A DNA stretch of 64,000 nucleotides from Planotetraspora sp. A-T 1434 (lineage in GTDB: Bacteria > Actinomycetota > Actinomycetes > Streptosporangiales > Streptosporangiaceae): NCBI RefSeq assembly GCF_025420585.1, contig NZ_JAOEGB010000020.1:1-64000 (forward strand), read 5' to 3'. Every line of letters starts with the position of its first letter. The first letter of the stretch is position 1. Shown here in pieces: positions 1-64,000 of this stretch. The notes under the pieces were generated by a model, which was not told the DNA's origin, searched no databases, and saw only the letters and a program-made list of their open reading frames with translations. The position numbers and the translations under genes were made by a program.

Positions 1-1446
1 TTCCGTCACCTGACAGTCCAGCCACACCTGCGGCGTCTGGGACATGGTCCAGCCGGGGGTGCCGAAGCAGGCGCACACGTCGGGGCCGAACAGCTCGCCC
101 AGGCTCAGCGCGCTGGTGAAGACCACGGGCGCGGCTACGGCTCCGCGCGCGCGGGCCATCTGGCGGAGCACTTCGACGCCCGAGTACGTGCTGTGCGCGA
201 CGTCGGCCGCGAACCGGCGCTGGATCGCGGTGGCGCGGGCCGCGAAGCTCTCCTCGCCCGACATGTCGGCGTCCAGCAGGAGCAGGCTCGTGAAGTCGCC
301 GACGAGGCTCTGCACGTCCGGGTGAAGCGGACGCCGGTCGTAGAGCGGCAGGTTGAGCACGAACCGGTCGGTGGCGCTCCAGGCGGCGAGCGCTTCGGCG
401 AACGCGGTGAGGAACACCATCGACAGCGTCACGCCGTGATCTCGGGCACGCGCGGCGAGCCTGTCCCACCGCTCGGCCGGCACCGTGACGTACCGGCGGG
501 TGATCCGCTGGTCGGCCAGCCGCTCGGGCGCGACGGCGGTCGGCAGCTCCGGGCCGCCCGGAAGCTCGGCCAGCCGCCCGGCCCAGTAGTCACGCGCCCG
601 CTCATAGTCGGCCCGGGTGCTCGCGGCGTACGCGGCGAGGTAGCGCGGGTAGCTGTAGTCGATGGCCGGCAGGTCCTCTCCGGGACACCGGTAGAGGGCG
701 GCCAGGTCGCCGAGCAGGGTGCGGAAGCTCTGCGCGTCGGCGGCCAGCATCTCGATCTGGACGTGGACACGGGTGGCCCCGCGGGGCAGCAGGCTCAGCG
801 AGACGTCGAGCACCTGGCCGCGCCCGACGTCGAGCTTGCGGTGCGACAACTCCGCGCGGATCCGCTCAAGCTCCCCGTCGAGGTCGGCGACGGCCGTCAG
901 GTCCCGTACGGTGAGACCCGGCCAGGTGCTCTCCGCCATGATCTGCTGGCTGCCGTCGGGCAGAAACCGGCAGCGCAGCATCGGGTGCCGCGCCACCAGC
1001 CGCCGCACCGCCGCGTCCAGCCGCTCGGGCGACACATCGTGACCGTCGAACTCGTTGTAGAAGTGGGCGCCGACGCCACCGAGGACCTGGCCGTCGGTCC
1101 GCCCCACCCAGTACGCGTGCTGCATGGTGGCCAGCGCGAACGGCGCCGTCTCGTCGATCTCGGGGGCGGGCTCGGCCACCGGCTCCCGGGCGTCGTCTTC
1201 ATGGGCGCCGTCTTCATGGGCGCCGCCCGACTTGAGGATCAGCTCCCACCACTGCGCCAGCGTGCGGTGCTCGATCAGGTCGGCGAAGGTCACGCCCGAC
1301 CCGGCCTTGCCCCACCGCGCGGCCAGCCTCATCAGCCCGATGGAGTCGAGCCCGAGCCCGAGCAGGTCGTCGTGGTCCCCGATGCGCTCCACCGGCTCAC
1401 CAAGGCGTTCGGCGATGTCGCCGCGCATCCCGTCGATACTGAGCAT
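1..1446 (-). CDS. NRPS, N-terminal carrier domain plus heterocyclisation (Cy) domain, partial
   Basis: The gene runs off the left edge; 482 residues are visible. Residues 1-75 form a carrier domain with the phosphopantetheine site GLDSI (Ser35). The following LMRLAARWGK resembles aryl carrier proteins such as those of mycobactin or bacillibactin systems. A linker carrying the duplicated pentapeptide GAHED leads to a Cy domain: ATMQHAYWVGR (about 107-116), the GGVGAHFYNEFDG region, and SQTPQVWLD near the visible end. Cy domains condense and cyclise Cys, Ser or Thr to thiazoline or oxazoline. The family motif DxxxxDxxS is here ExxxxDxxS (Glu232, Asp237, Ser240). ATG 1446 lies 8 bases after the stop of the diiron gene, so the two are an operon. 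Adenylation and later domains must lie outside the window. Confidence 0.88.
   Translation of the reverse strand, partial: MLSIDGMRGDIAERLGEPVERIGDHDDLLGLGLDSIGLMRLAARWGKAGSGVTFADLIEHRTLAQWWELILKSGGAHEDGAHEDDAREPVAEPAPEIDETAPFALATMQHAYWVGRTDGQVLGGVGAHFYNEFDGHDVSPERLDAAVRRLVARHPMLRCRFLPDGSQQIMAESTWPGLTVRDLTAVADLDGELERIRAELSHRKLDVGRGQVLDVSLSLLPRGATRVHVQIEMLAADAQSFRTLLGDLAALYRCPGEDLPAIDYSYPRYLAAYAASTRADYERARDYWAGRLAELPGGPELPTAVAPERLADQRITRRYVTVPAERWDRLAARARDHGVTLSMVFLTAFAEALAAWSATDRFVLNLPLYDRRPLHPDVQSLVGDFTSLLLLDADMSGEESFAARATAIQRRFAADVAHSTYSGVEVLRQMARARGAVAAPVVFTSALSLGELFGPDVCACFGTPGWTMSQTPQVWLDCQVTE
1195..1224. repeat. Tandem 15-bp duplication in the NRPS linker
   Basis: The unit GTCTTCATGGGCGCC occurs twice without a gap. 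Being a multiple of three, it duplicates GAHED in the carrier-Cy linker and keeps the frame. It looks like a recent slippage event in a tolerant linker. Confidence 0.9.
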
Positions 1447-1454
1447 GTGCCGCC

Positions 1455-2426
1455 CTATCTGCGGTAGCCGGGGCGCAGCGCCCGATCGGCGAACCCGATG
1501 AGTTCAAGCTTCTCCAGGCCGCCCCGCACGCGAGGGGTGAGCAGCCCGATGTTGTTGAGTGCCGAGATGACCTTGGAGAAGACCGCCTGGCGGTACTTGA
1601 CCATCAGATCGTCGTGGGCGGCGAACTCGACGCCCTCGGCGCGGTCGACCTCGATGCGCTCCCACACGTCCTCGAGCAGGAACCGGCGCCGCATGAGCAC
1701 CGCGGCCTCCAGGACCATGTCCTCGCGGTCGGCCAGCTCGGCCGTGGTCATCTCCCGGTAGATCCCGGACAGCGACATGACGCCGAACGTCACGTGCCTG
1801 GCCTCGTCGCGGGCGACGAGCCGGGTGATGTCGCAGATCAGATCGTCGTGGAACGTGCTGTGCGCCAGCCGGAACGCGGCCATGGCCAGCGCCTCGACGA
1901 TGATCTGCATGCCCAGCGCGGTGATGTCCCAGCGCGAGTCGGACAGCAGGTCCTCCAGCAGCTCGCGCAGCGGCTGCGTGATCGGGTACGGCTCTGGCAC
2001 CTTCTCGTTCAGGTAACGGGAGAACGCCTCCACGTGCCTGGCCTCGTCGGCGGCCTGGCTGGCCGCGTAGTACTTGCTGTCCAGGTCGGGCACGACCTCG
2101 ACCAGCCGGGCCGCGACGACGAGCGCGCCCTGCTCGCCGTGCAGGAACTGGCTGACCATCCACGACTGGAGTTCCCAGCGGAAGGTGTCCCACATGGGCC
2201 GGCCGCGCCGCGCCAGCGGGGACGACGCGAAGGAGGCCATCGCGAACGACGAGTCGTCGGGCAGCGGGCACCCGAACGGCACGTCGATGCTCCAGTCCAC
2301 ATCGGTCGTCGCGTTCCACTGCGCCTGCTTGGCCCGCTCGTACAGCGACAGCACCGTAGGGGACTCTGACTCGTATTTCCAGGTTAGCCACGCCTGAACC
2401 GGGGTGGTCACCGACAAGCCGGACAT
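1455..2426 (-). CDS. Ferritin-like diiron oxidase/oxygenase
   Basis: A 323-residue soluble helical protein with two identically spaced iron-binding motifs, E-x29-E-x2-H: Glu98 with Glu128/His131 and Glu178 with Glu208/His211, both reading DEARH. This is the signature of the ribonucleotide reductase R2/ferritin-like superfamily, whose members in biosynthetic clusters include N-oxygenases (AurF, CmlI) and fatty-acid-type lyases. The substrate cannot be assigned; a tethered amine or acyl chain is an inference from the NRPS context. ATG 2426 was preferred over an upstream in-frame ATG at 2507 because the intervening translation is AT-rich promoter DNA. No strong ribosome site is seen; TTATCT lies 8 bases upstream, so a leaderless transcript is possible. 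It is followed at 8 bases by the NRPS gene. Confidence 0.8.
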   Translation of the reverse strand: MSGLSVTTPVQAWLTWKYESESPTVLSLYERAKQAQWNATTDVDWSIDVPFGCPLPDDSSFAMASFASSPLARRGRPMWDTFRWELQSWMVSQFLHGEQGALVVAARLVEVVPDLDSKYYAASQAADEARHVEAFSRYLNEKVPEPYPITQPLRELLEDLLSDSRWDITALGMQIIVEALAMAAFRLAHSTFHDDLICDITRLVARDEARHVTFGVMSLSGIYREMTTAELADREDMVLEAAVLMRRRFLLEDVWERIEVDRAEGVEFAAHDDLMVKYRQAVFSKVISALNNIGLLTPRVRGGLEKLELIGFADRALRPGYRR

Positions 2427-2470
2427 GAAGCCCAGATAACCAGACCCGCGAGCCGGACACCAGACTTTCC

Positions 2471-2491
2471 ATCTTGTTTCTTGTATGTTGT
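2471..2491 (+). promoter_or_regulatory. Heptad direct repeats, divergent promoter (diiron/NRPS and C-domain genes)
   Basis: Three contiguous 7-mers, ATCTTGT, TTCTTGT and ATGTTGT, lie in an AT-rich island between divergent genes. A possible -10 (TACAGT, 2496-2501) follows four bases later and sits just before ATG 2506. Related contiguous repeats occur in the other promoter regions of this cluster. Confidence 0.6.
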
Positions 2492-2505
2492 TTGCTACAG
2501 TCACC

Positions 2506-3768
2506 ATGGTGATCGAGGTACCGGCGTCGATCGGCCAGCGGCTGCTCGCGATGATCGGCCACTACCGCGCCGGGCACGGCGCGTTGAACTGCCCATTGCT
2601 GTGCCGGCTGCGCGGCCCGCTGGAGATCGCGGCGCTCCAGGCCGCGCTGGACGGCCTGACCGAGGCCCACGAGTCGCTGCGCACCACGTTCACCGGCCGG
2701 GGTCCGGCGCTGAGGCAGGTCGTCCACCCGCCCCGGCCGCTACCGCTGACCGTGGTCGACTCATGTGACGACGCCGCGGTCAACGCCGAGCTCTCGCGGC
2801 CCATCGACGTGGCGTCGTGGCCCGCGCGGGCCACCCTGTGGCGGGCCGGGCCGGCCGACCACACGCTCTGCCTGAACCTGCACCACCTGGTCACCGACGC
2901 ATGGTCCACGGGGATCCTGTTCGCCGAGCTCCGCCTTCGCTACGCCAGGGCGCTCGGGCGGCCCGCGAACCTGACCGCGCCCTCGTGGCAGTACCGCGAC
3001 TTCGCCGAGTGGCAGCGCGACCTGTGCGACGGGCCCGATTTGGACCGGCATCGCGACTACTGGCGGGACCGCCTGTCCGGGCTGCGGGTCCCCCGGCTCC
3101 CCTATCGCGAGCCGCCGCCCGGCGCGACGCCCGGCATGGTCACGGCCGATCTGCCCTCGTACGTCGTGGACGGCCTGCGCGAGATCGCCCGCGACTGCGG
3201 GACCACGCTGTTCACCGTGGCGCTGGCCCTCTACTACGCGGTCCTCCGGCAGGCGTGCGGGCAGGACGACCTGCCGGTCGCCTCGCTGTTCGCCAACCGC
3301 GCCCGGCCCGAGTCCCGGGGCACCGTGGGCTTCCTGGCGAACATGGTGGTGCTGCGGACCCGGCTCGACGAGAGCATGAGATTCCCCGATCTGGTGCGTG
3401 CCACGCACGCGACGGTCGCGGGAGCCCTCGCCTACCAGGAGCATCCGTACCAGACCCTCCCCCTGGAGGCGACGACGAGCCCGGGCGGCGGGCGGGTCGA
3501 CGACGTGGTTTTCCAGATGATGGCCGAGCTGGACTTCACGGCGAGCGCGGCCGGGCTGGAGTTCGAGCTGCTCGTGCCGGACGGCATCGGCAGCCGCTTC
3601 GGCGTGGAGCTGGCCATCGCGCCGCGCGGCCGGGGCCTGCGCGCCGTCCTGTTCTACACGCCCCGGCTCGACGACGACACGGCCGCCCGGCTGCTGTCCG
3701 GCTACGTCTCGGCCGCGACCGCCGTGGCCCGCGACGACGGCGCGCCGGTCGCCCAGCTCGGCACCTGA
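2506..3768 (+). CDS. Free-standing NRPS condensation domain protein
   Basis: A 420-residue protein made of one condensation domain. The catalytic motif is HHLVTDAWS (His126, His127, Asp131), that is HHxxxD with the usual Gly replaced by Ala, so it should be active in amide or ester formation. Later C-domain features include the YWRDRL helix and SLFANRARPES. No carrier or adenylation domain is attached, so it must act in trans on carrier-bound or CoA-bound partners. ATG 2506 was chosen over in-frame ATG 2485 because the latter lies in the repeat-containing promoter. The gene lacks a ribosome site and may be leaderless. Its 3' end overlaps the convergent plsX-like gene by 67 bases. Confidence 0.85.
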   Translation: MVIEVPASIGQRLLAMIGHYRAGHGALNCPLLCRLRGPLEIAALQAALDGLTEAHESLRTTFTGRGPALRQVVHPPRPLPLTVVDSCDDAAVNAELSRPIDVASWPARATLWRAGPADHTLCLNLHHLVTDAWSTGILFAELRLRYARALGRPANLTAPSWQYRDFAEWQRDLCDGPDLDRHRDYWRDRLSGLRVPRLPYREPPPGATPGMVTADLPSYVVDGLREIARDCGTTLFTVALALYYAVLRQACGQDDLPVASLFANRARPESRGTVGFLANMVVLRTRLDESMRFPDLVRATHATVAGALAYQEHPYQTLPLEATTSPGGGRVDDVVFQMMAELDFTASAAGLEFELLVPDGIGSRFGVELAIAPRGRGLRAVLFYTPRLDDDTAARLLSGYVSAATAVARDDGAPVAQLGT

Positions 3769-4718
3769 CCCGCCACGTTTAGCTCCACGCAGGTCGCCGC
3801 GACCTGGATCGCCCCGGCCACGTCGGCCCCGTTCGCCGCGCCGTGCGCCACGACGCACACCCCCCGCACGCCGAGCAGCACGGCGCCCGGCTCGGCGGCC
3901 AGCTGGGCCCGGATCGCCGACGACACGGCCGATGTCACCGGTTTCGCCGCGTCGCCGAGCGTGGCCCTGATGGCGGCCAGCGCCACTTCGGCTGTCGCGT
4001 CCAGGGTCCGCTCGTAGGTCTTGAGCGTGATGTCCCCGGTGAGTCCCTCGCACACGACCACGTCCACTCGCCCGGTGAACAGCTCGTACGCCTCGACATG
4101 GCCGACATATCGCCCGACGCGCTCGGGCAGCGCGGCGATCAGCACATCCGCCGACCGCTGCACGGGACCGCCCTTCACGGTCTCCTCCCCGTTGGACAGC
4201 AGTCCGATCCTGGGCCGGTCCACGCCCAGGCGCAGCCGCGCGTACGCGGCGCCCAGCTCGGCGAACTGGACCAGCCAGCTGGCCGGGCACTCCGTGGCCG
4301 CGCCCACGTCGAGCAGCACGGTCGGGGACGCGCCCGGGGCGGGCAGCAGCGTGGCCAGCGCCGGGTTCAGCACGCCGGGCGCGCGACGCATCCGCACGGC
4401 GGCGGCGAGCACGGCCGCGCCCGTGTTGCCCGTCGTCACCATTCCGTCGGCGAACCCACCGGCGACCGCGCCCGCGGCAACCATCAGCGACGAGCGCCGT
4501 TTGGCCCTTGTGACGGCGATCGGGTCGTCGTCCATCGCCACTCGCTCGGGCGCGTCCAGGATCGCGAACCTGCCCCCCGCCGCCCGGGAGAGCTCGTCAC
4601 GCGACCCCACCAGCACGATCTCGTAGCGGTCGGCCAGGCGCAGCGCGCCCTCCACGACCGGTCCTGGGCCGAGGTCGCCACCCACGGCGTCCACGGCGAG
4701 CCGAATTCTCCGCCGCAT
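3702..4718 (-). CDS. PlsX-like phosphate acyltransferase
   Basis: A 338-residue PlsX-family protein of normal length. It begins MRRRIRLAVDAVGGDLGPGP (family: MRIALDAMGGDxGP) and keeps LLDVGAATECPASWLVQF, IGLLSNGEETVKG and VVCEGLTGDITLKTYE. PlsX makes acyl-phosphate from acyl-ACP. The canonical GAN-x-DC segment reads GAATEC, so specificity may differ. Because it sits among biosynthetic genes rather than with fabH/acpP, it is more likely a pathway enzyme (activating or transferring an acyl chain) than the housekeeping copy; that is inference. ATG 4718 has AGAGGG 9 bases upstream. It is divergent from the VOC gene and shares its regulatory repeats. Confidence 0.82.
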   Translation of the reverse strand: MRRRIRLAVDAVGGDLGPGPVVEGALRLADRYEIVLVGSRDELSRAAGGRFAILDAPERVAMDDDPIAVTRAKRRSSLMVAAGAVAGGFADGMVTTGNTGAAVLAAAVRMRRAPGVLNPALATLLPAPGASPTVLLDVGAATECPASWLVQFAELGAAYARLRLGVDRPRIGLLSNGEETVKGGPVQRSADVLIAALPERVGRYVGHVEAYELFTGRVDVVVCEGLTGDITLKTYERTLDATAEVALAAIRATLGDAAKPVTSAVSSAIRAQLAAEPGAVLLGVRGVCVVAHGAANGADVAGAIQVAATCVELNVAGQVPSWATGAPSSRATAVAAET

Positions 4719-4753
4719 TGTCCGCGACCCTCTCACCCGGCAAACACTAAGCT

Positions 4754-4774
4754 ATCTCGTATCTGATGTCTGCT
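4754..4774 (+). promoter_or_regulatory. Heptad direct repeats between plsX-like and VOC genes
   Basis: Three contiguous 7-mers ATCTCGT, ATCTGAT and GTCTGCT lie between the divergent starts at 4718 and 4798. They match the ATCTnnT pattern seen at 2471 and 10119. The GGAGGAG ribosome site of the VOC gene follows. Confidence 0.6.
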
Positions 4775-4797
4775 GGCTCCGACGATGGAGGAGACAC

Positions 4798-5205
4798 ATG
4801 AGCGGCTCACCTGCACCCACGATCATCCCGACCCTTCGCTACCGGGACGTCGACAAGGCCATCGACTGGCTGACCGGCGCGCTCGGTTTCGCCGCCGTGT
4901 TCGTCGCCCGCGACGATTCGGGCCAGATCGGCCATGCCCAGCTCAGCCACGGCACCGGCATGATCATGCTCGGTCCGCACTCCGACGGCGGCGACGACCG
5001 TCTGTCGGTGGACATGGGCCCCGCCGCCGTGTACGTCATCCTCGGCTCCGACGAGATCGGCGCGCACTACGAGCGAGCCGTCGCGGCGGGCGCCGAAGTG
5101 GTCCGCGAACTCCGCGACGAGTCCTACGGCGGCAGCGGCTACACCGTCCGCGATCCGGAGCTCAACGTGTGGAGCTTCGGCACCTATCACCCGGCGATGG
5201 GCTGA
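4798..5205 (+). CDS. VOC-superfamily (glyoxalase/bleomycin-resistance-like) protein
   Basis: A 135-residue vicinal-oxygen-chelate fold protein: PTLRYRDVDKAIDWLTGALGF at the start, the central HAQLSHGTGMIMLG strand, and YTVRDPELNVWSFGTY at the end. VOC proteins in antibiotic clusters act as drug-binding self-resistance proteins or as metal-dependent isomerases, lyases or dioxygenases; sequence alone does not decide. It is preceded by a strong GGAGGAG site and is the first gene of a rightward operon; the GMC gene starts 3 bases after its stop. Cytoplasmic, with no signal peptide. Confidence 0.82.
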   Translation: MSGSPAPTIIPTLRYRDVDKAIDWLTGALGFAAVFVARDDSGQIGHAQLSHGTGMIMLGPHSDGGDDRLSVDMGPAAVYVILGSDEIGAHYERAVAAGAEVVRELRDESYGGSGYTVRDPELNVWSFGTYHPAMG

Positions 5206-5208
5206 CCC

Positions 5209-6726
5209 GTGACCGGCTACGACGTCATCGTCGTCGGGGCGGGCACGGCCGGCTCGGTGCTCGCGGCCCGGCTGAGCGAGGACCCCGCACGACACGTGTT
5301 GCTGCTGGAGGCGGGGCCCGACTTCGCCGGTGCGGCGAGCCTGCCGCCGGCCCTGCGCGAGGAGTTCCAGGTGCTCGACCCGCGCTACGACTGGGGGCTG
5401 GACGCCGCCCTCGTCGGGGAGCGGCGCGGCATCGTGGCGCGCGGCCGGGTGGTCGGCGGGTCGTCGCAGACCAACGCGCGCGGCGCGATCCGGCCCCCGG
5501 CGTCCGACTTCGCCGCGTGGGCCGCGCTCGGCCTGCCCGTGTGGGGCTGGGACCGGGTGCTGGAGTCCTTCCGGGCGATAGAGACCGACGCAGAGTTCGG
5601 GCACGAGCCGTACCACGGGTCGGGGGGGCCGCTGCCGATCACGCGCTGGGCCGCGTCAGAGCTGGCGCCGGGCGCGGCGGCGCTCCTCGCGGCGGCACGG
5701 GCCTGCGGACATGCCGACCTCGCCGACCTGAACGCCCCCGACGCGGCCGGAGTGGGAATCTACCCGCAGAACCGGGCGGGCAGGTCGCGGGTCTCGTCGG
5801 CCACCGCGTTCGTCGACCCCGCCAGGTCGCGCCCCAACTTGACGGTGCGCGGCGACTGCGAGGTGAACCGGGTCGTCGTCGCCGACGGCCGGGCGACCGG
5901 GGTCGAGGTGGACGGCGAGTTCATCGCGGGCCGCGAGGTCGTGCTGTGCGCGGGCGTGCCGTACAGCCCGGCGCTGCTGCTGCGGTCCGGGATCGGCCCG
6001 GCCGGGGAGCTGAGGGCCCTCGGCATCGACGTGGTGCTCGACGCGCCGGGCGTCGGGCGCCGCGTCATCGACCAGCCCGGAGCCGCGATCCCGGTGGTGC
6101 CGGCCGCGAGCGCGGGCGCGGACTGGTGGGAGACCAACCAGGTCGCCGGGCGCGACCGGATCCCCGGATACGAGGATGGGTCACTGTATCTGGTGTTCTT
6201 CTCGGGGATCGACATCCCGCCGCTGGCCGCGATGATCGGCAGCGACCTGCTGAGCATGGTCAGCGTCGGCGACCTCGCGCCGGCCTCGCGCGGCCGGATC
6301 ACGCTGCGCGGCCCGGATCCGAAGGACCAGCCGCTCGTCGAGCTCAACTTCTACTCGGCCGAGGGCGATCTGGCCCGGATGCGGGCGGCGCTGCGGCACG
6401 CGTGGGAGATGGCCAACCGGGCCGAGTTCACCGCGTACGTCGACCGGTTCGGCCTGGTCGACGACGCGACGATGGCCGACGACGAGCGGATCGACGGGCT
6501 GCTCACGCACACGACGACCAGCCGCTGGTCGCTGCAGGGGGGCTGCGCGATGGGCCCGGACACCGACCCCGAGGCAGTGGTGGACGAGCGGCTGCGGGTG
6601 CGCGGCGTGGAGGGCCTGCGGGTCGCCGACGCTTCGGTCGTCCCCGTGCCGTTGCGCGCCCCGACCGCGCTGGCCTGCGCGATGATCGGCGAGCACGCGA
6701 GCCGGATAGTACTATCTGCTATTTGA
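5209..6726 (+). CDS. GMC-family FAD-dependent oxidoreductase with altered active site
   Basis: A 505-residue GMC protein. The FAD-binding motif VIVVGAGTAGSVLAARLSE opens the protein, followed by LLLEAGP, GRVVGGSSQTNARGAI and the C-terminal GLRVADASVVP segment. In typical members the active site carries His in HPxGTCRMG and a second His/Asn near the end. Here the first segment reads SLQGGCAMG (about residue 441), and PLRAPTAL replaces the usual SANTNxP, so both catalytic residues seem lost. It may bind FAD yet perform different chemistry. GTG 5209 is coupled to the VOC gene. It belongs to the cluster by operon structure. Confidence 0.83.
   Translation: MTGYDVIVVGAGTAGSVLAARLSEDPARHVLLLEAGPDFAGAASLPPALREEFQVLDPRYDWGLDAALVGERRGIVARGRVVGGSSQTNARGAIRPPASDFAAWAALGLPVWGWDRVLESFRAIETDAEFGHEPYHGSGGPLPITRWAASELAPGAAALLAAARACGHADLADLNAPDAAGVGIYPQNRAGRSRVSSATAFVDPARSRPNLTVRGDCEVNRVVVADGRATGVEVDGEFIAGREVVLCAGVPYSPALLLRSGIGPAGELRALGIDVVLDAPGVGRRVIDQPGAAIPVVPAASAGADWWETNQVAGRDRIPGYEDGSLYLVFFSGIDIPPLAAMIGSDLLSMVSVGDLAPASRGRITLRGPDPKDQPLVELNFYSAEGDLARMRAALRHAWEMANRAEFTAYVDRFGLVDDATMADDERIDGLLTHTTTSRWSLQGGCAMGPDTDPEAVVDERLRVRGVEGLRVADASVVPVPLRAPTALACAMIGEHASRIVLSAI
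6712..6725 (+). promoter_or_regulatory. Heptad repeat pair before the exporter genes
   Basis: CTATCTG followed directly by CTATTTG (6 of 7 identical) spans the last codons and stop of the GMC gene, 42 bases before the exporter ATPase start. A 12-bp palindrome GATAGTACTATC (6705-6716) overlaps its left end. It fits the cluster-wide 7-bp repeat pattern, but with only two clear units. Confidence 0.4.
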
Positions 6727-6766
6727 CTCTAGTATTTGCGCGACAAATCCACATATCGTGACTGCC

Positions 6767-7705
6767 ATGGAAGGGATATCGGTCAACGTCGAGAGTCTGC
6801 GGAAGCGGTACGGCGAGGTCGACGCCGTCGCGGGAGTCTCGTTCCAGGTGGCCGCGGGCCACGTCGTCGCCGTCCTCGGCCCCAACGGGGCCGGGAAGAC
6901 CACCACCATCGGATGTCTCACGACCCTGATCCGCCCCGACGGGGGCCGCGCCACGGTCATGGGACACGACGTCGTCGCCGAGGCCCCTGCCGTACGAGGA
7001 CAGATCGCGGTCGTCGGGCAGTCGGCGGCCGTCGACGAGCTGCTGACCGGCCGGGAGAACCTGGTCTTCTTCGGCCGGTTGCTCGGCGAGCCGGCGGCCC
7101 AGGCGAGGAAACGCGCCGACGAACTGGTCGAGCGGTTCGACCTGGGCGAGGTCGCCGGCAAACCGGCGGGCACCTATTCCGGCGGCACCCGCCGCCGCCT
7201 CGACCTGGCGGTCGGCCTGGTCGTGCGGCGTCCCGTGCTGTTCCTCGACGAGCCGACGACGGGCCTCGACCCGCGCAGCCGCCAGGAGTTGCACGCCCTG
7301 ATCCGCGAGCAGCGCGACCTCGGCGTGAGCGTCCTGCTCACCACGCAGCAACTGGACGAGGCCGACGCTCTGGCCGACCGGGTGGTCGTCATCGACCACG
7401 GCCGGGTCATCGCCGAAGGCACCCCGGACACGCTGAAGGCCCAGGTCGGCGGCTCGTTCTGTGTCGTCATGATCGCCGACGAGGGGGTCCGCGCCCAGGC
7501 GCTCGCGGCGCTGCGCCCGAGCCTGCCGGACGCGGGCGTCGCCGACGACGCGATCCTCGTCCCCGCCAAGGGCACCTGGACCCTGACCGAGGTCGTCCGC
7601 ATCCTGGACGCCGCCGGCATCGAGCCCGACGACATCGCCCTGCGCCGCCCCACCCTGGACGACGCCTTCTTCGCCCTGACCGCCGACGCCGGAGGCGCGC
7701 GATGA
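6767..7705 (+). CDS. DrrA-like ABC exporter ATP-binding protein
   Basis: A 312-residue nucleotide-binding subunit with Walker A GPNGAGKTTT, signature YSGGTRRRLDLA, Walker B VLFLDEPTTGLD and the C-terminal extension typical of DrrA-like drug-export ATPases. ATG 6767 gives the usual N-terminus; a GTG at 6758 is an alternative. CATATC lies about 10 bases upstream and there is no ribosome site, again hinting at a near-leaderless transcript. It overlaps the first permease gene by 4 bases. It most likely energises export of the cluster product. Confidence 0.92.
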   Translation: MEGISVNVESLRKRYGEVDAVAGVSFQVAAGHVVAVLGPNGAGKTTTIGCLTTLIRPDGGRATVMGHDVVAEAPAVRGQIAVVGQSAAVDELLTGRENLVFFGRLLGEPAAQARKRADELVERFDLGEVAGKPAGTYSGGTRRRLDLAVGLVVRRPVLFLDEPTTGLDPRSRQELHALIREQRDLGVSVLLTTQQLDEADALADRVVVIDHGRVIAEGTPDTLKAQVGGSFCVVMIADEGVRAQALAALRPSLPDAGVADDAILVPAKGTWTLTEVVRILDAAGIEPDDIALRRPTLDDAFFALTADAGGAR

Positions 7706-8472
7706 CGGCGGCGACCCCGGCCGCGGGGCTGGTGCGGGACGCGGGTGTGCTGGCGGCGCGCAACCTGCGGGTGCTCAACGTGAAGGGGCTGGTGGCGGCG
7801 GTCGTCAACCCGCTGCTGTTCTTCGTCGCGTTCTACGTGGTGCTGCACGACCTGCTGATGAGCCGCGGCGTCGACTTCGGCGCCTTCTTCCCGCCGGGGA
7901 TAGTGGTCCAGGCGATGGGGCTCGGCGCGATCGCGACCGGCCAGTTCGCGTGGCGCGACCAGCGCAGCGGGCTGTTCGACCGCTACCGGCAGATGCCGAT
8001 CCATCGGGGGGCGATCCTCGCGGGACGGCTCGCCGCCGACCTGCTCCCGGCCGCGATCTCGGTGCTGGTCGTCGTGCTGGCGGGGCTGCTGGCCGGGTTC
8101 CGGTTCGCGGGCGGGCCGCTGGGGGCGCTGGGGTTCCTGGTGCTGGCGCTCGCGTTCTGGGTGGCCCTGGCCACGGGAACGGGCGCGTTCGGGGTGGCCA
8201 TGCGGCGGGTCGACGCGGTGACCGCGATGCTGTTCGTGCCCTTCCTGCCGCTTGTCAACTTCTCGACCGCGTTCGTACCGGTGCAGGGCTTTCCCGGTTG
8301 GCTGCAGCCAGTCGTGCGGGTCTCGCCGTTCACGGCCGTCGCCGACGGGCTGCGCGCCCTCGCGGCGGGCGGTCCCTCGTACGCGCCGGTGTGGCAGGCC
8401 GTGGCCTGGATCGCCGGGCTGACCCTGCTGTTCTCCTGGTCGGCGATGGCGGCGTTCCGGAGGATGTCATGA
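7702..8472 (+). CDS. ABC-2 exporter permease (first)
   Basis: A 256-residue ABC-2 (DrrB-like) membrane subunit with about six predicted transmembrane helices, among them GLVAAVVNPLLFFVAFYVVL, a stretch of alternating hydrophobic helices at about 110-165, and a last helix near the C-terminus. The DRYRQMPIHR loop matches the FRSLPxxR coupling element of the family. ATG 7702 overlaps the ATPase stop in the ATGA arrangement, and its own end overlaps the second permease by 4 bases. Confidence 0.88.
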   Translation: MTAATPAAGLVRDAGVLAARNLRVLNVKGLVAAVVNPLLFFVAFYVVLHDLLMSRGVDFGAFFPPGIVVQAMGLGAIATGQFAWRDQRSGLFDRYRQMPIHRGAILAGRLAADLLPAAISVLVVVLAGLLAGFRFAGGPLGALGFLVLALAFWVALATGTGAFGVAMRRVDAVTAMLFVPFLPLVNFSTAFVPVQGFPGWLQPVVRVSPFTAVADGLRALAAGGPSYAPVWQAVAWIAGLTLLFSWSAMAAFRRMS

Positions 8473-9236
8473 CCTTCACGATGCAGGCCACGCTGATGGC
8501 GGGCCGGAACCTGCGCCGGTTCCTGCGCTCCCCGGCGCGCGTGCTGAGCGCGCTCGTCATGCCGCTGATCCTGATGTTCATGATGCTGGCGCTGCTCGGC
8601 GGCCTGATCGGCGACTCGGCCGGGACGTTCGGGTACATCGGCCGCCTGGCGCCGCTGATCGTTGTTTCCACGGCCACGCTGGGCGCGGGCCTGGCGTCGG
8701 TCGGGTTCTACCGCGACCTGAACGACGGCATGCTCGACCGGTTCCGCACCCTGCCGATCAGGTTCGGTTCCGTGCTGGCAGGCCGGGTGGCGGGGGATGT
8801 CTGCTCGGGGCTGCTGACGGCCGTGGTGGCCACCGCCGTCGCGTACGCCGCCGGGTTCAGGTTCACCCAGGGGACGCCGGCGGCGCTGGCGTACTTCGGG
8901 GTGTTCGCGCTGTTCGCCATGATGATGTCGTGGGTGGCGGTGCTCGTGGCGCTGGCGGCCCGCACCGACCTCGGGCCGTTGAACGCGCTGAACGGGCCGA
9001 CGCTGCTGCTGTTCTTCCTGTCGTCGGGGTTCGTGCCGGTGGAGAACTTCCCGTCGGTGGTGCGGCCGGTCGTCCGGGCCAATCCGCTGTCGGTGGCCGA
9101 CAACGCGATGATCGGCCTGTCCAGCGGCGGCCCGGTGGCCGTCCCGCTGCTGCAGACGCTGGCGTGGACGCTGGGAGTGAGCGCGCTGTGCGCCCTCCTC
9201 GCGGTACGGCGGTTCGCCGCCCGGACTACGACCTAG
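8469..9236 (+). CDS. ABC-2 exporter permease (second)
   Basis: A 255-residue DrrB-like permease with the same topology as the preceding gene and a clear FRTLPIRFGSVLAGR coupling motif. Together with the first permease and the ATPase it forms a heteromeric exporter. ATG 8469 overlaps the previous stop (ATGA). Its 3' end overlaps the convergent thioesterase gene by 11 bases, leaving no room for a terminator. Confidence 0.88.
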   Translation: MTFTMQATLMAGRNLRRFLRSPARVLSALVMPLILMFMMLALLGGLIGDSAGTFGYIGRLAPLIVVSTATLGAGLASVGFYRDLNDGMLDRFRTLPIRFGSVLAGRVAGDVCSGLLTAVVATAVAYAAGFRFTQGTPAALAYFGVFALFAMMMSWVAVLVALAARTDLGPLNALNGPTLLLFFLSSGFVPVENFPSVVRPVVRANPLSVADNAMIGLSSGGPVAVPLLQTLAWTLGVSALCALLAVRRFAARTTT

Positions 9237-10101
9237 CGTTGGTGGGCGGGGCCGACTCACCGAACTGCTCGGTCTCCACCACCCGGCACAGCATCTGCTG
9301 GGCCCCGGTCGCGATCAGGCGCCCGTCGGGCGACCACACGGCCGCCCGGCCGGCCGCCAGACCGTGCCGCACGGACATGCCGTAGCCCTCGACCAGCAGC
9401 CATTCGGCCTCGGGTGCCGCGTCGTGGAACGACACCTGCAGTTGCATGGTGGGGGCGACGAAGAACGGCACCCCGGGCGGGCAGGCGAGCAGCACCGCGG
9501 GGAACGCGGAGGTGTCGATGTGCAGCAGCGCGCGGCAGGCGTCCAGCCACAGGTCGCCGGGGAAGACCGGACGCGGGCGCAACCGCATCCAGCCGCGCAT
9601 GTTCACCTCGCCGAAGCCGCCGGGCATGCCCTCGAACCACGAAATCGGCCGGGTTTCGCAGTTGGCGAGCTGCGGGAACGACATCTGCCCCCATTCGGCG
9701 GCCCGCTCCTCGATGGTCGGCACCCGCTCGGGCTCGGGCACTTCGGGCGCCGCGGCCAGGCGCTCGTCCGGCCCGGCCAGATCGCCCGCGGCGGCCCACA
9801 CCGTCGCGTCCAGCACGGCCCGGTCGCGCTGTGTCATGCTGACGCGCAGTGCCTCGGTCCGCCGGCTGGACCGCAGCCGGGTCACCTCGATGCCGACCTC
9901 CTCGAACCGCGCGACGTTGAGGAAGTCGCAGCTGATGCTCGCCGGCCGGGCCATGCCCGAGGCTCGGCCCGCCGCGCGGAGCGCGACCGAAGCGAGGTAG
10001 CCCCCGATGGGCCCCCAAACGTTCCAGTCCTCCGAAAGCACAGCGCGGAAGCGCAGGTCATCGAGCTGCTCGACGTCCGTGTCCAGCCCAAGATCCGCCA
10101 T
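9226..10101 (-). CDS. Acyl-CoA thioesterase-like double-hotdog protein
   Basis: A 291-residue protein of the TesB/4HBT_3 type with two hotdog repeats. The first holds WGPIGGYLASVALRAAGRA and the second VAPTMQLQVSFHD with VRHGLAAGRAAVWSPDGRLIATGAQQML, both characteristic of acyl-CoA thioesterases. In this cluster it may hydrolyse an acyl-CoA or acyl-carrier intermediate or edit the line; this is inferred from position. ATG 10101 is preferred because GGAGGG lies 7 bases before it; an in-frame ATG at 10116 (5 residues longer) is possible. It is divergent from the LanB-like gene. Confidence 0.8.
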   Translation of the reverse strand: MADLGLDTDVEQLDDLRFRAVLSEDWNVWGPIGGYLASVALRAAGRASGMARPASISCDFLNVARFEEVGIEVTRLRSSRRTEALRVSMTQRDRAVLDATVWAAAGDLAGPDERLAAAPEVPEPERVPTIEERAAEWGQMSFPQLANCETRPISWFEGMPGGFGEVNMRGWMRLRPRPVFPGDLWLDACRALLHIDTSAFPAVLLACPPGVPFFVAPTMQLQVSFHDAAPEAEWLLVEGYGMSVRHGLAAGRAAVWSPDGRLIATGAQQMLCRVVETEQFGESAPPTNARS

Positions 10102-10118
10102 CGCCGAGCCCTCCATTG

Positions 10119-10139
10119 ATCTTGTATCTGTTATCTAGT
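10119..10139 (+). promoter_or_regulatory. Heptad direct repeats between thioesterase and LanB-like genes
   Basis: ATCTTGT, ATCTGTT and ATCTAGT follow each other without gaps. This is the clearest copy of the cluster motif. It sits about 18 bases upstream of the thioesterase start and about 50 bases upstream of the LanB-like start, so one site could control both directions. Confidence 0.65.
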
Positions 10140-10155
10140 TAAAGATAGAACAATC

Positions 10156-10184
10156 TAGACAACGACGGAACGGCTACCTAGATT
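10156..10184 (+). promoter_or_regulatory. Putative promoter of the LanB-like gene, leaderless
   Basis: TAGACA (10156-10161), a 17-base spacer and TAGATT (10179-10184) match the vegetative consensus at most positions. The -10 box ends 6 bases before ATG 10191, which lacks a ribosome site, so the transcript probably starts at or next to the A of the start codon. Confidence 0.6.
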
Positions 10185-10190
10185 GACGGC

Positions 10191-12530
10191 ATGTACGGTG
10201 ATACTGGAGCATCCTCCGGAAAGCTGATCTCCCTCCCTCAAAACTTCGGGTTATGGTCCCAGGGGGTCCTGCGCAGCGCCGGATTCCCGATCGGGCAGTT
10301 GCTGCGCCTGTCCGATGACGCATATGTCACTGCGGTCGGCGAACTGCTCGACGCGGAGGAACAGGGTCGCGACACCGGAGCGGCCCGGGCCCGGCTGGCC
10401 GAAGTGGCCCGGGCCGCCGGAGAGCGCCAGAACGAGCGGCTGGCCGCGGTCGCCCGCCGCGCCGACGTCCTGGAGGCCATCGCCTGGCAGAACCCGGACG
10501 TGGTCGAGTCCATGATCGTGCCGTTGGGTGAGACGGGCCGCGACACCCCTCGTAACCAGCGCCTGCGCAAGCGGCAGCGGCTGCTGGCGAAGTACTGGAC
10601 GCGCTACTGCGCCAAGAACGAGACGATCGGCTTCTTCGGCCCGAGTGTCTGGTTCGCTCTGCGAGACGAGGGCGAGCCGCTGCGGCTCAAACCGGGCCCG
10701 GCCGTGACGGGCTCGCGCAGCGTGTTCCTCGAACCATGGGCGGTCGACACGCTCGCCCAGGTCATGGGCCGTGACCCGGAGATCCGGCCGTGGGTCGCGC
10801 CCCGCCCGCACCACGCCTGCCACCTCGCCGGCGACGGCGTCACGCTGCTCACCCTGGGCGGCCCGGTCACGCTGGAGCCGCTCGAGGCGAAGGTCTTCGC
10901 GCTCCTCGACCACACGCGGAGCGCTCGCGAGGTGGCCGCCGCCCTGCCGTACGAAGAGGAAGAGGTCTTCGCCGCCCTTGAGGGGCTGGTGAGCAGGCAG
11001 CTCGCCTTCTGGGACCTGGAATGCTCGCTGCGTCAGCGCGCCGAGGTGGACCTGCGTGAGCGGCTCGGCCGGATCGGCGACCCGCGGGTCCGCGCGGCGG
11101 CGCTCGGCAGGCTCGACCGGATAGAGGCCGCGGTGAGCGCGGTCGCCGAGTGCCGCGAGCCGGCCACGCTGGTGACCCGGATGCAGGAGCTGGAGACCGT
11201 TTTCACCGAGCTGACCGGCGTCGACCCCAGCCGCCGCCCCGGCCAGGCGTACGGCGGACGGCGGCTGCTTTACCTGGAGGCGACCCGCGACGTCGAGGTG
11301 TCATTCGGCCCGCAGGTGCTGGAAGCGGTGGCCGAGCCGCTGGGACTGCTGCTGACCGGGTTCCGCTGGTTCGCCGAAGAGGCCGCGCGCGCCCTGCGCG
11401 CCACCTTGTCGGACGCCTTCGACGCCTTGACGACCGCTTCGGGAACCGCGGAAGGCGCGGACGTCGGCTTCAACGAGCTGGTCTTCTCGGTCGCTGACCA
11501 GGTGTTCATCCCCGGCAACCGGCCGCTGGACCGGCTGATGGCCGAGTTCACCCGACGCTGGCGCGACCTGCTCGGCATGGACACAGACGCCCCCGAGATC
11601 GCGCACACCAGCGAGGCGCTCGGGCCGCTGGTCCGCGCGGCGTTCCCCGCGTCTGCGCCGAGCTGGACCTGGGGCCGGATCCACAGCGTCGACCTCCATC
11701 TGGCCGCGACCGACCCGGAGGCGTTCGCGCGCGGCGAGTTCTACGCGATCCTCGGCGAGGCGCACTCGACCTACAGCCCGATCGAGTGCGGCGCGATGTC
11801 GTGGTCGCATCCCGACCCGGTCGAGCGGCGGCGCATGTTCGACACGATCATCCCGCGCGGGCGGGTGATGCTCAGCCCGGTCAAGGACTTCCCCAAGGTG
11901 GTCGCGAGAGCATACGCCGGGCAGGGACCCGACGACTGGTGGCTGTGCGTGTCGCAGTTCCCCGCGCCCGACACCGACCGGCTGCTGCCACTGTGCGGCC
12001 TGCGCGTACGGCGGGTCGCCGACGGCCGGCTCGAAGCGGGCGTGCCCGGGTCGGAGCGCTGGTTCGACGTGGCCGAGATCTGCGGCATGTGGACGGTCAA
12101 CGAGATCGTCGACCTGCTCAAGCTGGTTGTCCGCGGGCACGAGCGGACGCCCCGGGTCACCATCGACGGCCTCGTGCTGTTCCGCGCGTCGCGCTCATTC
12201 CCGGTCACGGATCTGGAGTGGACGCGCGGGGCGGGCGACCAGGAACTGTTCGTGGCCGCGCACCGCTGGCTGCGCCGTACCGGCCTGCCCAGGGTCCTGT
12301 TCGCGGCCATCAGCACCGAGCCCAAGCCGGTGTTCGCGGACTTCGGCAGCGAGGTGCAGGTGGCCAACCTGGCGCAGCTTGTGCGGGCCGCTGCCGAGAC
12401 GCCGGGGGCCACCGTCACCTTCAGCGAGATGTCGCCCGCCCCCGGCGAGACCTGGCTGGCCGACGCCGAGGGCGAGCTGTACACCAGTGAGCTACGGCTG
12501 CAGTTCGTCGATCAGCTCGGCACGACCTGA
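10191..12530 (+). CDS. LanB/PEARL-like protein (lantibiotic dehydratase N-terminal family)
   Basis: A 779-residue protein of the lantibiotic-dehydratase N-terminal family. The hallmark is KYWTRYCAKNETIGFFGP at about 135-150. C-terminal family blocks include AHSTYSPIECGA, FPVTDLEWTRGAGDQELFVAAHRW and FSEMSPAPGETWLADAEG. Class I LanB enzymes glutamylate Ser/Thr from Glu-tRNA and then eliminate; small members without the separate elimination domain (PEARLs) add an amino acid from aminoacyl-tRNA to a carrier peptide. The length and lack of a recognisable SpaB_C domain favour the second type. No LanC and no evident precursor peptide is nearby, so here it may use aminoacyl-tRNA on an NRPS-tethered or small-molecule substrate; that is inference. 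It overlaps the convergent P450 by 19 bases. Confidence 0.82.
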   Translation: MYGDTGASSGKLISLPQNFGLWSQGVLRSAGFPIGQLLRLSDDAYVTAVGELLDAEEQGRDTGAARARLAEVARAAGERQNERLAAVARRADVLEAIAWQNPDVVESMIVPLGETGRDTPRNQRLRKRQRLLAKYWTRYCAKNETIGFFGPSVWFALRDEGEPLRLKPGPAVTGSRSVFLEPWAVDTLAQVMGRDPEIRPWVAPRPHHACHLAGDGVTLLTLGGPVTLEPLEAKVFALLDHTRSAREVAAALPYEEEEVFAALEGLVSRQLAFWDLECSLRQRAEVDLRERLGRIGDPRVRAAALGRLDRIEAAVSAVAECREPATLVTRMQELETVFTELTGVDPSRRPGQAYGGRRLLYLEATRDVEVSFGPQVLEAVAEPLGLLLTGFRWFAEEAARALRATLSDAFDALTTASGTAEGADVGFNELVFSVADQVFIPGNRPLDRLMAEFTRRWRDLLGMDTDAPEIAHTSEALGPLVRAAFPASAPSWTWGRIHSVDLHLAATDPEAFARGEFYAILGEAHSTYSPIECGAMSWSHPDPVERRRMFDTIIPRGRVMLSPVKDFPKVVARAYAGQGPDDWWLCVSQFPAPDTDRLLPLCGLRVRRVADGRLEAGVPGSERWFDVAEICGMWTVNEIVDLLKLVVRGHERTPRVTIDGLVLFRASRSFPVTDLEWTRGAGDQELFVAAHRWLRRTGLPRVLFAAISTEPKPVFADFGSEVQVANLAQLVRAAAETPGATVTFSEMSPAPGETWLADAEGELYTSELRLQFVDQLGTT

Positions 12531-13768
12531 AGCGGCAGCGTGCTGAACCCCCGGAACATCCCGCTCGCCTTGTAGTCGAAGTCCTGCGAGGCGAGCTGGA
12601 TGTCGGCGAACGTGTCGAGCAGCGCACCGAACGCCAGCGTCCCCTCCAGCCTGGCCAGTTGCACGCCGAGGCAGTGGTGGGCGCCCCACGCGAACGACAG
12701 CGGCGGCTCGGCGGGCTGCGCGCCCGCGTAGCGGGTCAGGTCGAGCTTGTCGGGGTCCTTGAACTTGACCGGGTCGCGGTTGGCCGCGCCGATCACCACG
12801 ACGATCTGCTCCCCCGCCGAGACCACGGTGCCGTCGGTGAGCGTGGTGTCCTGAATGACGCTACGGCCGGTGATCTGGATCGGCGAGTCGAACCGCAGGA
12901 ACTCCTCGACCGCCGGGCCCAGCAGCGACCGGTCGGCCCGCAGCCGGGCCATCTCCTCGGGGTTCTGGCACAGCGCCGACGTGCCGAGGCTGATCAGGTC
13001 GGTCATCGTGTGGAATCCGGCGCTGAACAGCAGCACGACCACCGAGACGAGCTCCTCGACGCTGAGCCGGTCGCCGTCGATCTCGACCGTGGAAAGGCCC
13101 GAGATCAGGTCGTCCTCCGGATCCTTGCGCCGCTGTTCGAGCAGCTCGGTGAAGTACTCCTCCATCTCGGTCATGGCCGCGTCCGCCTCGCGCAGCATGT
13201 CGAGGTCGTGGATGTAGACCGTGTCGACGGCCGTGCTGGCCCGCTTGGTCAGCTCGCGCAGCCGCGCCCACTCCTCCTCCGGCACCCCGACCAGCTCGCC
13301 GATGACCGCGATCGGCAACGGATGCGCGAACGCCTTGACCAGGTCGACCTCACCGCCACCGGCCGGGACGCTCTCGCGCATGGGGTCGATGAGCTTGGCC
13401 ACCTGGGCCTCCAACTTCGGCCGCAGCTTCTCCACCCGGCGCGGTGTGAAGGCGCTGCTGATCAGCCCGCGCAGCCGCGTGTGCTCCGGCCCGTCGAGGA
13501 ACAGGAGGGTCCTGATCCGCTCGTCTCCGCGCTCCTTGCCCAACTTCGGCCGTACGCCTGACTTGTCGAACGCCGGGCTCTTCATCGACAACCGGCAGTC
13601 GTCGTACGTGGTCAGCACCCAGCCCGACCCCTGCCCGGGGATCTCCAGCCGATAGTGCGGATCGGCCGCCCGGAGCGCGTGATAGTGCGGGTACGGGTCC
13701 CGCACCGTCTCCGGGGTCTTCATCATGAGCTCCATCAGGAGCGTTTCGGCACCCGTCGGTACGGACAT
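12512..13768 (-). CDS. Cytochrome P450
   Basis: A 418-residue bacterial class I P450. The haem-ligand loop is FAWGAHHCLGVQLARLE, the K-helix ExxR is in EEFLRFDSP, and the conserved C-helix region holds LDGPEHTRLRGLISSAFTP. The I-helix motif reads AGFHTM where AG-x-(D/E)-T-T is usual, so the acidic residue of the proton-relay pair is His here. It likely hydroxylates or couples a pathway intermediate and needs external ferredoxin partners, none of which is visible. ATG 13768 has GGAGG at 4 bases. It converges on the LanB-like gene and carries a cluster-type repeat upstream, marking it as the right border of the cluster. Confidence 0.92.
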   Translation of the reverse strand: MSVPTGAETLLMELMMKTPETVRDPYPHYHALRAADPHYRLEIPGQGSGWVLTTYDDCRLSMKSPAFDKSGVRPKLGKERGDERIRTLLFLDGPEHTRLRGLISSAFTPRRVEKLRPKLEAQVAKLIDPMRESVPAGGGEVDLVKAFAHPLPIAVIGELVGVPEEEWARLRELTKRASTAVDTVYIHDLDMLREADAAMTEMEEYFTELLEQRRKDPEDDLISGLSTVEIDGDRLSVEELVSVVVLLFSAGFHTMTDLISLGTSALCQNPEEMARLRADRSLLGPAVEEFLRFDSPIQITGRSVIQDTTLTDGTVVSAGEQIVVVIGAANRDPVKFKDPDKLDLTRYAGAQPAEPPLSFAWGAHHCLGVQLARLEGTLAFGALLDTFADIQLASQDFDYKASGMFRGFSTLPLQVVPS

Positions 13769-13782
13769 GACGCCTCCGCTGT

Positions 13783-13815
13783 ATCTTGTGTTCGGTCGCC
13801 CTTCACATCATAGAT
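13783..13815. promoter_or_regulatory. Weak heptad-repeat copies upstream of the P450
   Basis: ATCTTGT (13783-13789) lies just upstream of the P450 ribosome site, followed by the weaker GTTCGGT. On the opposite strand ATCTATG and ATGTGAA (13802-13815) are adjacent 7-mers of similar type. This is the most degenerate instance of the cluster motif and could be chance. Confidence 0.35.
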
Positions 13816-13951
13816 ACGTGAACCAAGAAGCAATACCCCTCGGCGACTCAGCGGCCCGGCAGGCTCGTGCCGGGGCCATCCAGGCGCCGGCACTTGGCTC
13901 CTGGACCGGCTACCCGCCGGCGATGCCACCTCACAGCACAGTCTGAGCTTG

Positions 13952-15721
13952 TCACTCCCGGCCCGCCATGGCGTTTTCGATGGCCGCGATCAGCGCGCTC
14001 CTGCGGTGCTCGAAGAAGCCCTCGAAGTCGTCACTCTGCAGGAGGTCAACGTCGATCATGTGCCGGACCACGTGTTTGCCGATGAGAGGGATCTCGGTCT
14101 TTCCACTGTTGGCGAGCCGCTGAAGGTATTCGGACGGGGCGTGACCTCCGATGATCCGGTTCGTGCGCGCAGACAGCGGCGTCTTGTTGACGATCGAGTC
14201 GTACTCGCTGACCGGGATGCCGTTGTCCTCGCACCACGCCTTCGGGAAGACATGATGAATGTCGATCGCGTCGTCGAAGTAGACGGCCGCGTTGACCGTG
14301 TCGCCGGTCCTCCAGTCGCTGGCTCCCGCCTTGAGAAGCAGGGAGTAGAGACCCTTGTAGGCGGCGCTGTTGCGGGTGCGCAGCGTGGTCAGCCGTTCGG
14401 GCAGGAATCTCGCATCCCTGACCGTACGAGGATTCTCCTCCGTCTGCCCACGTACCCATGCGACAACCTCGGGCAGGTCTCTGGCGATCCGGCCCTCGGT
14501 CGTCCCGCCGTACAGCTCACCGAACACCCCACTCCAGTACCACTGCCCGATCCGGGCCCGGGCGTGCATCCCCTCGGCCTCGGCCCCCAGCGTCGCGAAG
14601 ATCGCCGCCAGCGCGATGAGCTGGCTTCCGTACGGAAGGAATTTGGTGTCGTAGATGCACTGCTTGTGCAGGAAGCGCACGGCCTGCAGCAGACCGGCGA
14701 CGGCCTTGGGCACCCACTGACGGTACTCCTCGAGGCTGAGTCCGAGGATGTCCGAGCGCCGGCACCCGATGCGCGGGGCGCGGTCGCTGTCGGCTCCCTC
14801 CGCGATGGCCGCCTGCCGCCGCGCCTGGGTGGCCAGCAAGGTCACCGCCTGGAGCAGGTCGGTGGGCTGCACATCGCCGAGAAGACGGTGTTGCTGGTCG
14901 TTCCAGCGTCCCCGGATCTTCGCCCAGTCGCGCCTGAGGTCGAAATCGTCCGCCGCATAGGTGGCGGTGAGGAGCTCGAACACGGTCAGCGTCACTCCGC
15001 CCGTGTTGACCTTCTCGAATACCTGGCAGACGGCCTCTCGCGGGGTGTCGCGGCCGAGCTCGATCACGGGGATCAGGTACTGCTCGAAGCGCTTGATGAA
15101 CGAGTCAGTGAACGCGGTCCACAGCTGGATGTGCTCCGGCGCGAACTTCCAATGCCGGAAATATCCAGTCATCCACGGGTTATGGTCGAAGATCGCAACG
15201 AGGGGGAAGAGTTGCCCCTCATACTCCTTCGCCGGGTCGGAATAGTCCTCCAGAACCTGCCCGCGGAAATCCCGCACGCGCTTGTCGGCGGGAATGAACC
15301 GGATCGCCTCGTCCCGGTCCAGGGAACTGTCGAGCACCCCCTGTATGTCCGCGTAGAACCAGCCGGACATGCTCTTTCCGCGGTCGTCCCGCGTCTGCAC
15401 CGCCTCGCCCAGCATCAGCGCCTGGAACAGCGACGTCATCCGCTGCTGGCCGTCGAGAAGCAGCCGGTCGGCCCTCTTCGTCACCGTGGGCGCGGCGCCT
15501 TCGAGGGGACGCTGCTTGAACCGGGCGTCGCCTCCGGCCTGTAGGGTCATCAGCGTGCCGACCGGATAGCCGAGGGAGATCGAGGCGAGCAGGCCGGTGA
15601 TCCCACGATGCGGCCAGACCCAGCCGCGCTGGAAATCGGGGAGCTGAATCCGCCCGGTGCGGACCTGCTTCAACAGGTCGTGCAGGAACTCCTTCTCGAT
15701 GCCGAAAGCCTCGACAGTCAC
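13952..15721 (-). CDS. DUF262 plus HNH (DUF1524-like) protein, GmrSD-like
   Basis: A 589-residue protein. The N-terminal DUF262 domain has the family motifs LPDFQRGWVW (about residue 24) and LLDGQQRMTSLFQAL. The C-terminus has an HNH-type nuclease motif, IHHVFPKAWC, followed by NKTPLSARTNRIIGG. This single-chain architecture occurs in GmrSD-type type IV restriction systems that use NTP hydrolysis to cut modified DNA, and in other phage-defence proteins such as BrxU. GTG 15721 is preceded by GAGGGG at 6 bases; an ATG 7 codons upstream lacks a site. It stands alone between unrelated genes, consistent with acquired defence. Confidence 0.83.
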   Translation of the reverse strand: MTVEAFGIEKEFLHDLLKQVRTGRIQLPDFQRGWVWPHRGITGLLASISLGYPVGTLMTLQAGGDARFKQRPLEGAAPTVTKRADRLLLDGQQRMTSLFQALMLGEAVQTRDDRGKSMSGWFYADIQGVLDSSLDRDEAIRFIPADKRVRDFRGQVLEDYSDPAKEYEGQLFPLVAIFDHNPWMTGYFRHWKFAPEHIQLWTAFTDSFIKRFEQYLIPVIELGRDTPREAVCQVFEKVNTGGVTLTVFELLTATYAADDFDLRRDWAKIRGRWNDQQHRLLGDVQPTDLLQAVTLLATQARRQAAIAEGADSDRAPRIGCRRSDILGLSLEEYRQWVPKAVAGLLQAVRFLHKQCIYDTKFLPYGSQLIALAAIFATLGAEAEGMHARARIGQWYWSGVFGELYGGTTEGRIARDLPEVVAWVRGQTEENPRTVRDARFLPERLTTLRTRNSAAYKGLYSLLLKAGASDWRTGDTVNAAVYFDDAIDIHHVFPKAWCEDNGIPVSEYDSIVNKTPLSARTNRIIGGHAPSEYLQRLANSGKTEIPLIGKHVVRHMIDVDLLQSDDFEGFFEHRRSALIAAIENAMAGRE

Positions 15722-15961
15722 GCTTATCCCCTCGCGTCGCATTGGTCTTCGACGAGGGTATGGACCGCGCCAGCCCCGCGCATCGGATCCCGATAACGAA
15801 ACAGGCGTCGTTTCGACCGGTCGCCGGAATTCGGGCCGACCTTTAGGGCAAGATCCGCAAGGACAAAATAGGTAATTGCCATATAACACGGGTCTTCACC
15901 GGGAGAACCCCGTGTCCGACTGAAGGCGACGGTCCTTGGCTCTCAAGCGCTATTGGCGAGG

Positions 15962-16537
15962 TCAGTCGAAGTCGGTGCAGGTCACGTACCAGTTGCCGGT
16001 CAGGTGATCTTCTGTGGAGACCGGGAGGTCCTTGACCTGACTGTGGGGCGAGTAGGCGAATCCGCATTGCTCCAATAACCCTCCGGAACCGTCCACATCA
16101 AGAAGGACCGCATTCCCGGTCCGATAGACGCTGCGGATGGGAAAGAGGCCCACGAACCTGTCCGTCCACACGGAGTCGTGGTCCTTGGGGAGCGACTCGA
16201 CGTACGCCGTGAGTGCCGGTTCGGAGATGAGAAAGGCCGTGCGCATCGGAACACCAACGATCACGAGGGTGACGGTCACCGCGGCGACGACGGGCGTCAA
16301 GGTGATCCAGTTGCGGCGTCTGAAATCGCGGCTCACGACGAGCAGGATGAACCACACCACTCCGGCGAACAGCCAGATGGCGACAGCAGCCATGATGCCG
16401 AAAAAGTGGCCGCCCGGAGGAACGGCGGCGAGCAATGTCATGGCTGACGCGATGCCGGTAGGGCCGGCGAGCCATAGCCACCACCACCACTTGAGTACGG
16501 GTACTGCCCGAATCTCAGAACGTTCGGCGATCGCCAC
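15962..16537 (-). CDS. Small membrane protein, function unknown
   Basis: A 191-residue protein starting at GTG 16537. Three hydrophobic helices are visible: about residues 17-38 (WWWWLWLAGPTGIASAMTLL), 45-67, and 80-98 after a basic RDFRRRNW loop. The last half is predicted to be outside and holds two Cys (CGF and CTDFD). No family was recognised. It is monocistronic and leftward, 240 bases from the DUF262 gene. Confidence 0.6.
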   Translation of the reverse strand: MAIAERSEIRAVPVLKWWWWLWLAGPTGIASAMTLLAAVPPGGHFFGIMAAVAIWLFAGVVWFILLVVSRDFRRRNWITLTPVVAAVTVTLVIVGVPMRTAFLISEPALTAYVESLPKDHDSVWTDRFVGLFPIRSVYRTGNAVLLDVDGSGGLLEQCGFAYSPHSQVKDLPVSTEDHLTGNWYVTCTDFD

Positions 16538-16684
16538 GCACCGACCTTATCCTCGCCTGCCGGAAATCCGGTTGGCGGCCGGTCCGGGTACCGGCGAGAC
16601 TTCCGGCGTGGTCCGGGAAATCGTGTGACGAAATCCTGAGGTCGCAGAGTTCTCGGGGGTGGCGTGAAGGATATGGAGGGCGCT

Positions 16685-17737
16685 GTGACGGTGACGATCG
16701 TTTACGAGACACATTCGACCACGACCGACAACGAGGCCGAGATCGCCACCGGCCAGTTGCCCGGCGAACTGTCGGCGCGAGGCCGGGAGGAGGCCGCCGA
16801 GTTGGGTGCCCGGCGCCGCGATGACGGGCTCGCGGTGGTTTTCACCTCCGACCTGCACCGGTCCGTGGACACCGCGCGCATCGCGTTCGCGGGACACGAC
16901 ATCGAGATCCGCCAGGACGCGCGACTGCGCGAGTGCGACTACGGCAGGCTGACCGCGATGCCCGTCGCACGGCTCGCCACCGAACGGGCCGCGCACATCG
17001 ACGTGCCTTGGCCGGGCGGGGAGAGCTACCGGCAGGTCGTCGCCCGCACCCGCGCCTTCCTCGACGACCTCGCCGTCTCATTCCCCGGCGCCCGAGTACT
17101 CGTGATCGCCCACTCGGCCAATCGGTGGGCCCTGGAGCACCTGCTGAACGGCCTGCCGTTGGAGGACCTCGTCGGCGACCCCTTCGACTGGCAGCCGGGC
17201 TGGACGTACCATTTGGCGACCCGGCAGGACGACAGAATCGCGACAGAGCGGATCGCGCTGACCCCGCTCACGGTCGAGGACGCCGCCGACATGGTCGAGG
17301 TGCTGGGCGACCCCGGACTGTACGCGTTCACCGGCGGATCCCCGCCGACCCTGCCGGACCTGCGAGCCCGCTACAGCCGGCTCGCCGCCGGACGGTCACC
17401 GGACGGCCGGCAGGAGTGGCTCAACTGGATCATCCGCCGCCGCTCCGACGGTCAGGCCGTCGGCACCGTACAGGCGACCGTCATGGACGAGGGACGACGG
17501 GCCGAGATCGCCTGGGTGGTCGGGCTGCCCTGGCAGCGTCAGGGCTACGCCACCGAGGCCGCGGCCGCCCTGGTCTCGTGGCTCGACGCCAGGGCCGTGT
17601 CACGGATCCAGGCCCATATCCACCCGAGCCACCACGCCTCCATGGCCGTGGCCGCCCGACTCGGGCTCACACCGACCGAGCACATCGAAGACGGCGAACG
17701 CCTCTGGCAGCGCGACCGACAGGACGACAAGCGGTGA
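16685..17737 (+). CDS. Histidine phosphatase-GNAT acetyltransferase fusion
   Basis: A 350-residue two-domain protein. Residues 1-185 are a histidine phosphatase (phosphoglycerate-mutase-like) domain: the catalytic motif reads YETHSTTTDN, keeping the His but with Thr and Ser in place of Arg and Gly of RHG. TSDLHRSVDTARIAF, LRECDYGRL, PWPGGESYRQV and the second His in VLVIAHSANRW follow. Residues about 190-350 are a GNAT domain (ERIALTPLTVEDAADMVEVLGD, and the acetyl-CoA loop GLPWQRQGYATEAAAALVSWL). GTG 16685 with GGAGG at 5 bases is preferred over ATG 16664. Substrates are unknown; the joining of the two activities is the notable point. Confidence 0.8.
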   Translation: MTVTIVYETHSTTTDNEAEIATGQLPGELSARGREEAAELGARRRDDGLAVVFTSDLHRSVDTARIAFAGHDIEIRQDARLRECDYGRLTAMPVARLATERAAHIDVPWPGGESYRQVVARTRAFLDDLAVSFPGARVLVIAHSANRWALEHLLNGLPLEDLVGDPFDWQPGWTYHLATRQDDRIATERIALTPLTVEDAADMVEVLGDPGLYAFTGGSPPTLPDLRARYSRLAAGRSPDGRQEWLNWIIRRRSDGQAVGTVQATVMDEGRRAEIAWVVGLPWQRQGYATEAAAALVSWLDARAVSRIQAHIHPSHHASMAVAARLGLTPTEHIEDGERLWQRDRQDDKR

Positions 17738-18183
17738 CGCCGCTTCGGAGGCATTAAGCCTGGGGCAGAGCGGCCGGCGACTCGGAGACCTCCTACTTGT
17801 AACGGATAGTCACGCAGCGCCCCAGTGACACAGACCGCCGCCGATCGCGTTGACGCCATTCACGCCGTTGACGAGTGCCCGATGTGGCCAGCCCCGCGCC
17901 GCACGACCTACCCGCCTACCCCGCCAAAGCTCCCGTGTCGCGCGGCATGTCGGAACCCCAGCTAATTCAGGTTTCCGCAGCTCAATGGGGCTGTTACGGC
18001 TTGTTGTCGAGCGGGTGTTCGGATAACATCGAGGCAGCCGTTGGGTGAGCTTAGTAGGCGGGTGCCGGTTCGGGTGCCATGCGCCATCAGTGATGAAGCC
18101 TTTAACCGTGTTGAGCGTGATCGCGGGAAGGCCCCGGGTCGGCCGGGGTGGTCGTCTTCGTCTCCTGGTGGGAGGTGCCTGCT
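17738..18183. other. 446-base stretch without a gene
   Basis: No coding region was accepted here. The only candidate signals are GATAAC (18022-18027) with TTGTTG 15 bases upstream as a weak promoter for the HNH gene. No structured RNA or repeat was noticed. Confidence 0.5.
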
Positions 18184-20169
18184 TTGTTCGTGTCCCCCGA
18201 CGACCCGTTCGCGGGCGCCTGCGGTGCGACGGGTGCCGGGCCGGAGGCCGGGCGGGAGATGGGGGCGGAGCCCGCGACGGCGGCCGAGGCGTTGGCGATG
18301 GTCCAGGCCGGGCTGTCGTTCCTGGTGGGTGACGATCCTGCCGGTCAGCCGTCGGCGGTGGTGGCCGAGCGGTTGATCGGCCTGGAGGAGGCCGCGCGGC
18401 GGATGTGCGCGGCCCGGGCGGCGGCGCTCGCGGCGTTGGAGGCCGGGCGGGGGTTCGAAGACGACGGGCAGAGCGGGCTACGGCCGTGGCAAAAGCTCAT
18501 CTTGGGTGTCGATGACGATCAGGCCCGGCGTGACGGGCTGCGCGCCCGGCGGTTGCGGGAGCATCCGCGCTTGTGGCAGGCGCTGGCCGAGGCGGCGATC
18601 TCCCCGTCGATCGCCGACCGCATCCTGGCCTGGGTCGCACGGCTGCCGCGCGAGGTCCGCGCGTGGGCGTGCGCGGTGCTCACCGACACCGCCCGGATCG
18701 GCGGCGTCAGCGAGGCCGACCTCATCAAAGTGGCCGGGGAGATGCTGCGCCGGGCCCGCCCCGAGCCGGGCGATGACGGCAGCGGCAACCACGTCACGGT
18801 GGCCGCGACGGTCGACGGCGTGGGCCGCATCAACGGCAGCCTGTCGGCCGACACCACCGAACTGGTCACCATGGTCCTTGCCGCGCTCGGCAAACGCCAG
18901 GGACCCGACGATGGGCGCAGCACGGGTGAGCGGCATCATGACGCGCTGCGCGAGGCGATGGCCCGGCTGGTCGATTCGGGCATGCTGCCCGAGGCGGCCG
19001 GGCGCAAGCCGCGTATCGAGGCCACCTTGGACCTGGCCGCCCTGCGCCGCCTGCCCGGCGCCGAGGGGGCCGAGCTGGCCTGGACCCGGACCCGGTCGGC
19101 CTGGCTGGCCCACGCCCTGTCCTGCGACGCCGGCATCCAGGGCATCGTCACCGCCCACCCCGTCGGCCCCGCCCGTCTGATCACCCTCACCCACGCCCTG
19201 ATCGACACCCTCACCCAGCACGGCTGGCTCCCGCCCGCCCATCCGGCCGGCCCCTCCCCCGTCCCGGCACCACCCCCGCCACACCCGAGCCGGCCCGACG
19301 CGCAACACCCCAACGCCGTGCACACGGAAGGCCCATGCCCACGTACAGACCGAACACAGGCAGGCGGACAACCGCCGGGCGCGGCAGGCCCAGGCGCGAC
19401 GAGACACGGTACGTCGCCCGGCCCCGCTGAGACCAGCACGGTAAGAGCGGCCGCCAAGCCAGCGGCGTTCGACGCGCTGCCCGCTGCCGAGCAGGCCGCC
19501 CTGATCGAGGAACTGCTGGCCTGGGCCGCCGAAGCGCTGTCCGGCCCCGCCGGGCTCGGCTCCTGCCTACGGGCGACTCTGAACGCCACCCTCACCACCC
19601 CCGGCAGCAGCCGCGTGGACGACAACCCAACCCACCACGGGGACCGGTTCGCCGACGGCCTCACCGGCGGCCGCAGCGCGAGTGCCGGCTCCCAAGGGTA
19701 TGGAGGTCAGGGGCGCGGAAGCGGCCAGGACCGTGGCGAGCACAGGTGTGGAAGCGGCGCCGAGTGCGGAGACGGCGAGGATTGGGACATCACTGCCACC
19801 GCCGAGGTGGCCCGGGTCCTGCTCGCGGCCACCCGGGGCAAAAGCCTCATCCTGGACGTCTCCGACCCCGAAGACGCCGTGCCCTACCGACTTCGGCGAG
19901 CGGTCGAACTCCGCGACGGCCGATGCCGCTGGCCGGGCTGCGACACCCCCGCCACCAGGGCCCAAGCGCATCACATCATCGAACGCCACGACGGCGGCCC
20001 CTCCACCATGGCCAACCTCGTCCTGCTGTGCGCCCGCCACCACCTGCACTTCGTCCACCGACTCGGCTGGACCATCCGGCTCAACGCCGACGCTTCGGTC
20101 ACCGTCACCAGCCCAACAGGAAAGACACTCCACAACCCCGCCCCCACACCACCTCATCAAAGACGGTGA
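18184..20169 (+). CDS. DUF222 / HNH endonuclease-domain protein (13E12-repeat type)
   Basis: A protein of about 661 residues. The N-terminal two-thirds are the DUF222 region common in actinomycetes and in mycobacterial 13E12 repeat proteins (IGLEEAARRMCAARAAALAAL, then ARRLREHPRLWQALAEAAIS). A long Pro/Gly/Ser-rich low-complexity segment (about 355-535) separates it from a C-terminal HNH domain with RDGRCRWPGCDTPATRAQAHHI and LVLLCARHHLHFVH. HNH proteins of this type are often multicopy; a nuclease role is known for the fold but not shown for this family. The start is uncertain: TTG 18184 has GGAGG at 8 bases, while GTG 18190 or 18175 are possible. Confidence 0.75.
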   Translation: MFVSPDDPFAGACGATGAGPEAGREMGAEPATAAEALAMVQAGLSFLVGDDPAGQPSAVVAERLIGLEEAARRMCAARAAALAALEAGRGFEDDGQSGLRPWQKLILGVDDDQARRDGLRARRLREHPRLWQALAEAAISPSIADRILAWVARLPREVRAWACAVLTDTARIGGVSEADLIKVAGEMLRRARPEPGDDGSGNHVTVAATVDGVGRINGSLSADTTELVTMVLAALGKRQGPDDGRSTGERHHDALREAMARLVDSGMLPEAAGRKPRIEATLDLAALRRLPGAEGAELAWTRTRSAWLAHALSCDAGIQGIVTAHPVGPARLITLTHALIDTLTQHGWLPPAHPAGPSPVPAPPPPHPSRPDAQHPNAVHTEGPCPRTDRTQAGGQPPGAAGPGATRHGTSPGPAETSTVRAAAKPAAFDALPAAEQAALIEELLAWAAEALSGPAGLGSCLRATLNATLTTPGSSRVDDNPTHHGDRFADGLTGGRSASAGSQGYGGQGRGSGQDRGEHRCGSGAECGDGEDWDITATAEVARVLLAATRGKSLILDVSDPEDAVPYRLRRAVELRDGRCRWPGCDTPATRAQAHHIIERHDGGPSTMANLVLLCARHHLHFVHRLGWTIRLNADASVTVTSPTGKTLHNPAPTPPHQRR

Positions 20170-20252
20170 CACGCGCAGACAAGCTGACGTGCGGCGTCCG
20201 CCTTGAAGTCGCCTATCCCGACGAGCCGGCGTCGTTGTAGCGGTCCAGCAGT

Positions 20253-20276
20253 CCCCGGACTGCTCACCGTCCGGGG
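20253..20276. terminator. Hairpin between convergent HNH and oxidoreductase genes
   Basis: CCCCGGAC, an 8-base loop and GTCCGGGG form a perfect 8-bp stem in the gap between two convergent genes (ends 20169 and 20413). There is no clear T-run, as is common in high-GC genomes. Confidence 0.5.
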
Positions 20277-20412
20277 CGGAGCATCGTCGGGTCAGCCGGA
20301 GTCGAGGTGGCTGCGGCTGTGTCGAAGGGATGTATCCGCCGGAACCAGGAACACAGGTGGGGCGGGTGAGCTGGTGATGATCTGGGCCCGAGGAAGTGAG
20401 GCAGGGCGGAGC

Positions 20413-21321
20413 TCAGGGTTGAAGGACGTACCTTCCACGCACGCCACCCTTTGCGACCTCGCGGTGGGCGGAGGAGACCTGGTCGAGCGGTACGACGGCG
20501 TGCACGCGAGCCGGAAGGCGGCCGCTCGCGGTGGCGTCGAGGAGCTGCGTAAGCCGGGCACCGTCGGGCCGTGTCACCACCACGCGGACGGTGATGCCAC
20601 GCTTTTCTGCAGGCGCCGCACCTGGTTGCACGCCGACGAACAGGCCGCCGTCGCGGACGAGGGCGATGCCCTGTTCCTGGAGTGCGGCGCCGTCGGCTAC
20701 CGCGTCCCAGCCGGGCGTCGCTCGTGTGGTGAAGGTGGCGCCGAGGCTGCGCACGAACTCCTCGTCCTGGGTCCGGGCCAGTCCGGTGACCCGCCAGCCG
20801 CGGTCCTGGGCGAGTGAGATGACGTACCCTCCGACCGCGCCCGCGGCGCCGGTCACCAGCAGGCTCCGGCCTTCGCCGTCGCCGAGCAGGTCGACCAGCT
20901 GGGCTGCGGCCAGGCTGTTGAGAGGGACGGTGGCTGCCGTGGCCAGGTCGAGACCGCCGGGCACGAGTGCGGTGTCGTTCGCCGACACGACCAGCTGCTC
21001 GGCGTAGGTGCCGAAGTCGCGGTCAAACCCGTCGACCAGCCCCGCGACCCGGCTGCCGACCGAGAGGTCCACGTCCGGGCCGGCTGCGGTGACGGTGCCG
21101 GCGAAGTCCCAGCCCAGACCGGTGTGGTGGGGCTGGTTGATCAGCCCGCGCCCGTGGAACACCCCGGCGGCGACCGCCAGGTCGACGGGGTTGACCGCAG
21201 CCCCGGCGATCTCGACCCGGACCTGACCCGGGCCCGGCTCGACGATGGGCACGTCAATGATCTCGATGGAGTCAGGACCGCCCGGGGTGCGGACGACCGC
21301 GGTACGGAAGGTGGTGGACAT
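20413..21321 (-). CDS. Zinc-independent MDR/quinone-oxidoreductase-like NADPH reductase
   Basis: A 302-residue medium-chain reductase: N-terminal GroES-like domain (VEIAGAAVNPVDLAVAAG, GLGWDFAGTVTAAGPDV) and a Rossmann domain with LLVTGAAGAVGGYVISLAQDRG. The zinc ligands of alcohol dehydrogenases are absent, as in quinone oxidoreductases (QorA-like). It would reduce quinones or enones with NADPH. ATG 21321 has a perfect AGGAGG at 5 bases. It is divergent from an HxlR regulator with a palindromic site between them, so it is probably induced by electrophiles or oxidants sensed by that regulator. Confidence 0.87.
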   Translation of the reverse strand: MSTTFRTAVVRTPGGPDSIEIIDVPIVEPGPGQVRVEIAGAAVNPVDLAVAAGVFHGRGLINQPHHTGLGWDFAGTVTAAGPDVDLSVGSRVAGLVDGFDRDFGTYAEQLVVSANDTALVPGGLDLATAATVPLNSLAAAQLVDLLGDGEGRSLLVTGAAGAVGGYVISLAQDRGWRVTGLARTQDEEFVRSLGATFTTRATPGWDAVADGAALQEQGIALVRDGGLFVGVQPGAAPAEKRGITVRVVVTRPDGARLTQLLDATASGRLPARVHAVVPLDQVSSAHREVAKGGVRGRYVLQP

Positions 21322-21386
21322 ATTGCCTCCTGTGGAGAAACCAGAGCTGCTGCACCACAATGGACGGGTAAGTCTCCAACGGGAAG

Positions 21387-21406
21387 TACGCACTTCGAAG
21401 TGCGTA
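21387..21406. promoter_or_regulatory. 20-bp perfect palindrome, likely HxlR operator
   Basis: TACGCACTTCGAAGTGCGTA is a perfect inverted repeat in the 114-base gap between the divergent reductase and HxlR genes, 30 bases upstream of the regulator start. HxlR-family dimers bind such dyads and commonly repress the neighbouring oxidoreductase. Confidence 0.72.
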
Positions 21407-21435
21407 TGCCACCGAGCGGTAGGAAGGAGCCACCG

Positions 21436-21876
21436 ATGCCGACCATGACGGCGGCCCAGCAACGGGCGCAGGCGAAGCTGGAGTACGACGCCTTCCTGGC
21501 GAGCTGTCCGAGCCGCCAGCTCCTGGACCGGATCTCCGACAAATGGGTGTCCCTGGTCCTGGCGGCGCTCGGCAGCGACGGCCCGAACCCCGGCAAAGAC
21601 TGCGCCGGCCAGCCACGGTCGATGCGCTACTCCGAACTCTCCCGCCGGCTGGCCGGAGTCAGCCAAAAGATGCTCACCCAAACGCTGCGCACCCTCGAAC
21701 GGGACGGCCTGCTCACCCGCACGGTGACACCGACCGTGCCAGTCACAGTCACCTACGAGCTGACCGACCTCGGATACTCGCTCCACCACCTCATGCGCGG
21801 CATCAAGGTATGGGCGGAGACACACATGGACGAGGTGCTCGCCAACCGGGAGAAGTACGACACCCGCACCACCTAG
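21436..21876 (+). CDS. HxlR-family winged-helix transcription regulator
   Basis: A 146-residue HxlR regulator: CPSRQLLDRISDKWVSLVLAAL is the defining first helix with the redox-relevant N-terminal Cys, followed by the wing MRYSELSRRLAGVSQKMLTQTLRTLERDGLLTR. The Cys in SCPSR matches the sensing Cys of YodB/HypR-type proteins, which respond to quinones, aldehydes or disulfide stress; a second Cys lies in GKDCAGQP. ATG 21436 has AGGAAGGAG upstream. It is divergent from the NADPH reductase it probably controls. Confidence 0.88.
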   Translation: MPTMTAAQQRAQAKLEYDAFLASCPSRQLLDRISDKWVSLVLAALGSDGPNPGKDCAGQPRSMRYSELSRRLAGVSQKMLTQTLRTLERDGLLTRTVTPTVPVTVTYELTDLGYSLHHLMRGIKVWAETHMDEVLANREKYDTRTT

Positions 21877-22087
21877 CCGGCATTGATCGCCACCAGCCCA
21901 GGCACGAAACATTCGGGCTTGCATCATCATGAAGCCGGGAACCACGCCCGCCTGATTTACACCGGGATCCGGAGGCTACCCAGCAGCGGGGCTACTGCAG
22001 CACGACCCCAAGAACAGCCCTTATCGCAAGGCAGTCGCAATTACATAGACTTGGCATAAAGTGGTCATGGTCCAGTAGTGTGATCTT

Positions 22088-22597
22088 GTGACCAGAGACT
22101 TCACCGTGTTCCCGGCTTCATCTGGCGATGGGGACGTAGTGGGCGAGATCCACGCGGAGTCATGGGAGGCCGCCTATGCCGGCTTCTTCCCCCCGGAGTT
22201 CTTCGCCGAGGCGGTAAGACACCGGCGTAACAGATGGCATGACGTACTCGCCGAGGTCAAGGGCACTGTGTTGCTGGCCGCGCTGGATGGGCGACCGCTG
22301 GCCTTCTCCTACTTCGGCTCCTCGCCGACGCGACCGGAGTCGGCGGAGATCTTCGGTTTCTACGGGCACCCCGATGGCTGGGGAAGTGGTGTCGCGAGTG
22401 TCCTGATGACCGCTTCCTTGGACAGGATGCGCGAGAACGGCTTCAGGCGGGCCCATCTGTGGACGCTCCGTGACACGCCTCAGTCGCGCCGCTTCTACGC
22501 CAAGAGCGGCTTCTCCGAGTCAGGTGCGGTCCGCGACCACGACTTCGGTGACGGCAACCCGGTCCAGCAGGTCGAGTACGAGCTGATCCTTCAGTGA
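22088..22597 (+). CDS. GNAT-family N-acetyltransferase
   Basis: A 169-residue single GNAT domain. The acetyl-CoA-binding region is YGHPDGWGSGVASVLMTASLDRMRENG, followed by AHLWTLRDTPQSRRFYAKSGF, the typical motif B of the family. The substrate is unknown. The start is GTG 22088 with no obvious ribosome site. It is monocistronic. TTGGCA about 35 bases upstream could be a promoter element. Confidence 0.8.
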   Translation: MTRDFTVFPASSGDGDVVGEIHAESWEAAYAGFFPPEFFAEAVRHRRNRWHDVLAEVKGTVLLAALDGRPLAFSYFGSSPTRPESAEIFGFYGHPDGWGSGVASVLMTASLDRMRENGFRRAHLWTLRDTPQSRRFYAKSGFSESGAVRDHDFGDGNPVQQVEYELILQ

Positions 22598-22789
22598 CAG
22601 CCCAAGAAGCCCACGGTCACGAAGCCCCGACGGCGACCTTGCGGGCGGGTCAGAGATAACAGTCCGGTAAGGGGCGGCGGTGCACCGTCTGCCAGGATCC
22701 GTCAAAGATCGCGCGAGTGCGGTGCCGGGCCGTCGTGGGTCTGGTACGTCTTACCTCGCGGCTACTTCTGTCAGATTCACCTCAGCCGC

Positions 22790-22927
22790 ATGACCGACGG
22801 CCCAAGGGTGCCGCCTGTCGTACTGCTCGCCGTTGATCTGGTGATCTTGACGTTGCGTGAGTCGCGCCTGCAGGTACTGCTCGTCGAGCCTGGCATCGAG
22901 CCGTACAAGGACACCCACGCACTGCTC
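22790..22927 (+). pseudogene. N-terminal remnant of a Nudix hydrolase gene
   Basis: The translation MTDGPRVPPVVLLAVDLVIL followed by TLRESRLQVLLVEPGIEPYK matches the first beta strands of actinomycete Nudix hydrolases (usually LAVDxVxLTLRxxxLxVLLVxRGxxPF). The Nudix box never appears; after DTHALLHRR the sequence loses similarity. The frame stays open into the next gene, so the remnant is likely a 5' fragment left by a deletion. A residual translated leader fused to the FAD protein cannot be excluded, but that gene has its own good start. Confidence 0.55.
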
Positions 22928-23092
22928 CATCGGCGTATTTCGAATGAGTCACACGGCCTCGACCAGTGCTTCCGGAGCGTGATCGGCGATAGCGTACCCA
23001 CTGATTACTCGATCCGCTCCACGGGAACGACGCGACCTCGGTCAAGTCTTCCGGTTTTCGCCGGCCATGCCAGAGAGGACAGGGGTCGTAAG

Positions 23093-24961
23093 GTGAAATG
23101 CGCCGACCGAAACCGCAGAGTTGCCATTGTCGGAGCGGGCCTGGGAGGTACCGCCACCGCCATCCGCCTTCTTCGTTTTGCCAGGGAGCCCTTGCAGGTC
23201 GTGTTACTCGAGCGGCGTCCCCAATATCGGGGCGCCGGGGTGGCGTATCACCGGGCAGGCAACCACTGGCACCACGTTTTCAACATCCAAGCGGGCCGCA
23301 TGTCAGTGTTCCGGGAGGACGTCGACGACTTCGTGCTGTGGGCCAACCACGAAGCCGACCGAACCGACTGGCCCGCGGAATGGCGGAACTTCGAGTTCAC
23401 CGAGTCCGGGCCCGCTCCCCGCCGAATCTACCCCGACTATCTCGCCAGCCGCCTCGCCGAAGCTGCTCGTGAAGCGTCGGAAGGCGTGACCCTGGTCGAA
23501 GCAGGCGGCGAAGTGGTCGATCTGGAATTCCTCGGTGACCACGTTCACGTTGTCGTCGGCAATTTTTCCTCGCCGGCAGGTGACGACGAAACCGACCGAG
23601 CGGTCCTCGAAGCCGACCACGTCATTCTCGCGACTGGCCTCGAGACGAAGCAACCATCTTTTGCGGCCGGCGTGACGGACCATCCCTCGTTCATACGGCA
23701 CCCGTACTCGGAGATGGGGATAGAGCGAATTCTCGGCCTTCGGCGGGACGCCGTCGTGGCCATCGTCGGTACGCTGCTCAGCGCGTACGACTCGGCGACG
23801 CTTCTCCTGCGCCGCGGCCACAGGGGAAAGATTTACATGATCTCGCGCTCCGGCTTGACGCCCCGGACCTATCCCCCGGATCATCAGCACCGCGTCCTCA
23901 GCTTGCCGCCCCCTCAACTCCACGGTGACGTCTACGAAGGGCGGAAGGATTTCGTTCGGCGGTTCAAGGACGAATGGGAGCGGGCCTGCGCCACCGTCGC
24001 CCACAACTATCCCGAAGTGTCACCAGATGTGATAACAGAACGAGTCGCCAAATCGTGGGAGCCCTATCTGCCCGAAATCCTGGAGCGCGTACCGTCTTCC
24101 GATCTCCGCGCGCTCCTCGACAGCTACGGAAGCTTGCTGGCCATACTGCGAGTGGGCGCTGTGGCTTATACGACCGAGATAGTTGATGCCGCGATGGCCG
24201 ATGGCGGGCAGGTCATCCGCACCGCCGGAAGAGTCGAAGAGATCCGCACCACTGAGGCGGGCACGCTGGTCCTGTCCGTCGCAGGGCAGGCTTCGGCGCA
24301 GACTATCGAGGCTGATCTCGTGATCTCGAACTTCGGACGGGAGTCCGACTACGAGCGCGTTGACTCAACGCTCTGGGGGAACCTCCTGAGGAAAGGAATC
24401 GCCTTACCGCATCGGCGCACCGGACGGGGAGTTGAGGTGGACAGCCGCGGCCACCTCGTCGGACCGGAGGGCAACCCATCTGGCCCGATCTTCGTGGTAG
24501 GCGGTCCGCGCGAGGGCGACGAGATCGTTCGATACGGGCGAACGGGGGCGTTCGCGTTCAACCTCGCCGCGATCAAGAACCACTCGGTGGAGGTTGCGGC
24601 CACCGTGCTGCACGAACTTGAGTCCTGTTACGACGAGCAGGCCGACGATGTAGCCGCGACGTTGACCCGCACCCCGGATGAGGAGGCGAACGAGGCGGCC
24701 TTGCATGCGATCATGCTCGACGTGCGGAGAATGGCCGCTCGGCGGCGCCGCGACCGCCAAGCCCTGGAGGCCCGCCTCGAAGAGAGCATTCAGACGCTTC
24801 GGACCATCACGACTCGGAACGGCGGCATCTCCGCCACGAATCACGCATTGCGGTTCGCCGTAAACGCTGCTGCCACCGTGAAGCTGAAAGACCTGTCCGT
24901 GACGCCGCGAGATCTCCGTTCCATTCTTGGACTTACGGAACCGACGGAATCGAGTAGCTGA
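23093..24961 (+). CDS. FAD/NAD(P)-binding protein (NAD_binding_9 type)
   Basis: A 622-residue protein with an N-terminal dinucleotide-binding motif RVAIVGAGLGGTATAIRLLR, VVLLERRPQYRGAGVAYH, and a later VVAIVGTLLSAYDSATLLLRRG for the second nucleotide. ILATGLETKQP fits the ATG motif of flavoprotein monooxygenase-like proteins. Family members are poorly characterised oxidoreductases. The last 100 residues are charged and helical (MAARRRRDRQALEARLEES). GTG 23093 is preceded by AGGGG at 7 bases and excludes the Nudix remnant. It has lower GC codon choice than the neighbouring core genes, hinting at transfer. It could act with the downstream PEP-enzyme-like gene, but this is only proximity. Confidence 0.75.
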   Translation: MKCADRNRRVAIVGAGLGGTATAIRLLRFAREPLQVVLLERRPQYRGAGVAYHRAGNHWHHVFNIQAGRMSVFREDVDDFVLWANHEADRTDWPAEWRNFEFTESGPAPRRIYPDYLASRLAEAAREASEGVTLVEAGGEVVDLEFLGDHVHVVVGNFSSPAGDDETDRAVLEADHVILATGLETKQPSFAAGVTDHPSFIRHPYSEMGIERILGLRRDAVVAIVGTLLSAYDSATLLLRRGHRGKIYMISRSGLTPRTYPPDHQHRVLSLPPPQLHGDVYEGRKDFVRRFKDEWERACATVAHNYPEVSPDVITERVAKSWEPYLPEILERVPSSDLRALLDSYGSLLAILRVGAVAYTTEIVDAAMADGGQVIRTAGRVEEIRTTEAGTLVLSVAGQASAQTIEADLVISNFGRESDYERVDSTLWGNLLRKGIALPHRRTGRGVEVDSRGHLVGPEGNPSGPIFVVGGPREGDEIVRYGRTGAFAFNLAAIKNHSVEVAATVLHELESCYDEQADDVAATLTRTPDEEANEAALHAIMLDVRRMAARRRRDRQALEARLEESIQTLRTITTRNGGISATNHALRFAVNAAATVKLKDLSVTPRDLRSILGLTEPTESSS

Positions 24962-25054
24962 AGCGGAGATGCCGTCGCCCGCAGCGGGCGTGGGTTGCCC
25001 TTTATCGCCTTACTCCCTTATCTTGGACCGGTCGTTCCAGGATGGAGGTTCGCG

Positions 25055-25654
25055 ATGCCCGACATCAAGCACTTCGACCCGGAGGTGGCGCTGGACCAGA
25101 TGGTGCGCCTGTTCTGGGAGCGCGGCGCCGATGTCACCGGCATCGCCGAGGTCGTGCAGGCCACCGGGCTGAGCCGGTCCAGTCTGTATGCGACCTTCGG
25201 CGGCAAGGAGCGGCTGCAGGCGGCCGCGCTGCGCCGCTACCTGGAGCGGTGCTCGCGGCCGGTGTTCGACGCACTGGCCGCCGACGGACGGGGCCTGCCC
25301 GCCATCGCCGGCTTCTTCGAGCAGTTGGTGGCGGCGCGCTGTGCGGGTGAGCGCGCCCGCTGGGGCTGCCTGGTCACCAACACGCACACCAGTGCCGCCC
25401 GTGAGGTTTCCGAGATCCGGCAGGTCCTGGACGCGCACCACGCCGCCCTGCGGGCCGCGATGCGCGCCGCGCTGGAGGCGGCACGTGACCGCGGCCAGGT
25501 ACGGCCCGGCCTGGACCTGGAGGCGGGTGCCGAGACGCTGGCGCTGCTGGCCTACGGGGTCAACCTGCGTTCACGGGCCGGCGCCAGGGCGGCCGACCTG
25601 CTGGCCGGGGCGCGAGCCGTCCTGGACGGGTTCACCACCACTGAGGAGAGATGA
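25055..25654 (+). CDS. TetR-family transcription regulator
   Basis: A 199-residue TetR protein: helix-turn-helix at about 20-52 (VTGIAEVVQATGLSRSSLYATFGGKERLQAAAL) and a helical ligand-binding domain that resembles the AcrR-like C-terminal domain with RWGCLVTNT. ATG 25055 has GGAGG at 7 bases. Its stop overlaps the start of the AhpD-like gene (ATGATGA), so it is cotranscribed with its probable target. The inducer is unknown but is likely an electrophile or oxidant given the partner. Confidence 0.88.
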   Translation: MPDIKHFDPEVALDQMVRLFWERGADVTGIAEVVQATGLSRSSLYATFGGKERLQAAALRRYLERCSRPVFDALAADGRGLPAIAGFFEQLVAARCAGERARWGCLVTNTHTSAAREVSEIRQVLDAHHAALRAAMRAALEAARDRGQVRPGLDLEAGAETLALLAYGVNLRSRAGARAADLLAGARAVLDGFTTTEER

Positions 25655-26214
25655 TGATCGATTTCCGCGTCTACGACGAGAGCGACGCACCCGAGGCGGC
25701 GCGCCCGATGCTGGAGGCCGCCAAAAAGCGCATGGGGTTCGTGACCACGCTCAATGCGGTGATGGCCGAGTCGCCCGAGCTGCTGGCCGGCTACAACGCG
25801 CTGGCCGAACAGTTCGGCAGGTCGTCGCTGTCCCTGGCGGCCAAGCAGGTGGTGCTGATCACGGCCAGCGTGGAGAACGGCTGCGAGTACTGCGTGGCCG
25901 CGCACTCCACCCTCGCGCTGCGCGCCCACATCCCGGCCGAGGTGGTCCAGGCCCTACGCGAGGGCAAGCAGCTCCCAGACGCGGAGCTGGAGGCCGTTCG
26001 CCGCCTGACCCAGGCGATGGTCGCCCAGCGGGGCTCGGTGGACGACGCCGAGATCGAGGCCTTCCTGGCCGCCGGCCACACTCGCCGCCACGTGCTCGAC
26101 ATCGTGCTCGGCGTCGGCATGAAGACGCTGTCGAACTACACCAACCACATCACCCACATCCCGCTGGACCCCGCGTGGCAGGACCAGCAGTGGACCCACG
26201 AGCAGGCGATGTGA
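25651..26214 (+). CDS. Carboxymuconolactone decarboxylase / AhpD-like peroxidase
   Basis: A 187-residue CMD/AhpD family protein with the redox motif ENGCEYCVAAHS (CxxC plus His) at about 74-85, the proton-relay arrangement of alkylhydroperoxidase D. The N-terminal half (ARPMLEAAKKRMGFVTTLNAVMAESPELL) is the peroxidase-related subfamily. It likely detoxifies organic peroxides using a thiol reductant. It is translationally coupled to the upstream TetR gene. Confidence 0.87.
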   Translation: MMIDFRVYDESDAPEAARPMLEAAKKRMGFVTTLNAVMAESPELLAGYNALAEQFGRSSLSLAAKQVVLITASVENGCEYCVAAHSTLALRAHIPAEVVQALREGKQLPDAELEAVRRLTQAMVAQRGSVDDAEIEAFLAAGHTRRHVLDIVLGVGMKTLSNYTNHITHIPLDPAWQDQQWTHEQAM

Positions 26215-26355
26215 TCAGGTCGCCGCTGTCGCCCGCTGACCAATGCCCGGGCACACGTTGTCGAAAAGCCGCCGATCCAGGCTAGCGCGATTCCGCGAAC
26301 AGCGGGCGCTTCCCGGTTGCGCTCCTGACGTCCCGATTTATCGTCAGGATTCGAC

Positions 26356-26568
26356 TTGAAGGAGACGCGACTGATCAGCAGTCGAGAAGACGCGCGGCCG
26401 ACCGAACGACTGCGAGGCTCGTGTCATGGCACCCACCAGATGCAGTGGATCGTGGACAACGTCGGGGCACTTGTACTGCCGACCGTTCGGGCAATGTTCG
26501 AGGGCGGCTTTGCCCGTGCGCCGAACCCCCGCGCCGGAACGGCGGGCGGCATGAGGGGGTCGCCATGA
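26356..26568 (+). CDS. Possible small ORF coupled to the PEP-enzyme-like gene
   Basis: A frame of up to 70 codons ends in an ATGA overlap with the next gene's ATG 26565, the usual sign of coupled translation. The start is unclear: TTG 26356, or CTG 26371 placed 6 bases after AAGGAG. The product (central segment MQWIVDNVGALVLPTVRAMF) is hydrophobic in the middle with a basic Ala/Gly/Pro-rich tail and matches no family I know. It could be a real small protein or chance; codon bias is not decisive at this length. Confidence 0.3.
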   Translation: MKETRLISSREDARPTERLRGSCHGTHQMQWIVDNVGALVLPTVRAMFEGGFARAPNPRAGTAGGMRGSP

Positions 26569-27845
26569 AGGCACCTGGTGCTCTCGACGTCCGTAACCCG
26601 ACCGGAAACCAGGGGGAGGTTACCGTGAGTCCTCGTGAGATTCCAGGGGTTCTGCTCGCCGGTTCGCCATCGACGAGTGTTCGTGGTGTCTGCAATCACA
26701 CCAGGAAACCCATCGACGGTTCCGTGCTGGTCGTCGAAGCGCTTGGTCCGGAACTCTACGATGCCATCATCGCGTCTTCCGCCGTGATCTGTTCCCGTGG
26801 TGGTCGAACCGGTCACATGCAATCCCTGTGCCGCACCCGAGGAATTCCTGTCCTGCGAGTTGCCCCATCCGATCTTGGCGGACTTGTCGGTCACGTCACG
26901 GTTCGGACCGATCGCGAGTCAGTCGTGCTCGGCGAAGCCGAGTCTTCTGGGCGATCTCCGGAATCCTCGGTCGTCGCCCCCGGTGATCTCAGCTCGATCT
27001 GTGTGGTCATCGCTGACGCGAAAGATATCCAGTCGCTGAACGCGCTCACCCCGCGTGTCGAGCAAGTGGACTGTTACTTCATTCGCGAGGAATTCGTCTG
27101 CCTCTCGGCAGGATTGAGCCCACTTGACTCGCTCAGGGCAGGAGCCGATGAGGCCGAGCGCTACGGGACCGCCGTCGCGTCGGAGCTGTGCTCGCTCGCC
27201 AAAGAACTTCTCCCCGGCCAACGTCTTGTCATGAGGCTGCTCGACCTTCGGTCGGACGACGCCGCTCAGATCACCACCGGGGTCGAGGTCGACCACGAAC
27301 CCAATCCGGAACTCGGTCTGCACGGTGCACGAGGGCTGCTGCAGGAGCACCACTACCCACAGGCGTTCCAGGCCCTCCGCGCCCACGTACGGGAACGCCT
27401 GGGCCCAGAGTCGGCGCGAGTGAGCTTCGCGGTGCCGTTCATCAACGACCAGGACGAATTCCTGCGACTGCGGCTGCACCTCGGCCTGCCCGAAGACATG
27501 CCTCTTTCGGTCTTTGTCGAGACTCCAGCCGCCGTTCATTCGGCGGCCGAATTCTGCGCCGCCGGAGCCAGTGAACTGTTCGTCGGGACCAAGGACCTGA
27601 CCCAGTTCTACCTCGCCGCGGACAGGGGCAACCACCTGGTCGCCCCCTCCTATCAGACACGGCATCCGGCCGTCATGGCCGGCCTGCGCCAGGCGGTTGA
27701 ATCAGGTAGCAGCACCGGCACCCCGGTTCACGTGTTCGCACTGGGCGTCGACCTGGACTTCTACGTGCAGCACCTCCCTACGGACAGGTTCATGATGTGC
27801 ACCGCTGAGCTGCGACAACTCGCGCAGGAGACGAACTCGCGATAG
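26565..27845 (+). CDS. PEP-utilising-enzyme-like protein (swivelling domain plus PEP-binding barrel)
   Basis: A 426-residue protein resembling the C-terminal two-thirds of PEP-utilising enzymes (PtsI, PpsA, PpdK). The swivelling phospho-His domain shows CSRGGRTGHMQSLCRTRGIP (family GGxTSHxAIxAR). The barrel shows NPELGLHGARGLL, FVETPAAV, and LFVGTKDLTQFYLAADRGN, which is nearly the PtsI consensus, then HPAV. The ATP-grasp domain of PpsA/PpdK is absent, the RxLDxGGDK loop is degraded (MRLLDLRSDD) and the CGE catalytic Cys near the end is not seen. It may be a pathway-specific or inactive paralogue. ATG 26565 has GAGGGGG at 5 bases. Confidence 0.7.
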   Translation: MKAPGALDVRNPTGNQGEVTVSPREIPGVLLAGSPSTSVRGVCNHTRKPIDGSVLVVEALGPELYDAIIASSAVICSRGGRTGHMQSLCRTRGIPVLRVAPSDLGGLVGHVTVRTDRESVVLGEAESSGRSPESSVVAPGDLSSICVVIADAKDIQSLNALTPRVEQVDCYFIREEFVCLSAGLSPLDSLRAGADEAERYGTAVASELCSLAKELLPGQRLVMRLLDLRSDDAAQITTGVEVDHEPNPELGLHGARGLLQEHHYPQAFQALRAHVRERLGPESARVSFAVPFINDQDEFLRLRLHLGLPEDMPLSVFVETPAAVHSAAEFCAAGASELFVGTKDLTQFYLAADRGNHLVAPSYQTRHPAVMAGLRQAVESGSSTGTPVHVFALGVDLDFYVQHLPTDRFMMCTAELRQLAQETNSR

Positions 27846-27886
27846 CGCCTCGCGAGCTACACTCGGCCGGAGCACGCATACGATCC

Positions 27887-28417
27887 TCACTCCAGACCGT
27901 CCCCGCCCTTGTGCGTGGCATCTTGCGTGCCCTCGTGCGCGTCCTGTCGCGCGGACAGCTCTCGGGCCGTCACGGTCGCCTCGATGCTGCGGGCGAGGAA
28001 ACGGCTGATCAGGCGGCGCTCCTCGTCGGTGAACTCGTCCAGCGCCGCGGTCATCTCCTGCCCGAGAGGAGCGAAGAACCGGGCGGCCAGCGTGGCGGCC
28101 TTCTGGTGCATGGCCAGCTCGACCTTGCGCCGGTCGGTGGCGCTCCGATGCCGTTCGAGATGGCCGGCCTGCTCCAACCGGTTGATCAGAGCCGTGGTGG
28201 CCGGTGCGCTCAGGTTGAGAGCAACGCCGAGCGCTCCGGGGCTCAGCGGGCGCCCCTCGCGCGAGGCGTCCATGATCACGACGAGGGCGTTGAGATCGGT
28301 GCGATGGAGCCCGTGGTCCATGGCGAACTGCTCGCTGAACCGGTCGACCTCGACGTTGAGGCGCCGCATGAGGCTCATCAGCTCAACCGGGTCGGCGGCG
28401 CGCTGGTCTTCGGTCAC
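27887..28417 (-). CDS. MarR-family transcription regulator
   Basis: A 176-residue MarR protein with winged helix LSPGALGVALNLSAPATTALINRLEQAGHLERHRSATDRRKVEL, the last part being the conserved DxRxxxxxLT wing region. GTG 28417 is preceded by GGAGG. It is divergent from the MMPL exporter gene with an extended palindrome in the gap, so it most likely represses the exporter and itself and releases on ligand binding. Confidence 0.88.
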   Translation of the reverse strand: MTEDQRAADPVELMSLMRRLNVEVDRFSEQFAMDHGLHRTDLNALVVIMDASREGRPLSPGALGVALNLSAPATTALINRLEQAGHLERHRSATDRRKVELAMHQKAATLAARFFAPLGQEMTAALDEFTDEERRLISRFLARSIEATVTARELSARQDAHEGTQDATHKGGDGLE

Positions 28418-28460
28418 GGTCCTCCTCCATGTTGCCGTCGCCCGCCGCCTCGGCTTATGT

Positions 28461-28489
28461 TTCCATCATTGAACTATTCCATGATGGAA
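28461..28489. promoter_or_regulatory. 29-bp inverted repeat, likely MarR operator
   Basis: The arms TTCCATCATTGAA and TTCCATGATGGAA are inverted repeats with 12 of 13 pairs matching around a CTA centre. The site lies between the divergent MarR and MMPL genes and covers two ATG triplets at 28481 and 28484, supporting 28499 as the true MMPL start. Confidence 0.75.
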
Positions 28490-28498
28490 AGAGAACCG

Positions 28499-30592
28499 AT
28501 GAGCCCAGCAAGGCCTGTTAGGTTGTCCATTTTCTCCGGTCCCCGTGGCAAGTGGGCCGTGCTGGCCGTGGCCGTCGTCCTGTCCGGCCTGGCGCTGGCC
28601 TTCGGCGGAGCCTCGAAGGTGAACACCGACCCCGCCGCCGCCCTCCCGCGCGGCGCCGAGTCGGCGACGGTCGCCCGGCTGGAGCAGCGGCTGCCGAGCG
28701 CCCAGGTGGACCCCGCCCTCGTGGTCTACAGCCGCGCCGGCGGCCTGAGCGCGTCCGATCGCACGGCGATCGAGGAGGACGCCTCGCGCCTCGCCGCCGT
28801 CGCTCTGCGGCGTCAGGTGCCACCGCCGGTCTTCTCTCCCCGGCAGGACGTGGCGCTCCTGCCGGTCCCGCTTTCCGGCTCGCTCCCGCTCGCCCAGCTC
28901 ACGGACGCCGTACGGAAGATCCGTACCGAGGCGAGGAAAGGACTACCCGCGGGCGCCCGGGCCGAGGTGACCGGCGGCGCGGGCTTCAAGGTCGATCTGG
29001 CCTCGGTGTTCGAGGGGGCCAACGTGACGCTGCTGGCCGTCACGGCGACGGTCGTCGCCGTCCTCCTGCTCCTGACCTACCGCAGCCCCTGGCTGTGGCT
29101 CGTCCCGCTGAGCGTCATCGGGATGGCCGACCAGGTCGCGGCGAAGGTCGTGGCCATCCTCACCCGCACGGCGGGCCTGACGGTCGACGACTCCACCCTC
29201 GGCATCACGTCCGTGCTGGTCTTCGGCGCGGGAACGAACTACGCCCTGCTGCTCATCGCGCGCTACCGCGAGCGGCTGCGGGTCCACGAGGACCGTCACG
29301 CCGCCATGGGGGAGGCGGTCAGGTCGGCTGGGCCGGCCATCCTGGCCAGTTCGGCGACCGTCACCCTCGCGCTTCTCACCCTGGTCTTCGCCCTGTCGCC
29401 GTCCAGCCGCGGCATCGGCATGGCGGGCGCCGTCGGCATCGTCACGGCCGTCGTGTACGCGCTGGTCGTGCTGCCGGCCGTGCTCGTGGTGTTCGGCAGG
29501 GGGCTGTTCTGGCCGTTCGCACCCAAGGTGGGCCAGGACGACCCGACGCGGACCGGGCTGTGGGCGCGCGTGGGCGGAGCGGTGTCGCGGCGCCCCGCGC
29601 TGATGACGGCGGTGAGCGTCATCGTGCTGGCCGTCCTCGCTCTCGGCGCGGTCGGCGTGCGGAGCGGGCTCGCACAGACCGAGCGGTTCCGCGAGCGGGT
29701 GGAGGCCATCGCCGGGCAGGAGACGCTGAGCCGGGCGTTCCCGGCTGGGAGCGCGCAGCCCGTCGTCGTCATCTCCCGGGCCTCGGCCGCCGACCAGGTC
29801 AAGAACGCCGCCTCAGCCGTTCCGGGAGTCGTGCGCGCCACGGTGACCGATCGCTCGTCCGGCTACGCCCGGACCGACGTCGTCCTGAAGGCCGACCCGG
29901 GCAGCGCGGCGAGCTTCGCGGCCGTGAAGGCGGTGCGCGCCGCCGTACACGCCGTGCCGGGGGCGGACGCCGTGGTGGGAGGGCCGGAGGCCACCGACCT
30001 CGACGAACGCGCCGCCGAGACCCGCGACCAGAGGCTGGTCATCCCGCTGGTGCTCGCCGTGGTGCTCCTAACGCTGCTGCTCCTGCTCCGGTCGGTGGTG
30101 GCCGCCGTCACGCTGGTGCTCACCGTGGTCGCCAGCTTCGCCGCCAGCTTCGGCGCGGGGTGGTTAGCGTTCCGGCAGCTCTTCGGCTTCCCCGCGCTGG
30201 ACCTCGGCGTGCCGCTGCTGAGCTTCCTCTTCCTGGTCGCGCTCGGCATCGACTACAACATCTTTCTCGCCACGCGTGCCCGCGAGGAGGCGGCGCGCCA
30301 GGGCACCCGCCGGGGGGTCGTCACCGCGCTCGCCGTCACCGGCGGCGTCATCACCAGCGCGGGCGTCCTGCTCGCGGCGGTGTTCGCCGTGCTGGGAGTG
30401 CTCCCGCTCATCACACTGACGCAGATCGGCGTCATTGTGGGCTTCGGCGTGCTGCTCGACACGGCCCTGGTCCGCAGCGTCCTCGTCCCTGCCCTCGTCA
30501 CACTCCTCGGCGACCGTTTCTGGTGGCCGAGCGCCCCGTCCCGGCCCGGTGTCTCCGGCGCCGTTCACACCGAGACGACGGTGGCGAGCTGA
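28499..30592 (+). CDS. MMPL-family RND-type exporter
   Basis: A 697-residue MMPL protein with the expected topology: first helix WAVLAVAVVLSGLALAFGG, an extracytoplasmic loop, a bundle of helices (about 175-350), then a second repeat starting near ALMTAVSVIVLAVLALGAVG. MMPL family motifs include GAGTNYALLLIARYRE and the second-half counterpart ALGIDYNIFLATRAREE, which carry the proton-relay Asp/Tyr region. Such pumps export lipids or drugs by proton antiport. ATG 28499 was chosen because GGAAAGAG precedes it and upstream ATGs lie in the operator. It is controlled by the divergent MarR gene. Confidence 0.9.
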   Translation: MSPARPVRLSIFSGPRGKWAVLAVAVVLSGLALAFGGASKVNTDPAAALPRGAESATVARLEQRLPSAQVDPALVVYSRAGGLSASDRTAIEEDASRLAAVALRRQVPPPVFSPRQDVALLPVPLSGSLPLAQLTDAVRKIRTEARKGLPAGARAEVTGGAGFKVDLASVFEGANVTLLAVTATVVAVLLLLTYRSPWLWLVPLSVIGMADQVAAKVVAILTRTAGLTVDDSTLGITSVLVFGAGTNYALLLIARYRERLRVHEDRHAAMGEAVRSAGPAILASSATVTLALLTLVFALSPSSRGIGMAGAVGIVTAVVYALVVLPAVLVVFGRGLFWPFAPKVGQDDPTRTGLWARVGGAVSRRPALMTAVSVIVLAVLALGAVGVRSGLAQTERFRERVEAIAGQETLSRAFPAGSAQPVVVISRASAADQVKNAASAVPGVVRATVTDRSSGYARTDVVLKADPGSAASFAAVKAVRAAVHAVPGADAVVGGPEATDLDERAAETRDQRLVIPLVLAVVLLTLLLLLRSVVAAVTLVLTVVASFAASFGAGWLAFRQLFGFPALDLGVPLLSFLFLVALGIDYNIFLATRAREEAARQGTRRGVVTALAVTGGVITSAGVLLAAVFAVLGVLPLITLTQIGVIVGFGVLLDTALVRSVLVPALVTLLGDRFWWPSAPSRPGVSGAVHTETTVAS

Positions 30593-30625
30593 GGCGGGCC
30601 GCGACGACCGCCGACCTGAGATCAA

Positions 30626-30646
30626 GTCCCCGCCTTGTCCGGGGAC
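30626..30646. terminator. Hairpin between convergent MMPL and acyl-CoA dehydrogenase genes
   Basis: GTCCCCG and CGGGGAC pair as a 7-bp stem around a 7-base loop in the 108-base gap between converging genes. It lacks a T-run, so it is a candidate bidirectional terminator only. Confidence 0.5.
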
Positions 30647-30700
30647 GAGGGTGCGATGCGCGGGTTGCTCCTGAGCAGAGGCCGTTGACCTGCGGAAATT

Positions 30701-31927
30701 CTAGCGGACGGGGAGGCCGGTCACGGCGCGGCCGATGATGAGGCGCTGGATCTCGGACGTGCCTTCGAAGATGGTGAAGATCTTGGCGTCGCGGTGGAAG
30801 CGTTCCACGGGGTGCTCGCGGGTGTAGCCGGCTCCGCCGAGGATCTGGATGGCCTGCTCGCTCACCCAGACCGCGGTCTCGCTCGCGACGAGCTTGCTCA
30901 TCGAGCCCTCCGCCTGCTCGAACGGCCGGCCGTGCCGGGCCATCCAGGCCGCCCGCCAGGTCATGAACCGCGCGACGTCCACCCGGGTGGCCATGTCGGC
31001 GAGGAGGAACGCGATCGCCTGGTTCTCGCCGATCTTGCGGCCGAACTGCTCCCGCTCCCGCGCGTAGTCCCTGGCGTACTCGAACGAGGCCCGGGCGATG
31101 CCGACGGCCATGGCGGCGACCACGGGACGGGTGGTCTCGAAGGTCCGCATGGCGGCCTGCTCGCCGCCACGCGCTCCGGAGCGGACCCGGGCGAGCCGCT
31201 CGTCGAGCTTGTCCTTGCCTCCGAGCAGGCAGTCGCCGGGCACCCGGACGTCGTCGAGGATGACCTCGGCGGTGTGCGACGCGCGGATGCCGTGCTTCCT
31301 GAACTTCTGCCCCTGGGACAGTCCGGGCGTGCCCGGCGGGACGACGAAGGACGCCTGACCACGCGTTCCCAGCGACGGGTCGACCGAGGCGACCACGACG
31401 TGGACGTTGGCGATGCCGCCGTTGGTCGCCCACGTCTTGACGCCGTTGAGCACCCACTCGTCCTTGGCGGCGTCGTAGACCGCGCGGGTGCGGATCGCGC
31501 CGACGTCCGATCCCGCGTCGGGCTCGGAGGCGCAGAACGCGCCGAGCTTGACGTCGTCCACACTGCCGAACATCTGGGGCAGCCACTCCCCCATCTGCTC
31601 GGGCGTGCCGTTCGAGGCGAGGGCCGCCGCCGCGAGACCGGTGCCGACGATCGACAGGCCGATGCCGGCGTCCCCCCAGAACAACTCCTCGAACGCCACC
31701 GCCAGCCCGAGCCCGGATTCCTCGAACCACTGCCCGGCGAAGAAATCCAGCGAGTACAACCCGATCTTGGCGGCCTCCTGGATCACCGGCCAGGGCGTCT
31801 CCTCCCGCTCGTCCCATTCGGCCCCCGCGGGGCGGACGACGTCACGGGCGAACTCGCGAACCCAGTCCCGCACTTCGCGGACGTCGTCGCTCAACTCAGG
31901 GCAGAAGCCGCTCACGCTCTCGGTCAT
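30701..31927 (-). CDS. Acyl-CoA dehydrogenase
   Basis: A 408-residue acyl-CoA dehydrogenase of normal length. It shows the FAD-binding GAFCASEPDAGSDVGAIRTRA and the GVKTWATNGG segment, and the C-terminal AIQILGGAGYTREHPVERFHRDAKIFTIFEGTSEIQRLIIGR. The Glu of FEGTSEIQR is the usual catalytic base. It oxidises acyl-CoA to trans-2-enoyl-CoA in beta-oxidation or branched-chain degradation; chain length is not readable. The start codon lies within a perfect palindrome and there is no ribosome site, so it may be leaderless and tightly repressed. It follows gpgS by 29 bases. Confidence 0.93.
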   Translation of the reverse strand: MTESVSGFCPELSDDVREVRDWVREFARDVVRPAGAEWDEREETPWPVIQEAAKIGLYSLDFFAGQWFEESGLGLAVAFEELFWGDAGIGLSIVGTGLAAAALASNGTPEQMGEWLPQMFGSVDDVKLGAFCASEPDAGSDVGAIRTRAVYDAAKDEWVLNGVKTWATNGGIANVHVVVASVDPSLGTRGQASFVVPPGTPGLSQGQKFRKHGIRASHTAEVILDDVRVPGDCLLGGKDKLDERLARVRSGARGGEQAAMRTFETTRPVVAAMAVGIARASFEYARDYAREREQFGRKIGENQAIAFLLADMATRVDVARFMTWRAAWMARHGRPFEQAEGSMSKLVASETAVWVSEQAIQILGGAGYTREHPVERFHRDAKIFTIFEGTSEIQRLIIGRAVTGLPVR

Positions 31928-31944
31928 GTTACCAACGGTAACAT
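31926..31944. promoter_or_regulatory. 19-bp perfect palindrome over the acyl-CoA dehydrogenase start
   Basis: ATGTTACCAACGGTAACAT reads ATGTTACC, a 3-base centre and GGTAACAT. Its left edge overlaps the start codon. A TetR-type fatty-acid regulator is the usual binder of such dyads near acyl-CoA dehydrogenase genes; none is adjacent. Confidence 0.68.
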
Positions 31945-31956
31945 CAGTCCCCTCGC

Positions 31957-32934
31957 CTATCGCCCACGCACGGACGCGTACTGCGGCACGGTCAGCATGG
32001 GAGGCCGCTCGGCGACCGCGACGTCCCGGACGACCGGACGGTGCCCGGATGGCCCGCGCGTGAACTGGGTGAGCCGCGACTCCGGCGCGTGCAGTGGAAT
32101 GATCTTGTCCTGTCGTTCGAGCCTCGACCAGGCGGTGTGCATGATCTGCCCGGCCATCCCGCCCAGCGCCTCCGTGGACTGATGGGAGTGCACCCGGTGG
32201 CCGAGGTCCACCTGGGCGAGAGCGTCCAGTCCCAGGAGCCCCAGCAGGTCGACCAGCAGTCCCAGCTCGACGCCGTAGCCCGTGACGAAGGGGACGCGCT
32301 CCAGGGCGGCGCGCCGTCCCGCGTACTCCCCCGCGAGGGGCTGCACGAACCCGGCGAGCAGCGGCCAGTGCAGGTTGAGCAGCGGCCGCGCGACCAACTC
32401 GGTCACCCGCCCGCCGCCGGTGCGCAGGTCGCGCTCCTCCACCCCGATCAGCGGCCGGTCGTAGGCCCCCTTGACGTACGCCACGGCCGGGTCGGCCAGC
32501 AGGGGCCCCAGCAGCCCGGTGACGAACGACGTCCGGAAGTCCCGCAGGTCGGCGTCGACGAAAACGACGACCTCGCCCGACGTCACGGCGAGGGACTTCC
32601 ACAGCGCCTCGCCCTTGCCGTCGTAGCGCTCGCCGTCCAGCTCCGGCAGGATCTCGTCCTGCGCGAACACCTTCGCTCCGGCCTGTACGGCCCGCGCCGC
32701 GGTGTCGTCGGTCGACCGGGAGTCGATGACGATGAGCTCGTCCACCAGGGGCACGGCCTCGATCAGGTCCTCGCGGATCACGGAGACGATCTCCCCGACG
32801 GTCGCGGCCTCGTTCCGCGCCGGCAGCACCACGCTGATCGTGGTCGCCCCCTTCGCGGCCAGCAGCGCGGCGATCGGCCAGTCCCCCGCGGACGACGTGC
32901 GGCCGCGCAGCCAGGCGTCCACCTCAGGCAGCAC
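31957..32934 (-). CDS. gpgS: Glucosyl-3-phosphoglycerate synthase
   Basis: A 325-residue GT-A glycosyltransferase (family GT81). It begins MLPEVDAWLRGRTSSAGDWP, shows SVVLPARNEAATVGEIV, the metal-binding DxD in VVVFVDADLRDF, VKGAYDRPL and the conserved GYGVELGLLVDLL. The enzyme transfers glucose from a nucleotide sugar to 3-phosphoglycerate, the first step to glucosylglycerate and, in mycobacteria, methylglucose lipopolysaccharide. GTG 32934 has GGGGGAGG at 5 bases. In mycobacteria gpgS neighbours folP2; here a FolP2-like gene sits 17 kb away. Confidence 0.9.
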   Translation of the reverse strand: MLPEVDAWLRGRTSSAGDWPIAALLAAKGATTISVVLPARNEAATVGEIVSVIREDLIEAVPLVDELIVIDSRSTDDTAARAVQAGAKVFAQDEILPELDGERYDGKGEALWKSLAVTSGEVVVFVDADLRDFRTSFVTGLLGPLLADPAVAYVKGAYDRPLIGVEERDLRTGGGRVTELVARPLLNLHWPLLAGFVQPLAGEYAGRRAALERVPFVTGYGVELGLLVDLLGLLGLDALAQVDLGHRVHSHQSTEALGGMAGQIMHTAWSRLERQDKIIPLHAPESRLTQFTRGPSGHRPVVRDVAVAERPPMLTVPQYASVRGR

Positions 32935-32970
32935 GGACGCCTCCCCCGAAGTCCCCTATATCCACGCGCA

Positions 32971-34443
32971 TCAGCCTATGGCGGCGTGGCGCTCCAGGAA
33001 CGCGTAGACGTCCGCCTCGTCCACACCGGGGAAGGAGCCGGGCGGCAGCGCGGCGAGGACATGGGAGTTCGCCCGCGCGGACGGCCAGGCGTAGCCCTCC
33101 CACCGCTGGGCCAGCTCCGTCGGCGGCCTGCGGCAGCATTCGCCGTTCGGGCAGTTCGACTTGGTCCGGTTCGTCGTCTCCCTGCCCCGGAACCAGCGCG
33201 ACTCCTTGTACGGCACGCCGAGCGTGATCGCGACGTCCTTCTCCTGCGAGGGATCGACATGGGCGACGCAGAAGTAGGTCCCGGTGGGTGAGTCGGAGTA
33301 CTGGTAGTAGAGCGAGAACCGGTCGGGCGACTGGAACACCTGGCGGCCGGACCACTGCAGGCACATCCGCTGGCCCTCGATCGCCCCCTGCTCGTCGGCG
33401 GGGAAGACGATCCCGTCGTTCTCGTACGCCTTGTAGATGATCCCGCCGGCGTCGTTCCGGACGAAGTGGCACACCAGGTCGAGGTGCCGGGTGGCCAGGT
33501 TGGTGAACCGGTGGGCGGCCATCTCGTATGAGACGGCGAACACGTCCCGCAGGTCCTCCACCGACAGGGCCCGGTCCTGCTTCGCCTCCCGCAGGTACGG
33601 CACGGCCGCCGTCTCGGGGACCAGCACGGCCGCCGCGAAGTAGTTGGCCTCGACCCGCTGACGCAGGAAGTCGGCGAAGTCGCGCGGCTTGTGGTGCTGG
33701 AGCGCGAAGTGGCCGAGCGTCTGCAGCAGCACCGTACGGGGGGTGTGCATCCCGAGTTGCTCGCGCTTGAGGTAGATCCGCCGGTTGCGCAGGTCGGTCA
33801 CCGAGCGGGCGGATCGCGGCAGGTCCTGGGCCGTGTGCACGGTGAAGCCGAAGTGGGAGACCAGCGCCTGGACCGTACTCTCCGAGAGCGCGCCGGTCCG
33901 GTAGCCCACGGCGGCCAGCGACTCGGCGGCGGCCTTCTCGATCTCCTCGAAGTAGTTCCCCAGCTCCCGCTGCTTCCGGCGCAGCTCGGCGTTGGCCGCG
34001 CGGGCCTCTTCCGGGGTCGCCGTCCCCTTGGCCTCACGGGCCTTGAGCTCCTCGAACAGGCCGAGGATGTGCTCCAGCACGTCGTTGGGAACGCGCGCGG
34101 AGACCTTCAGCCGGCTGAGCCCGAGGCTCGTGTAGAGGGGGTCGCGCTGGGCCTCCTCCAGGGCGATCTCCAGCTGCGCCCGCCGGTTGGGGGCCTGCCG
34201 GCGCAGCAGCTCCTCGACCGGCACGTTGAGCGCGGCGGCCAGCGACTTCAGCAGCGACAGCTTGGGCTCGCGCTTGCCGTTCTCCAGCAGCGAGAGCTGG
34301 CTGGGCGCGCGCCCGACCCGGTCGCCCAGCTCGGAGAGGGTGAGACCGCGCTGCCTGCGCAGGTGCTTGAGCCGCTGGCCGAAGGCCAGCAGGTCCAGCT
34401 CCTGCGTCAAAGACAGCGGTTCTTCGCCTAGCAAGGAGGGCAT
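32971..34443 (-). CDS. ramB: RamB-like XRE/IrrE-family regulator
   Basis: A 490-residue regulator with an N-terminal XRE helix-turn-helix ([40 protein letters not shown]), a coiled segment, and a central IrrE/ImmA-like peptidase-type domain in which the zinc motif HExxH is degenerate ([13 protein letters not shown]), followed by the RamB-type C-terminal domain with [14 protein letters not shown]. RamB represses aceA/aceB and related acetate genes in Corynebacterium and Mycobacterium. It is divergent from aceA with direct repeats between, matching that role. The name is given by family and context. Confidence 0.83.
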
Positions 34444-34454
34444 AGCCCGATCCT

Positions 34455-34541
34455 AAGCGGAAATTCGACGTTTCTTCCACCCCTTGGTGATCTAAGCCAC
34501 AAGGATTGGTCTAGTCCAAAGCGAAAACTCGGCGTTTCTTC
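34455..34541. promoter_or_regulatory. Pair of 23-bp direct repeats between ramB-like and aceA genes
   Basis: Two copies, at 34455-34477 and 34519-34541, agree at 20 of 23 positions; both begin AAGCG and end CGTTTCTTC. They are 64 bases apart, start to start, in the 243-base gap between the divergent genes. Direct repeats facing a RamB-like gene are best read as its operators controlling aceA and itself. Confidence 0.68.
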
Positions 34542-34686
34542 ACTGTTAAATACCCGCCAGTCTTCGTTGATCGGAAAATTCTCAAGTTCTTTCCGGACAA
34601 CCCTCCTTGTTGATCTCTTGATATCGACACAAACTCGAACCAAGCACCCAGGTGACGACAGAGCACGCAACGAGGGAGTGACAGTC

Positions 34687-35979
<1,293 letters not shown>

Positions 35980-36005
35980 CCCAGGCGGAACGCAGGTCGA
36001 AATCG

Positions 36006-36029
36006 AAGGCCCCGCCTCGGCGGGGCCTT
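36006..36029. terminator. Strong bidirectional terminator after aceA
   Basis: AAGGCCCCGCC and GGCGGGGCCTT pair over 11 bp with a 2-base loop centre. The flanking A and T residues allow it to act for aceA and the convergent ABC gene ending at 36045. Confidence 0.85.
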
Positions 36030-36044
36030 CTCACGTGCCCAGGC

Positions 36045-36848
36045 CTATGAACGCGGCGCCCGGGCGTACCACCTGCCGTCGGCGGAGTCGAGCCGCAGCC
36101 GGCGCCCGAAGCAAGCCGACAGGTTGTCCCCGGTGAGGACCTCCCCCACCACGCCGGCGGCGAGGACCCGGGCGTCCCTCATGAGCAGCGCGTGGGTCGT
36201 GGTGGACGGCACCTCCTCCAGGTGGTGCGTCACGAGCACGGTCGTCAGGCCGGGGCGGGTGGCGGCCAGATCCTCGAGCGCCTCGATCAGGTCCTCCCTG
36301 GCCGGCAGATCCAGGCCCGCGAAGGGCTCGTCAAGCAGCAGGATCGCCGGATCGGCCATCAGCGCACGGGCCACCCGGACCCGCGCCCGCTCGCCCTGCG
36401 AGCACACCTGGAACCGGCGGTCCGCCAGGTCCTTGCAGCCGAGGTCGGCCAGCAGGCCGAGCGCCCGCTCCCGGTCCGCCTCGCCGTACCGGTCCCACAG
36501 GGGCGCGCTCGTCCCCGTGTGACCCGTGAGCACGACGGTCAGGGCGGTCGCGCCCTCCTCCTCCAGCAGCGCCTCGTCGACGAGCCGCTGGCTGGCCGCC
36601 ACCAGGCCGATGTCCCGCCGCAGCTCGCGCAGATCCACCCGGCCGAGCCGCCGCCCGAGCACGCTGGCCGTCCCCGAGCTGGGATGCCGTACGGCGGCGG
36701 CCACGGACAGCATCGTCGTCTTCCCGGCGCCGTTGGGCCCGAGGATCACCCAGTGCTGGCCGTACTCGACGCGCCAGTCCACTCCGGCCACGAGGGTCCG
36801 TCCGACCACGCGGACGGTGACATCGTTCAGTTCCAGCGCCGCATCCAT
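36045..36848 (-). CDS. ABC transporter ATP-binding protein (ModF/PhnC-like single domain)
   Basis: A 267-residue ATPase with Walker A LGPNGAGKTTML, signature CSQGERARVRVARALM, Walker B ILLLDEPFAGLD and switch His in VLVTHHLEEVP. The SQGER signature is typical of the ABC-F-unlike, ModF-type iron or molybdate-related ATPases without an adjacent permease. No membrane partner is encoded nearby. ATG 36848 lies 20 bases after the kinase gene stop, so the two form a leftward operon. Confidence 0.85.
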   Translation of the reverse strand: MDAALELNDVTVRVVGRTLVAGVDWRVEYGQHWVILGPNGAGKTTMLSVAAAVRHPSSGTASVLGRRLGRVDLRELRRDIGLVAASQRLVDEALLEEEGATALTVVLTGHTGTSAPLWDRYGEADRERALGLLADLGCKDLADRRFQVCSQGERARVRVARALMADPAILLLDEPFAGLDLPAREDLIEALEDLAATRPGLTTVLVTHHLEEVPSTTTHALLMRDARVLAAGVVGEVLTGDNLSACFGRRLRLDSADGRWYARAPRS

Positions 36849-36868
36849 GCGGCAAATGATGCCGGAGT

Positions 36869-38434
36869 TCACCCTGAGGCGGACGACGAGGCCCCCGAGG
36901 AGGGAGTCGTCGCGGAGGCGGACGACGACGGTGAGGCGCTCGGCTGAGGCGACTCCCCGTCACCCCACTGGGGCTCCGTGCTGATGCTGGACGACGGCAC
37001 CGGGCTCGGACTTCGGGTCGGAGCGTGGGTCGGCTTGCAGTTCTTCGGCTTGCCCTTCTTGTTGAAGCACTGGTCGTCGGGCGGGAGCGGTGGCGGCGGC
37101 GCGGGCGTTCCGCCGTGGCCCGTGGGGGACGGCACGACCGAGCTCCACGGGTCCTCCGGCGTCGCCCCCATCCGGTGTGGACTGGCGCTCACCGTCACGC
37201 GCTGACGGGCGCTTCGCGCGGGGTGAGCCGTGACCGGCGGCCGCGAGGTGCCGAGCACCCGGTCCGGCGTCAGCGTGCTGTCCTCCCCCGGGATCACGAC
37301 GGGGAGCGCGGGCGGCGGCTCGGCGGTGCCCTGCATGCGGGCCGCTCCCGTGCCGGCCGCGACCACGGTCATCGCGGCGATCGTGACGGTCGCCAGCGCG
37401 GCGAAGCCCGCGTGGGTGGCGTGCCCGGACTTCCCCGCGGCGCGGCGGCGCGACGCACGGCTCGTCGGGCGGCCTCCCGTCGTGGCGTCCGCGACCCGCA
37501 CGCGCCCGCCGCCCGCCGGGTACGGCACGGGCTGCCAGATCTCGTCGAGGACGGAGCCGACGGCGTCCCTCATGTCCCCCGGCATGGCCACCCCGCCGGC
37601 CGCGAGAAGGGCGGACAGGAGCTCACCCGCGTCCGGGCGCTCGGCGGGATCCTTGCGCAGCGCCGCCGCCACGCTGTCCCACAGCAGCTTGGGCACCCCG
37701 GAGATGCGCGGCTCCTCGACGAGGATGCGCCGTGTCAGGACGTCGAGCTCGCCGCTGCCGAACGGATGGAGGCCGGTGGACGCGAACGCGACAAGGCAGC
37801 CCCAGGAGAAGACGTCCGAGGCCGGAATGGCGTGGCCCCCGGTCAGGCGCTCGGGGGCGACCCAGCCGGGGCTGCCCATGATCTGCCCGGCCTGGGTGTG
37901 CGCCATGGTGGTGTCCACGTCGCGGGCGATGCCGAAGTCGATGACGAACGGCCCGCGGGGCGACAGCAGCACGTTGGCCGGCTTGAGGTCGCGGTGGACC
38001 AGGCCCGCCTCGTGCGTGGCCGCCAGGGCCGCGGCGGCGCCGAGCGCCACGCCGTACGCGAGGTCGGGCGTGAGAGGCCCCCGGGAGGCGACGACCTGCG
38101 ACAGCGCGGGGCCGGGGATGTACTCGGTGACGAGGTAGGGCCGGTCCCGGTCCATGCCGTCCTCGATCACGGCCGCCGTGCAGAACGGGACAACCCGGCG
38201 GGAGAACTCGACCTCCTCGGCGAACCGCGCACGCAGGACCGGGTCCGGCAGGTGCGTCGCGTGGGGGGTCTTCAGCGCGACGAGGCCGCCGCGCGGTTGC
38301 TCGGCGAGGTAGACCACGCCCATGCCGCCGGTGCCGAGGCGGCCGAGGAGCAGGTACCGCCCGATGATGACCGGGTCGCCCACCGTAAGAGGCCGCACGC
38401 CGGGAGCCAAGCCGTTGTGTGCGCCACGTGCCAT
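36869..38434 (-). CDS. Hanks-type Ser/Thr protein kinase
   Basis: A 521-residue membrane kinase. The catalytic domain (about 25-280) has the glycine loop LGRLGTGGMGVVYLAEQ, VALKTP for the ATP Lys, HRDLKPANVLL and DFGIARDVD, then SPGWVAPERLTGGHAIP. After a basic linker a single transmembrane helix (AALATVTIAAMTVVAAG, about 350) is followed by a Pro/Ser/Thr-rich outer region with one short Cys pair (CFNKKGKPKNC) and no PASTA repeats. It senses an unknown external signal. ATG 38434 has GAGAGG at about 10 bases. Confidence 0.9.
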   Translation of the reverse strand: MARGAHNGLAPGVRPLTVGDPVIIGRYLLLGRLGTGGMGVVYLAEQPRGGLVALKTPHATHLPDPVLRARFAEEVEFSRRVVPFCTAAVIEDGMDRDRPYLVTEYIPGPALSQVVASRGPLTPDLAYGVALGAAAALAATHEAGLVHRDLKPANVLLSPRGPFVIDFGIARDVDTTMAHTQAGQIMGSPGWVAPERLTGGHAIPASDVFSWGCLVAFASTGLHPFGSGELDVLTRRILVEEPRISGVPKLLWDSVAAALRKDPAERPDAGELLSALLAAGGVAMPGDMRDAVGSVLDEIWQPVPYPAGGGRVRVADATTGGRPTSRASRRRAAGKSGHATHAGFAALATVTIAAMTVVAAGTGAARMQGTAEPPPALPVVIPGEDSTLTPDRVLGTSRPPVTAHPARSARQRVTVSASPHRMGATPEDPWSSVVPSPTGHGGTPAPPPPLPPDDQCFNKKGKPKNCKPTHAPTRSPSPVPSSSISTEPQWGDGESPQPSASPSSSASATTPSSGASSSASG

Positions 38435-38608
38435 CCGGAAGTTACCTCTCTCACGGAACCACCGCACAGCACACTGTGGCCCGTTGGAACGCGCCACGGG
38501 CCCAACTAGCCGCAAGCGGCATGACAGGTAAGCCCAATGCCACCGAAGAGTAAGAGAGGTTTGCGAAATGGCAGGTCACAGCGATCTCATGAGTCACAGA
38601 GGACTACA

Positions 38609-39589
38609 TCAGGCGGCTTCCGCACCGGGCTCGGCGGCGCGACCGGCGACGGCGTCGATGAAACGGGAGATGTGCCGGAAGACCAGCCGCGCCTCGGGGA
38701 CGACGTCGGCGAGGATGGCGAAGACGTGGGGCATCCGGTTCCACTCCTCGTAGGTCACCGGGACGCCGTTGTCGCGGGCGCTCAGGGCGACCCTGCGGGC
38801 ATCGTCCCTGAGTACCTCCGTCGATCCCGTCACGATCATCAGCGGGGGGATGCCGGTGTAGTCGCCGTAAACGGGGGACACCAGGGGGTCGCGGCAGTCG
38901 AGGCCGTCGGTCCAGCGCCGGGCCAGCCAGTCGACGCGCCCGACCGGGAGCATGGGGTCGGTCCAGGCCTTCACCTGGCGCCGCGTGTCGCTGAGATCGG
39001 TCCATGGAGAGAGGCACACCGCCGCGGCGGGCAGGGGAATGCCCTTGTCACGCAGGGAGAGGAGGGTCGCCAGGGTCAGGTGGCCGCCGGCGGAGTCCCC
39101 CGCCAGCAGGATGTCGTCCGGCGCGTAGCCGCGATCGAGGAGGCAGCGGTACGCGTCCAGCGCGTCGGCCAGCGACTCGGCCAGCGAGTGGACCGGCCCC
39201 TGCCGGTAGTCGAGGGCGAGCACCGGGCGCCGGGTGGTGGCCGACAGCCGCCAGGTGATGGGGCGGTGCGTGGCGGGAGAGCAGATGAAGTAGCCGCCGC
39301 CGTGGAAGTACAGCACGACCTTGCTCTCGTCCAGGTCGGCGTCGCCGCGGACCCACTCGCCCGAGCAGGCGCCGAACCGCTCGGGGGTGATGGACACATG
39401 CTTGGGAAGGATGCCCGGAACGCGCTCGCCGAAGCACATCAACCTGCTGGCCACGGCCATGCCGGCGGTGTTGCGGAGGAGGATGGCGGAGATCGGCTTC
39501 ATGGTCCCGCGGAGCACTCCGTTGAGCGCCGCCGCCTGCCAGCTGACCGGATATTCCGGACGAACGTCTACATTGATCCCATCCGGCAT
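38609..39589 (-). CDS. Alpha/beta hydrolase, hormone-sensitive-lipase family
   Basis: A 326-residue HSL-family esterase with the oxyanion motif YFHGGGYF, nucleophile elbow GDSAGG, and the C-terminal Asp/His in VTGSTEVLRDDAR and NRMPHVFAIL. These cleave short or medium acyl esters. The start ATG 39589 has GGGAGG at 4 bases. Two inverted repeats upstream suggest regulation shared with or separate from the divergent exporter genes. Confidence 0.88.
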   Translation of the reverse strand: MPDGINVDVRPEYPVSWQAAALNGVLRGTMKPISAILLRNTAGMAVASRLMCFGERVPGILPKHVSITPERFGACSGEWVRGDADLDESKVVLYFHGGGYFICSPATHRPITWRLSATTRRPVLALDYRQGPVHSLAESLADALDAYRCLLDRGYAPDDILLAGDSAGGHLTLATLLSLRDKGIPLPAAAVCLSPWTDLSDTRRQVKAWTDPMLPVGRVDWLARRWTDGLDCRDPLVSPVYGDYTGIPPLMIVTGSTEVLRDDARRVALSARDNGVPVTYEEWNRMPHVFAILADVVPEARLVFRHISRFIDAVAGRAAEPGAEAA

Positions 39590-39603
39590 GAAACCTCCCA
39601 TAA

Positions 39604-39622
39604 GGTAGGTACTCGTTCTACC
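39604..39622. promoter_or_regulatory. Inverted repeat upstream of the HSL-type hydrolase
   Basis: GGTAG, 9 bases, CTACC. It lies 15 bases before the hydrolase start codon, at a typical repressor position. The arms are short, so confidence is moderate. Confidence 0.4.
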
Positions 39623-39652
39623 GGTCGCTATGTTTCTCCTATCTTACGGCGG

Positions 39653-39670
39653 CGTTACAGTGTGGTAACG
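39653..39670. promoter_or_regulatory. Second inverted repeat between hydrolase and exporter genes
   Basis: CGTTAC and GTAACG are perfect arms around a 6-base spacer. The core GTTAC/GTAAC resembles the palindrome at the acyl-CoA dehydrogenase start, so a common regulator type is possible. Confidence 0.45.
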
Positions 39671-39712
39671 GTCACAGCCGAAGGATCCCCCAAAAGTGGC
39701 CAGGTATTCCGG

Positions 39713-40561
39713 ATGCCCTCTGCCGAAAGCGCCGCCGATGCTCTAAGATCGCCAGGTCCCCGTCTGCGGAGGTGCGCGACCCTTTATCTACGACTGGTGG
39801 GATACGGCTTCCGCAAGCACGCGGCCTACTGGGCCGCCGCGGCGGCCGGGGCGTTCACCAACACGGTCTTCGGAGTCCTCCGCGCGTACGTCCTGATCGC
39901 CCTATGGCGCTCCCGGCCCGGCCTCGGCGGGTACGACGTCACCGACGCGGTCACCTACTGCTTCCTCACGCAGGCGTACATCGGGCCGATGCAGGTCTTC
40001 GGCGGCGGCCTGGAGCTCCCCCAGCGGATCCGCAGCGGGGACATCGCGCTCGACCTCGTCCGCCCCGCCTCGCTCCAGCTCTGGTGCCTGTCGGAGGACC
40101 TCGGACGGGCGATCTACCTGTTCCTCGCCCGCAGCGTCCCGCCCACGATCGCGGGCGCGCTGCTGTTCGGCATCGTGACCCCCGGCGACGCCGGCACGTG
40201 GGCCGCTTTCGCGGCGAGCTTCCTCCTGGGAGTGGTCGTCAGCTTCGGCTGGCGCTACCTGGTCGCGCTCGCCTCGTGCTGGGTCCTCGACGACCGGGGC
40301 CTGTCCGTGATGTCGATGGTCCTCACGACGTTCTTCAGCGGCCTGATGCTGCCCCTGGTCCTCTTCCCCGGGTGGCTCGGGACGCTGGCCCGCTCGCTGC
40401 CGTGGGCGGCGATGGTCCAGGTGCCCGCCGACGTGTATCTCGGCAAGACCGGCGTCGCCGGGGCCCTCGCCTTCCAGGGGTTCTGGGCGCTGACCCTGCT
40501 CGGCCTCGGAGCCCTCGCCACCACCGCCGCCCGCCGGAAGGTGGTGATCCAGGGTGGTTAG
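39713..40561 (+). CDS. ABC-2-type permease (PF06182-like), first subunit
   Basis: A 282-residue membrane protein with about six helices and the family N-terminus LRRCATLYLRLVGYGFRKHAAYW, then DVTDAVTYCFLTQAYIGP. LPQRIRSGDIALDLVRP is the conserved cytoplasmic loop of this subfamily, which pairs with a second permease and a distinct ATPase. ATG 39713 is the only good start; no strong ribosome site is visible. It overlaps the next permease gene by 8 bases. Confidence 0.8.
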   Translation: MPSAESAADALRSPGPRLRRCATLYLRLVGYGFRKHAAYWAAAAAGAFTNTVFGVLRAYVLIALWRSRPGLGGYDVTDAVTYCFLTQAYIGPMQVFGGGLELPQRIRSGDIALDLVRPASLQLWCLSEDLGRAIYLFLARSVPPTIAGALLFGIVTPGDAGTWAAFAASFLLGVVVSFGWRYLVALASCWVLDDRGLSVMSMVLTTFFSGLMLPLVLFPGWLGTLARSLPWAAMVQVPADVYLGKTGVAGALAFQGFWALTLLGLGALATTAARRKVVIQGG

Positions 40562-41351
40562 TCCCGTTAGGACCTACGCGCTGCTCGCGTGGACGTGGAC
40601 CCGCGCGGCGGCGCAGTATCCGTTGTCGTTCACGCTCATGACCCTTGGCGGATTCGTGCTAGGCGGCCTCGACGCGGCCGTCATCTGGGTCATCTTCGCC
40701 AACACCACCACGCTCGGCGGTTTCGGCCTCTCCGAGGTCATGTTCCTGTACGGCACGGCCGGTCTGGCCTTCTCGGTCGGCGACCTGATGTTCAGCAACC
40801 TGGACCGGATCAGCCAGCACATCAAGGCGGGCACCTTCGACGCCATGCTGGTCCGGCCGGTGAGCCCGTTCGTGCAGGTCGCGACCGACCGGTTCGTGCC
40901 GCACCGGATCGGCCGGGTCCTCCAGGGGGCGCTGGTGCTGGGAATCGGCCTCTCCGGTGTCCATGTGCCTCTGGAGCGGGCCTGGATGATCCCCGTGATG
41001 GTCCTGTCCGGGATCGTCATCTTCACCGCGATCTGGGCCCTCGGCGGCGCGGCCCAGTTCCTGCTGACCGACGCCCCCGAGGTGGCCAACGCCTTCACCT
41101 ACGGAGGCGGCACGCTGGTTCAGTACCCCCTGAGCGTCTACGGCGACAACCTCGTCCGCGGCGTCACCTTCGTGCTGCCGCTGGCCTTCGTCAACTGGCA
41201 GCCGGGGCTCTACGTTCTCGACCTGGAGGACCCTCTCGACCTGCCGCACTGGCTGCGCTTCCTCTCCCCGGCCGCCGCCCTGGCGCTGGCGCTCGTGGCC
41301 GGGCTCGCCTGGCGCGCCGGGATCCGCCGCTACCGATCGACCGGCAGTTAG
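40554..41351 (+). CDS. ABC-2-type permease (PF06182-like), second subunit
   Basis: A 265-residue permease with six helices. The loop SQHIKAGTFDAMLVRPVSPFVQV is homologous to the corresponding loop in the preceding gene, showing the two are paralogues forming one channel. GTG 40554 overlaps the previous stop. The cargo is not identifiable from sequence. Confidence 0.85.
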   Translation: MVSPVRTYALLAWTWTRAAAQYPLSFTLMTLGGFVLGGLDAAVIWVIFANTTTLGGFGLSEVMFLYGTAGLAFSVGDLMFSNLDRISQHIKAGTFDAMLVRPVSPFVQVATDRFVPHRIGRVLQGALVLGIGLSGVHVPLERAWMIPVMVLSGIVIFTAIWALGGAAQFLLTDAPEVANAFTYGGGTLVQYPLSVYGDNLVRGVTFVLPLAFVNWQPGLYVLDLEDPLDLPHWLRFLSPAAALALALVAGLAWRAGIRRYRSTGS

Positions 41352-41383
41352 GTCGTGTCCTTGAGAAGAGACGGGGAGCCCAA

Positions 41384-42187
41384 GTGATCATTGAGGTCGA
41401 CCGGGTCGGCCGGACCTTCAAGGTCCGCGGCTCGGTGGTGCATGCCGTACAGGACCTGTCCTTCAGCGTGGAGGCCGGCGAGTTCGTCGGGTATCTCGGC
41501 CCGAACGGCGCCGGGAAATCCACGACGATCAAGATGCTCACCGGCATCCTCGCGCCGACCTCCGGTCACGTGCGGGTGGCCGGTCTCGACCCGTCCCGCC
41601 GCCGTACGGCTCTCGCCCGCAGGATCGGCGTGGTCTTCGGCCAGCGGACGACGCTGTGGTGGGACCTGCCGTTGAAGGACAGCTTCGAACTGATCCGGCT
41701 CCTGTACAAAGTAGATCGAAAGATGTTCCGGGAGCGGCTGGACGAGCTGTGCTCGCTCCTCGGCATGGGCGACTTCCTCGCGACTCCGGTGCGGCAGCTC
41801 AGCCTCGGGCAGCGGATGCGGGGAGACATCACCGCCGCCCTGCTCCACGACCCGGCGGTCCTCGTCCTCGACGAGCCGACGATCGGCCTCGACGTCGTCA
41901 GCAAGGCCGGGGTGCGCGACTTCCTGCGCCGGCGGAGCGTCGAGCACGGCACGACCGTCCTGCTGACCACGCACGACCTGGGCGACATCGAACGGCTCTG
42001 CCGGAGAGTGATGCTGATCGACCACGGCCGGCTGGCCTTCGACGGCACGGTCGGCGACCTGCGGGCGATGGTTCCGGGCGAGACCTCCATCGAGGACGTC
42101 GTCGCCCACCTCTACCTCAGTAGCCGGGAGTCTCCTCGTACTCGTCCTCATCGTCCCGCGCAGGACCCGCCCAGCGTGACGGCATGA
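41384..42187 (+). CDS. ABC transporter ATP-binding protein of the ABC-2 exporter
   Basis: A 267-residue ATPase: Walker A LGPNGAGKSTTIKMLTGI, the subfamily hallmark FGQRTTLWWDLP, signature LSLGQRMRGDITAALL, Walker B VLVLDEPTIGLD. GTG 41384 has GGGGAG at 5 bases and completes a three-gene exporter. The natural end of homologues is near VVAHLY; here the last 25 residues run antisense to the next gene with 71 bases of overlap. Confidence 0.9.
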   Translation: MIIEVDRVGRTFKVRGSVVHAVQDLSFSVEAGEFVGYLGPNGAGKSTTIKMLTGILAPTSGHVRVAGLDPSRRRTALARRIGVVFGQRTTLWWDLPLKDSFELIRLLYKVDRKMFRERLDELCSLLGMGDFLATPVRQLSLGQRMRGDITAALLHDPAVLVLDEPTIGLDVVSKAGVRDFLRRRSVEHGTTVLLTTHDLGDIERLCRRVMLIDHGRLAFDGTVGDLRAMVPGETSIEDVVAHLYLSSRESPRTRPHRPAQDPPSVTA

Positions 42188-42587
42188 GCACGGGAAGGAA
42201 CAGGGCGACGCCCAGCATGCCGTACACGCCGGTGGACAGCAGGGTGAGCATGCCCTTGCCGGCCTGGAGGAGCTCCTGCTGGACTCCCGCCCCGGTGGGG
42301 ACGAGGGACGCGGCCCGCGAGACGTCCAGGACGTAGACCACGGTCCAGGCGAGCAGGGCCATCGAGGGGACGAACGTCGCCAGCGGGGACACCCGCCCGA
42401 CGAGCACCAGACCGACGACCAGACCGGCCACCGCCATCACGCCGATGGCGATCAGGAGCCGGGTGTCCTTGGCCGGATCCAGGTTCTGGGCCGCGCCGCG
42501 GACCGCCTCCTGGGCCGCCCACCCACCGCCGAGGAGGAGTGCCGCCGCCACGACGACACCCGCCAAGAGCCCGAAAAAGTGCCGCAT
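42117..42587 (-). CDS. Four-helix membrane protein, unknown function
   Basis: A 156-residue protein with four predicted transmembrane helices (about 4-25, 44-65, 69-88 and 113-133) and a short acidic C-terminal tail ARDDEDEYEETPG. The family was not recognised. It converges on, and overlaps, the upstream exporter ATPase gene by 71 bases. It is followed by the second ABC exporter operon in the same orientation, 34 bases away. Confidence 0.65.
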   Translation of the reverse strand: MRHFFGLLAGVVVAAALLLGGGWAAQEAVRGAAQNLDPAKDTRLLIAIGVMAVAGLVVGLVLVGRVSPLATFVPSMALLAWTVVYVLDVSRAASLVPTGAGVQQELLQAGKGMLTLLSTGVYGMLGVALFLPVLMPSRWAGPARDDEDEYEETPGY

Positions 42588-42621
42588 CGCACCGCCCTTC
42601 CGGCGGCAACCATAGTGCTTC

Positions 42622-43434
42622 TTAGGCAGTTATGTCCTTACTTGTGAAGCGAGACCATGCGATGGACCCGAAAACCACGATGTAGGCCGCGAATGCCAGC
42701 AGGCCGCGGCCCATGTCGTCGGTCGCCATCGGAGCCCGCAGCGCCCCGTTGAACGAGCTCCACCACGACGTCAGCAGGTAGGGCCGGATGGCCGAGATCT
42801 GCGGGATCGCGCCGAGCACCTGACCCACCACGACGAGCACGACGCTCGCCGCCACCGCGCCGATCGGGGCGTCGGTCAGCGTGGAGACCGCCAGCGCGAT
42901 CGCGCCCAGGGCCGCCATCCCCGCCGCCGCGTAGAGCACGACGACCCCCACGCGGAGCAGCCCCTCGGCCGCCGGGATCGTCGTGCCGGACAGCAGCGTC
43001 ACCGGCCCCACCGGGAACAGCGCCAGCCCGACGACGAGTGCCGACAACGCGACCACGGCACACGCGGCCAGGCAGTAGATCACGATGTTGACGTACTTCA
43101 GGACGAGCAGCCGCGTCCTGCCCGCCGGGGCGGCGAGCAGGTAGCGGAGCGTCCCCTGCGCGGCCTCGCCCGCGATCGCGTCCCCGGCCACCACCGACAC
43201 CGCCAGCGGGAGCACCAGCGGCAGCATGATGAAGAAAGCGGCGAACGTGAGCACGAGCCCGTTGCCCGCCACCTGGCCGATGATCGAGCCGCCGTCGTCC
43301 CCCGCCACGACGCGGATCGCCACCCCGATCAGCACCGGCACGGCCGCGAGGACGCCCAGCATCGCGAGGTTCCGCGGCCGGCGGAAGGTCAGCCCGACCT
43401 CCGACGCCAGCAGCCTCATGTCATGCCTCGACAT
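42622..43434 (-). CDS. ABC-2 permease of the LolA-linked exporter
   Basis: A 270-residue membrane subunit of the NatB/ABC-2 type: GDAIAGEAAQGTLRYLLAAPAGRTRLLVLKY is the family elbow helix region, with six helices. It overlaps the ATPase gene upstream by 14 bases and so is cotranscribed with the ATPase and the LolA-like lipoprotein gene. Confidence 0.87.
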   Translation of the reverse strand: MSRHDMRLLASEVGLTFRRPRNLAMLGVLAAVPVLIGVAIRVVAGDDGGSIIGQVAGNGLVLTFAAFFIMLPLVLPLAVSVVAGDAIAGEAAQGTLRYLLAAPAGRTRLLVLKYVNIVIYCLAACAVVALSALVVGLALFPVGPVTLLSGTTIPAAEGLLRVGVVVLYAAAGMAALGAIALAVSTLTDAPIGAVAASVVLVVVGQVLGAIPQISAIRPYLLTSWWSSFNGALRAPMATDDMGRGLLAFAAYIVVFGSIAWSRFTSKDITA

Positions 43435-44374
43435 CGAAACCCTCCCCCGTCAAGCCGACGAACACGTCCTCCAGAGTGGGCCGCACGACCGTGAACCCCC
43501 GGACGGCCACGCCCCCGTGGACGAGCAGGGCGCAGATCCGCTCGGGGACGGCGTCACCGAGCTCGGCGGTGGCCTCGCCATCCCCGATCAGGACGCCGGC
43601 CAGCCCGGCCCCGTCCAGGACCGCCGCCGCCTCCTTCACGTCCGGCGTCTCCACGCGGAGCCGGGGGCGGCCGCCGCCCGACCGGAGCCCGGCGAGGGAG
43701 CCCTGCGCGACCAGCCGGCCCGTCCGCATGACGGCCGCGTGGGTGCACATCTGCTCGATCTCGGCGAGCAGGTGCGAGGAGACGAACACGGTGGTGTCGC
43801 CCGCCGCGATCTCCTTGATCAGCGCGCGCACCTCCCGGGTGCCCTGCGGGTCGAGGCCGTTCGTCGGCTCGTCGAGCACCAGCAGGTCCTTCGGACGCAG
43901 CAGCGTGGCGGCGATGGCGAGCCGCTGGCGCATGCCCAGCGAGTACGCCCGGTACCGCTTGCGGGCGGCGGCGCTCAGCCCCACCCGTTCGAGCGCCTCG
44001 CCGATGCGGCTCCTCGCCGTCCGGGCGTCGGCGCCCGGGTCGGCCGCGTCGAAGCGGCGCAGGTTGGCCTCGCCCGACAGGTACGGGTAGAAGGCCGGCC
44101 CCTCGATCAGGGCCCCCACCTCCCCGGCGACCGAGAAACCGCCGGAGGTTGGGGCGACGAGGCCGAGCAGCATGCGGATCGTCGTCGTCTTGCCCGAGCC
44201 GTTCGGCCCGAGGAACCCGAAGACCGACCCGCGCGGCACCGCCAGATCCAGGTGGTCGACGGCGATCTGCCCGCCGCGGAAGCGCTTCGTCAGGCCGGTG
44301 GTCACGATGGCGTGATCGCCCATGGCGGGCGGGGGCGCCCCGACGAGCGCCCCCGCTTCGGTCACCGCACTCAT
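43421..44374 (-). CDS. ABC transporter ATP-binding protein of the LolA-linked exporter
   Basis: A 317-residue ATPase: Walker A LGPNGSGKTTTIRMLLGL, signature YSLGMRQRLAIAATLL, Walker B LLVLDEPTNGLDPQG, and the long C-terminal domain of NatA/CcmA-like exporters. It overlaps the LolA-like gene by 4 bases (ATGA). The operon faces a two-component system across a regulator box, as in bacitracin- or envelope-stress-type modules. Confidence 0.9.
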   Translation of the reverse strand: MSAVTEAGALVGAPPPAMGDHAIVTTGLTKRFRGGQIAVDHLDLAVPRGSVFGFLGPNGSGKTTTIRMLLGLVAPTSGGFSVAGEVGALIEGPAFYPYLSGEANLRRFDAADPGADARTARSRIGEALERVGLSAAARKRYRAYSLGMRQRLAIAATLLRPKDLLVLDEPTNGLDPQGTREVRALIKEIAAGDTTVFVSSHLLAEIEQMCTHAAVMRTGRLVAQGSLAGLRSGGGRPRLRVETPDVKEAAAVLDGAGLAGVLIGDGEATAELGDAVPERICALLVHGGVAVRGFTVVRPTLEDVFVGLTGEGFDVEA

Positions 44375-45510
44375 CCGGCCGTGCCCGCCGCCCTGTAGAG
44401 GACCTCGGGGGTGACCGCGCCCGCGATCAGCCGCCCGTCGTCGGTCACCAGGGCCGAGACGAGCTTGCTCCGCAGCAGCCGGCCGCTGCCCCAGGGCCCG
44501 CTGACCGGCGTGGCCGACTTCAGCACGCTCGCCAACGCCTGCGACGCGTCGGCCCCCTTGGACCCTCTGGACGATTCGGGCGATTCGGACGATTCGCTCG
44601 AGATGGGCGCCACGATCACGCTCTCCCAGCCCGAACCCACGACCCGTCCCCCGTCGCCTGGGCCCGGCTTACCGCCGCGCGGGCCCGGCCTGCCGTCGCC
44701 GTGCAGTGACGGGGTGGAGCCTTCCACGACCTTCGCGCCGGGCGGCGGCGTGAACGTGAAGTTCTCCGGAGCCGGAGGGGAGAACGTGACGGAGTCGAAC
44801 CCGACCTCGAAGGCCGGCTCGGCCGCCCCCTTGGCGTAGACCTGGACCCGGAGCGGGATCAGCGTCTCCCCGTCGAGCGCCACCCTGACGTCCCTGACCA
44901 GCGAGGTGGCCGCCTTCGGCGTGAGGACGACCTCATAGGAGGCCCGTCCCGCGACCGTCGCGTCGTTCCCCACGCTGATCGCCGTGTCCCCGCCGGCCGC
45001 CTTCAGCGCCTCCTCCGCGGCCTTCTGCGGCGTCGCGAAAGACGGCAGAGGCGAGGGGGTGGTCTTCTCCCCGGCGGGGATCTTCAGGTGGGTCGCCTTG
45101 TTGTCGCCGCTGTCCCAGAACCAGACCTGGCCGCCGTTGGCGATGACGTCGGTCTCGCTCATCTCGCCGGGCAACATGACCCGGGCCTGTCCCGGCCCGC
45201 CGTACCAGACCTTGAGCTGGTGAGAGCCAGACAGCAGCGAGGTGGGCGAGCTCCCGCCGCCGCCGCCCACCCCGGGCAGGGCCGGAAGGCCGAGCGACGC
45301 GGTCTCGACGATGGTGCCGGACATCGGGGGGATCCGGCCGGTCTGCCACTTCTGCGCGGCGTCCGCGAGCAGTTGCTGAGCGGTGCGGTCCGGAAGGGAC
45401 GGGTCGCCCTGGACGGCGGCGATCACCGGGCCCGTTCCGACGGCGGCCGCCACCACCGCGATCGCGGCGACGGGCACTCCCCATCTCACGACGCGTGCTG
45501 CCTTCGACAT
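44371..45510 (-). CDS. LolA/RseB-like lipoprotein-carrier fold protein
   Basis: A 379-residue secreted or anchored protein with an N-terminal hydrophobic segment (VVRWGVPVAAIAVVAAAVGTG, signal/anchor) and a LolA/RseB-like beta fold: HQLKVWYGGPGQARVMLPGEMSETDVIANGGQVWFWDSGDN is characteristic. A Gly/Pro and Ser-rich linker (about 270-325) divides it from the C-terminal segment. In actinomycetes such proteins sit beside ABC exporters and sensor kinases. ATG 45510 is divergent from the response-regulator gene. Confidence 0.82.
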   Translation of the reverse strand: MSKAARVVRWGVPVAAIAVVAAAVGTGPVIAAVQGDPSLPDRTAQQLLADAAQKWQTGRIPPMSGTIVETASLGLPALPGVGGGGGSSPTSLLSGSHQLKVWYGGPGQARVMLPGEMSETDVIANGGQVWFWDSGDNKATHLKIPAGEKTTPSPLPSFATPQKAAEEALKAAGGDTAISVGNDATVAGRASYEVVLTPKAATSLVRDVRVALDGETLIPLRVQVYAKGAAEPAFEVGFDSVTFSPPAPENFTFTPPPGAKVVEGSTPSLHGDGRPGPRGGKPGPGDGGRVVGSGWESVIVAPISSESSESPESSRGSKGADASQALASVLKSATPVSGPWGSGRLLRSKLVSALVTDDGRLIAGAVTPEVLYRAAGTAG

Positions 45511-45598
45511 GTCACATCTCCACTATGGTCGGTGAAACCGGTCCCTGACTGTCGGTGAACCCGGCAACCGAAGCCTGCGCGATCGTTCCTGTGCCGGC

Positions 45599-45626
45599 GC
45601 TGAGACAGGCTGAGAGAGCTCTCAGC
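45599..45626. promoter_or_regulatory. Likely response-regulator box between the divergent operons
   Basis: GCTGAG, 4 bases, GCTGAG gives direct repeats with a 10-bp period, as OmpR/PhoB regulators bind. The second copy also starts a palindrome, GCTGAGAG-AG-CTCTCAGC (45609-45626). It lies between the LolA-like operon and the response-regulator gene and probably mediates control of both. Confidence 0.65.
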
Positions 45627-45658
45627 CACGCCGGTCCCCGACAGGACAAGATGGGGCA

Positions 45659-46333
45659 ATGCGAGTGCTGGTGGTCGAGGATGAGCGGCGGATGGCGGCG
45701 GCGCTGCAGCGGGGACTGCAGGCGGAGGGGTTCGCCGTGGACCTGGCCTACGACGGCCGCGAGGGTCTGCACCTCGCCCGTCTGGGAGAGTACGACGCGG
45801 TGGTGCTCGACATCATGCTGCCGGGGATGTCCGGCTACAACGTGTGCAAGCAGCTTCGCGCCGAAGAGAACTGGGTGCCGATCCTGATGCTGTCGGCCAA
45901 GGACGGCGAGTATGACATGGCCGACGGCCTCGACCTCGGGGCCGACGACTACCTCACCAAGCCGTTCTCCTACGTCGTGCTGGTCGCGCGGCTCCGGGCC
46001 CTGCTGCGGCGCGGCGGGGCCCGCCGCCCGGCCGTGCTCACAGCGGGCGACCTCTCCCTCGACCCGGCGCGGCGGCTGGTGGCCCGTGGCGGCGCCCCGA
46101 TCGAGCTGACCCCCCGCGAGTTCGCCCTGCTGGAGTTCCTGCTGCGGCGGCATGACGAGGTCGTGTCCAAGACCGAGATCCTGGAACACGTGTGGGACAC
46201 CTACGACACCGACCCGAACGTGGTCGAGGTGTACGTCGGCTACCTCCGTCGCAAGATCGACGCGCCGTTCGGCCGCAACGCGCTCCAGACCGTCCGAGGT
46301 GTCGGTTACCGGCTGGCCGGCGATGGCGGCTGA
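45659..46333 (+). CDS. OmpR-family response regulator
   Basis: A 224-residue regulator. The receiver domain has the acidic pocket VVEDE, phosphoacceptor Asp51 in VVLDIMLPG, and LTKPF. The winged-helix domain has LTPREFALLEFLLRRHDEVVSKTEILEHVW and NVVEVYVGYLRRKID. ATG 45659 follows GACAAGATGGGGC. Its 3' end overlaps the kinase gene by 11 bases. It is likely to control the divergent exporter genes. Confidence 0.95.
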   Translation: MRVLVVEDERRMAAALQRGLQAEGFAVDLAYDGREGLHLARLGEYDAVVLDIMLPGMSGYNVCKQLRAEENWVPILMLSAKDGEYDMADGLDLGADDYLTKPFSYVVLVARLRALLRRGGARRPAVLTAGDLSLDPARRLVARGGAPIELTPREFALLEFLLRRHDEVVSKTEILEHVWDTYDTDPNVVEVYVGYLRRKIDAPFGRNALQTVRGVGYRLAGDGG

Positions 46334-47750
46334 CCCCGTGGCTAATCCTGTGGCTAATCCTGTGGCTAATCCTGTGGCTAATCCTGGGGCTAATCCTGTG
46401 GCGTGGTGGCGGCGCAAGAGCCTGCGGTTCCGGCTCACCGCCACCGCCTCCGCCGTGCTCGCCCTCGCGCTGGCCACCTCCGCGTACGTCTTCGTCGGCG
46501 TGCTCGGACGGGCGCTGCTGTCGACGATCGACGACGAGGTGTACCGGCGCGGCCGTGAGGTGGTCGCCCTCTCCGACGCCGGCCGGCTGTCCGACCCGGT
46601 GGTCACCGTGGACAACACGATCGTCCAGGTGCTCGACCCGGCCGGGCGGATCGTGAACGCCACACCCAACACCGACCGCCTCGTCCCGCTGCTGCCGCCA
46701 CGCGAGCGGGAGGCCGCCGTGCGCGCCGCGGCACCCCGGTTCGTGGACGGCAGGCCGTACGCGCTGCCGGGGCCGCTGTGCGTCAGGGTGCTGCGCGCGG
46801 ACGGCGGCATGACCGTGATCGCGGCGCGGCCCTTCTCCGAGATCGGCAACGCGCTGACGACCACCGCCCACGTGCTGATCGTCGGCATGCCGCTGCTGCT
46901 GGCGCTGCTGGCCGCCGCGTCCTGGCTGGTCATCGGCCGCACGCTGCGCCCGATCGCGCTGCTGCGCCGGGGCGCGGCCGAGATCAGCGGGACCGAGCGC
47001 TCCCGGCGGCTGCCCGTGCCCGAGGCGCGCGACGAGGTCCACTCGCTGGCCGCCACCCTCAACGACATGCTGGCCCGGCTGGAGGAGGCCGACGCCCGCC
47101 AGCGGGCGCTCGTCTCCGACGCCGCCCACGAGCTGCGCAGCCCCCTCGCCAGCATCCGCGTCCAGCTGGAGGTCGCGCTCAGCCACCCGGAGGGACAGGA
47201 CTGGAGGGAGACCGCGGAGGGCGTCCTGGAGGACACCCTCAGGCTCACCCGCCTGGCCGAGGACCTGCTCGCCCTCGCCCGGCTCGACGAGGGCCGTCCG
47301 GCCCGCCGGGAGCCGGTGGACCTCGCCGAGCTCGCGGCCCAGACCGCCGAGCGGTACGGCCTGACCCCCGAGATCGCCTCCCCCGCGACCGTCCTCGGCG
47401 ACCCCCTCGACCTCGGGCGGGTGCTGACCAACCTGATCGACAACGCCGTACGGCACGCCGCCGCGACCGTGACCGTCGGGCTGCGCGCGGACGCCGGGAC
47501 GGCCGAGCTGACCGTGACCGACGACGGCCCCGGAATCCCGGCAGAGGACAGGGAGCGGGTCTTCGACCGGTTCACCCGCCTGGACAGCGCGCGCAGCCGC
47601 GACGACGGCGGAGCCGGGCTCGGCCTCGCCATCGTCCGGACGACGGTGGAGGCCTACGGTGGCACGGTGCACCTGGAATCCGGGTGTCTGGAGGACGCCT
47701 CCCCCGGCCTCCGCGCCGTCGTGCGCCTACCCCTCAGGAGAACCACATGA
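46323..47750 (+). CDS. Sensor histidine kinase
   Basis: A 475-residue two-helix kinase. A PVAN repeat tail (residues 5-24) precedes helix 1 (LTATASAVLALALATSAYVF), an extracytoplasmic sensor loop, helix 2 (AHVLIVGMPLLLALLAAASWL), HAMP, H-box DAAHELRSPLASIR, N-box NLIDNAVRHAA and G-boxes DDGPGIP and GAGLGLAIV. ATG 46323 overlaps the regulator stop. The tail is encoded by a tandem repeat and may not be essential; a later start is possible. Its stop overlaps the PLP decarboxylase start (ATGA). Confidence 0.93.
   Translation: MAADPVANPVANPVANPVANPGANPVAWWRRKSLRFRLTATASAVLALALATSAYVFVGVLGRALLSTIDDEVYRRGREVVALSDAGRLSDPVVTVDNTIVQVLDPAGRIVNATPNTDRLVPLLPPREREAAVRAAAPRFVDGRPYALPGPLCVRVLRADGGMTVIAARPFSEIGNALTTTAHVLIVGMPLLLALLAAASWLVIGRTLRPIALLRRGAAEISGTERSRRLPVPEARDEVHSLAATLNDMLARLEEADARQRALVSDAAHELRSPLASIRVQLEVALSHPEGQDWRETAEGVLEDTLRLTRLAEDLLALARLDEGRPARREPVDLAELAAQTAERYGLTPEIASPATVLGDPLDLGRVLTNLIDNAVRHAAATVTVGLRADAGTAELTVTDDGPGIPAEDRERVFDRFTRLDSARSRDDGGAGLGLAIVRTTVEAYGGTVHLESGCLEDASPGLRAVVRLPLRRTT
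46335..46394 (+). repeat. Five-copy 12-bp tandem repeat in the sensor kinase N-terminus
   Basis: Unit CCTGTGGCTAAT, encoding PVAN, repeats five times (first copy CCC at its start, last copy with GGG giving PGAN). The length is a multiple of three, so copy-number change would lengthen the cytoplasmic tail without a frameshift. Confidence 0.9.
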
Positions 47751-49165
47751 TCCCCCCGTACGGCAGGCCCGCGCAGGAGCTGCTGGCCGAGCTGTCCGCG
47801 CTGAAGGCCGCCGACCTTCCCGTCCGCGGCGGCAAGGTGACGGCGTACGTCTACGACACCGGCCGGCCGGAGGTCCACGAGGCGGCGCACCTGGCCTACG
47901 CGGAGATGCTCGAGGTCAACATGCTCGACCCCACGGCGTTCCCCAGCATGGTGGCGCTGGAGAAGGAGGTCGTCGGCGCGGTCGCCGAGCTGCTGGGGAG
48001 GCCCGGCGCCCCCGGGATCTTCACGAGCGGCGGCACCGAGTCGATCATGCTGGCCGTCAAGGCCGCCCGCGACTCCCGCCCGGGGGGCTCGCAGATCGTC
48101 GTGCCGGTCACGGCCCATCCGGCGTTCCACAAGGCCGCCCACTACCTCGGCCTGGAGGTCGTGCCGGTCCCGGTCGACCCGGTCACGTTCCGGGCCTCGA
48201 CCGCCGCGGTCGAGGCCGCCATCGGGGAGCGGACGGTCCTCGTCGTGGCGTCGGCGCCGTCGTACCCGCAGGGCGTCGTGGACCCCGTCGAGGAGATCGC
48301 CGCGCTGGCGTCGTCGAAGGGCGTGCTGTGCCACGTGGACGCCTGCGTGGGCGGCTGGCTGCTGCCCTGGCTCCGCGAGGCGGGCGCGGACGTCCCGCCC
48401 TTCGATCTCGGCGTCCCGGGGGTCACGTCGATCTCCTGCGACCTGCACAAGTTCGGCTACGCGCCCAAGGGCGCCTCGGTGCTGCTGTTCCGGGACGCCG
48501 CCCTGCGCAGGAAGGCCTACTTCGCCTCAGCGGCCTGGCCCGGCTACACGATCATCAACGCCACCGTGCAGAGCTCCCGGTCGGCCGGTCCGCTCGGCGG
48601 GGCGTGGGCCACCCTCCGGTCGCTCGGCAGGGAGGGCTACCTGGAGCTGGGCCGTACGACGCTGGAGGCCACCCGGCGGCTGGTCAAGGGAGTCGGCGAG
48701 ATCCCCGGCCTGCGGGTACTGGGCGAGCCGGAGGCGTCGCTCGTCGCGATCGCCGGGTCGCCGGAGGTCGACGTGTTCGTGGTGTCCGACGAGGCCCGGC
48801 GGCTCGGGTGGTTCCTCCAGCCGCAGCTGTCGTACGCCGGGATCCCGGCCAACCTCCACATCACGGTCACCGGCGTCACACTCGCCGGGATCGACGCGCT
48901 GCTGAAGGTCATCGCCGAGGCCGCCGAGGCGGCGCGCCGGAAGGGTCCCGCCGTGGTCCCGGACGGCCTGCCGGAGCTGATCGCCGGGCTCGACCTCGAC
49001 GCGCTCGACGACGCGACGTTCACCGAGCTGGCCGCGTCGGTCGGCATCGAGCTCGGAGGGACCGACCTGGGAGGGATGGCCGTGGTGAACGCCGTGCTCG
49101 ACGCCCTGCCCGCCGACACCCGCGAGACCGTCCTCGTCCGCTTCCTGTCGGCTATGTACGCGTGA
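47747..49165 (+). CDS. PLP-dependent decarboxylase/lyase (sphingosine-1-phosphate-lyase-like)
   Basis: A 472-residue fold-type I PLP enzyme. TSGGTESIMLAVKAARD is the cofactor-phosphate motif, CHVDACVGGWLLPWL carries the Asp, and SISCDLHKFGYAPKGASVLL carries the Schiff-base Lys. The overall pattern matches group II decarboxylases and the bacterial sphingosine-phosphate-lyase-like family. The substrate is not clear. AGGAG at 6 bases before ATG 47747, coupled to the kinase gene by ATGA. It converges on folP2-like gene with 14 bases overlap. Confidence 0.85.
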   Translation: MIPPYGRPAQELLAELSALKAADLPVRGGKVTAYVYDTGRPEVHEAAHLAYAEMLEVNMLDPTAFPSMVALEKEVVGAVAELLGRPGAPGIFTSGGTESIMLAVKAARDSRPGGSQIVVPVTAHPAFHKAAHYLGLEVVPVPVDPVTFRASTAAVEAAIGERTVLVVASAPSYPQGVVDPVEEIAALASSKGVLCHVDACVGGWLLPWLREAGADVPPFDLGVPGVTSISCDLHKFGYAPKGASVLLFRDAALRRKAYFASAAWPGYTIINATVQSSRSAGPLGGAWATLRSLGREGYLELGRTTLEATRRLVKGVGEIPGLRVLGEPEASLVAIAGSPEVDVFVVSDEARRLGWFLQPQLSYAGIPANLHITVTGVTLAGIDALLKVIAEAAEAARRKGPAVVPDGLPELIAGLDLDALDDATFTELAASVGIELGGTDLGGMAVVNAVLDALPADTRETVLVRFLSAMYA

Positions 49166-50000
49166 GACGGCCCACCACGGCGAGAGCCGTACGGGCGCTC
49201 GCGGCGTCGTGGACGCGGAAGACCCGGGCGCCCTGCGCGGCCGAGACGGCGAGGGTGGCCAGCGTGCCGGCGTGGCGCTCCTCGACGGGGAGACCGCCGA
49301 GTGTCTCGCCCACGAAGTCCTTGTTGGAGACGGCGACCAGCACCGGCCAGCCGGTGGCCACCATCTCGCCGAGGCGCCTGCTGACCTCCAGCGAGTGCCA
49401 GGTGTTCTTGCCGAAGTCGTGGGCGGGGTCGATGAGGACGGCGTCCCGCCTGACCCCCAGCGAGACCGCCCGCTCCGCCAGGGCCGTCGTGTAACCGATG
49501 ACGTCGCCCACCACGTCGGCGTAGGCGATGCGATGAGGCCTGGTGCGGGGCTCGACCCGCCCGGCGTGGGCGCAGACGAGGCCGATGCCGTACGTCGCGG
49601 CCACCTCGGCCAGCCCCGGGTCCACACCGCCCCAGGTGTCGTTCAGCAGGTCGGCCCCCGCCTCGGCGACGACCTTGGCCACCTCTGCCCGCCAGGTGTC
49701 CACACTGATGATCACATCGGGGTGGCGGTCGCGGACGGCGGCGACCACCTCGGCGACCCGGCGGATCTCCTCGGCCGGGTCGACCTCGTCCCCCGGACCG
49801 GCTTTGACGCCGCCGATGTCGACGATGTCCGCGCCCTCGTCGATCAGGCGGGAGGCGGCGTCGACGGCGGCGGTGAATCCGTAGGTCGCTCCCCTGTCGT
49901 AGAAGGAGTCGGGCGTGCGGTTGACCACGGCCATGACCGCGAAGTCGCCCGGCCCGAAGGAACGGCCTCGAAGGCGCAGAGTAGACATCAGAGTGGACAT
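49152..50000 (-). CDS. FolP2-like dihydropteroate synthase homologue
   Basis: A 282-residue TIM-barrel protein of the DHPS family. It has VMAVVNRTPDSFYDRGATYGF and DIVDIGGVKAGPGDEV, where true DHPS reads DIGGESTRPG; the sulfonamide/pABA loop STRP is missing. This matches the FolP2 paralogue of mycobacteria, which is reported not to have the classical activity and is linked there to gpgS. So a folate role should not be assumed. The start may be ATG 50000, or GTG 50009 with AGGGG at 5 bases. Confidence 0.82.
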   Translation of the reverse strand: MSTLMSTLRLRGRSFGPGDFAVMAVVNRTPDSFYDRGATYGFTAAVDAASRLIDEGADIVDIGGVKAGPGDEVDPAEEIRRVAEVVAAVRDRHPDVIISVDTWRAEVAKVVAEAGADLLNDTWGGVDPGLAEVAATYGIGLVCAHAGRVEPRTRPHRIAYADVVGDVIGYTTALAERAVSLGVRRDAVLIDPAHDFGKNTWHSLEVSRRLGEMVATGWPVLVAVSNKDFVGETLGGLPVEERHAGTLATLAVSAAQGARVFRVHDAASARTALAVVGRLTRT

Positions 50001-50049
50001 CGACGTCACCCTATCCCCTTTGGATCGCTCCAAAAGTGGTGCGCGACGA

Positions 50050-50919
50050 TCAGGCGGCGGAGCCGCCTTCCGCGAGGGTCAGGAAGTCCTGCGCCATGAC
50101 CGGCAGCCTCCGCCGGGCGTGCACCACCGCGATGATCTTCTTGAGCGAGGGGTCGAGCGTGCGGACGACGAGCCCGGCGCGGGCGGCCTGCTCGGCCATG
50201 CCGCGGTACCACAGCAGGGACGCCCTGCCCTCGCGCACGGCGCGCAGCCAGCCGCCGCGCTCGTCCGACTCCACCGCGGGGATGGGGCGGACGCCGTACG
50301 TCGCGAAGATCTGGTCGAACTCCCGCCGCCTCGGGCTGCCGGGGGCGGGCAGCACGAGCCGCATGCCGTTCAGCCGGGACACGGGCACGGGGTCGGGCAG
50401 GTCGGCGCCGGGGGGCGAGATCAGCACGATCTCCTGGCGTTCGAGCGGATGGCTGACGAGGTCGGTCGGCACCGGAAGATCGGTCAGGCCGAGGTCGGCG
50501 CGCTGCTCGCGGACCGCGCTGACCACGCCGTCACGTCCGTCGCACCGCACGATCTGCACGCGGATCCCCGGATGCTCCGCCACATAGGCGGGCAACAGGC
50601 GTCCCGCGAGCCCCGGCTCCAGGCTGGGAGTCGAGGCGATGCGGAGCTCCGCCCCGGCCGAGTGGCTGTGCGTCGCCAGCGCCTCGATCTCCCGGACGGC
50701 GTCGAGCGCCTCCCGGGCGAGCTTGACGACCCGGCGTCCCTGCGCGGTCACGACGACTCCCCTGCCGGAACGCGCGAAGAGCGTCATCCCGAGCTCGCGC
50801 TCCAGATCGCGGATCGCGCGGGAAAGCGCGGGCTGCGCGATGTAAAGCGATCTGGCGGCGTCGGTCATTGTGCGGTGCTCCGCGGTGGCGACCACATAAC
50901 GGAGCTGCTGCAGATTCAT
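50050..50919 (-). CDS. LysR-family transcription regulator
   Basis: A 289-residue LysR protein: HTH MNLQQLRYVVATAEHRTMTDAARSLYIAQPALSRAIRDLERELG, then a periplasmic-binding-protein-like effector domain (ELRIASTPSLEPGLAGRLLPAYVAEHPGIRVQIV). The target and inducer are unknown; the closest gene on the other side is a truncated membrane protein, so the regulatory link is open. Confidence 0.9.
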   Translation of the reverse strand: MNLQQLRYVVATAEHRTMTDAARSLYIAQPALSRAIRDLERELGMTLFARSGRGVVVTAQGRRVVKLAREALDAVREIEALATHSHSAGAELRIASTPSLEPGLAGRLLPAYVAEHPGIRVQIVRCDGRDGVVSAVREQRADLGLTDLPVPTDLVSHPLERQEIVLISPPGADLPDPVPVSRLNGMRLVLPAPGSPRRREFDQIFATYGVRPIPAVESDERGGWLRAVREGRASLLWYRGMAEQAARAGLVVRTLDPSLKKIIAVVHARRRLPVMAQDFLTLAEGGSAA

Positions 50920-51070
50920 GCGAAAAACGCTAGGGCAGACGAGCCCGGCGAATCCGGAACATCGCAGAGATCACCTCGGCTGATTACGTATTGTGCCCGA
51001 ATACTGCTACATCCGTGACGGATGTTAAATCAGTATTGTTATGCCCCAAATATGCAGAGGGGGAAAAGTC

Positions 51071-51560
51071 GTGGCGCCGCAGCATCCGCAATACCGGCAG
51101 TATCCGCCGCCCCCGCCGCCGCCCGGCCCTCCACATGCCGCTCCACATGGCCCTCCGCATGGCGTGCCACATGCCCTGCCACCTGGGCCGCCGCCACCTG
51201 GCTGGATGCCGCCGCCACCGCCCGGCCCGCCGAGGGGCCCGTACGGCCCGCCGCGCTACACGCCGCCGAACTGGCGGCCGCCCAGGCGCAAGGCGGGGGC
51301 CGGCGTGCTGATCGGCGCCCTGGTCGGCGTGCTGGCGTTCGGATTCGTGGCTCTGGTGGTCGTGGGCGCTCTGCTCAAGGCGGCGCGCGGGCCCGAGCCG
51401 GTCTCCCCGATCGCGCTGCCGACCTTCACTCACGGGTCGTACGAGCCGTCGTCCCAGCCATCGGAGAAGCCGACCCCGCGGAGGCCCGAGCCGACGACGT
51501 CGCACACCGTCGCACCGGTGCTCGACCGGAGCCTGAAGAACAACAGACTTGTCCGGATAT
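51071..51560 (+). pseudogene. Truncated proline-rich membrane protein (possible metallopeptidase N-terminus)
   Basis: GTG 51071 has GAGGGGG at 8 bases. The product starts with a His/Pro-rich tail (YPPPPPPPGPPHAAPHGPPH type), a transmembrane helix (VLIGALVGVLAFGFVALVVVGALL) and a Ser/Pro linker ending SHTVAPVLDRSLKNNRL. That end resembles the point where actinomycete neutral zinc metallopeptidases (YpfJ family) begin their catalytic domain, but the domain does not follow. The frame stays open into the LCP gene, where it reads as its shadow. A 3' deletion is the simplest explanation; the end coordinate is approximate. Confidence 0.5.
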
Positions 51561-51609
51561 GGGGGCTAGAATCCCTACCCAAGCTTTACGGAGGAGAGAG
51601 CGGTGAACC

Positions 51610-53244
51610 ATGCCCGGCGGGGGACCCGCTGACGCCACCGTCGCCGGCGGCGGAATGCCCGGAGGCACAGGTGGCCCCGGAGGCACAGGTGGCCCCGGAG
51701 GTGCGGACGGTCCCGGAGGTGCGGACGGTCCCGGCGGCACGAGGCGGCGGCAGCGGGAGACGGCTAAGGGGCCGCGGTACGCCCGTCCGCTCACGACCGC
51801 CTCGCTCATCGGCTGGACCGCCCTGTCGGCGTTGGTCCCCGGAGCCGCGCACCTGCGGGCGGGCAGGCGCCGTACGGGATTCGTCCTGCTGGGCACGTTC
51901 GGCCTCGCGCTGGTGGCGGTGGTCGCCTTCGCGCTGCAACTTTCGGGCAACGCGGGCGCCGCGGTCCGGCCCAGCACGCTGACGGCCATTATGATCGGCG
52001 CGGGGGTGTGCGCGCTCGCCTGGTTCGCGCTGGTGGTGCTCTCCTTCGTCGCGCTCCGCCCCCAGCTTCTCCCGCAGGGGGGCCAGGTCGTGGCCGGCGT
52101 CGTGGCCGGTGTGCTGTGCGTGTCCGTGATGGCCCCCTTCGCGCTCACCGCGAGCACCGTCAAGACGGGAAGCGAAACTCTCAACGACATGTTCAGGGGC
52201 CCAGCGGCCGGTTCGACCCCCTCCCCCGTCAGGGCCGAGGACCCGTGGAACGGCCGCAAGCGGGTGAACTTCCTGCTGGTCGGCGGGGACGCCGCCGGCA
52301 ACCGGGTCGGCGTGCGCACCGACTCCATGACCGTGGCCAGCGTCAACATCGCCACCGGCAACACGGTGCTGTTCAGCCTGCCCCGCAACCTGCAGTTCGT
52401 GCGCTTCCCTCCGAGCAGCCCGCTCTCCAAGCAGTTCCCGAACGGGTTCAACGCCGAGGGGCAGGGCCTGCTCAACTCGGTGTGGTACTACGCCGAGAAC
52501 AACCCGCAGGTCATGGGCGGCAAGCACAAGGGCCCCGAGGCCCTCAAGGACGCCATCGGCTACACGCTCGGCCTGCCCATCGACTACTACGCGATCGTCG
52601 ACATGTTCGGCTTCGCCGCGCTGGTGGACGCGGTCGGCGGGCTCAGGATCCGCGTCGAGCGGGACATCAAGTGGGGCGGCCACTTCGGCACCGCCGGCAC
52701 CATCAAGGCCGGCTACCGGACGCTCAGCGGCGAGGAGGTGCTCTGGTACGGCCGGTCGCGGGTGGACAGCGACGACTTCTCCCGGATGTCCCGCCAGCGC
52801 TGCGTCATCGGCGCGCTGGCGCAGCAGGTCACGCCCGCCACCGTGCTGGCCAACTTCACCAGGATCGCCCAGGCCGCGCGGCACATGTTCCAGACCGACA
52901 TCCCGCGTGACCTTCTGGAGCATCTGGTCCCGCTCGGCCTCAAGGTGAAGGGTGCCAAGATCACCAGCCTGCAGTTCGTGCCGCCCTTGATCTATCCCGG
53001 CAACGCCGACTGGAACAAGATCAGGACGCTGGTGAGGCAGGCGATCAGGGAGTCCATGGCCGACAGCCGCGTCGTCGCCGCCGGCACGGCGCCCTCGGCG
53101 ACGTCACCGGCGACGTCGGGGACCTCTTCCGGGACGCCTTCGGAAACGCCTTCGGCCAGTCCCAGTCCGACGGCTTCCACGCCCCTCCAGACGCCCACGC
53201 CGAACGGCAAGGCCAAGAGCCTCGCGGAGCTGTGCGGCTTCTAG
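51610..53244 (+). CDS. LytR-CpsA-Psr (LCP) family protein
   Basis: A 544-residue LCP phosphotransferase that ligates cell-wall glycopolymers to peptidoglycan. A Gly-rich cytoplasmic tail is followed by several helices (about 65-190), more than the usual single anchor. The LCP core has NFLLVGGDAAGNRVGVRTDSMTVASVN, FSLPRNLQF and RSRVDSDDFSRMSRQRCVIGALAQQV. The C-terminus is Ser/Thr/Pro-rich. ATG 51610 lies 7 bases after a GTG of no use; GGAGGAGAGAG is upstream. TAGAAT at 51565-51570 may be its -10 box. Confidence 0.9.
   Translation: MPGGGPADATVAGGGMPGGTGGPGGTGGPGGADGPGGADGPGGTRRRQRETAKGPRYARPLTTASLIGWTALSALVPGAAHLRAGRRRTGFVLLGTFGLALVAVVAFALQLSGNAGAAVRPSTLTAIMIGAGVCALAWFALVVLSFVALRPQLLPQGGQVVAGVVAGVLCVSVMAPFALTASTVKTGSETLNDMFRGPAAGSTPSPVRAEDPWNGRKRVNFLLVGGDAAGNRVGVRTDSMTVASVNIATGNTVLFSLPRNLQFVRFPPSSPLSKQFPNGFNAEGQGLLNSVWYYAENNPQVMGGKHKGPEALKDAIGYTLGLPIDYYAIVDMFGFAALVDAVGGLRIRVERDIKWGGHFGTAGTIKAGYRTLSGEEVLWYGRSRVDSDDFSRMSRQRCVIGALAQQVTPATVLANFTRIAQAARHMFQTDIPRDLLEHLVPLGLKVKGAKITSLQFVPPLIYPGNADWNKIRTLVRQAIRESMADSRVVAAGTAPSATSPATSGTSSGTPSETPSASPSPTASTPLQTPTPNGKAKSLAELCGF
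51661..51732 (+). repeat. Four 18-bp tandem repeats in the LCP cytoplasmic tail
   Basis: Two copies of GGAGGCACAGGTGGCCCC are followed by two of GGAGGTGCGGACGGTCCC. They encode GGTGGP twice and GGADGP twice, a collagen-like Gly-X-Y run in the cytoplasmic N-terminus. Confidence 0.88.
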
Positions 53245-53538
53245 CCGAAATCTGGTTGAGCGGAAAGCATGGCGCGACCGAATCGGAATCAATAGGACAC
53301 GCCTCGCCACAGCCGAAGCGATCCAGCGTGACAGGAAAAGGAACCGCGTAATTCCAGCTCATCTCGCAGGCGGAGAGCATCGGCCATTTGGCACGACAAA
53401 GATCTCGGATACGTGAGGATTATTTCGCTCCGCCCCTAAGCTCGATTTTGGATTAGGGACCAAACCGGTGGACGGGCCTTACGACATGCACCACTGTGAT
53501 TACGTATCGTTCGCCACTAGTCACGGAGTGAAGTTGAC
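53245..53538. other. 294-base intergenic stretch
   Basis: Between the LCP gene and the subtilase gene. It is more AT-rich than its surroundings toward the right, so it likely carries the subtilase promoter. No terminator or operator of convincing quality was seen, and no gene. Confidence 0.4.
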
Positions 53539-54900
53539 GTGCGCGTACTCATCCAGCTGCGTCCCGGTCTCGACCTGGTCGCCGCCGTGGCCGACCCGTC
53601 GGTCGTCACCAGCGCCTCGGACGTCGCCGACGGGCTGCCCGGGGTGGTCCTGGACCGCTCGTTCACGCCCGTCGCGGTCCCCCGCCCGATTCCCGCCGCA
53701 CCCGGCGGCGACCCCCTGTCGCTCAACCAGCCGCTGATCTACTCCATGGCCCCCGACGAGGCGTCCGTACTCGTCCGGGGAGAGATCGCCGACGACGAGA
53801 TCTCCACCCGCGTCTCGCTGCTGCCCGCCTCCCACAGGGATGTCGTGGGCGTCTTCGCGGACCCGAAGATCGAAAAGACGCTCACCTGCGGCGGCGACGA
53901 CCCGGTGGGCGACTGGCACGACGTGGAGCGCCTGCTGAGGGTTGCCGACCTGGCGGCCGAAGGGCTGGACGGCTCCGGCGTCGCTCTCGCCATCGCCGAC
54001 ACCGGCATCAACGCCGCCCACGTCACCAAGGCACTGGGCCGCGGACTGACCATCGACAAGGAGCGGAGCTGGAGCCCCTCGGGTGTCACGGGCATCCCCG
54101 GCGAGTTCGACGTCGACCACGGCTCGATGTGCGCGTTCGACGCCCTCATCGCCGCGCCGCAGGCGTCGCTGATCGACGTCTCCGTGCTGCTCTCACAGCG
54201 CTCGGGCGGTTCCGAGCTCGATGGCCTGCTCTCCGACGCGATCGCCGCGTACGCGCACCTGCGCGGCGTCCTGGACGCCCAGCCCGCCGAGTCGCGGGCA
54301 CTCGTGATCAGCAACAGCTGGGGGTCGTTCTCACCGCGGTGGGACTTCCCTCCAGGCCATCCCGGCAACTACTCGGACAACCCGGCCCATCCGTTCAACG
54401 TCATCGTGGGCAGCCTCGCCCAGGCGGGCGCGGACATCCTCTTCGCCGCCGGGAACTGCGGGAGGGAGTGCAAGGACGGCCGGTGCGCCTACCCCGACCG
54501 GCCCATCGCCGGGGCCAACTCCCACGGCCGGGTGCTGTCGATCGCCGGGGTCGACACCGACGGCGACCGCGTCGGCTACTCCTCCCAGGGCCCCGGACGG
54601 CTCACCGCCCGAAAGCCCGACGTCTGCGCGTACACCCATTTCTCCGGATCCAGGGCCTTCGGCGACGCCGAGCCCGACTCCGGCACCTCGGCCGCCTGCC
54701 CGGTGGCCGCCGGGCTGGTCGCCGCGATCCGGACCCAATGGTCCTCGGCCGAGCTGCCCCCGAGCCAGCTCCGGACCCTGCTCCGCCGTACGGCCGATGA
54801 TCGCGGCGTCGTGGGGTATGACTACGACTACGGATACGGCGTGTTGGATGTCGCCGGCATCATCGCGGCCCTCCGGCGGAGGGCGGCGAAGGCGGCCTGA
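53539..54900 (+). CDS. S8 (subtilisin-like) serine peptidase
   Basis: A 453-residue subtilase without an evident signal peptide. The catalytic triad is Asp in LAIADTGINAAH, His in DVDHGSMCAFD, and Ser in DSGTSAACPVAAGLVAA; oxyanion Asn is in LFAAGNCGRECKDGRC. The N-terminal 100 residues do not look like an I9 propeptide. It therefore probably acts in the cytoplasm, or is exported by an unusual route. GTG 53539 has GGAG at 10 bases. A small gene of unknown family follows 17 bases later. Confidence 0.9.
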   Translation: MRVLIQLRPGLDLVAAVADPSVVTSASDVADGLPGVVLDRSFTPVAVPRPIPAAPGGDPLSLNQPLIYSMAPDEASVLVRGEIADDEISTRVSLLPASHRDVVGVFADPKIEKTLTCGGDDPVGDWHDVERLLRVADLAAEGLDGSGVALAIADTGINAAHVTKALGRGLTIDKERSWSPSGVTGIPGEFDVDHGSMCAFDALIAAPQASLIDVSVLLSQRSGGSELDGLLSDAIAAYAHLRGVLDAQPAESRALVISNSWGSFSPRWDFPPGHPGNYSDNPAHPFNVIVGSLAQAGADILFAAGNCGRECKDGRCAYPDRPIAGANSHGRVLSIAGVDTDGDRVGYSSQGPGRLTARKPDVCAYTHFSGSRAFGDAEPDSGTSAACPVAAGLVAAIRTQWSSAELPPSQLRTLLRRTADDRGVVGYDYDYGYGVLDVAGIIAALRRRAAKAA

Positions 54901-54917
54901 GACGAGGGAGCGCCACC

Positions 54918-55172
54918 GTGACCAGCGTGCTCATCACCGTACGGCTCCCACGCGACGCGACTCTCGAGTCCGCCATGCGGAAGCTGGAGCTTGCCGAGGA
55001 CGAGGTGGACGGCTCCTACGGCCTCGTGCCCATCGACCCCGACGAGGGCCTGTACGCCCTGCGGGTCTCCGAGGAGACCGGCCGCCGGATCCACGCGGCG
55101 GCCGGAGACTCCACCCACTATCCGGGCCCCTACTCCAACCCCCGCATCGAGCCCTACGGCCCGCCGTCCTAA
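54918..55172 (+). CDS. Small partner protein of the S8 peptidase, unknown function
   Basis: An 84-residue protein. GTG 54918 has GAGGGAG at 6 bases and lies 17 bases from the subtilase stop, so the two are cotranscribed. The visible parts are a hydrophobic start VLITVRLPRD, an acidic middle (KLELAEDEVDGSYGLVPIDPDEG) and a Pro/Tyr-rich tail YPGPYSNPRIEPYGPPS. It is not a known family to me. A substrate, inhibitor or chaperone-like propeptide in trans is possible; that is inference from gene order only. Confidence 0.6.
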   Translation: MTSVLITVRLPRDATLESAMRKLELAEDEVDGSYGLVPIDPDEGLYALRVSEETGRRIHAAAGDSTHYPGPYSNPRIEPYGPPS

Positions 55173-55485
55173 CGGTTTGGAGAGCGTCGCACCGGATACC
55201 GGTCCGCTATCGCGTCTACGGCAGGAGCCGGCGCGGTCCGCGGCCCCCGCGCCTGAGGCCGCTTCTCAGCGCCGCGCGTGGCGCTCGAACTCATGGTCAT
55301 ACCGTCACTGTGGCAGTCCTCGGACCGCAGGCGCAGAGCCGAAAGGACCGTGTGGCAGGGACTTCCAGCCCCACCCCAGTGGCCCGGATCGATCCTGGCG
55401 AGACACCCCTGGCCTGAAGATCGCGTATGGACCTGGCTCGGCCGTTGACATTACGGTGGAGACCGTCTTTCGATGCGAGGTGGCC
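55173..55485. other. 313-base intergenic stretch with a promoter for the Ddn-like operon
   Basis: No gene was found here. TTGACA (55445-55450), 17 bases and TTTCGA (55468-55473) form a partly consensus promoter. An inverted repeat ACGGT-GGAG-ACCGT (55453-55466) occupies the spacer, a classic repressor position. Confidence 0.5.
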
Positions 55486-56010
55486 ATGGCGGATCAGAGC
55501 TCGGGCGGCGGGGCACCTGCCGGCGTCACAGGGCGCATCAGCGGGGCGCTGCGGTCGTTCTTCCAGTGGCTCTCCGGCACCGACGGGTTCGCCTGGATCG
55601 CCCCGAAGATCGTGCCGCACGCCGATCGGCTGGTGTACCGGCTCAGCGGCGGCAGGATCCTCATGGGCGACCAGGTGATCCCCCACCTCCTCCTCACGAC
55701 GACGGGCAGCAAGAGCGGCGAGCCACGACAGACGCCGCTGGCCTGCCGGCCCGAGCCCGACGGCTCGTTCCTGGTCGTGGGCAGCAACTTCGGGCGTGAG
55801 AGCCACCCGGCCTGGACGTCGAACCTGATCAAGACGCCCGTGGCGAAGGTCGGCTTCCGCGGCAGGGAGATGGCCGTCACCGCAGTGCTGCTCCAAGGCG
55901 CCGAACGGGACGACGCCTGGCAGCGCCTGCTCGCCAACTGGCCGCTCTACGAGCGCTACACGGAGAAGTCCGGCCGGGAGCTGCGCGTCTTCAGGCTGAC
56001 GCCGGCATGA
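55486..56010 (+). CDS. F420-dependent nitroreductase-like (Ddn family) protein
   Basis: A 174-residue protein with the Ddn/FDOR split-beta-barrel core: [51 protein letters not shown] is the family signature. Ddn enzymes use reduced F420 to reduce quinones or nitroaromatics. It ends with [20 protein letters not shown] 55486 has GAGG at 5 bases and it is coupled by ATGA overlap to the P-loop kinase gene, a link I cannot explain. Confidence 0.87.
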
Positions 56011-56570
56011 CCGCGCCGTCGTGGGTTGTGTCGGGGCCGCCGGGGTCGGGCAAGTCGACGGTCTGCGCGATCCTGCTGCGCCATCTCGATCCGGTTCCGG
56101 CCCTGCTGGACAAGGACACGCTCTACGGCGGCTTCGTCGAGGCCACCCTCGCGACGCACGGCAGGCCGCCGGGCGAGCGGGAGGGCCCCTGGTATGACGA
56201 GCACATCAAGCGGTACGAGTACGCCGGGCTCACGGCCACGGCGAGGGAGATCCGCGCGCACGGCTGCCCGGTGATGCTGGGCGGGCCCTTCACGAGCCAG
56301 GTCCACGACGCGGGGCTGTGGGAGAAGTGGGTCGCCGAGCTCGGGGGTCCGGACGTGCGTCTCGTCTGGGTGCGGTCGGACGCCGCCACCCTGCGCGAAC
56401 GCCTCACCGCGCGTGGCTCGCACCGGGACGGTCAGAAGCTCGACCGGTTCGAGGAGTTCTTGAAGGCGATCAGGGTCGACGAGCCGCCGGCCGTGCCGTA
56501 CGTCGAGATCGACAACCGTCTCGGCGCCCCGTCCCTCGATGAGCAGATCGGCCGGGTCGCGGCGGCGTGA
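56007..56570 (+). CDS. P-loop kinase-like protein
   Basis: A 187-residue P-loop NTPase with Walker [14 protein letters not shown] and the [11 protein letters not shown] segment that follows in zeta-toxin/shikimate-kinase-like small-molecule kinases. [28 protein letters not shown] is the lid and C-terminal region, as in gluconate or chloramphenicol-phosphotransferase-like kinases. The substrate is unknown. ATG 56007 overlaps the previous stop. The gene abuts the convergent ion-channel gene with no gap. Confidence 0.8.
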
Positions 56571-57347
56571 TCAGGAGGAGACCCGGTCGAGCAGGGTCTC
56601 GCGGAGACTCTGGATCTCCGCCCTGAGTGCCATGACCTCCGCCAGGACGGTCTGGTCAGGGGTCTGCTCGCCTCGGTGCTCCTCCTCCATCGCGCTCACC
56701 ACGACCGCGATGAAGAGGTTGAGGACCACGAACGTGCAGATGAGCACGAACACAACGAAGAACACCCAGGCCGAGGGGTGCGTCACCATCAACTCGCGGG
56801 TGATCTCCGACCAGCCGTCGCCGGTCATGACCTGGAACAGTGTGAAGAGCGAGGTCGGCAGGTCGCCGAAATACCGGGGAGAGGCGGTGCCGTACAGCCT
56901 GGTGCCCATGACGGCGGCGACGTAGAGGACCAGCCCGAGGAGGACGACGATCGAGGTCATCCCCGGCACGGCCGTCAGCAGGGCGGAGACGACGCGCCGC
57001 AGCGACGGCACGACCGAGATGAGCCGCAGGGCGCGGAGCACGCGCAGTGCCCGGAGCACGGACAGGCCGCCGGCGGTGGGCAGGAACGAGAAGCCGATGA
57101 TGATCGCGTCAAAGACGTTCCACGGGTCGCGTAAGAAGCGGAGGCGGTAGACGTAGATCTTGGCCAGCAGTTCGGCCACGAAGACGTACAGCGCGACGTG
57201 GTCGACGACGTGCAGCGCCACGCCGTAGCGGGCGATGGCCTGAGGCGAGGTCTCGACGCCCAGCGTGGCGGCGTTGACCAGGATCACCACGATGATCAGC
57301 TGCTGGAACCGCTTCGACTCGATCACGCGGCGGACGCGCTCACGCAC
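56571..57347 (-). CDS. Single-domain voltage-gated ion channel (BacNav/CavMr-like)
   Basis: A 258-residue channel. VSD helices S1-S3 start at QQLIIVVILVNAATLGVE; S4 is LSVLRALRVLRALRLISVVPSLRRVV with Arg at every third position. S5 and S6 (WVFFVVFVLICTFVVLNLFIAVVV) surround a pore loop FQVMTGDGWSEI, where NaChBac has TLESWAS. A C-terminal coiled coil (VLAEVMALRAEIQSLRETLL) is present for tetramer assembly. The Asp and Gly filter resembles calcium-selective pores, so ion choice should be tested. GTG 57347 has AGGAG at 5 bases. Confidence 0.88.
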   Translation of the reverse strand: MRERVRRVIESKRFQQLIIVVILVNAATLGVETSPQAIARYGVALHVVDHVALYVFVAELLAKIYVYRLRFLRDPWNVFDAIIIGFSFLPTAGGLSVLRALRVLRALRLISVVPSLRRVVSALLTAVPGMTSIVVLLGLVLYVAAVMGTRLYGTASPRYFGDLPTSLFTLFQVMTGDGWSEITRELMVTHPSAWVFFVVFVLICTFVVLNLFIAVVVSAMEEEHRGEQTPDQTVLAEVMALRAEIQSLRETLLDRVSS

Positions 57348-57428
57348 ACATGCTCCTGGGGGGTGACTCGGTGGGCGCAACCAGTTATACCGGTGTCGCG
57401 TCCCCGGGCGAGCCGCCCGCCCCCGGCG

Positions 57429-58583
57429 TCAGCGGGGCGTCGCCGCGTCGATGGCGTCCGCCGACAGGACGTGGTCGATGACGAGGAGGGCACAACCGGT
57501 GATGCCTGCGCCGGGCCCCAGGCGGCTGCGCTCGATCCGCAGGCTCCGCGTCGAGAGCTGCGTCGATCGCTGGTAGACGACCTCGCGGACGCCCGACACC
57601 AGCGGCTGGAACATCTCGGCCACGTCTCCTCCAAGCACGACGACGGCCGGGTTGAGCAGGTTGACCGCGCCGGAGATGACCTCGCCCAGCCAGCGGCCGG
57701 CCTGCCGTACGACGGCCATGGTCTCGGCGTCGCCCGCGCGGACCAGGGCGGTCACGTCGGCGAGCGACAGCACGTCGCGGCCCTTGGCGCGGAGGTCGCG
57801 CAGGATGGCCGTGCCGCTGGCCACGGAGTCGACGCAGTCGAGGTTGCCGCAGCGGCACAGAACCCCGCCACCGTCCCTGACCGGGATGTGGCCGATCTCG
57901 CCGGCCGCGCCGAGAGCGCCGCGCAGGATGCTCCCCCCGGAGATCACTCCGGCGCCGATCCGGGTGGAGACCTTCACGAAGAGCAGGTCGTCGAGCTCGG
58001 AGGCGTAGGCGACGCGGTGCTCACCCATCGCGATGACGTTCACGTCGTTGTCGACCAGCACGGGCACGGGGTAGCGCGCCGCGATGATCGGCGGAATGAC
58101 CACGCCGGTCCAGCTCGCCATCACGCGGGCGCTCTCGGTGCGGCCCGCGGCGAACTCGACCGTCGCCGGGACGCCGAGGCCGACGCCCACCACGGAGCCC
58201 TGGCCGTCGAGCAGCTTCTCCCAGGTGTCCATGACCAGGGGCAGCACGACGTCGGGGCCCTCCTCGACATCGATGTCGAGATCGGTCCGGAGCAGCACCT
58301 CGCCGGCGAGGTCGCAGATCGCGATCTGAGTACGGCTCGCGCCGAGCGAGGCGACGAGGACGACGCCCCCGGCGGCGTTGAAGCGCAGCCGGACCGGTGG
58401 GCGGCCGCCGGTCGAGGGCCCTTCGGCGTCCTCCACGATCAGCCCGCGCTGGAGCAGCTCGGAGACACGATGGGCGACGGCGGGGCGTGACAGCCCCGTA
58501 ACGCGCCCGATGTCGGCGCGCGTGAGCGCCTCCCCGCTCCGGATGAGCTGGAGGACTTCGCCGGTGGTCGCAAGACGTGTCAT
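57429..58583 (-). CDS. ROK-family transcriptional repressor
   Basis: A 384-residue ROK regulator: N-terminal winged helix (LTRADIGRVTGLSRPAVAHRVSELLQRGLI), then the ROK sugar-kinase fold with the zinc motif CRCGNLDCVDS and GEIGHIPV. The ATP-site is partly kept but is not needed in repressors. ATG 58583 is divergent from zwf by 107 bases, so it most likely represses the Entner-Doudoroff operon and responds to a sugar or sugar phosphate. Confidence 0.88.
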   Translation of the reverse strand: MTRLATTGEVLQLIRSGEALTRADIGRVTGLSRPAVAHRVSELLQRGLIVEDAEGPSTGGRPPVRLRFNAAGGVVLVASLGASRTQIAICDLAGEVLLRTDLDIDVEEGPDVVLPLVMDTWEKLLDGQGSVVGVGLGVPATVEFAAGRTESARVMASWTGVVIPPIIAARYPVPVLVDNDVNVIAMGEHRVAYASELDDLLFVKVSTRIGAGVISGGSILRGALGAAGEIGHIPVRDGGGVLCRCGNLDCVDSVASGTAILRDLRAKGRDVLSLADVTALVRAGDAETMAVVRQAGRWLGEVISGAVNLLNPAVVVLGGDVAEMFQPLVSGVREVVYQRSTQLSTRSLRIERSRLGPGAGITGCALLVIDHVLSADAIDAATPR

Positions 58584-58653
58584 CAACCAGAAGTGAAGCA
58601 CAACGGCTTACCGAAGTTCAATGACTTATTCATCTGGAGTTACAAAAGTTGGC

Positions 58654-58683
58654 TTGCGAGAGCACATAACTTGTCGCTAATGT
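58654..58683 (+). promoter_or_regulatory. Putative leaderless zwf promoter
   Basis: TTGCGA (58654-58659), 17 bases and CTAATG (58677-58682; TAATGT if one base later). The box ends 8 bases before ATG 58691 and no ribosome site is present, so transcription probably starts at or very near the start codon. AAGT-TCAATG-ACTT (58612-58625) is a weak dyad upstream. Confidence 0.5.
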
Positions 58684-58690
58684 CCCGAAC

Positions 58691-60175
58691 ATGTCCGAGT
58701 ACCCGACCGCCGAGCGACAGGCGGCCGACCTGATCATCTTCGGCGGGACCGGAGACCTTTCCATGCGGAAGCTCCTCCCGGCGCTGTACCACTGCGACCG
58801 CGACGGACGGCTCGCCGAGGAGACGCGGATCATCGCCATGTCCCGCGGCGGCCTCGACGACGCCGACTTCCGGGGCAAGGTGGACGCGGAAGTACGGCCG
58901 GCCGTGAGCTCGGACGGGGGCATGGGCGACGGCTGGGACCGGTTCGTCCGCAGGCTCCACCACGTCTCGGTCGACGTCGGCGGTCAGGCCGGGGACGGAT
59001 GGGACACGCTCGCGCGGATGCTCGCCGGCCATGAGGACCTCGACCGGGTCTTCTACCTGGCCAGCCCGCCCATGACGTTCGGCCCGTTCTGCCGGGGGGC
59101 GCACGAGGCCGGGTTGGTGACGCCCCGGTCCCGCGTCGTCCTGGAGAAGCCGCTCGGCCGTGATCTGGTCAGCGCCCGGGTGATCAACGACGAGGTCGGC
59201 GCCATCTTCGACGAGCGGCAGATCTTCCGCATCGACCACTACCTGGGCAAGGAGACGGTCCAGAACCTGCTCGTGTTGCGGTTCGCCAACGCGTTCCTGG
59301 AGCCGATCTGGAACTCGCTGTGGATCGACCACGTGCAGATCACGGCCGCCGAGACCGTCGGGACCCCGGGCCGCCGGGGTTACTACGACCACGCGGGCGC
59401 GCTGCGCGACATGGTGCAGAACCACCTGCTCCAGTTGCTCTGCCTGGTCGCGATGGAGCCGCCGTCCCGAAACGACCGCGAGGCCGTCCGCGACGAGAAG
59501 GTGAAGGTGCTGCAGTCGCTCCGGCCGATCGTCGGGTCCGAGGTCGACCGCTTCACCGTCCGCGGCCAGTACACCGCCGGAGCGGGCGCCCGCGTCCCCG
59601 GCTATCTGGATGAGCCGGACAGCACCAAGCCCACCGCCGCGTCGCACCGGGTGGAGACGTTCGCCGCCGTCCGGGCCGAGGTGAAGAACTGGCGCTGGGC
59701 GGGTGTGCCGTTCTACCTGCGGACCGGCAAGCGGATGCCCTTCCGGCGGTCGGAGATCGTCATCCAGTTCAAGGACGTGCCGCACGCGATCTTCCCTGGG
59801 GCCACGCCGAACCGGCTGGTGCTCCGGCTCCAGCCCAGTGAGGGCATCCATCTGCACCTCATGGCCAAGGAGCCGGGGGCGGGCGAGGTCATGCTCCGGC
59901 CGGTGCCGCTGAGCCTCAGCTTCGCGGACACCTTCCAGAGCCGGGTGCCCGACGCGTACGAGCGGCTCCTCATGGACGTGCTGTCCGGGAACCCCACCCT
60001 GTTCATGCGGCGTGACGAGGTCGAGGCCGCCTGGCGCTGGATCGACCCGATCATCGAGAGCTGGGACGGCTCGGAGATGCTGCCCGAGCCGTACCCCGCC
60101 GGGACCTCGGGGCCCGCGGGGGCACACGAACTGCTGGCCCGCAGCGGCCGCGCCTGGCACGAGGAGGACCTCTAG
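58691..60175 (+). CDS. zwf: Glucose-6-phosphate dehydrogenase
   Basis: A 494-residue enzyme of normal length. The NADP site is [26 protein letters not shown] and the active-site signature RIDHYLGKE are intact, as are [15 protein letters not shown] and [11 protein letters not shown]. It oxidises glucose 6-phosphate to 6-phosphogluconolactone. It is the first gene of the operon; the TAG stop overlaps the GTG of edd by one base. Confidence 0.95.
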
Positions 60176-62019
60176 TGACGGACCGAGTGATCGCCCAGGT
60201 TACCGACCGCATCCGCGCACGCAGCCGCGGCAGCCGTACGGCCTATCTCGACCGGATCGGCAGGGAGGGGCGCGAACTGCGGGAGCGGGGACCCGCCCGG
60301 GGCCGTCTCGGGTGCGCCAACCTGGCGCACGGCTTCGCGGCCGCGGCCGCGGATGAGAAGCTCGACCTGCGTGGTACGGCCAAGCCCGGCGTGGCCATCG
60401 TGACCTCGTACAACGACATGCTGTCGGCGCACCAGCCGTACGAGACCTACCCGCCGGAGCTGAAGAGGGCCGTCCGGCGGGCGGGCGGCGTCGCGCAGGT
60501 CGCGGGTGGCGTGCCCGCGATGTGCGACGGCATCACCCAGGGCCGGGCCGGCATGGAGCTGTCGCTCTACAGCCGTGACGTGATCGCCATGGCGACCGCG
60601 ATCGCGCTGTCGCACGACATGTTCGACGCGGCGCTGCTGCTCGGCGTCTGCGACAAGATCGTCCCCGGCCTGTTCATCGGCGCGCTGCACTTCGGCCACC
60701 TGCCCGCGATCTTCATCCCGGCCGGGCCGATGACGTCGGGCCTGCCGAACAAGACCAAGGCGCGGGCCAGGCAGCATTTCGCGGAAGGCAAGATCACCCG
60801 CGTGGAGATGCTGGACGCGGAGGCGCGGTCGTACCACTCCCCCGGCACCTGCACGTTCTACGGCACGGCGAACTCCAACCAGCTCCTGATGGAGGTGATG
60901 GGCCTCCACCTGCCGGGCGCGACCTTCGTCAACCCGCACACCGAGCTGCGGCACGCGCTGACGGAGGCCGCGGCCCGGCGGGCCGTCGAGATCACGCCAC
61001 ACGGCGACGAGTACACCCCGCTCGGCGAGGTCGTCGACGAGAGGGCGATCGTCAACGCGGTCGTCGCACTGCTCGCCTCGGGCGGCTCGACCAACCACAC
61101 CATGCACCTCGTGGCCATGGCCGCCGCCGCGGGGATCACGCTGACCTGGGACGACATGGCCGACCTGTCCAAGGTGGTGCCGCTGCTGACCCGGATGTAC
61201 CCGAACGGCCAGGCGGACGTGAACCACTTCCACGAGGCGGGCGGCATGGCCGTGTTCATCGGTGACCTGCTCGACGCCGGCCTCCTCCACGACGACGTGC
61301 TCACCGTCGCGGGCCGGGGCCTCGACCTCTACCGTACGGCTCCCGCCCTGAAGGAGGGCTCGCTCGTCTGGGAGGAGCGGACCGAGGGCAGCGGCGACCG
61401 GGACGTGCTGCGGCCCGTGAGCGCGCCATTCTCCGCCGACGGCGGCATCCACATGCTGTCGGGCAACCTCGGGCGGGCCGTGAGCAAGGTGTCGGCCGTC
61501 AAGCCCGAGCACCTGGTGGTCGAGGCGCCCGCCAAGGTGTTCGACGACCAGCTCGACCTGCTCAGGGCGTTCGAGGAGGGCGAGCTCGACGGGCAGGACT
61601 TCGTCGCGGTCGTCCGCTACCAGGGCCCGAGCGCGAACGGCATGCCGGAGCTGCACAAGCTCACCCCTCCCCTCGCCGTGCTGCTGGACCGGGGCCAGAA
61701 GGTGGCCATCGTCACCGACGGCCGGATGTCCGGCGCGTCCGGGAAGGTCCCGGCGGCGATCCACCTGTCCCCGGAGGCCGCCCACGGCGGGCCGATCGCC
61801 CTCGTCCGCGACGGCGACGTGATCCGCCTCGACTCGGCCGCCGGGACGCTGACCGTTCTCGCCGACCTGACCGGCCGCACCCCCGAGGGGGCGCCGCTGA
61901 GCGACGCGGAGTGGGCGGGCACCGGCAGGGAGCTGTTCGCCTCGTTCCGCCGCATGGCCGGACCGGCCGAACGCGGCGCGAGCGTCTTCTCGGTGGGCCT
62001 TTCGGAGGGAGTCGCATGA
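60175..62019 (+). CDS. edd: 6-Phosphogluconate dehydratase
   Basis: A 614-residue enzyme of the IlvD/Edd iron-sulfur dehydratase family. The cluster-ligand region is [12 protein letters not shown] and the [23 protein letters not shown] block; [10 protein letters not shown] is the C-terminal signature. Its length fits Edd and context excludes IlvD. It dehydrates 6-phosphogluconate to KDPG, the defining step of the Entner-Doudoroff route. GTG 60175 overlaps the zwf stop; the 3' end overlaps glk by 4 bases. Confidence 0.95.
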
Positions 62020-62987
62020 CGTCCCGCTTGGCGTTCCCCTGGCTCGTCGCCGACGTCGGCGGCACCAACGCGCGCTTCGGTCTGGTGACCGGGCCGGGCG
62101 CGCAGCCGGAGGCCGTAGCCGTACTGAACGTTGCCCAACATCCCGGCCTTGCCGATGCCGTAGCCGCCTATCTCGCAGACCATGCGGGCGGAGTTCGGCC
62201 GGGGGCCGCGTGTCTGGCGATCGCCGGTCCGGTCCAGGACGACCGGTACCGGCTGACGAACGCGGGATGGGCGGGTTCGGTCAGCGAGCTCGGCATCCCG
62301 CATGTGGAGCTCGTCAACGACTTCGAGGCGCTCGCGTTCTCCCTTCCGCACCTCGCGGGCGACGACCTCGTGCCGCTCGGGGGACCGCCGCCGAGCGCCC
62401 GCATGACGAAGGCCGTGCTCGGGCCGGGCACGGGTCTCGGCGTGGGCGGGCTCGTCCCCGTGGGCGCCGGGTGGGTGCCGCTGCCGGGCGAGGGCGGGCA
62501 CGCCTCGGTCCCTGCCGTGACCGACCTGGAGATGGAGATCGTGCGGGCGCTGCGCGCGGACGGCCTGCCGTACGTGGACGCGGAGCACCTGGTGTCCGGC
62601 ACAGGGCTGCCGCGGCTGCACAGAGGCCTCTCACTGGTCCGCGGCGTCACGCCACGGGCGGCGGCGTCGTCGGAGATCGTGGCGTCGGCCGACCCGCTCT
62701 GCGTGGAGACCGTCGAGGTGTTCCTGGCCCTGCTCGGCGGCTTCGCCGGCAACGTCGCGCTGACGCTCGGCGCCCGGGGCGGCGTCTACCTCGGCGGAGG
62801 CGTGCTGCCCCGGATGGCCGAGCGGGCCCGGCGCAGCGACTTCCGCGCGCGGTTCGAGCAGACGGCGCCCGCTCTGTCCGACTACGTCACCGCGATCGCG
62901 ACCTCGCTGATCGTCGCCGAGCAGCCCGCGCTGACCGGCGCCGCCGCGTGGCTCGCCCAACGGTCCTCTAATGTGGAGCTGGTATGA
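62016..62987 (+). CDS. glk: Glucokinase (Glk/PF02685 type)
   Basis: A 323-residue glucokinase of the proteobacterial Glk family, not the ROK family more usual in actinomycetes. [43 protein letters not shown] and EGGHAS are the family motifs. It phosphorylates glucose to feed zwf. ATG 62016 overlaps edd (ATGA) and its stop overlaps eda likewise. The type of kinase suggests the operon may have been acquired. Confidence 0.93.
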
Positions 62988-63598
62988 GCCTTCTTGACCT
63001 TGCCCCCGTGGTCCCGGTCGTCGTCGTGGACGACGCCTCGACCGCCGTTCCCCTCGCCCGTGCGCTCGTCGCGGGCGGCCTGCCCGTGATCGAGGTCACG
63101 CTGCGCACGCCCGCCGCGCTCGACGTCATCAGGCGGATCGCCGCCGAGGTGCCCGAGGCCGTCGTCGGCGCGGGCACCATCCGGACTCCCGGCGATGTGG
63201 AGGCGGCGGTCGAGGCCGGCTCCCGTTTCCTCGTGTCGCCGGGAACGACGCCCGCTCTGCTCGCGGCGATGCTGGCGGGCGGCGTGCCGTTCCTGCCCGG
63301 CGCCGCCACCGCGTCCGAGGCCATGACGCTGGCGGAGCGGGGCGTGCGGGAGCTCAAGTTCTTCCCCGCCGAGGCCGCGGGCGGCGCGGCGTTCCTGAAG
63401 TCGCTCAGCGGCCCGCTGCCGGACGTCCGGTTCTGCCCCACGGGCGGGATCACGCCGGCGAACGCCCCCACCTATCTGGCCCTGCCGAACGTCGGCTGCG
63501 TCGGCGGGAGCTGGCTCACCCCGGCGGACGCCCTGGCGTCCGGAGACTACGCCCGCATCGAGAAGCTGGCCACGGAGGCCGCGGCGCTGCGCGCCTAG
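62984..63598 (+). CDS. eda: KDPG aldolase
   Basis: A 204-residue class I aldolase: VIEVTLRTPAALDVIRRIA with the catalytic Glu, GAGTI, FLVSPG, and the Schiff-base Lys in ELKFFPAEAAGG; GGITPANAPTYLALPNVGCVGGSWL closes the barrel. It splits KDPG to pyruvate and glyceraldehyde 3-phosphate. It overlaps glk by 4 bases and ends the operon, with its stop abutting the convergent GH13 gene. Confidence 0.95.
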   Translation: MSLLDLAPVVPVVVVDDASTAVPLARALVAGGLPVIEVTLRTPAALDVIRRIAAEVPEAVVGAGTIRTPGDVEAAVEAGSRFLVSPGTTPALLAAMLAGGVPFLPGAATASEAMTLAERGVRELKFFPAEAAGGAAFLKSLSGPLPDVRFCPTGGITPANAPTYLALPNVGCVGGSWLTPADALASGDYARIEKLATEAAALRA

Positions 63599-64000
63599 CT
63601 AGGTCCACCAGGTGGCCGAGTCCGGGGCGAGGCGGACGACCTCGCCCTGGACGTCCCAGCCGGCGCTCGCGAGGAGCAGGTCGCCCGGCACCCCGGGGAG
63701 CTCGGCCCACTCGGACGTGAGGTTCACCAGGCAGGTGAAGGAGCCCCGGCGGAAGGACAGTGTGCCGGCCGGGCCGGGCAGCCAGGTGAGGGCGCCGTCG
63801 CCGAGCGACGGGTGCTCGCGGCGCAGCCTCAGCGCCGCCCGGTAGAGGCTGAGCATCGACGCCCCGTCCCGCAACTGCGCCTCCACGCTGAGATCCCGCC
63901 ACTCGACGGGCACGGGCAGCCAGCTTCCCGGCGGCTCGCCGTCGGCCGACCACGGGAGTGGCACCCGGCAGCCGTCCCGCCCGCTCTCCGGGTCGCGCAG
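63599..64000 (-). CDS. GH13 alpha-glucosidase-type enzyme, C-terminal part
   Basis: The C-terminal 133 residues of a GH13 enzyme that enters from the right edge. DGCRVPLPWSADGEPPGSWLP and SLYRAALRLRREHPSLGDG are typical of alpha-glucosidase/oligo-1,6-glucosidase, and a C-terminal beta domain with FTCLVNL follows. The catalytic residues are outside the window. Providing glucose to the adjacent glk-zwf-edd-eda operon is a sensible role. Confidence 0.85.
   Translation of the reverse strand: MRDPESGRDGCRVPLPWSADGEPPGSWLPVPVEWRDLSVEAQLRDGASMLSLYRAALRLRREHPSLGDGALTWLPGPAGTLSFRRGSFTCLVNLTSEWAELPGVPGDLLLASAGWDVQGEVVRLAPDSATWWT

Follow-up and report, generated by a model that had tools for sequence, protein, structure and literature searches.

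A predicted aryl-thiazoline NRPS gene cluster of Planotetraspora sp. A-T 1434 with a PEARL-like LanB protein as candidate amidating enzyme

The window, i.e., the whole stretch of DNA analysed, comprises the first 64 kb (64,000 nt) of a contig of Planotetraspora sp. A-T 1434 (C51:1-64000). Its left end (positions 1-13768) carries 12 close-packed genes, separated by intergenic gaps of no more than 79 bp:

1..1446, minus strand: N-terminus of an NRPS (NRPS1), aryl-carrier-like T and Cy domains (PF00550, 44 bits; PF00668, 99 bits), cut by the contig start
1455..2426, minus strand: ferritin-like diiron protein (AurF, 28 bits, slightly below the cut-off of 29.6)
2506..3768, plus strand: free-standing condensation (C) domain (173 bits; catalytic motif HHLVTDA)
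3702..4736, minus strand: PlsX-like phosphate acyltransferase paralogue (PF02504, 237 bits)
4798..5205, plus strand: VOC/glyoxalase-fold protein (family match), missed in the original prediction
5209..6726, plus strand: GMC flavoprotein oxidoreductase (family match)
6758..7705, plus strand: ABC exporter ATPase, DrrA type (alternative start possible at 6767)
7702..8472, plus strand: ABC exporter permease
8469..9236, plus strand: ABC exporter permease
9226..10116, minus strand: double-hotdog acyl-thioesterase (4HBT_3 and 4HBT_3C)
10191..12530, plus strand: LanB/PEARL-like protein, 779 aa (Lant_dehydr_N, PF04738, 69.3 bits; cut-off 28)
12512..13768, minus strand: cytochrome P450, 79% identical to that of Sphaerimonospora mesophila

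Every gene of the set named in the original prediction is present here with a strong family match. The 'carrier-Cy NRPS' does begin with a T-Cy pair, but the contig start truncates the protein, and no more than its N-terminus lies in the window. The diiron protein retains the invariant residues E125, E155/H158, E205 and E235/H238 (numbered on a 350 aa ORF reaching position 2507), and is 78-84% identical to its counterparts in orthologous clusters. A relative of it (46-50% identity) lies between FAAL and ACP genes at L133:12512-15555 (G265:C23:17511-20554), a locus with no thiazoline genes, and this arrangement suggests that the diiron protein acts with FAAL/ACP. The free C domain is found in all three relative clusters. 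The PlsX-like protein is divergent (222.5 with TIGR00182, whose cut-off is 243.4), and two more PlsX copies occur elsewhere in the genome. As regards a possible metal-chelating (siderophore) function, transport is represented by an exporter of the DrrAB type, and genes for uptake were not noticed.

The left flank, which the original prediction had proposed to retrieve, was recovered with the NRPSs of a relative, Microtetraspora malaysiensis, as queries against the genome. It makes up the right-hand end of another contig of this assembly, C48, where three features are found:

C48:168392-168733: C-terminal T (carrier) domain of NRPS1
C48:163521-168395: NRPS2, a Cy-A-MT-T protein with TubC docking domain and a TE-like C-terminus
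C48:161381-162526: thiazolinyl imide reductase, Irp3/PchG-like (TIGR01761, 369.9 bits; cut-off 188.8)

The ends of C48 and C51 have no 15-mers in common; the evidence for the junction is the order of the domains, together with relatives in which the region is contiguous. The order NRPS2-NRPS1-diiron-C is unbroken in genome G231, and the assembly of S. mesophila is broken within the same NRPS gene (C34/C50). NRPS1 of G231 has two Cy-A-T modules; the NRPS1 here may have one or two.

The T domain of NRPS1 carries the aryl-carrier-like motif LGLDSIGLM. In its Cy domain, the first Asp of the DxxxxD motif is replaced by Glu (EMLAAD), and by Ser in M. malaysiensis; the motif of NRPS2 is canonical. 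The A domain of NRPS2 has the code DLYNLSLIW (read by hand from the printed motifs), which is the known Cys signature. The serine of the GxSxG motif is missing from the TE-like end of NRPS2 in this cluster and in those of S. mesophila and G231. The motif reads GCGAG here and GYGSG and GSGAA in relatives, and this degeneracy is also seen in clusters without a LanB gene. As this domain has no canonical nucleophile, formation of a free acid would need another thioesterase.

C48 also carries an EntE/PchD-like aryl-AMP ligase, which scores 581.6 bits with TIGR02275. This is under the equivalog cut-off of 723.55, and the aryl acid may therefore not be 2,3-DHB. Other genes on C48 specify a FAAL with its ACP, three O-methyltransferases, a NodU-type carbamoyltransferase, xanthine-dehydrogenase-like subunits, a type II thioesterase and more P450s. 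No salicylate synthase was apparent when the gene lists were inspected by eye. The region C48:125823-141303 (L094, L095) carries KS-like, thiolase, CoA-transferase, SDR and dehydratase genes, many of them conserved beside the aryl-AMP ligase in genome G013, and these may make the aryl acid. Another NRPS region lies on the same contig as the window but beyond it, at C51:71044-80200.

Because the flank adds the Cys-specific Cy-A-MT-T protein, the imide reductase and the aryl-AMP ligase, the genes of C48 and C51 are together classed, on sequence, as a predicted aryl-poly-thiazoline NRPS cluster of the pyochelin/thiazostatin type. The gene set had been described as a cluster of unrecognised type when only the C51 side was in view; the thiazoline genes on C48 rule this out. 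A search of the open-access literature on products of M. malaysiensis or S. mesophila found no matching cluster.

PF04738 is the sole domain match of the 779 aa protein, and the elimination domain (PF14028, Lant_dehydr_C) is absent from it. PF14028 had no match genome-wide either, a weak result as the search control also gave none. The AlphaFold2 model (pLDDT 90.6, pTM 0.90; input alignment of 18 sequences) is closest among PDB structures to TbtB (6ec7/6ec8; Z 21.7 over 657 residues), with MadB, MibB, NisB and GodF as further matches and ATP-grasp glutathione synthetases as weaker ones (Z ~6). Sequence-based PDB searches with the single protein or its C-terminal part returned no meaningful match, and TbtB was reached only with an alignment profile. 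Residues ~202-275 of the protein match RRE domains, so that an RRE-like winged helix is retained; RREs are the precursor-peptide-binding modules of RiPP enzymes.

Published work on BhaB-Trp assigns the binding of ATP, Mg or the tRNA CCA end, by demonstration or prediction, to 11 residues: R34, Y205, R208, Y426, R429, D558, E575, R715, F755, E813 and R815 (PMC11962472, PMC12945691). Their counterparts here, paired by hand from their order and near-equal spacing, are R28, Y135, R138, Y354, R357, D501, E523, R665, F704, E767 and R769. PEARL copies from the control loci described below keep all of these well except E523, which varies; the comparison, that of the ExR motif included, was made among PEARLs. 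By sequence and modelled fold, the protein is a predicted PEARL-like enzyme, an identity that had been proposed earlier and is now backed by residues and structure within an NRPS cluster.

The gene set had also been noted to have no LanC, no separate elimination domain and no recognisable precursor, and none of these was found in the cluster; LanC-like genes occur on other contigs only. A class I lanthipeptide cluster can be rejected, as the elimination domain, LanC and LanA are all missing from it. A scan for the scaffold peptide motif found none in the window, in the C48 stretches or in the M. malaysiensis loci searched, and the same scan recovered scaffold peptides ending in KIAPLALA in two control loci. 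With gaps of no more than 79 bp, the cluster is also too tightly packed to hold a separate precursor gene. The control loci (L180:1855-2136 and L181:2463-2642) are probable ribosomal pearlin clusters from two genomes of the same family, with several PEARL copies each.

In a sample of 299 genomes of the family, 78 have a match to the LanB-like protein, and the full-length relatives inspected lie mostly in NRPS-PKS clusters. Relatives were not returned when genome contigs were scanned with the single protein (0), and numbered 16 in an alignment-based scan; a plasmid search yielded only distant ones (29-37% identical). The genome itself holds a further LanB-like gene, coding for 745 aa, which belongs to an NRPS-PKS cluster at C35:84436-122511 (L057, L060, L061). 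Three tandem LanB-like genes are found between thioesterase and NRPS genes at L046:4828-11686, and pairs in L047 and L108.

The LanB-like proteins of the window, M. malaysiensis and S. mesophila form one clade (support 100/99), and all three come from genomes carrying the thiazoline cluster. In M. malaysiensis, the LanB gene lies directly before NRPS2 and its product is 54% identical, i.e., as conserved as the core; this relative keeps LanB and C, while the PlsX-like and diiron proteins were unmatched in the stretches first searched. The closest orthologous cluster, that of S. mesophila (53-84% identical), has no LanB in place. The single LanB-like gene of that species is unlinked to the cluster and its product only 41% identical; it is isolated among housekeeping genes, near ruvC/ruvA/ruvB (L040:17510-19822). 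In G231 the cluster is present, C, diiron and PlsX genes included, and the genome gave no LanB-like match. Thiazolinyl imide reductases are present in 45 of the 299 genomes, and among those inspected only the one belonging to the window's cluster is accompanied by a LanB-like gene, the others having theirs on different contigs or far off.

The original prediction named conserved co-occurrence of LanB, C and PlsX as evidence for it, and homologous clusters without the LanB-like gene as evidence against it. Such clusters exist in S. mesophila and G231, which keep C and PlsX with no adjacent LanB, and in M. malaysiensis LanB and C are retained but PlsX was missing from the stretches first searched around them. 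Because of this distribution, the LanB-like protein is predicted to be an accessory amidating enzyme and not a partner of PlsX, and a coupling of the two is rejected. The absence of LanB from the S. mesophila cluster and from the G231 genome also implies that such products can be completed without it.

The reading preferred here, at a probability of roughly 0.55, is that this is an aryl-poly-thiazoline NRPS cluster whose PEARL-type LanB-like ligase amidates a free carboxylate of the product; known PEARLs act on free carboxylates. An aryl acid would be activated by the EntE/PchD-like ligase and loaded onto the N-terminal carrier of NRPS1. The Cys-specific Cy modules would then add thiazolines, of which one would be methylated and one is probably the substrate of the Irp3/PchG-like reductase. 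The FAAL/ACP, diiron, free C, PlsX-like, P450, O-methyltransferase and carbamoyltransferase proteins may modify the product or contribute an acyl moiety. With ATP, the LanB-like ligase would form an acyl phosphate on the free carboxylate of the aryl-thiazoline product, which would be captured by the amino group of an aminoacyl-tRNA; hydrolysis of the tRNA ester would leave the molecule longer by one amide-linked amino acid. This prediction of activity, substrate, amino acid and timing draws on the gene content, relatedness, residues and fold described above. Counting against it are the relatives that make do without LanB, the degenerate TE of NRPS2 and the failure of the SnaE rationale to carry over (see below).

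The ligase might instead build a side unit, for example an amide on the acyl part supplied by FAAL/ACP, and not extend the aryl-thiazoline acid. FAAL and ACP do accompany LanB in both LanB-bearing clusters, but a FAAL is also found in the S. mesophila and G025 clusters, where no LanB is in place, and this reading is considered unlikely. It is distinctly improbable that the protein stands outside the thiazoline pathway and serves a ribosomal scaffold peptide encoded in trans, as in pearlin pathways. The retained RRE-like domain would suit such a role, as would the orthologous clusters without LanB and the lone S. mesophila gene of the same clade; against it, the scaffold motif that the scan detects in the controls is absent from the window, C48 and the M. 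malaysiensis loci, the gene abuts NRPS2 in M. malaysiensis, and 3/3 clade members are from genomes with the thiazoline cluster.

Enzymes of the PlsX type convert carrier-bound acyl groups into acyl phosphates, and an acyl phosphate is the PEARL intermediate. As both genes occur in the cluster and NRPS2 ends in a degenerate TE (GCGAG), the LanB-like protein could be thought to act on a carrier-bound intermediate, passing the amino acid of an aminoacyl-tRNA to a thioester or to a PlsX-made acyl phosphate. This is highly improbable given that PlsX, C and diiron genes persist without an adjacent LanB in S. mesophila and G231, that LanB of M. malaysiensis has no PlsX nearby, that the degenerate TE recurs in LanB-free clusters, and that the ATP-site residues of the LanB-like protein are kept, making outside activation unneeded. 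Least probable of all is release of the aryl-thiazoline chain from its carrier by aminoacyl-tRNA aminolysis, directly or via an acyl phosphate, with the LanB-like protein replacing that same TE.

Amidation of a free carboxylate by the LanB-like ligase, the reading preferred above, has a precedent. The pairing of an NRPS with a LanB-like protein, taken for an unrecognised cluster type in the original prediction, is already a published class, with ~2000 such NRPS/PKS clusters reported (Yu and van der Donk 2024, PMC11212132). In the threopeptin pathway (sna) of Stackebrandtia nassauensis, SnaE is required for the addition of Thr to a nonribosomal carboxylate, which is left by a ureido-forming C domain and is inert after chain reversal (PMC11212132). 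Like SnaE, which was compared by its published description, the protein here is a stand-alone LanB-like enzyme beside NRPS genes, with no elimination domain or precursor, and the amidation of a nonribosomal carboxylate proposed for SnaE, dependent on ATP and aminoacyl-tRNA, is the one proposed here. The sna cluster differs in having an A-T-C-A-T NRPS and a PKS, with a ureido C domain of motif EHHxxHDG, where the present cluster has Cy modules, a thiazolinyl imide reductase and a free C domain that reads NLHHLVTDA. As the NRPS condensation domains here are of the Cy type and EHHxxHDG does not occur in the cluster, ureido chain reversal is ruled out and the SnaE rationale does not apply. Nor does the motif occur in those C domains that neighbour LanB-like genes in related NRPS-PKS loci, so that chain reversal is not the general reason for LanB-like enzymes.

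Among the ~2000 annotated clusters, SnaE is the only NRPS-associated PEARL-like enzyme functionally placed in the literature found. PEARLs with NRPS assembly lines are thus known, while a PEARL in a thiazoline-type cluster was not found described in the open-access literature. Natural relatives with and without the LanB-like gene form a clean system for a role beyond ureido chain reversal, and the cluster would represent a route to aryl-thiazoline metabolites bearing a tRNA-derived amino acid.

PEARLs are peptide aminoacyl-tRNA ligases of the LanB_C type. Those that use a ribosomal scaffold (TglB, AmmB and BhaB) share with the LanB-like protein the tRNA-CCA and ATP-site residues and the presence of a glutamylation domain only, and differ from it in having a scaffold peptide with a PLALA-type end, where the context here is an NRPS. 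TbtB, the closest solved fold, differs in its chemistry: it glutamylates Ser/Thr residues in a RiPP without requiring ATP, and a partner enzyme carries out elimination. Karamomycins are naphthyl-thiazoles of Nonomuraea whose cluster is only predicted (PMC12971057); they are likewise aryl-thiazol(id)ine metabolites from Streptosporangiaceae, and a link to the present cluster is only a guess. With the pyochelin/thiazostatin/yersiniabactin-type systems, the cluster shares the aryl-AMP ligase, the aryl carrier-Cy start, the Cys-specific Cy-A-MT-T protein and the Irp3/PchG-type reductase; it differs from them in its degenerate terminal TE and in its extra LanB-like, diiron, PlsX-like, FAAL/ACP, GMC, carbamoyltransferase and several P450 genes.
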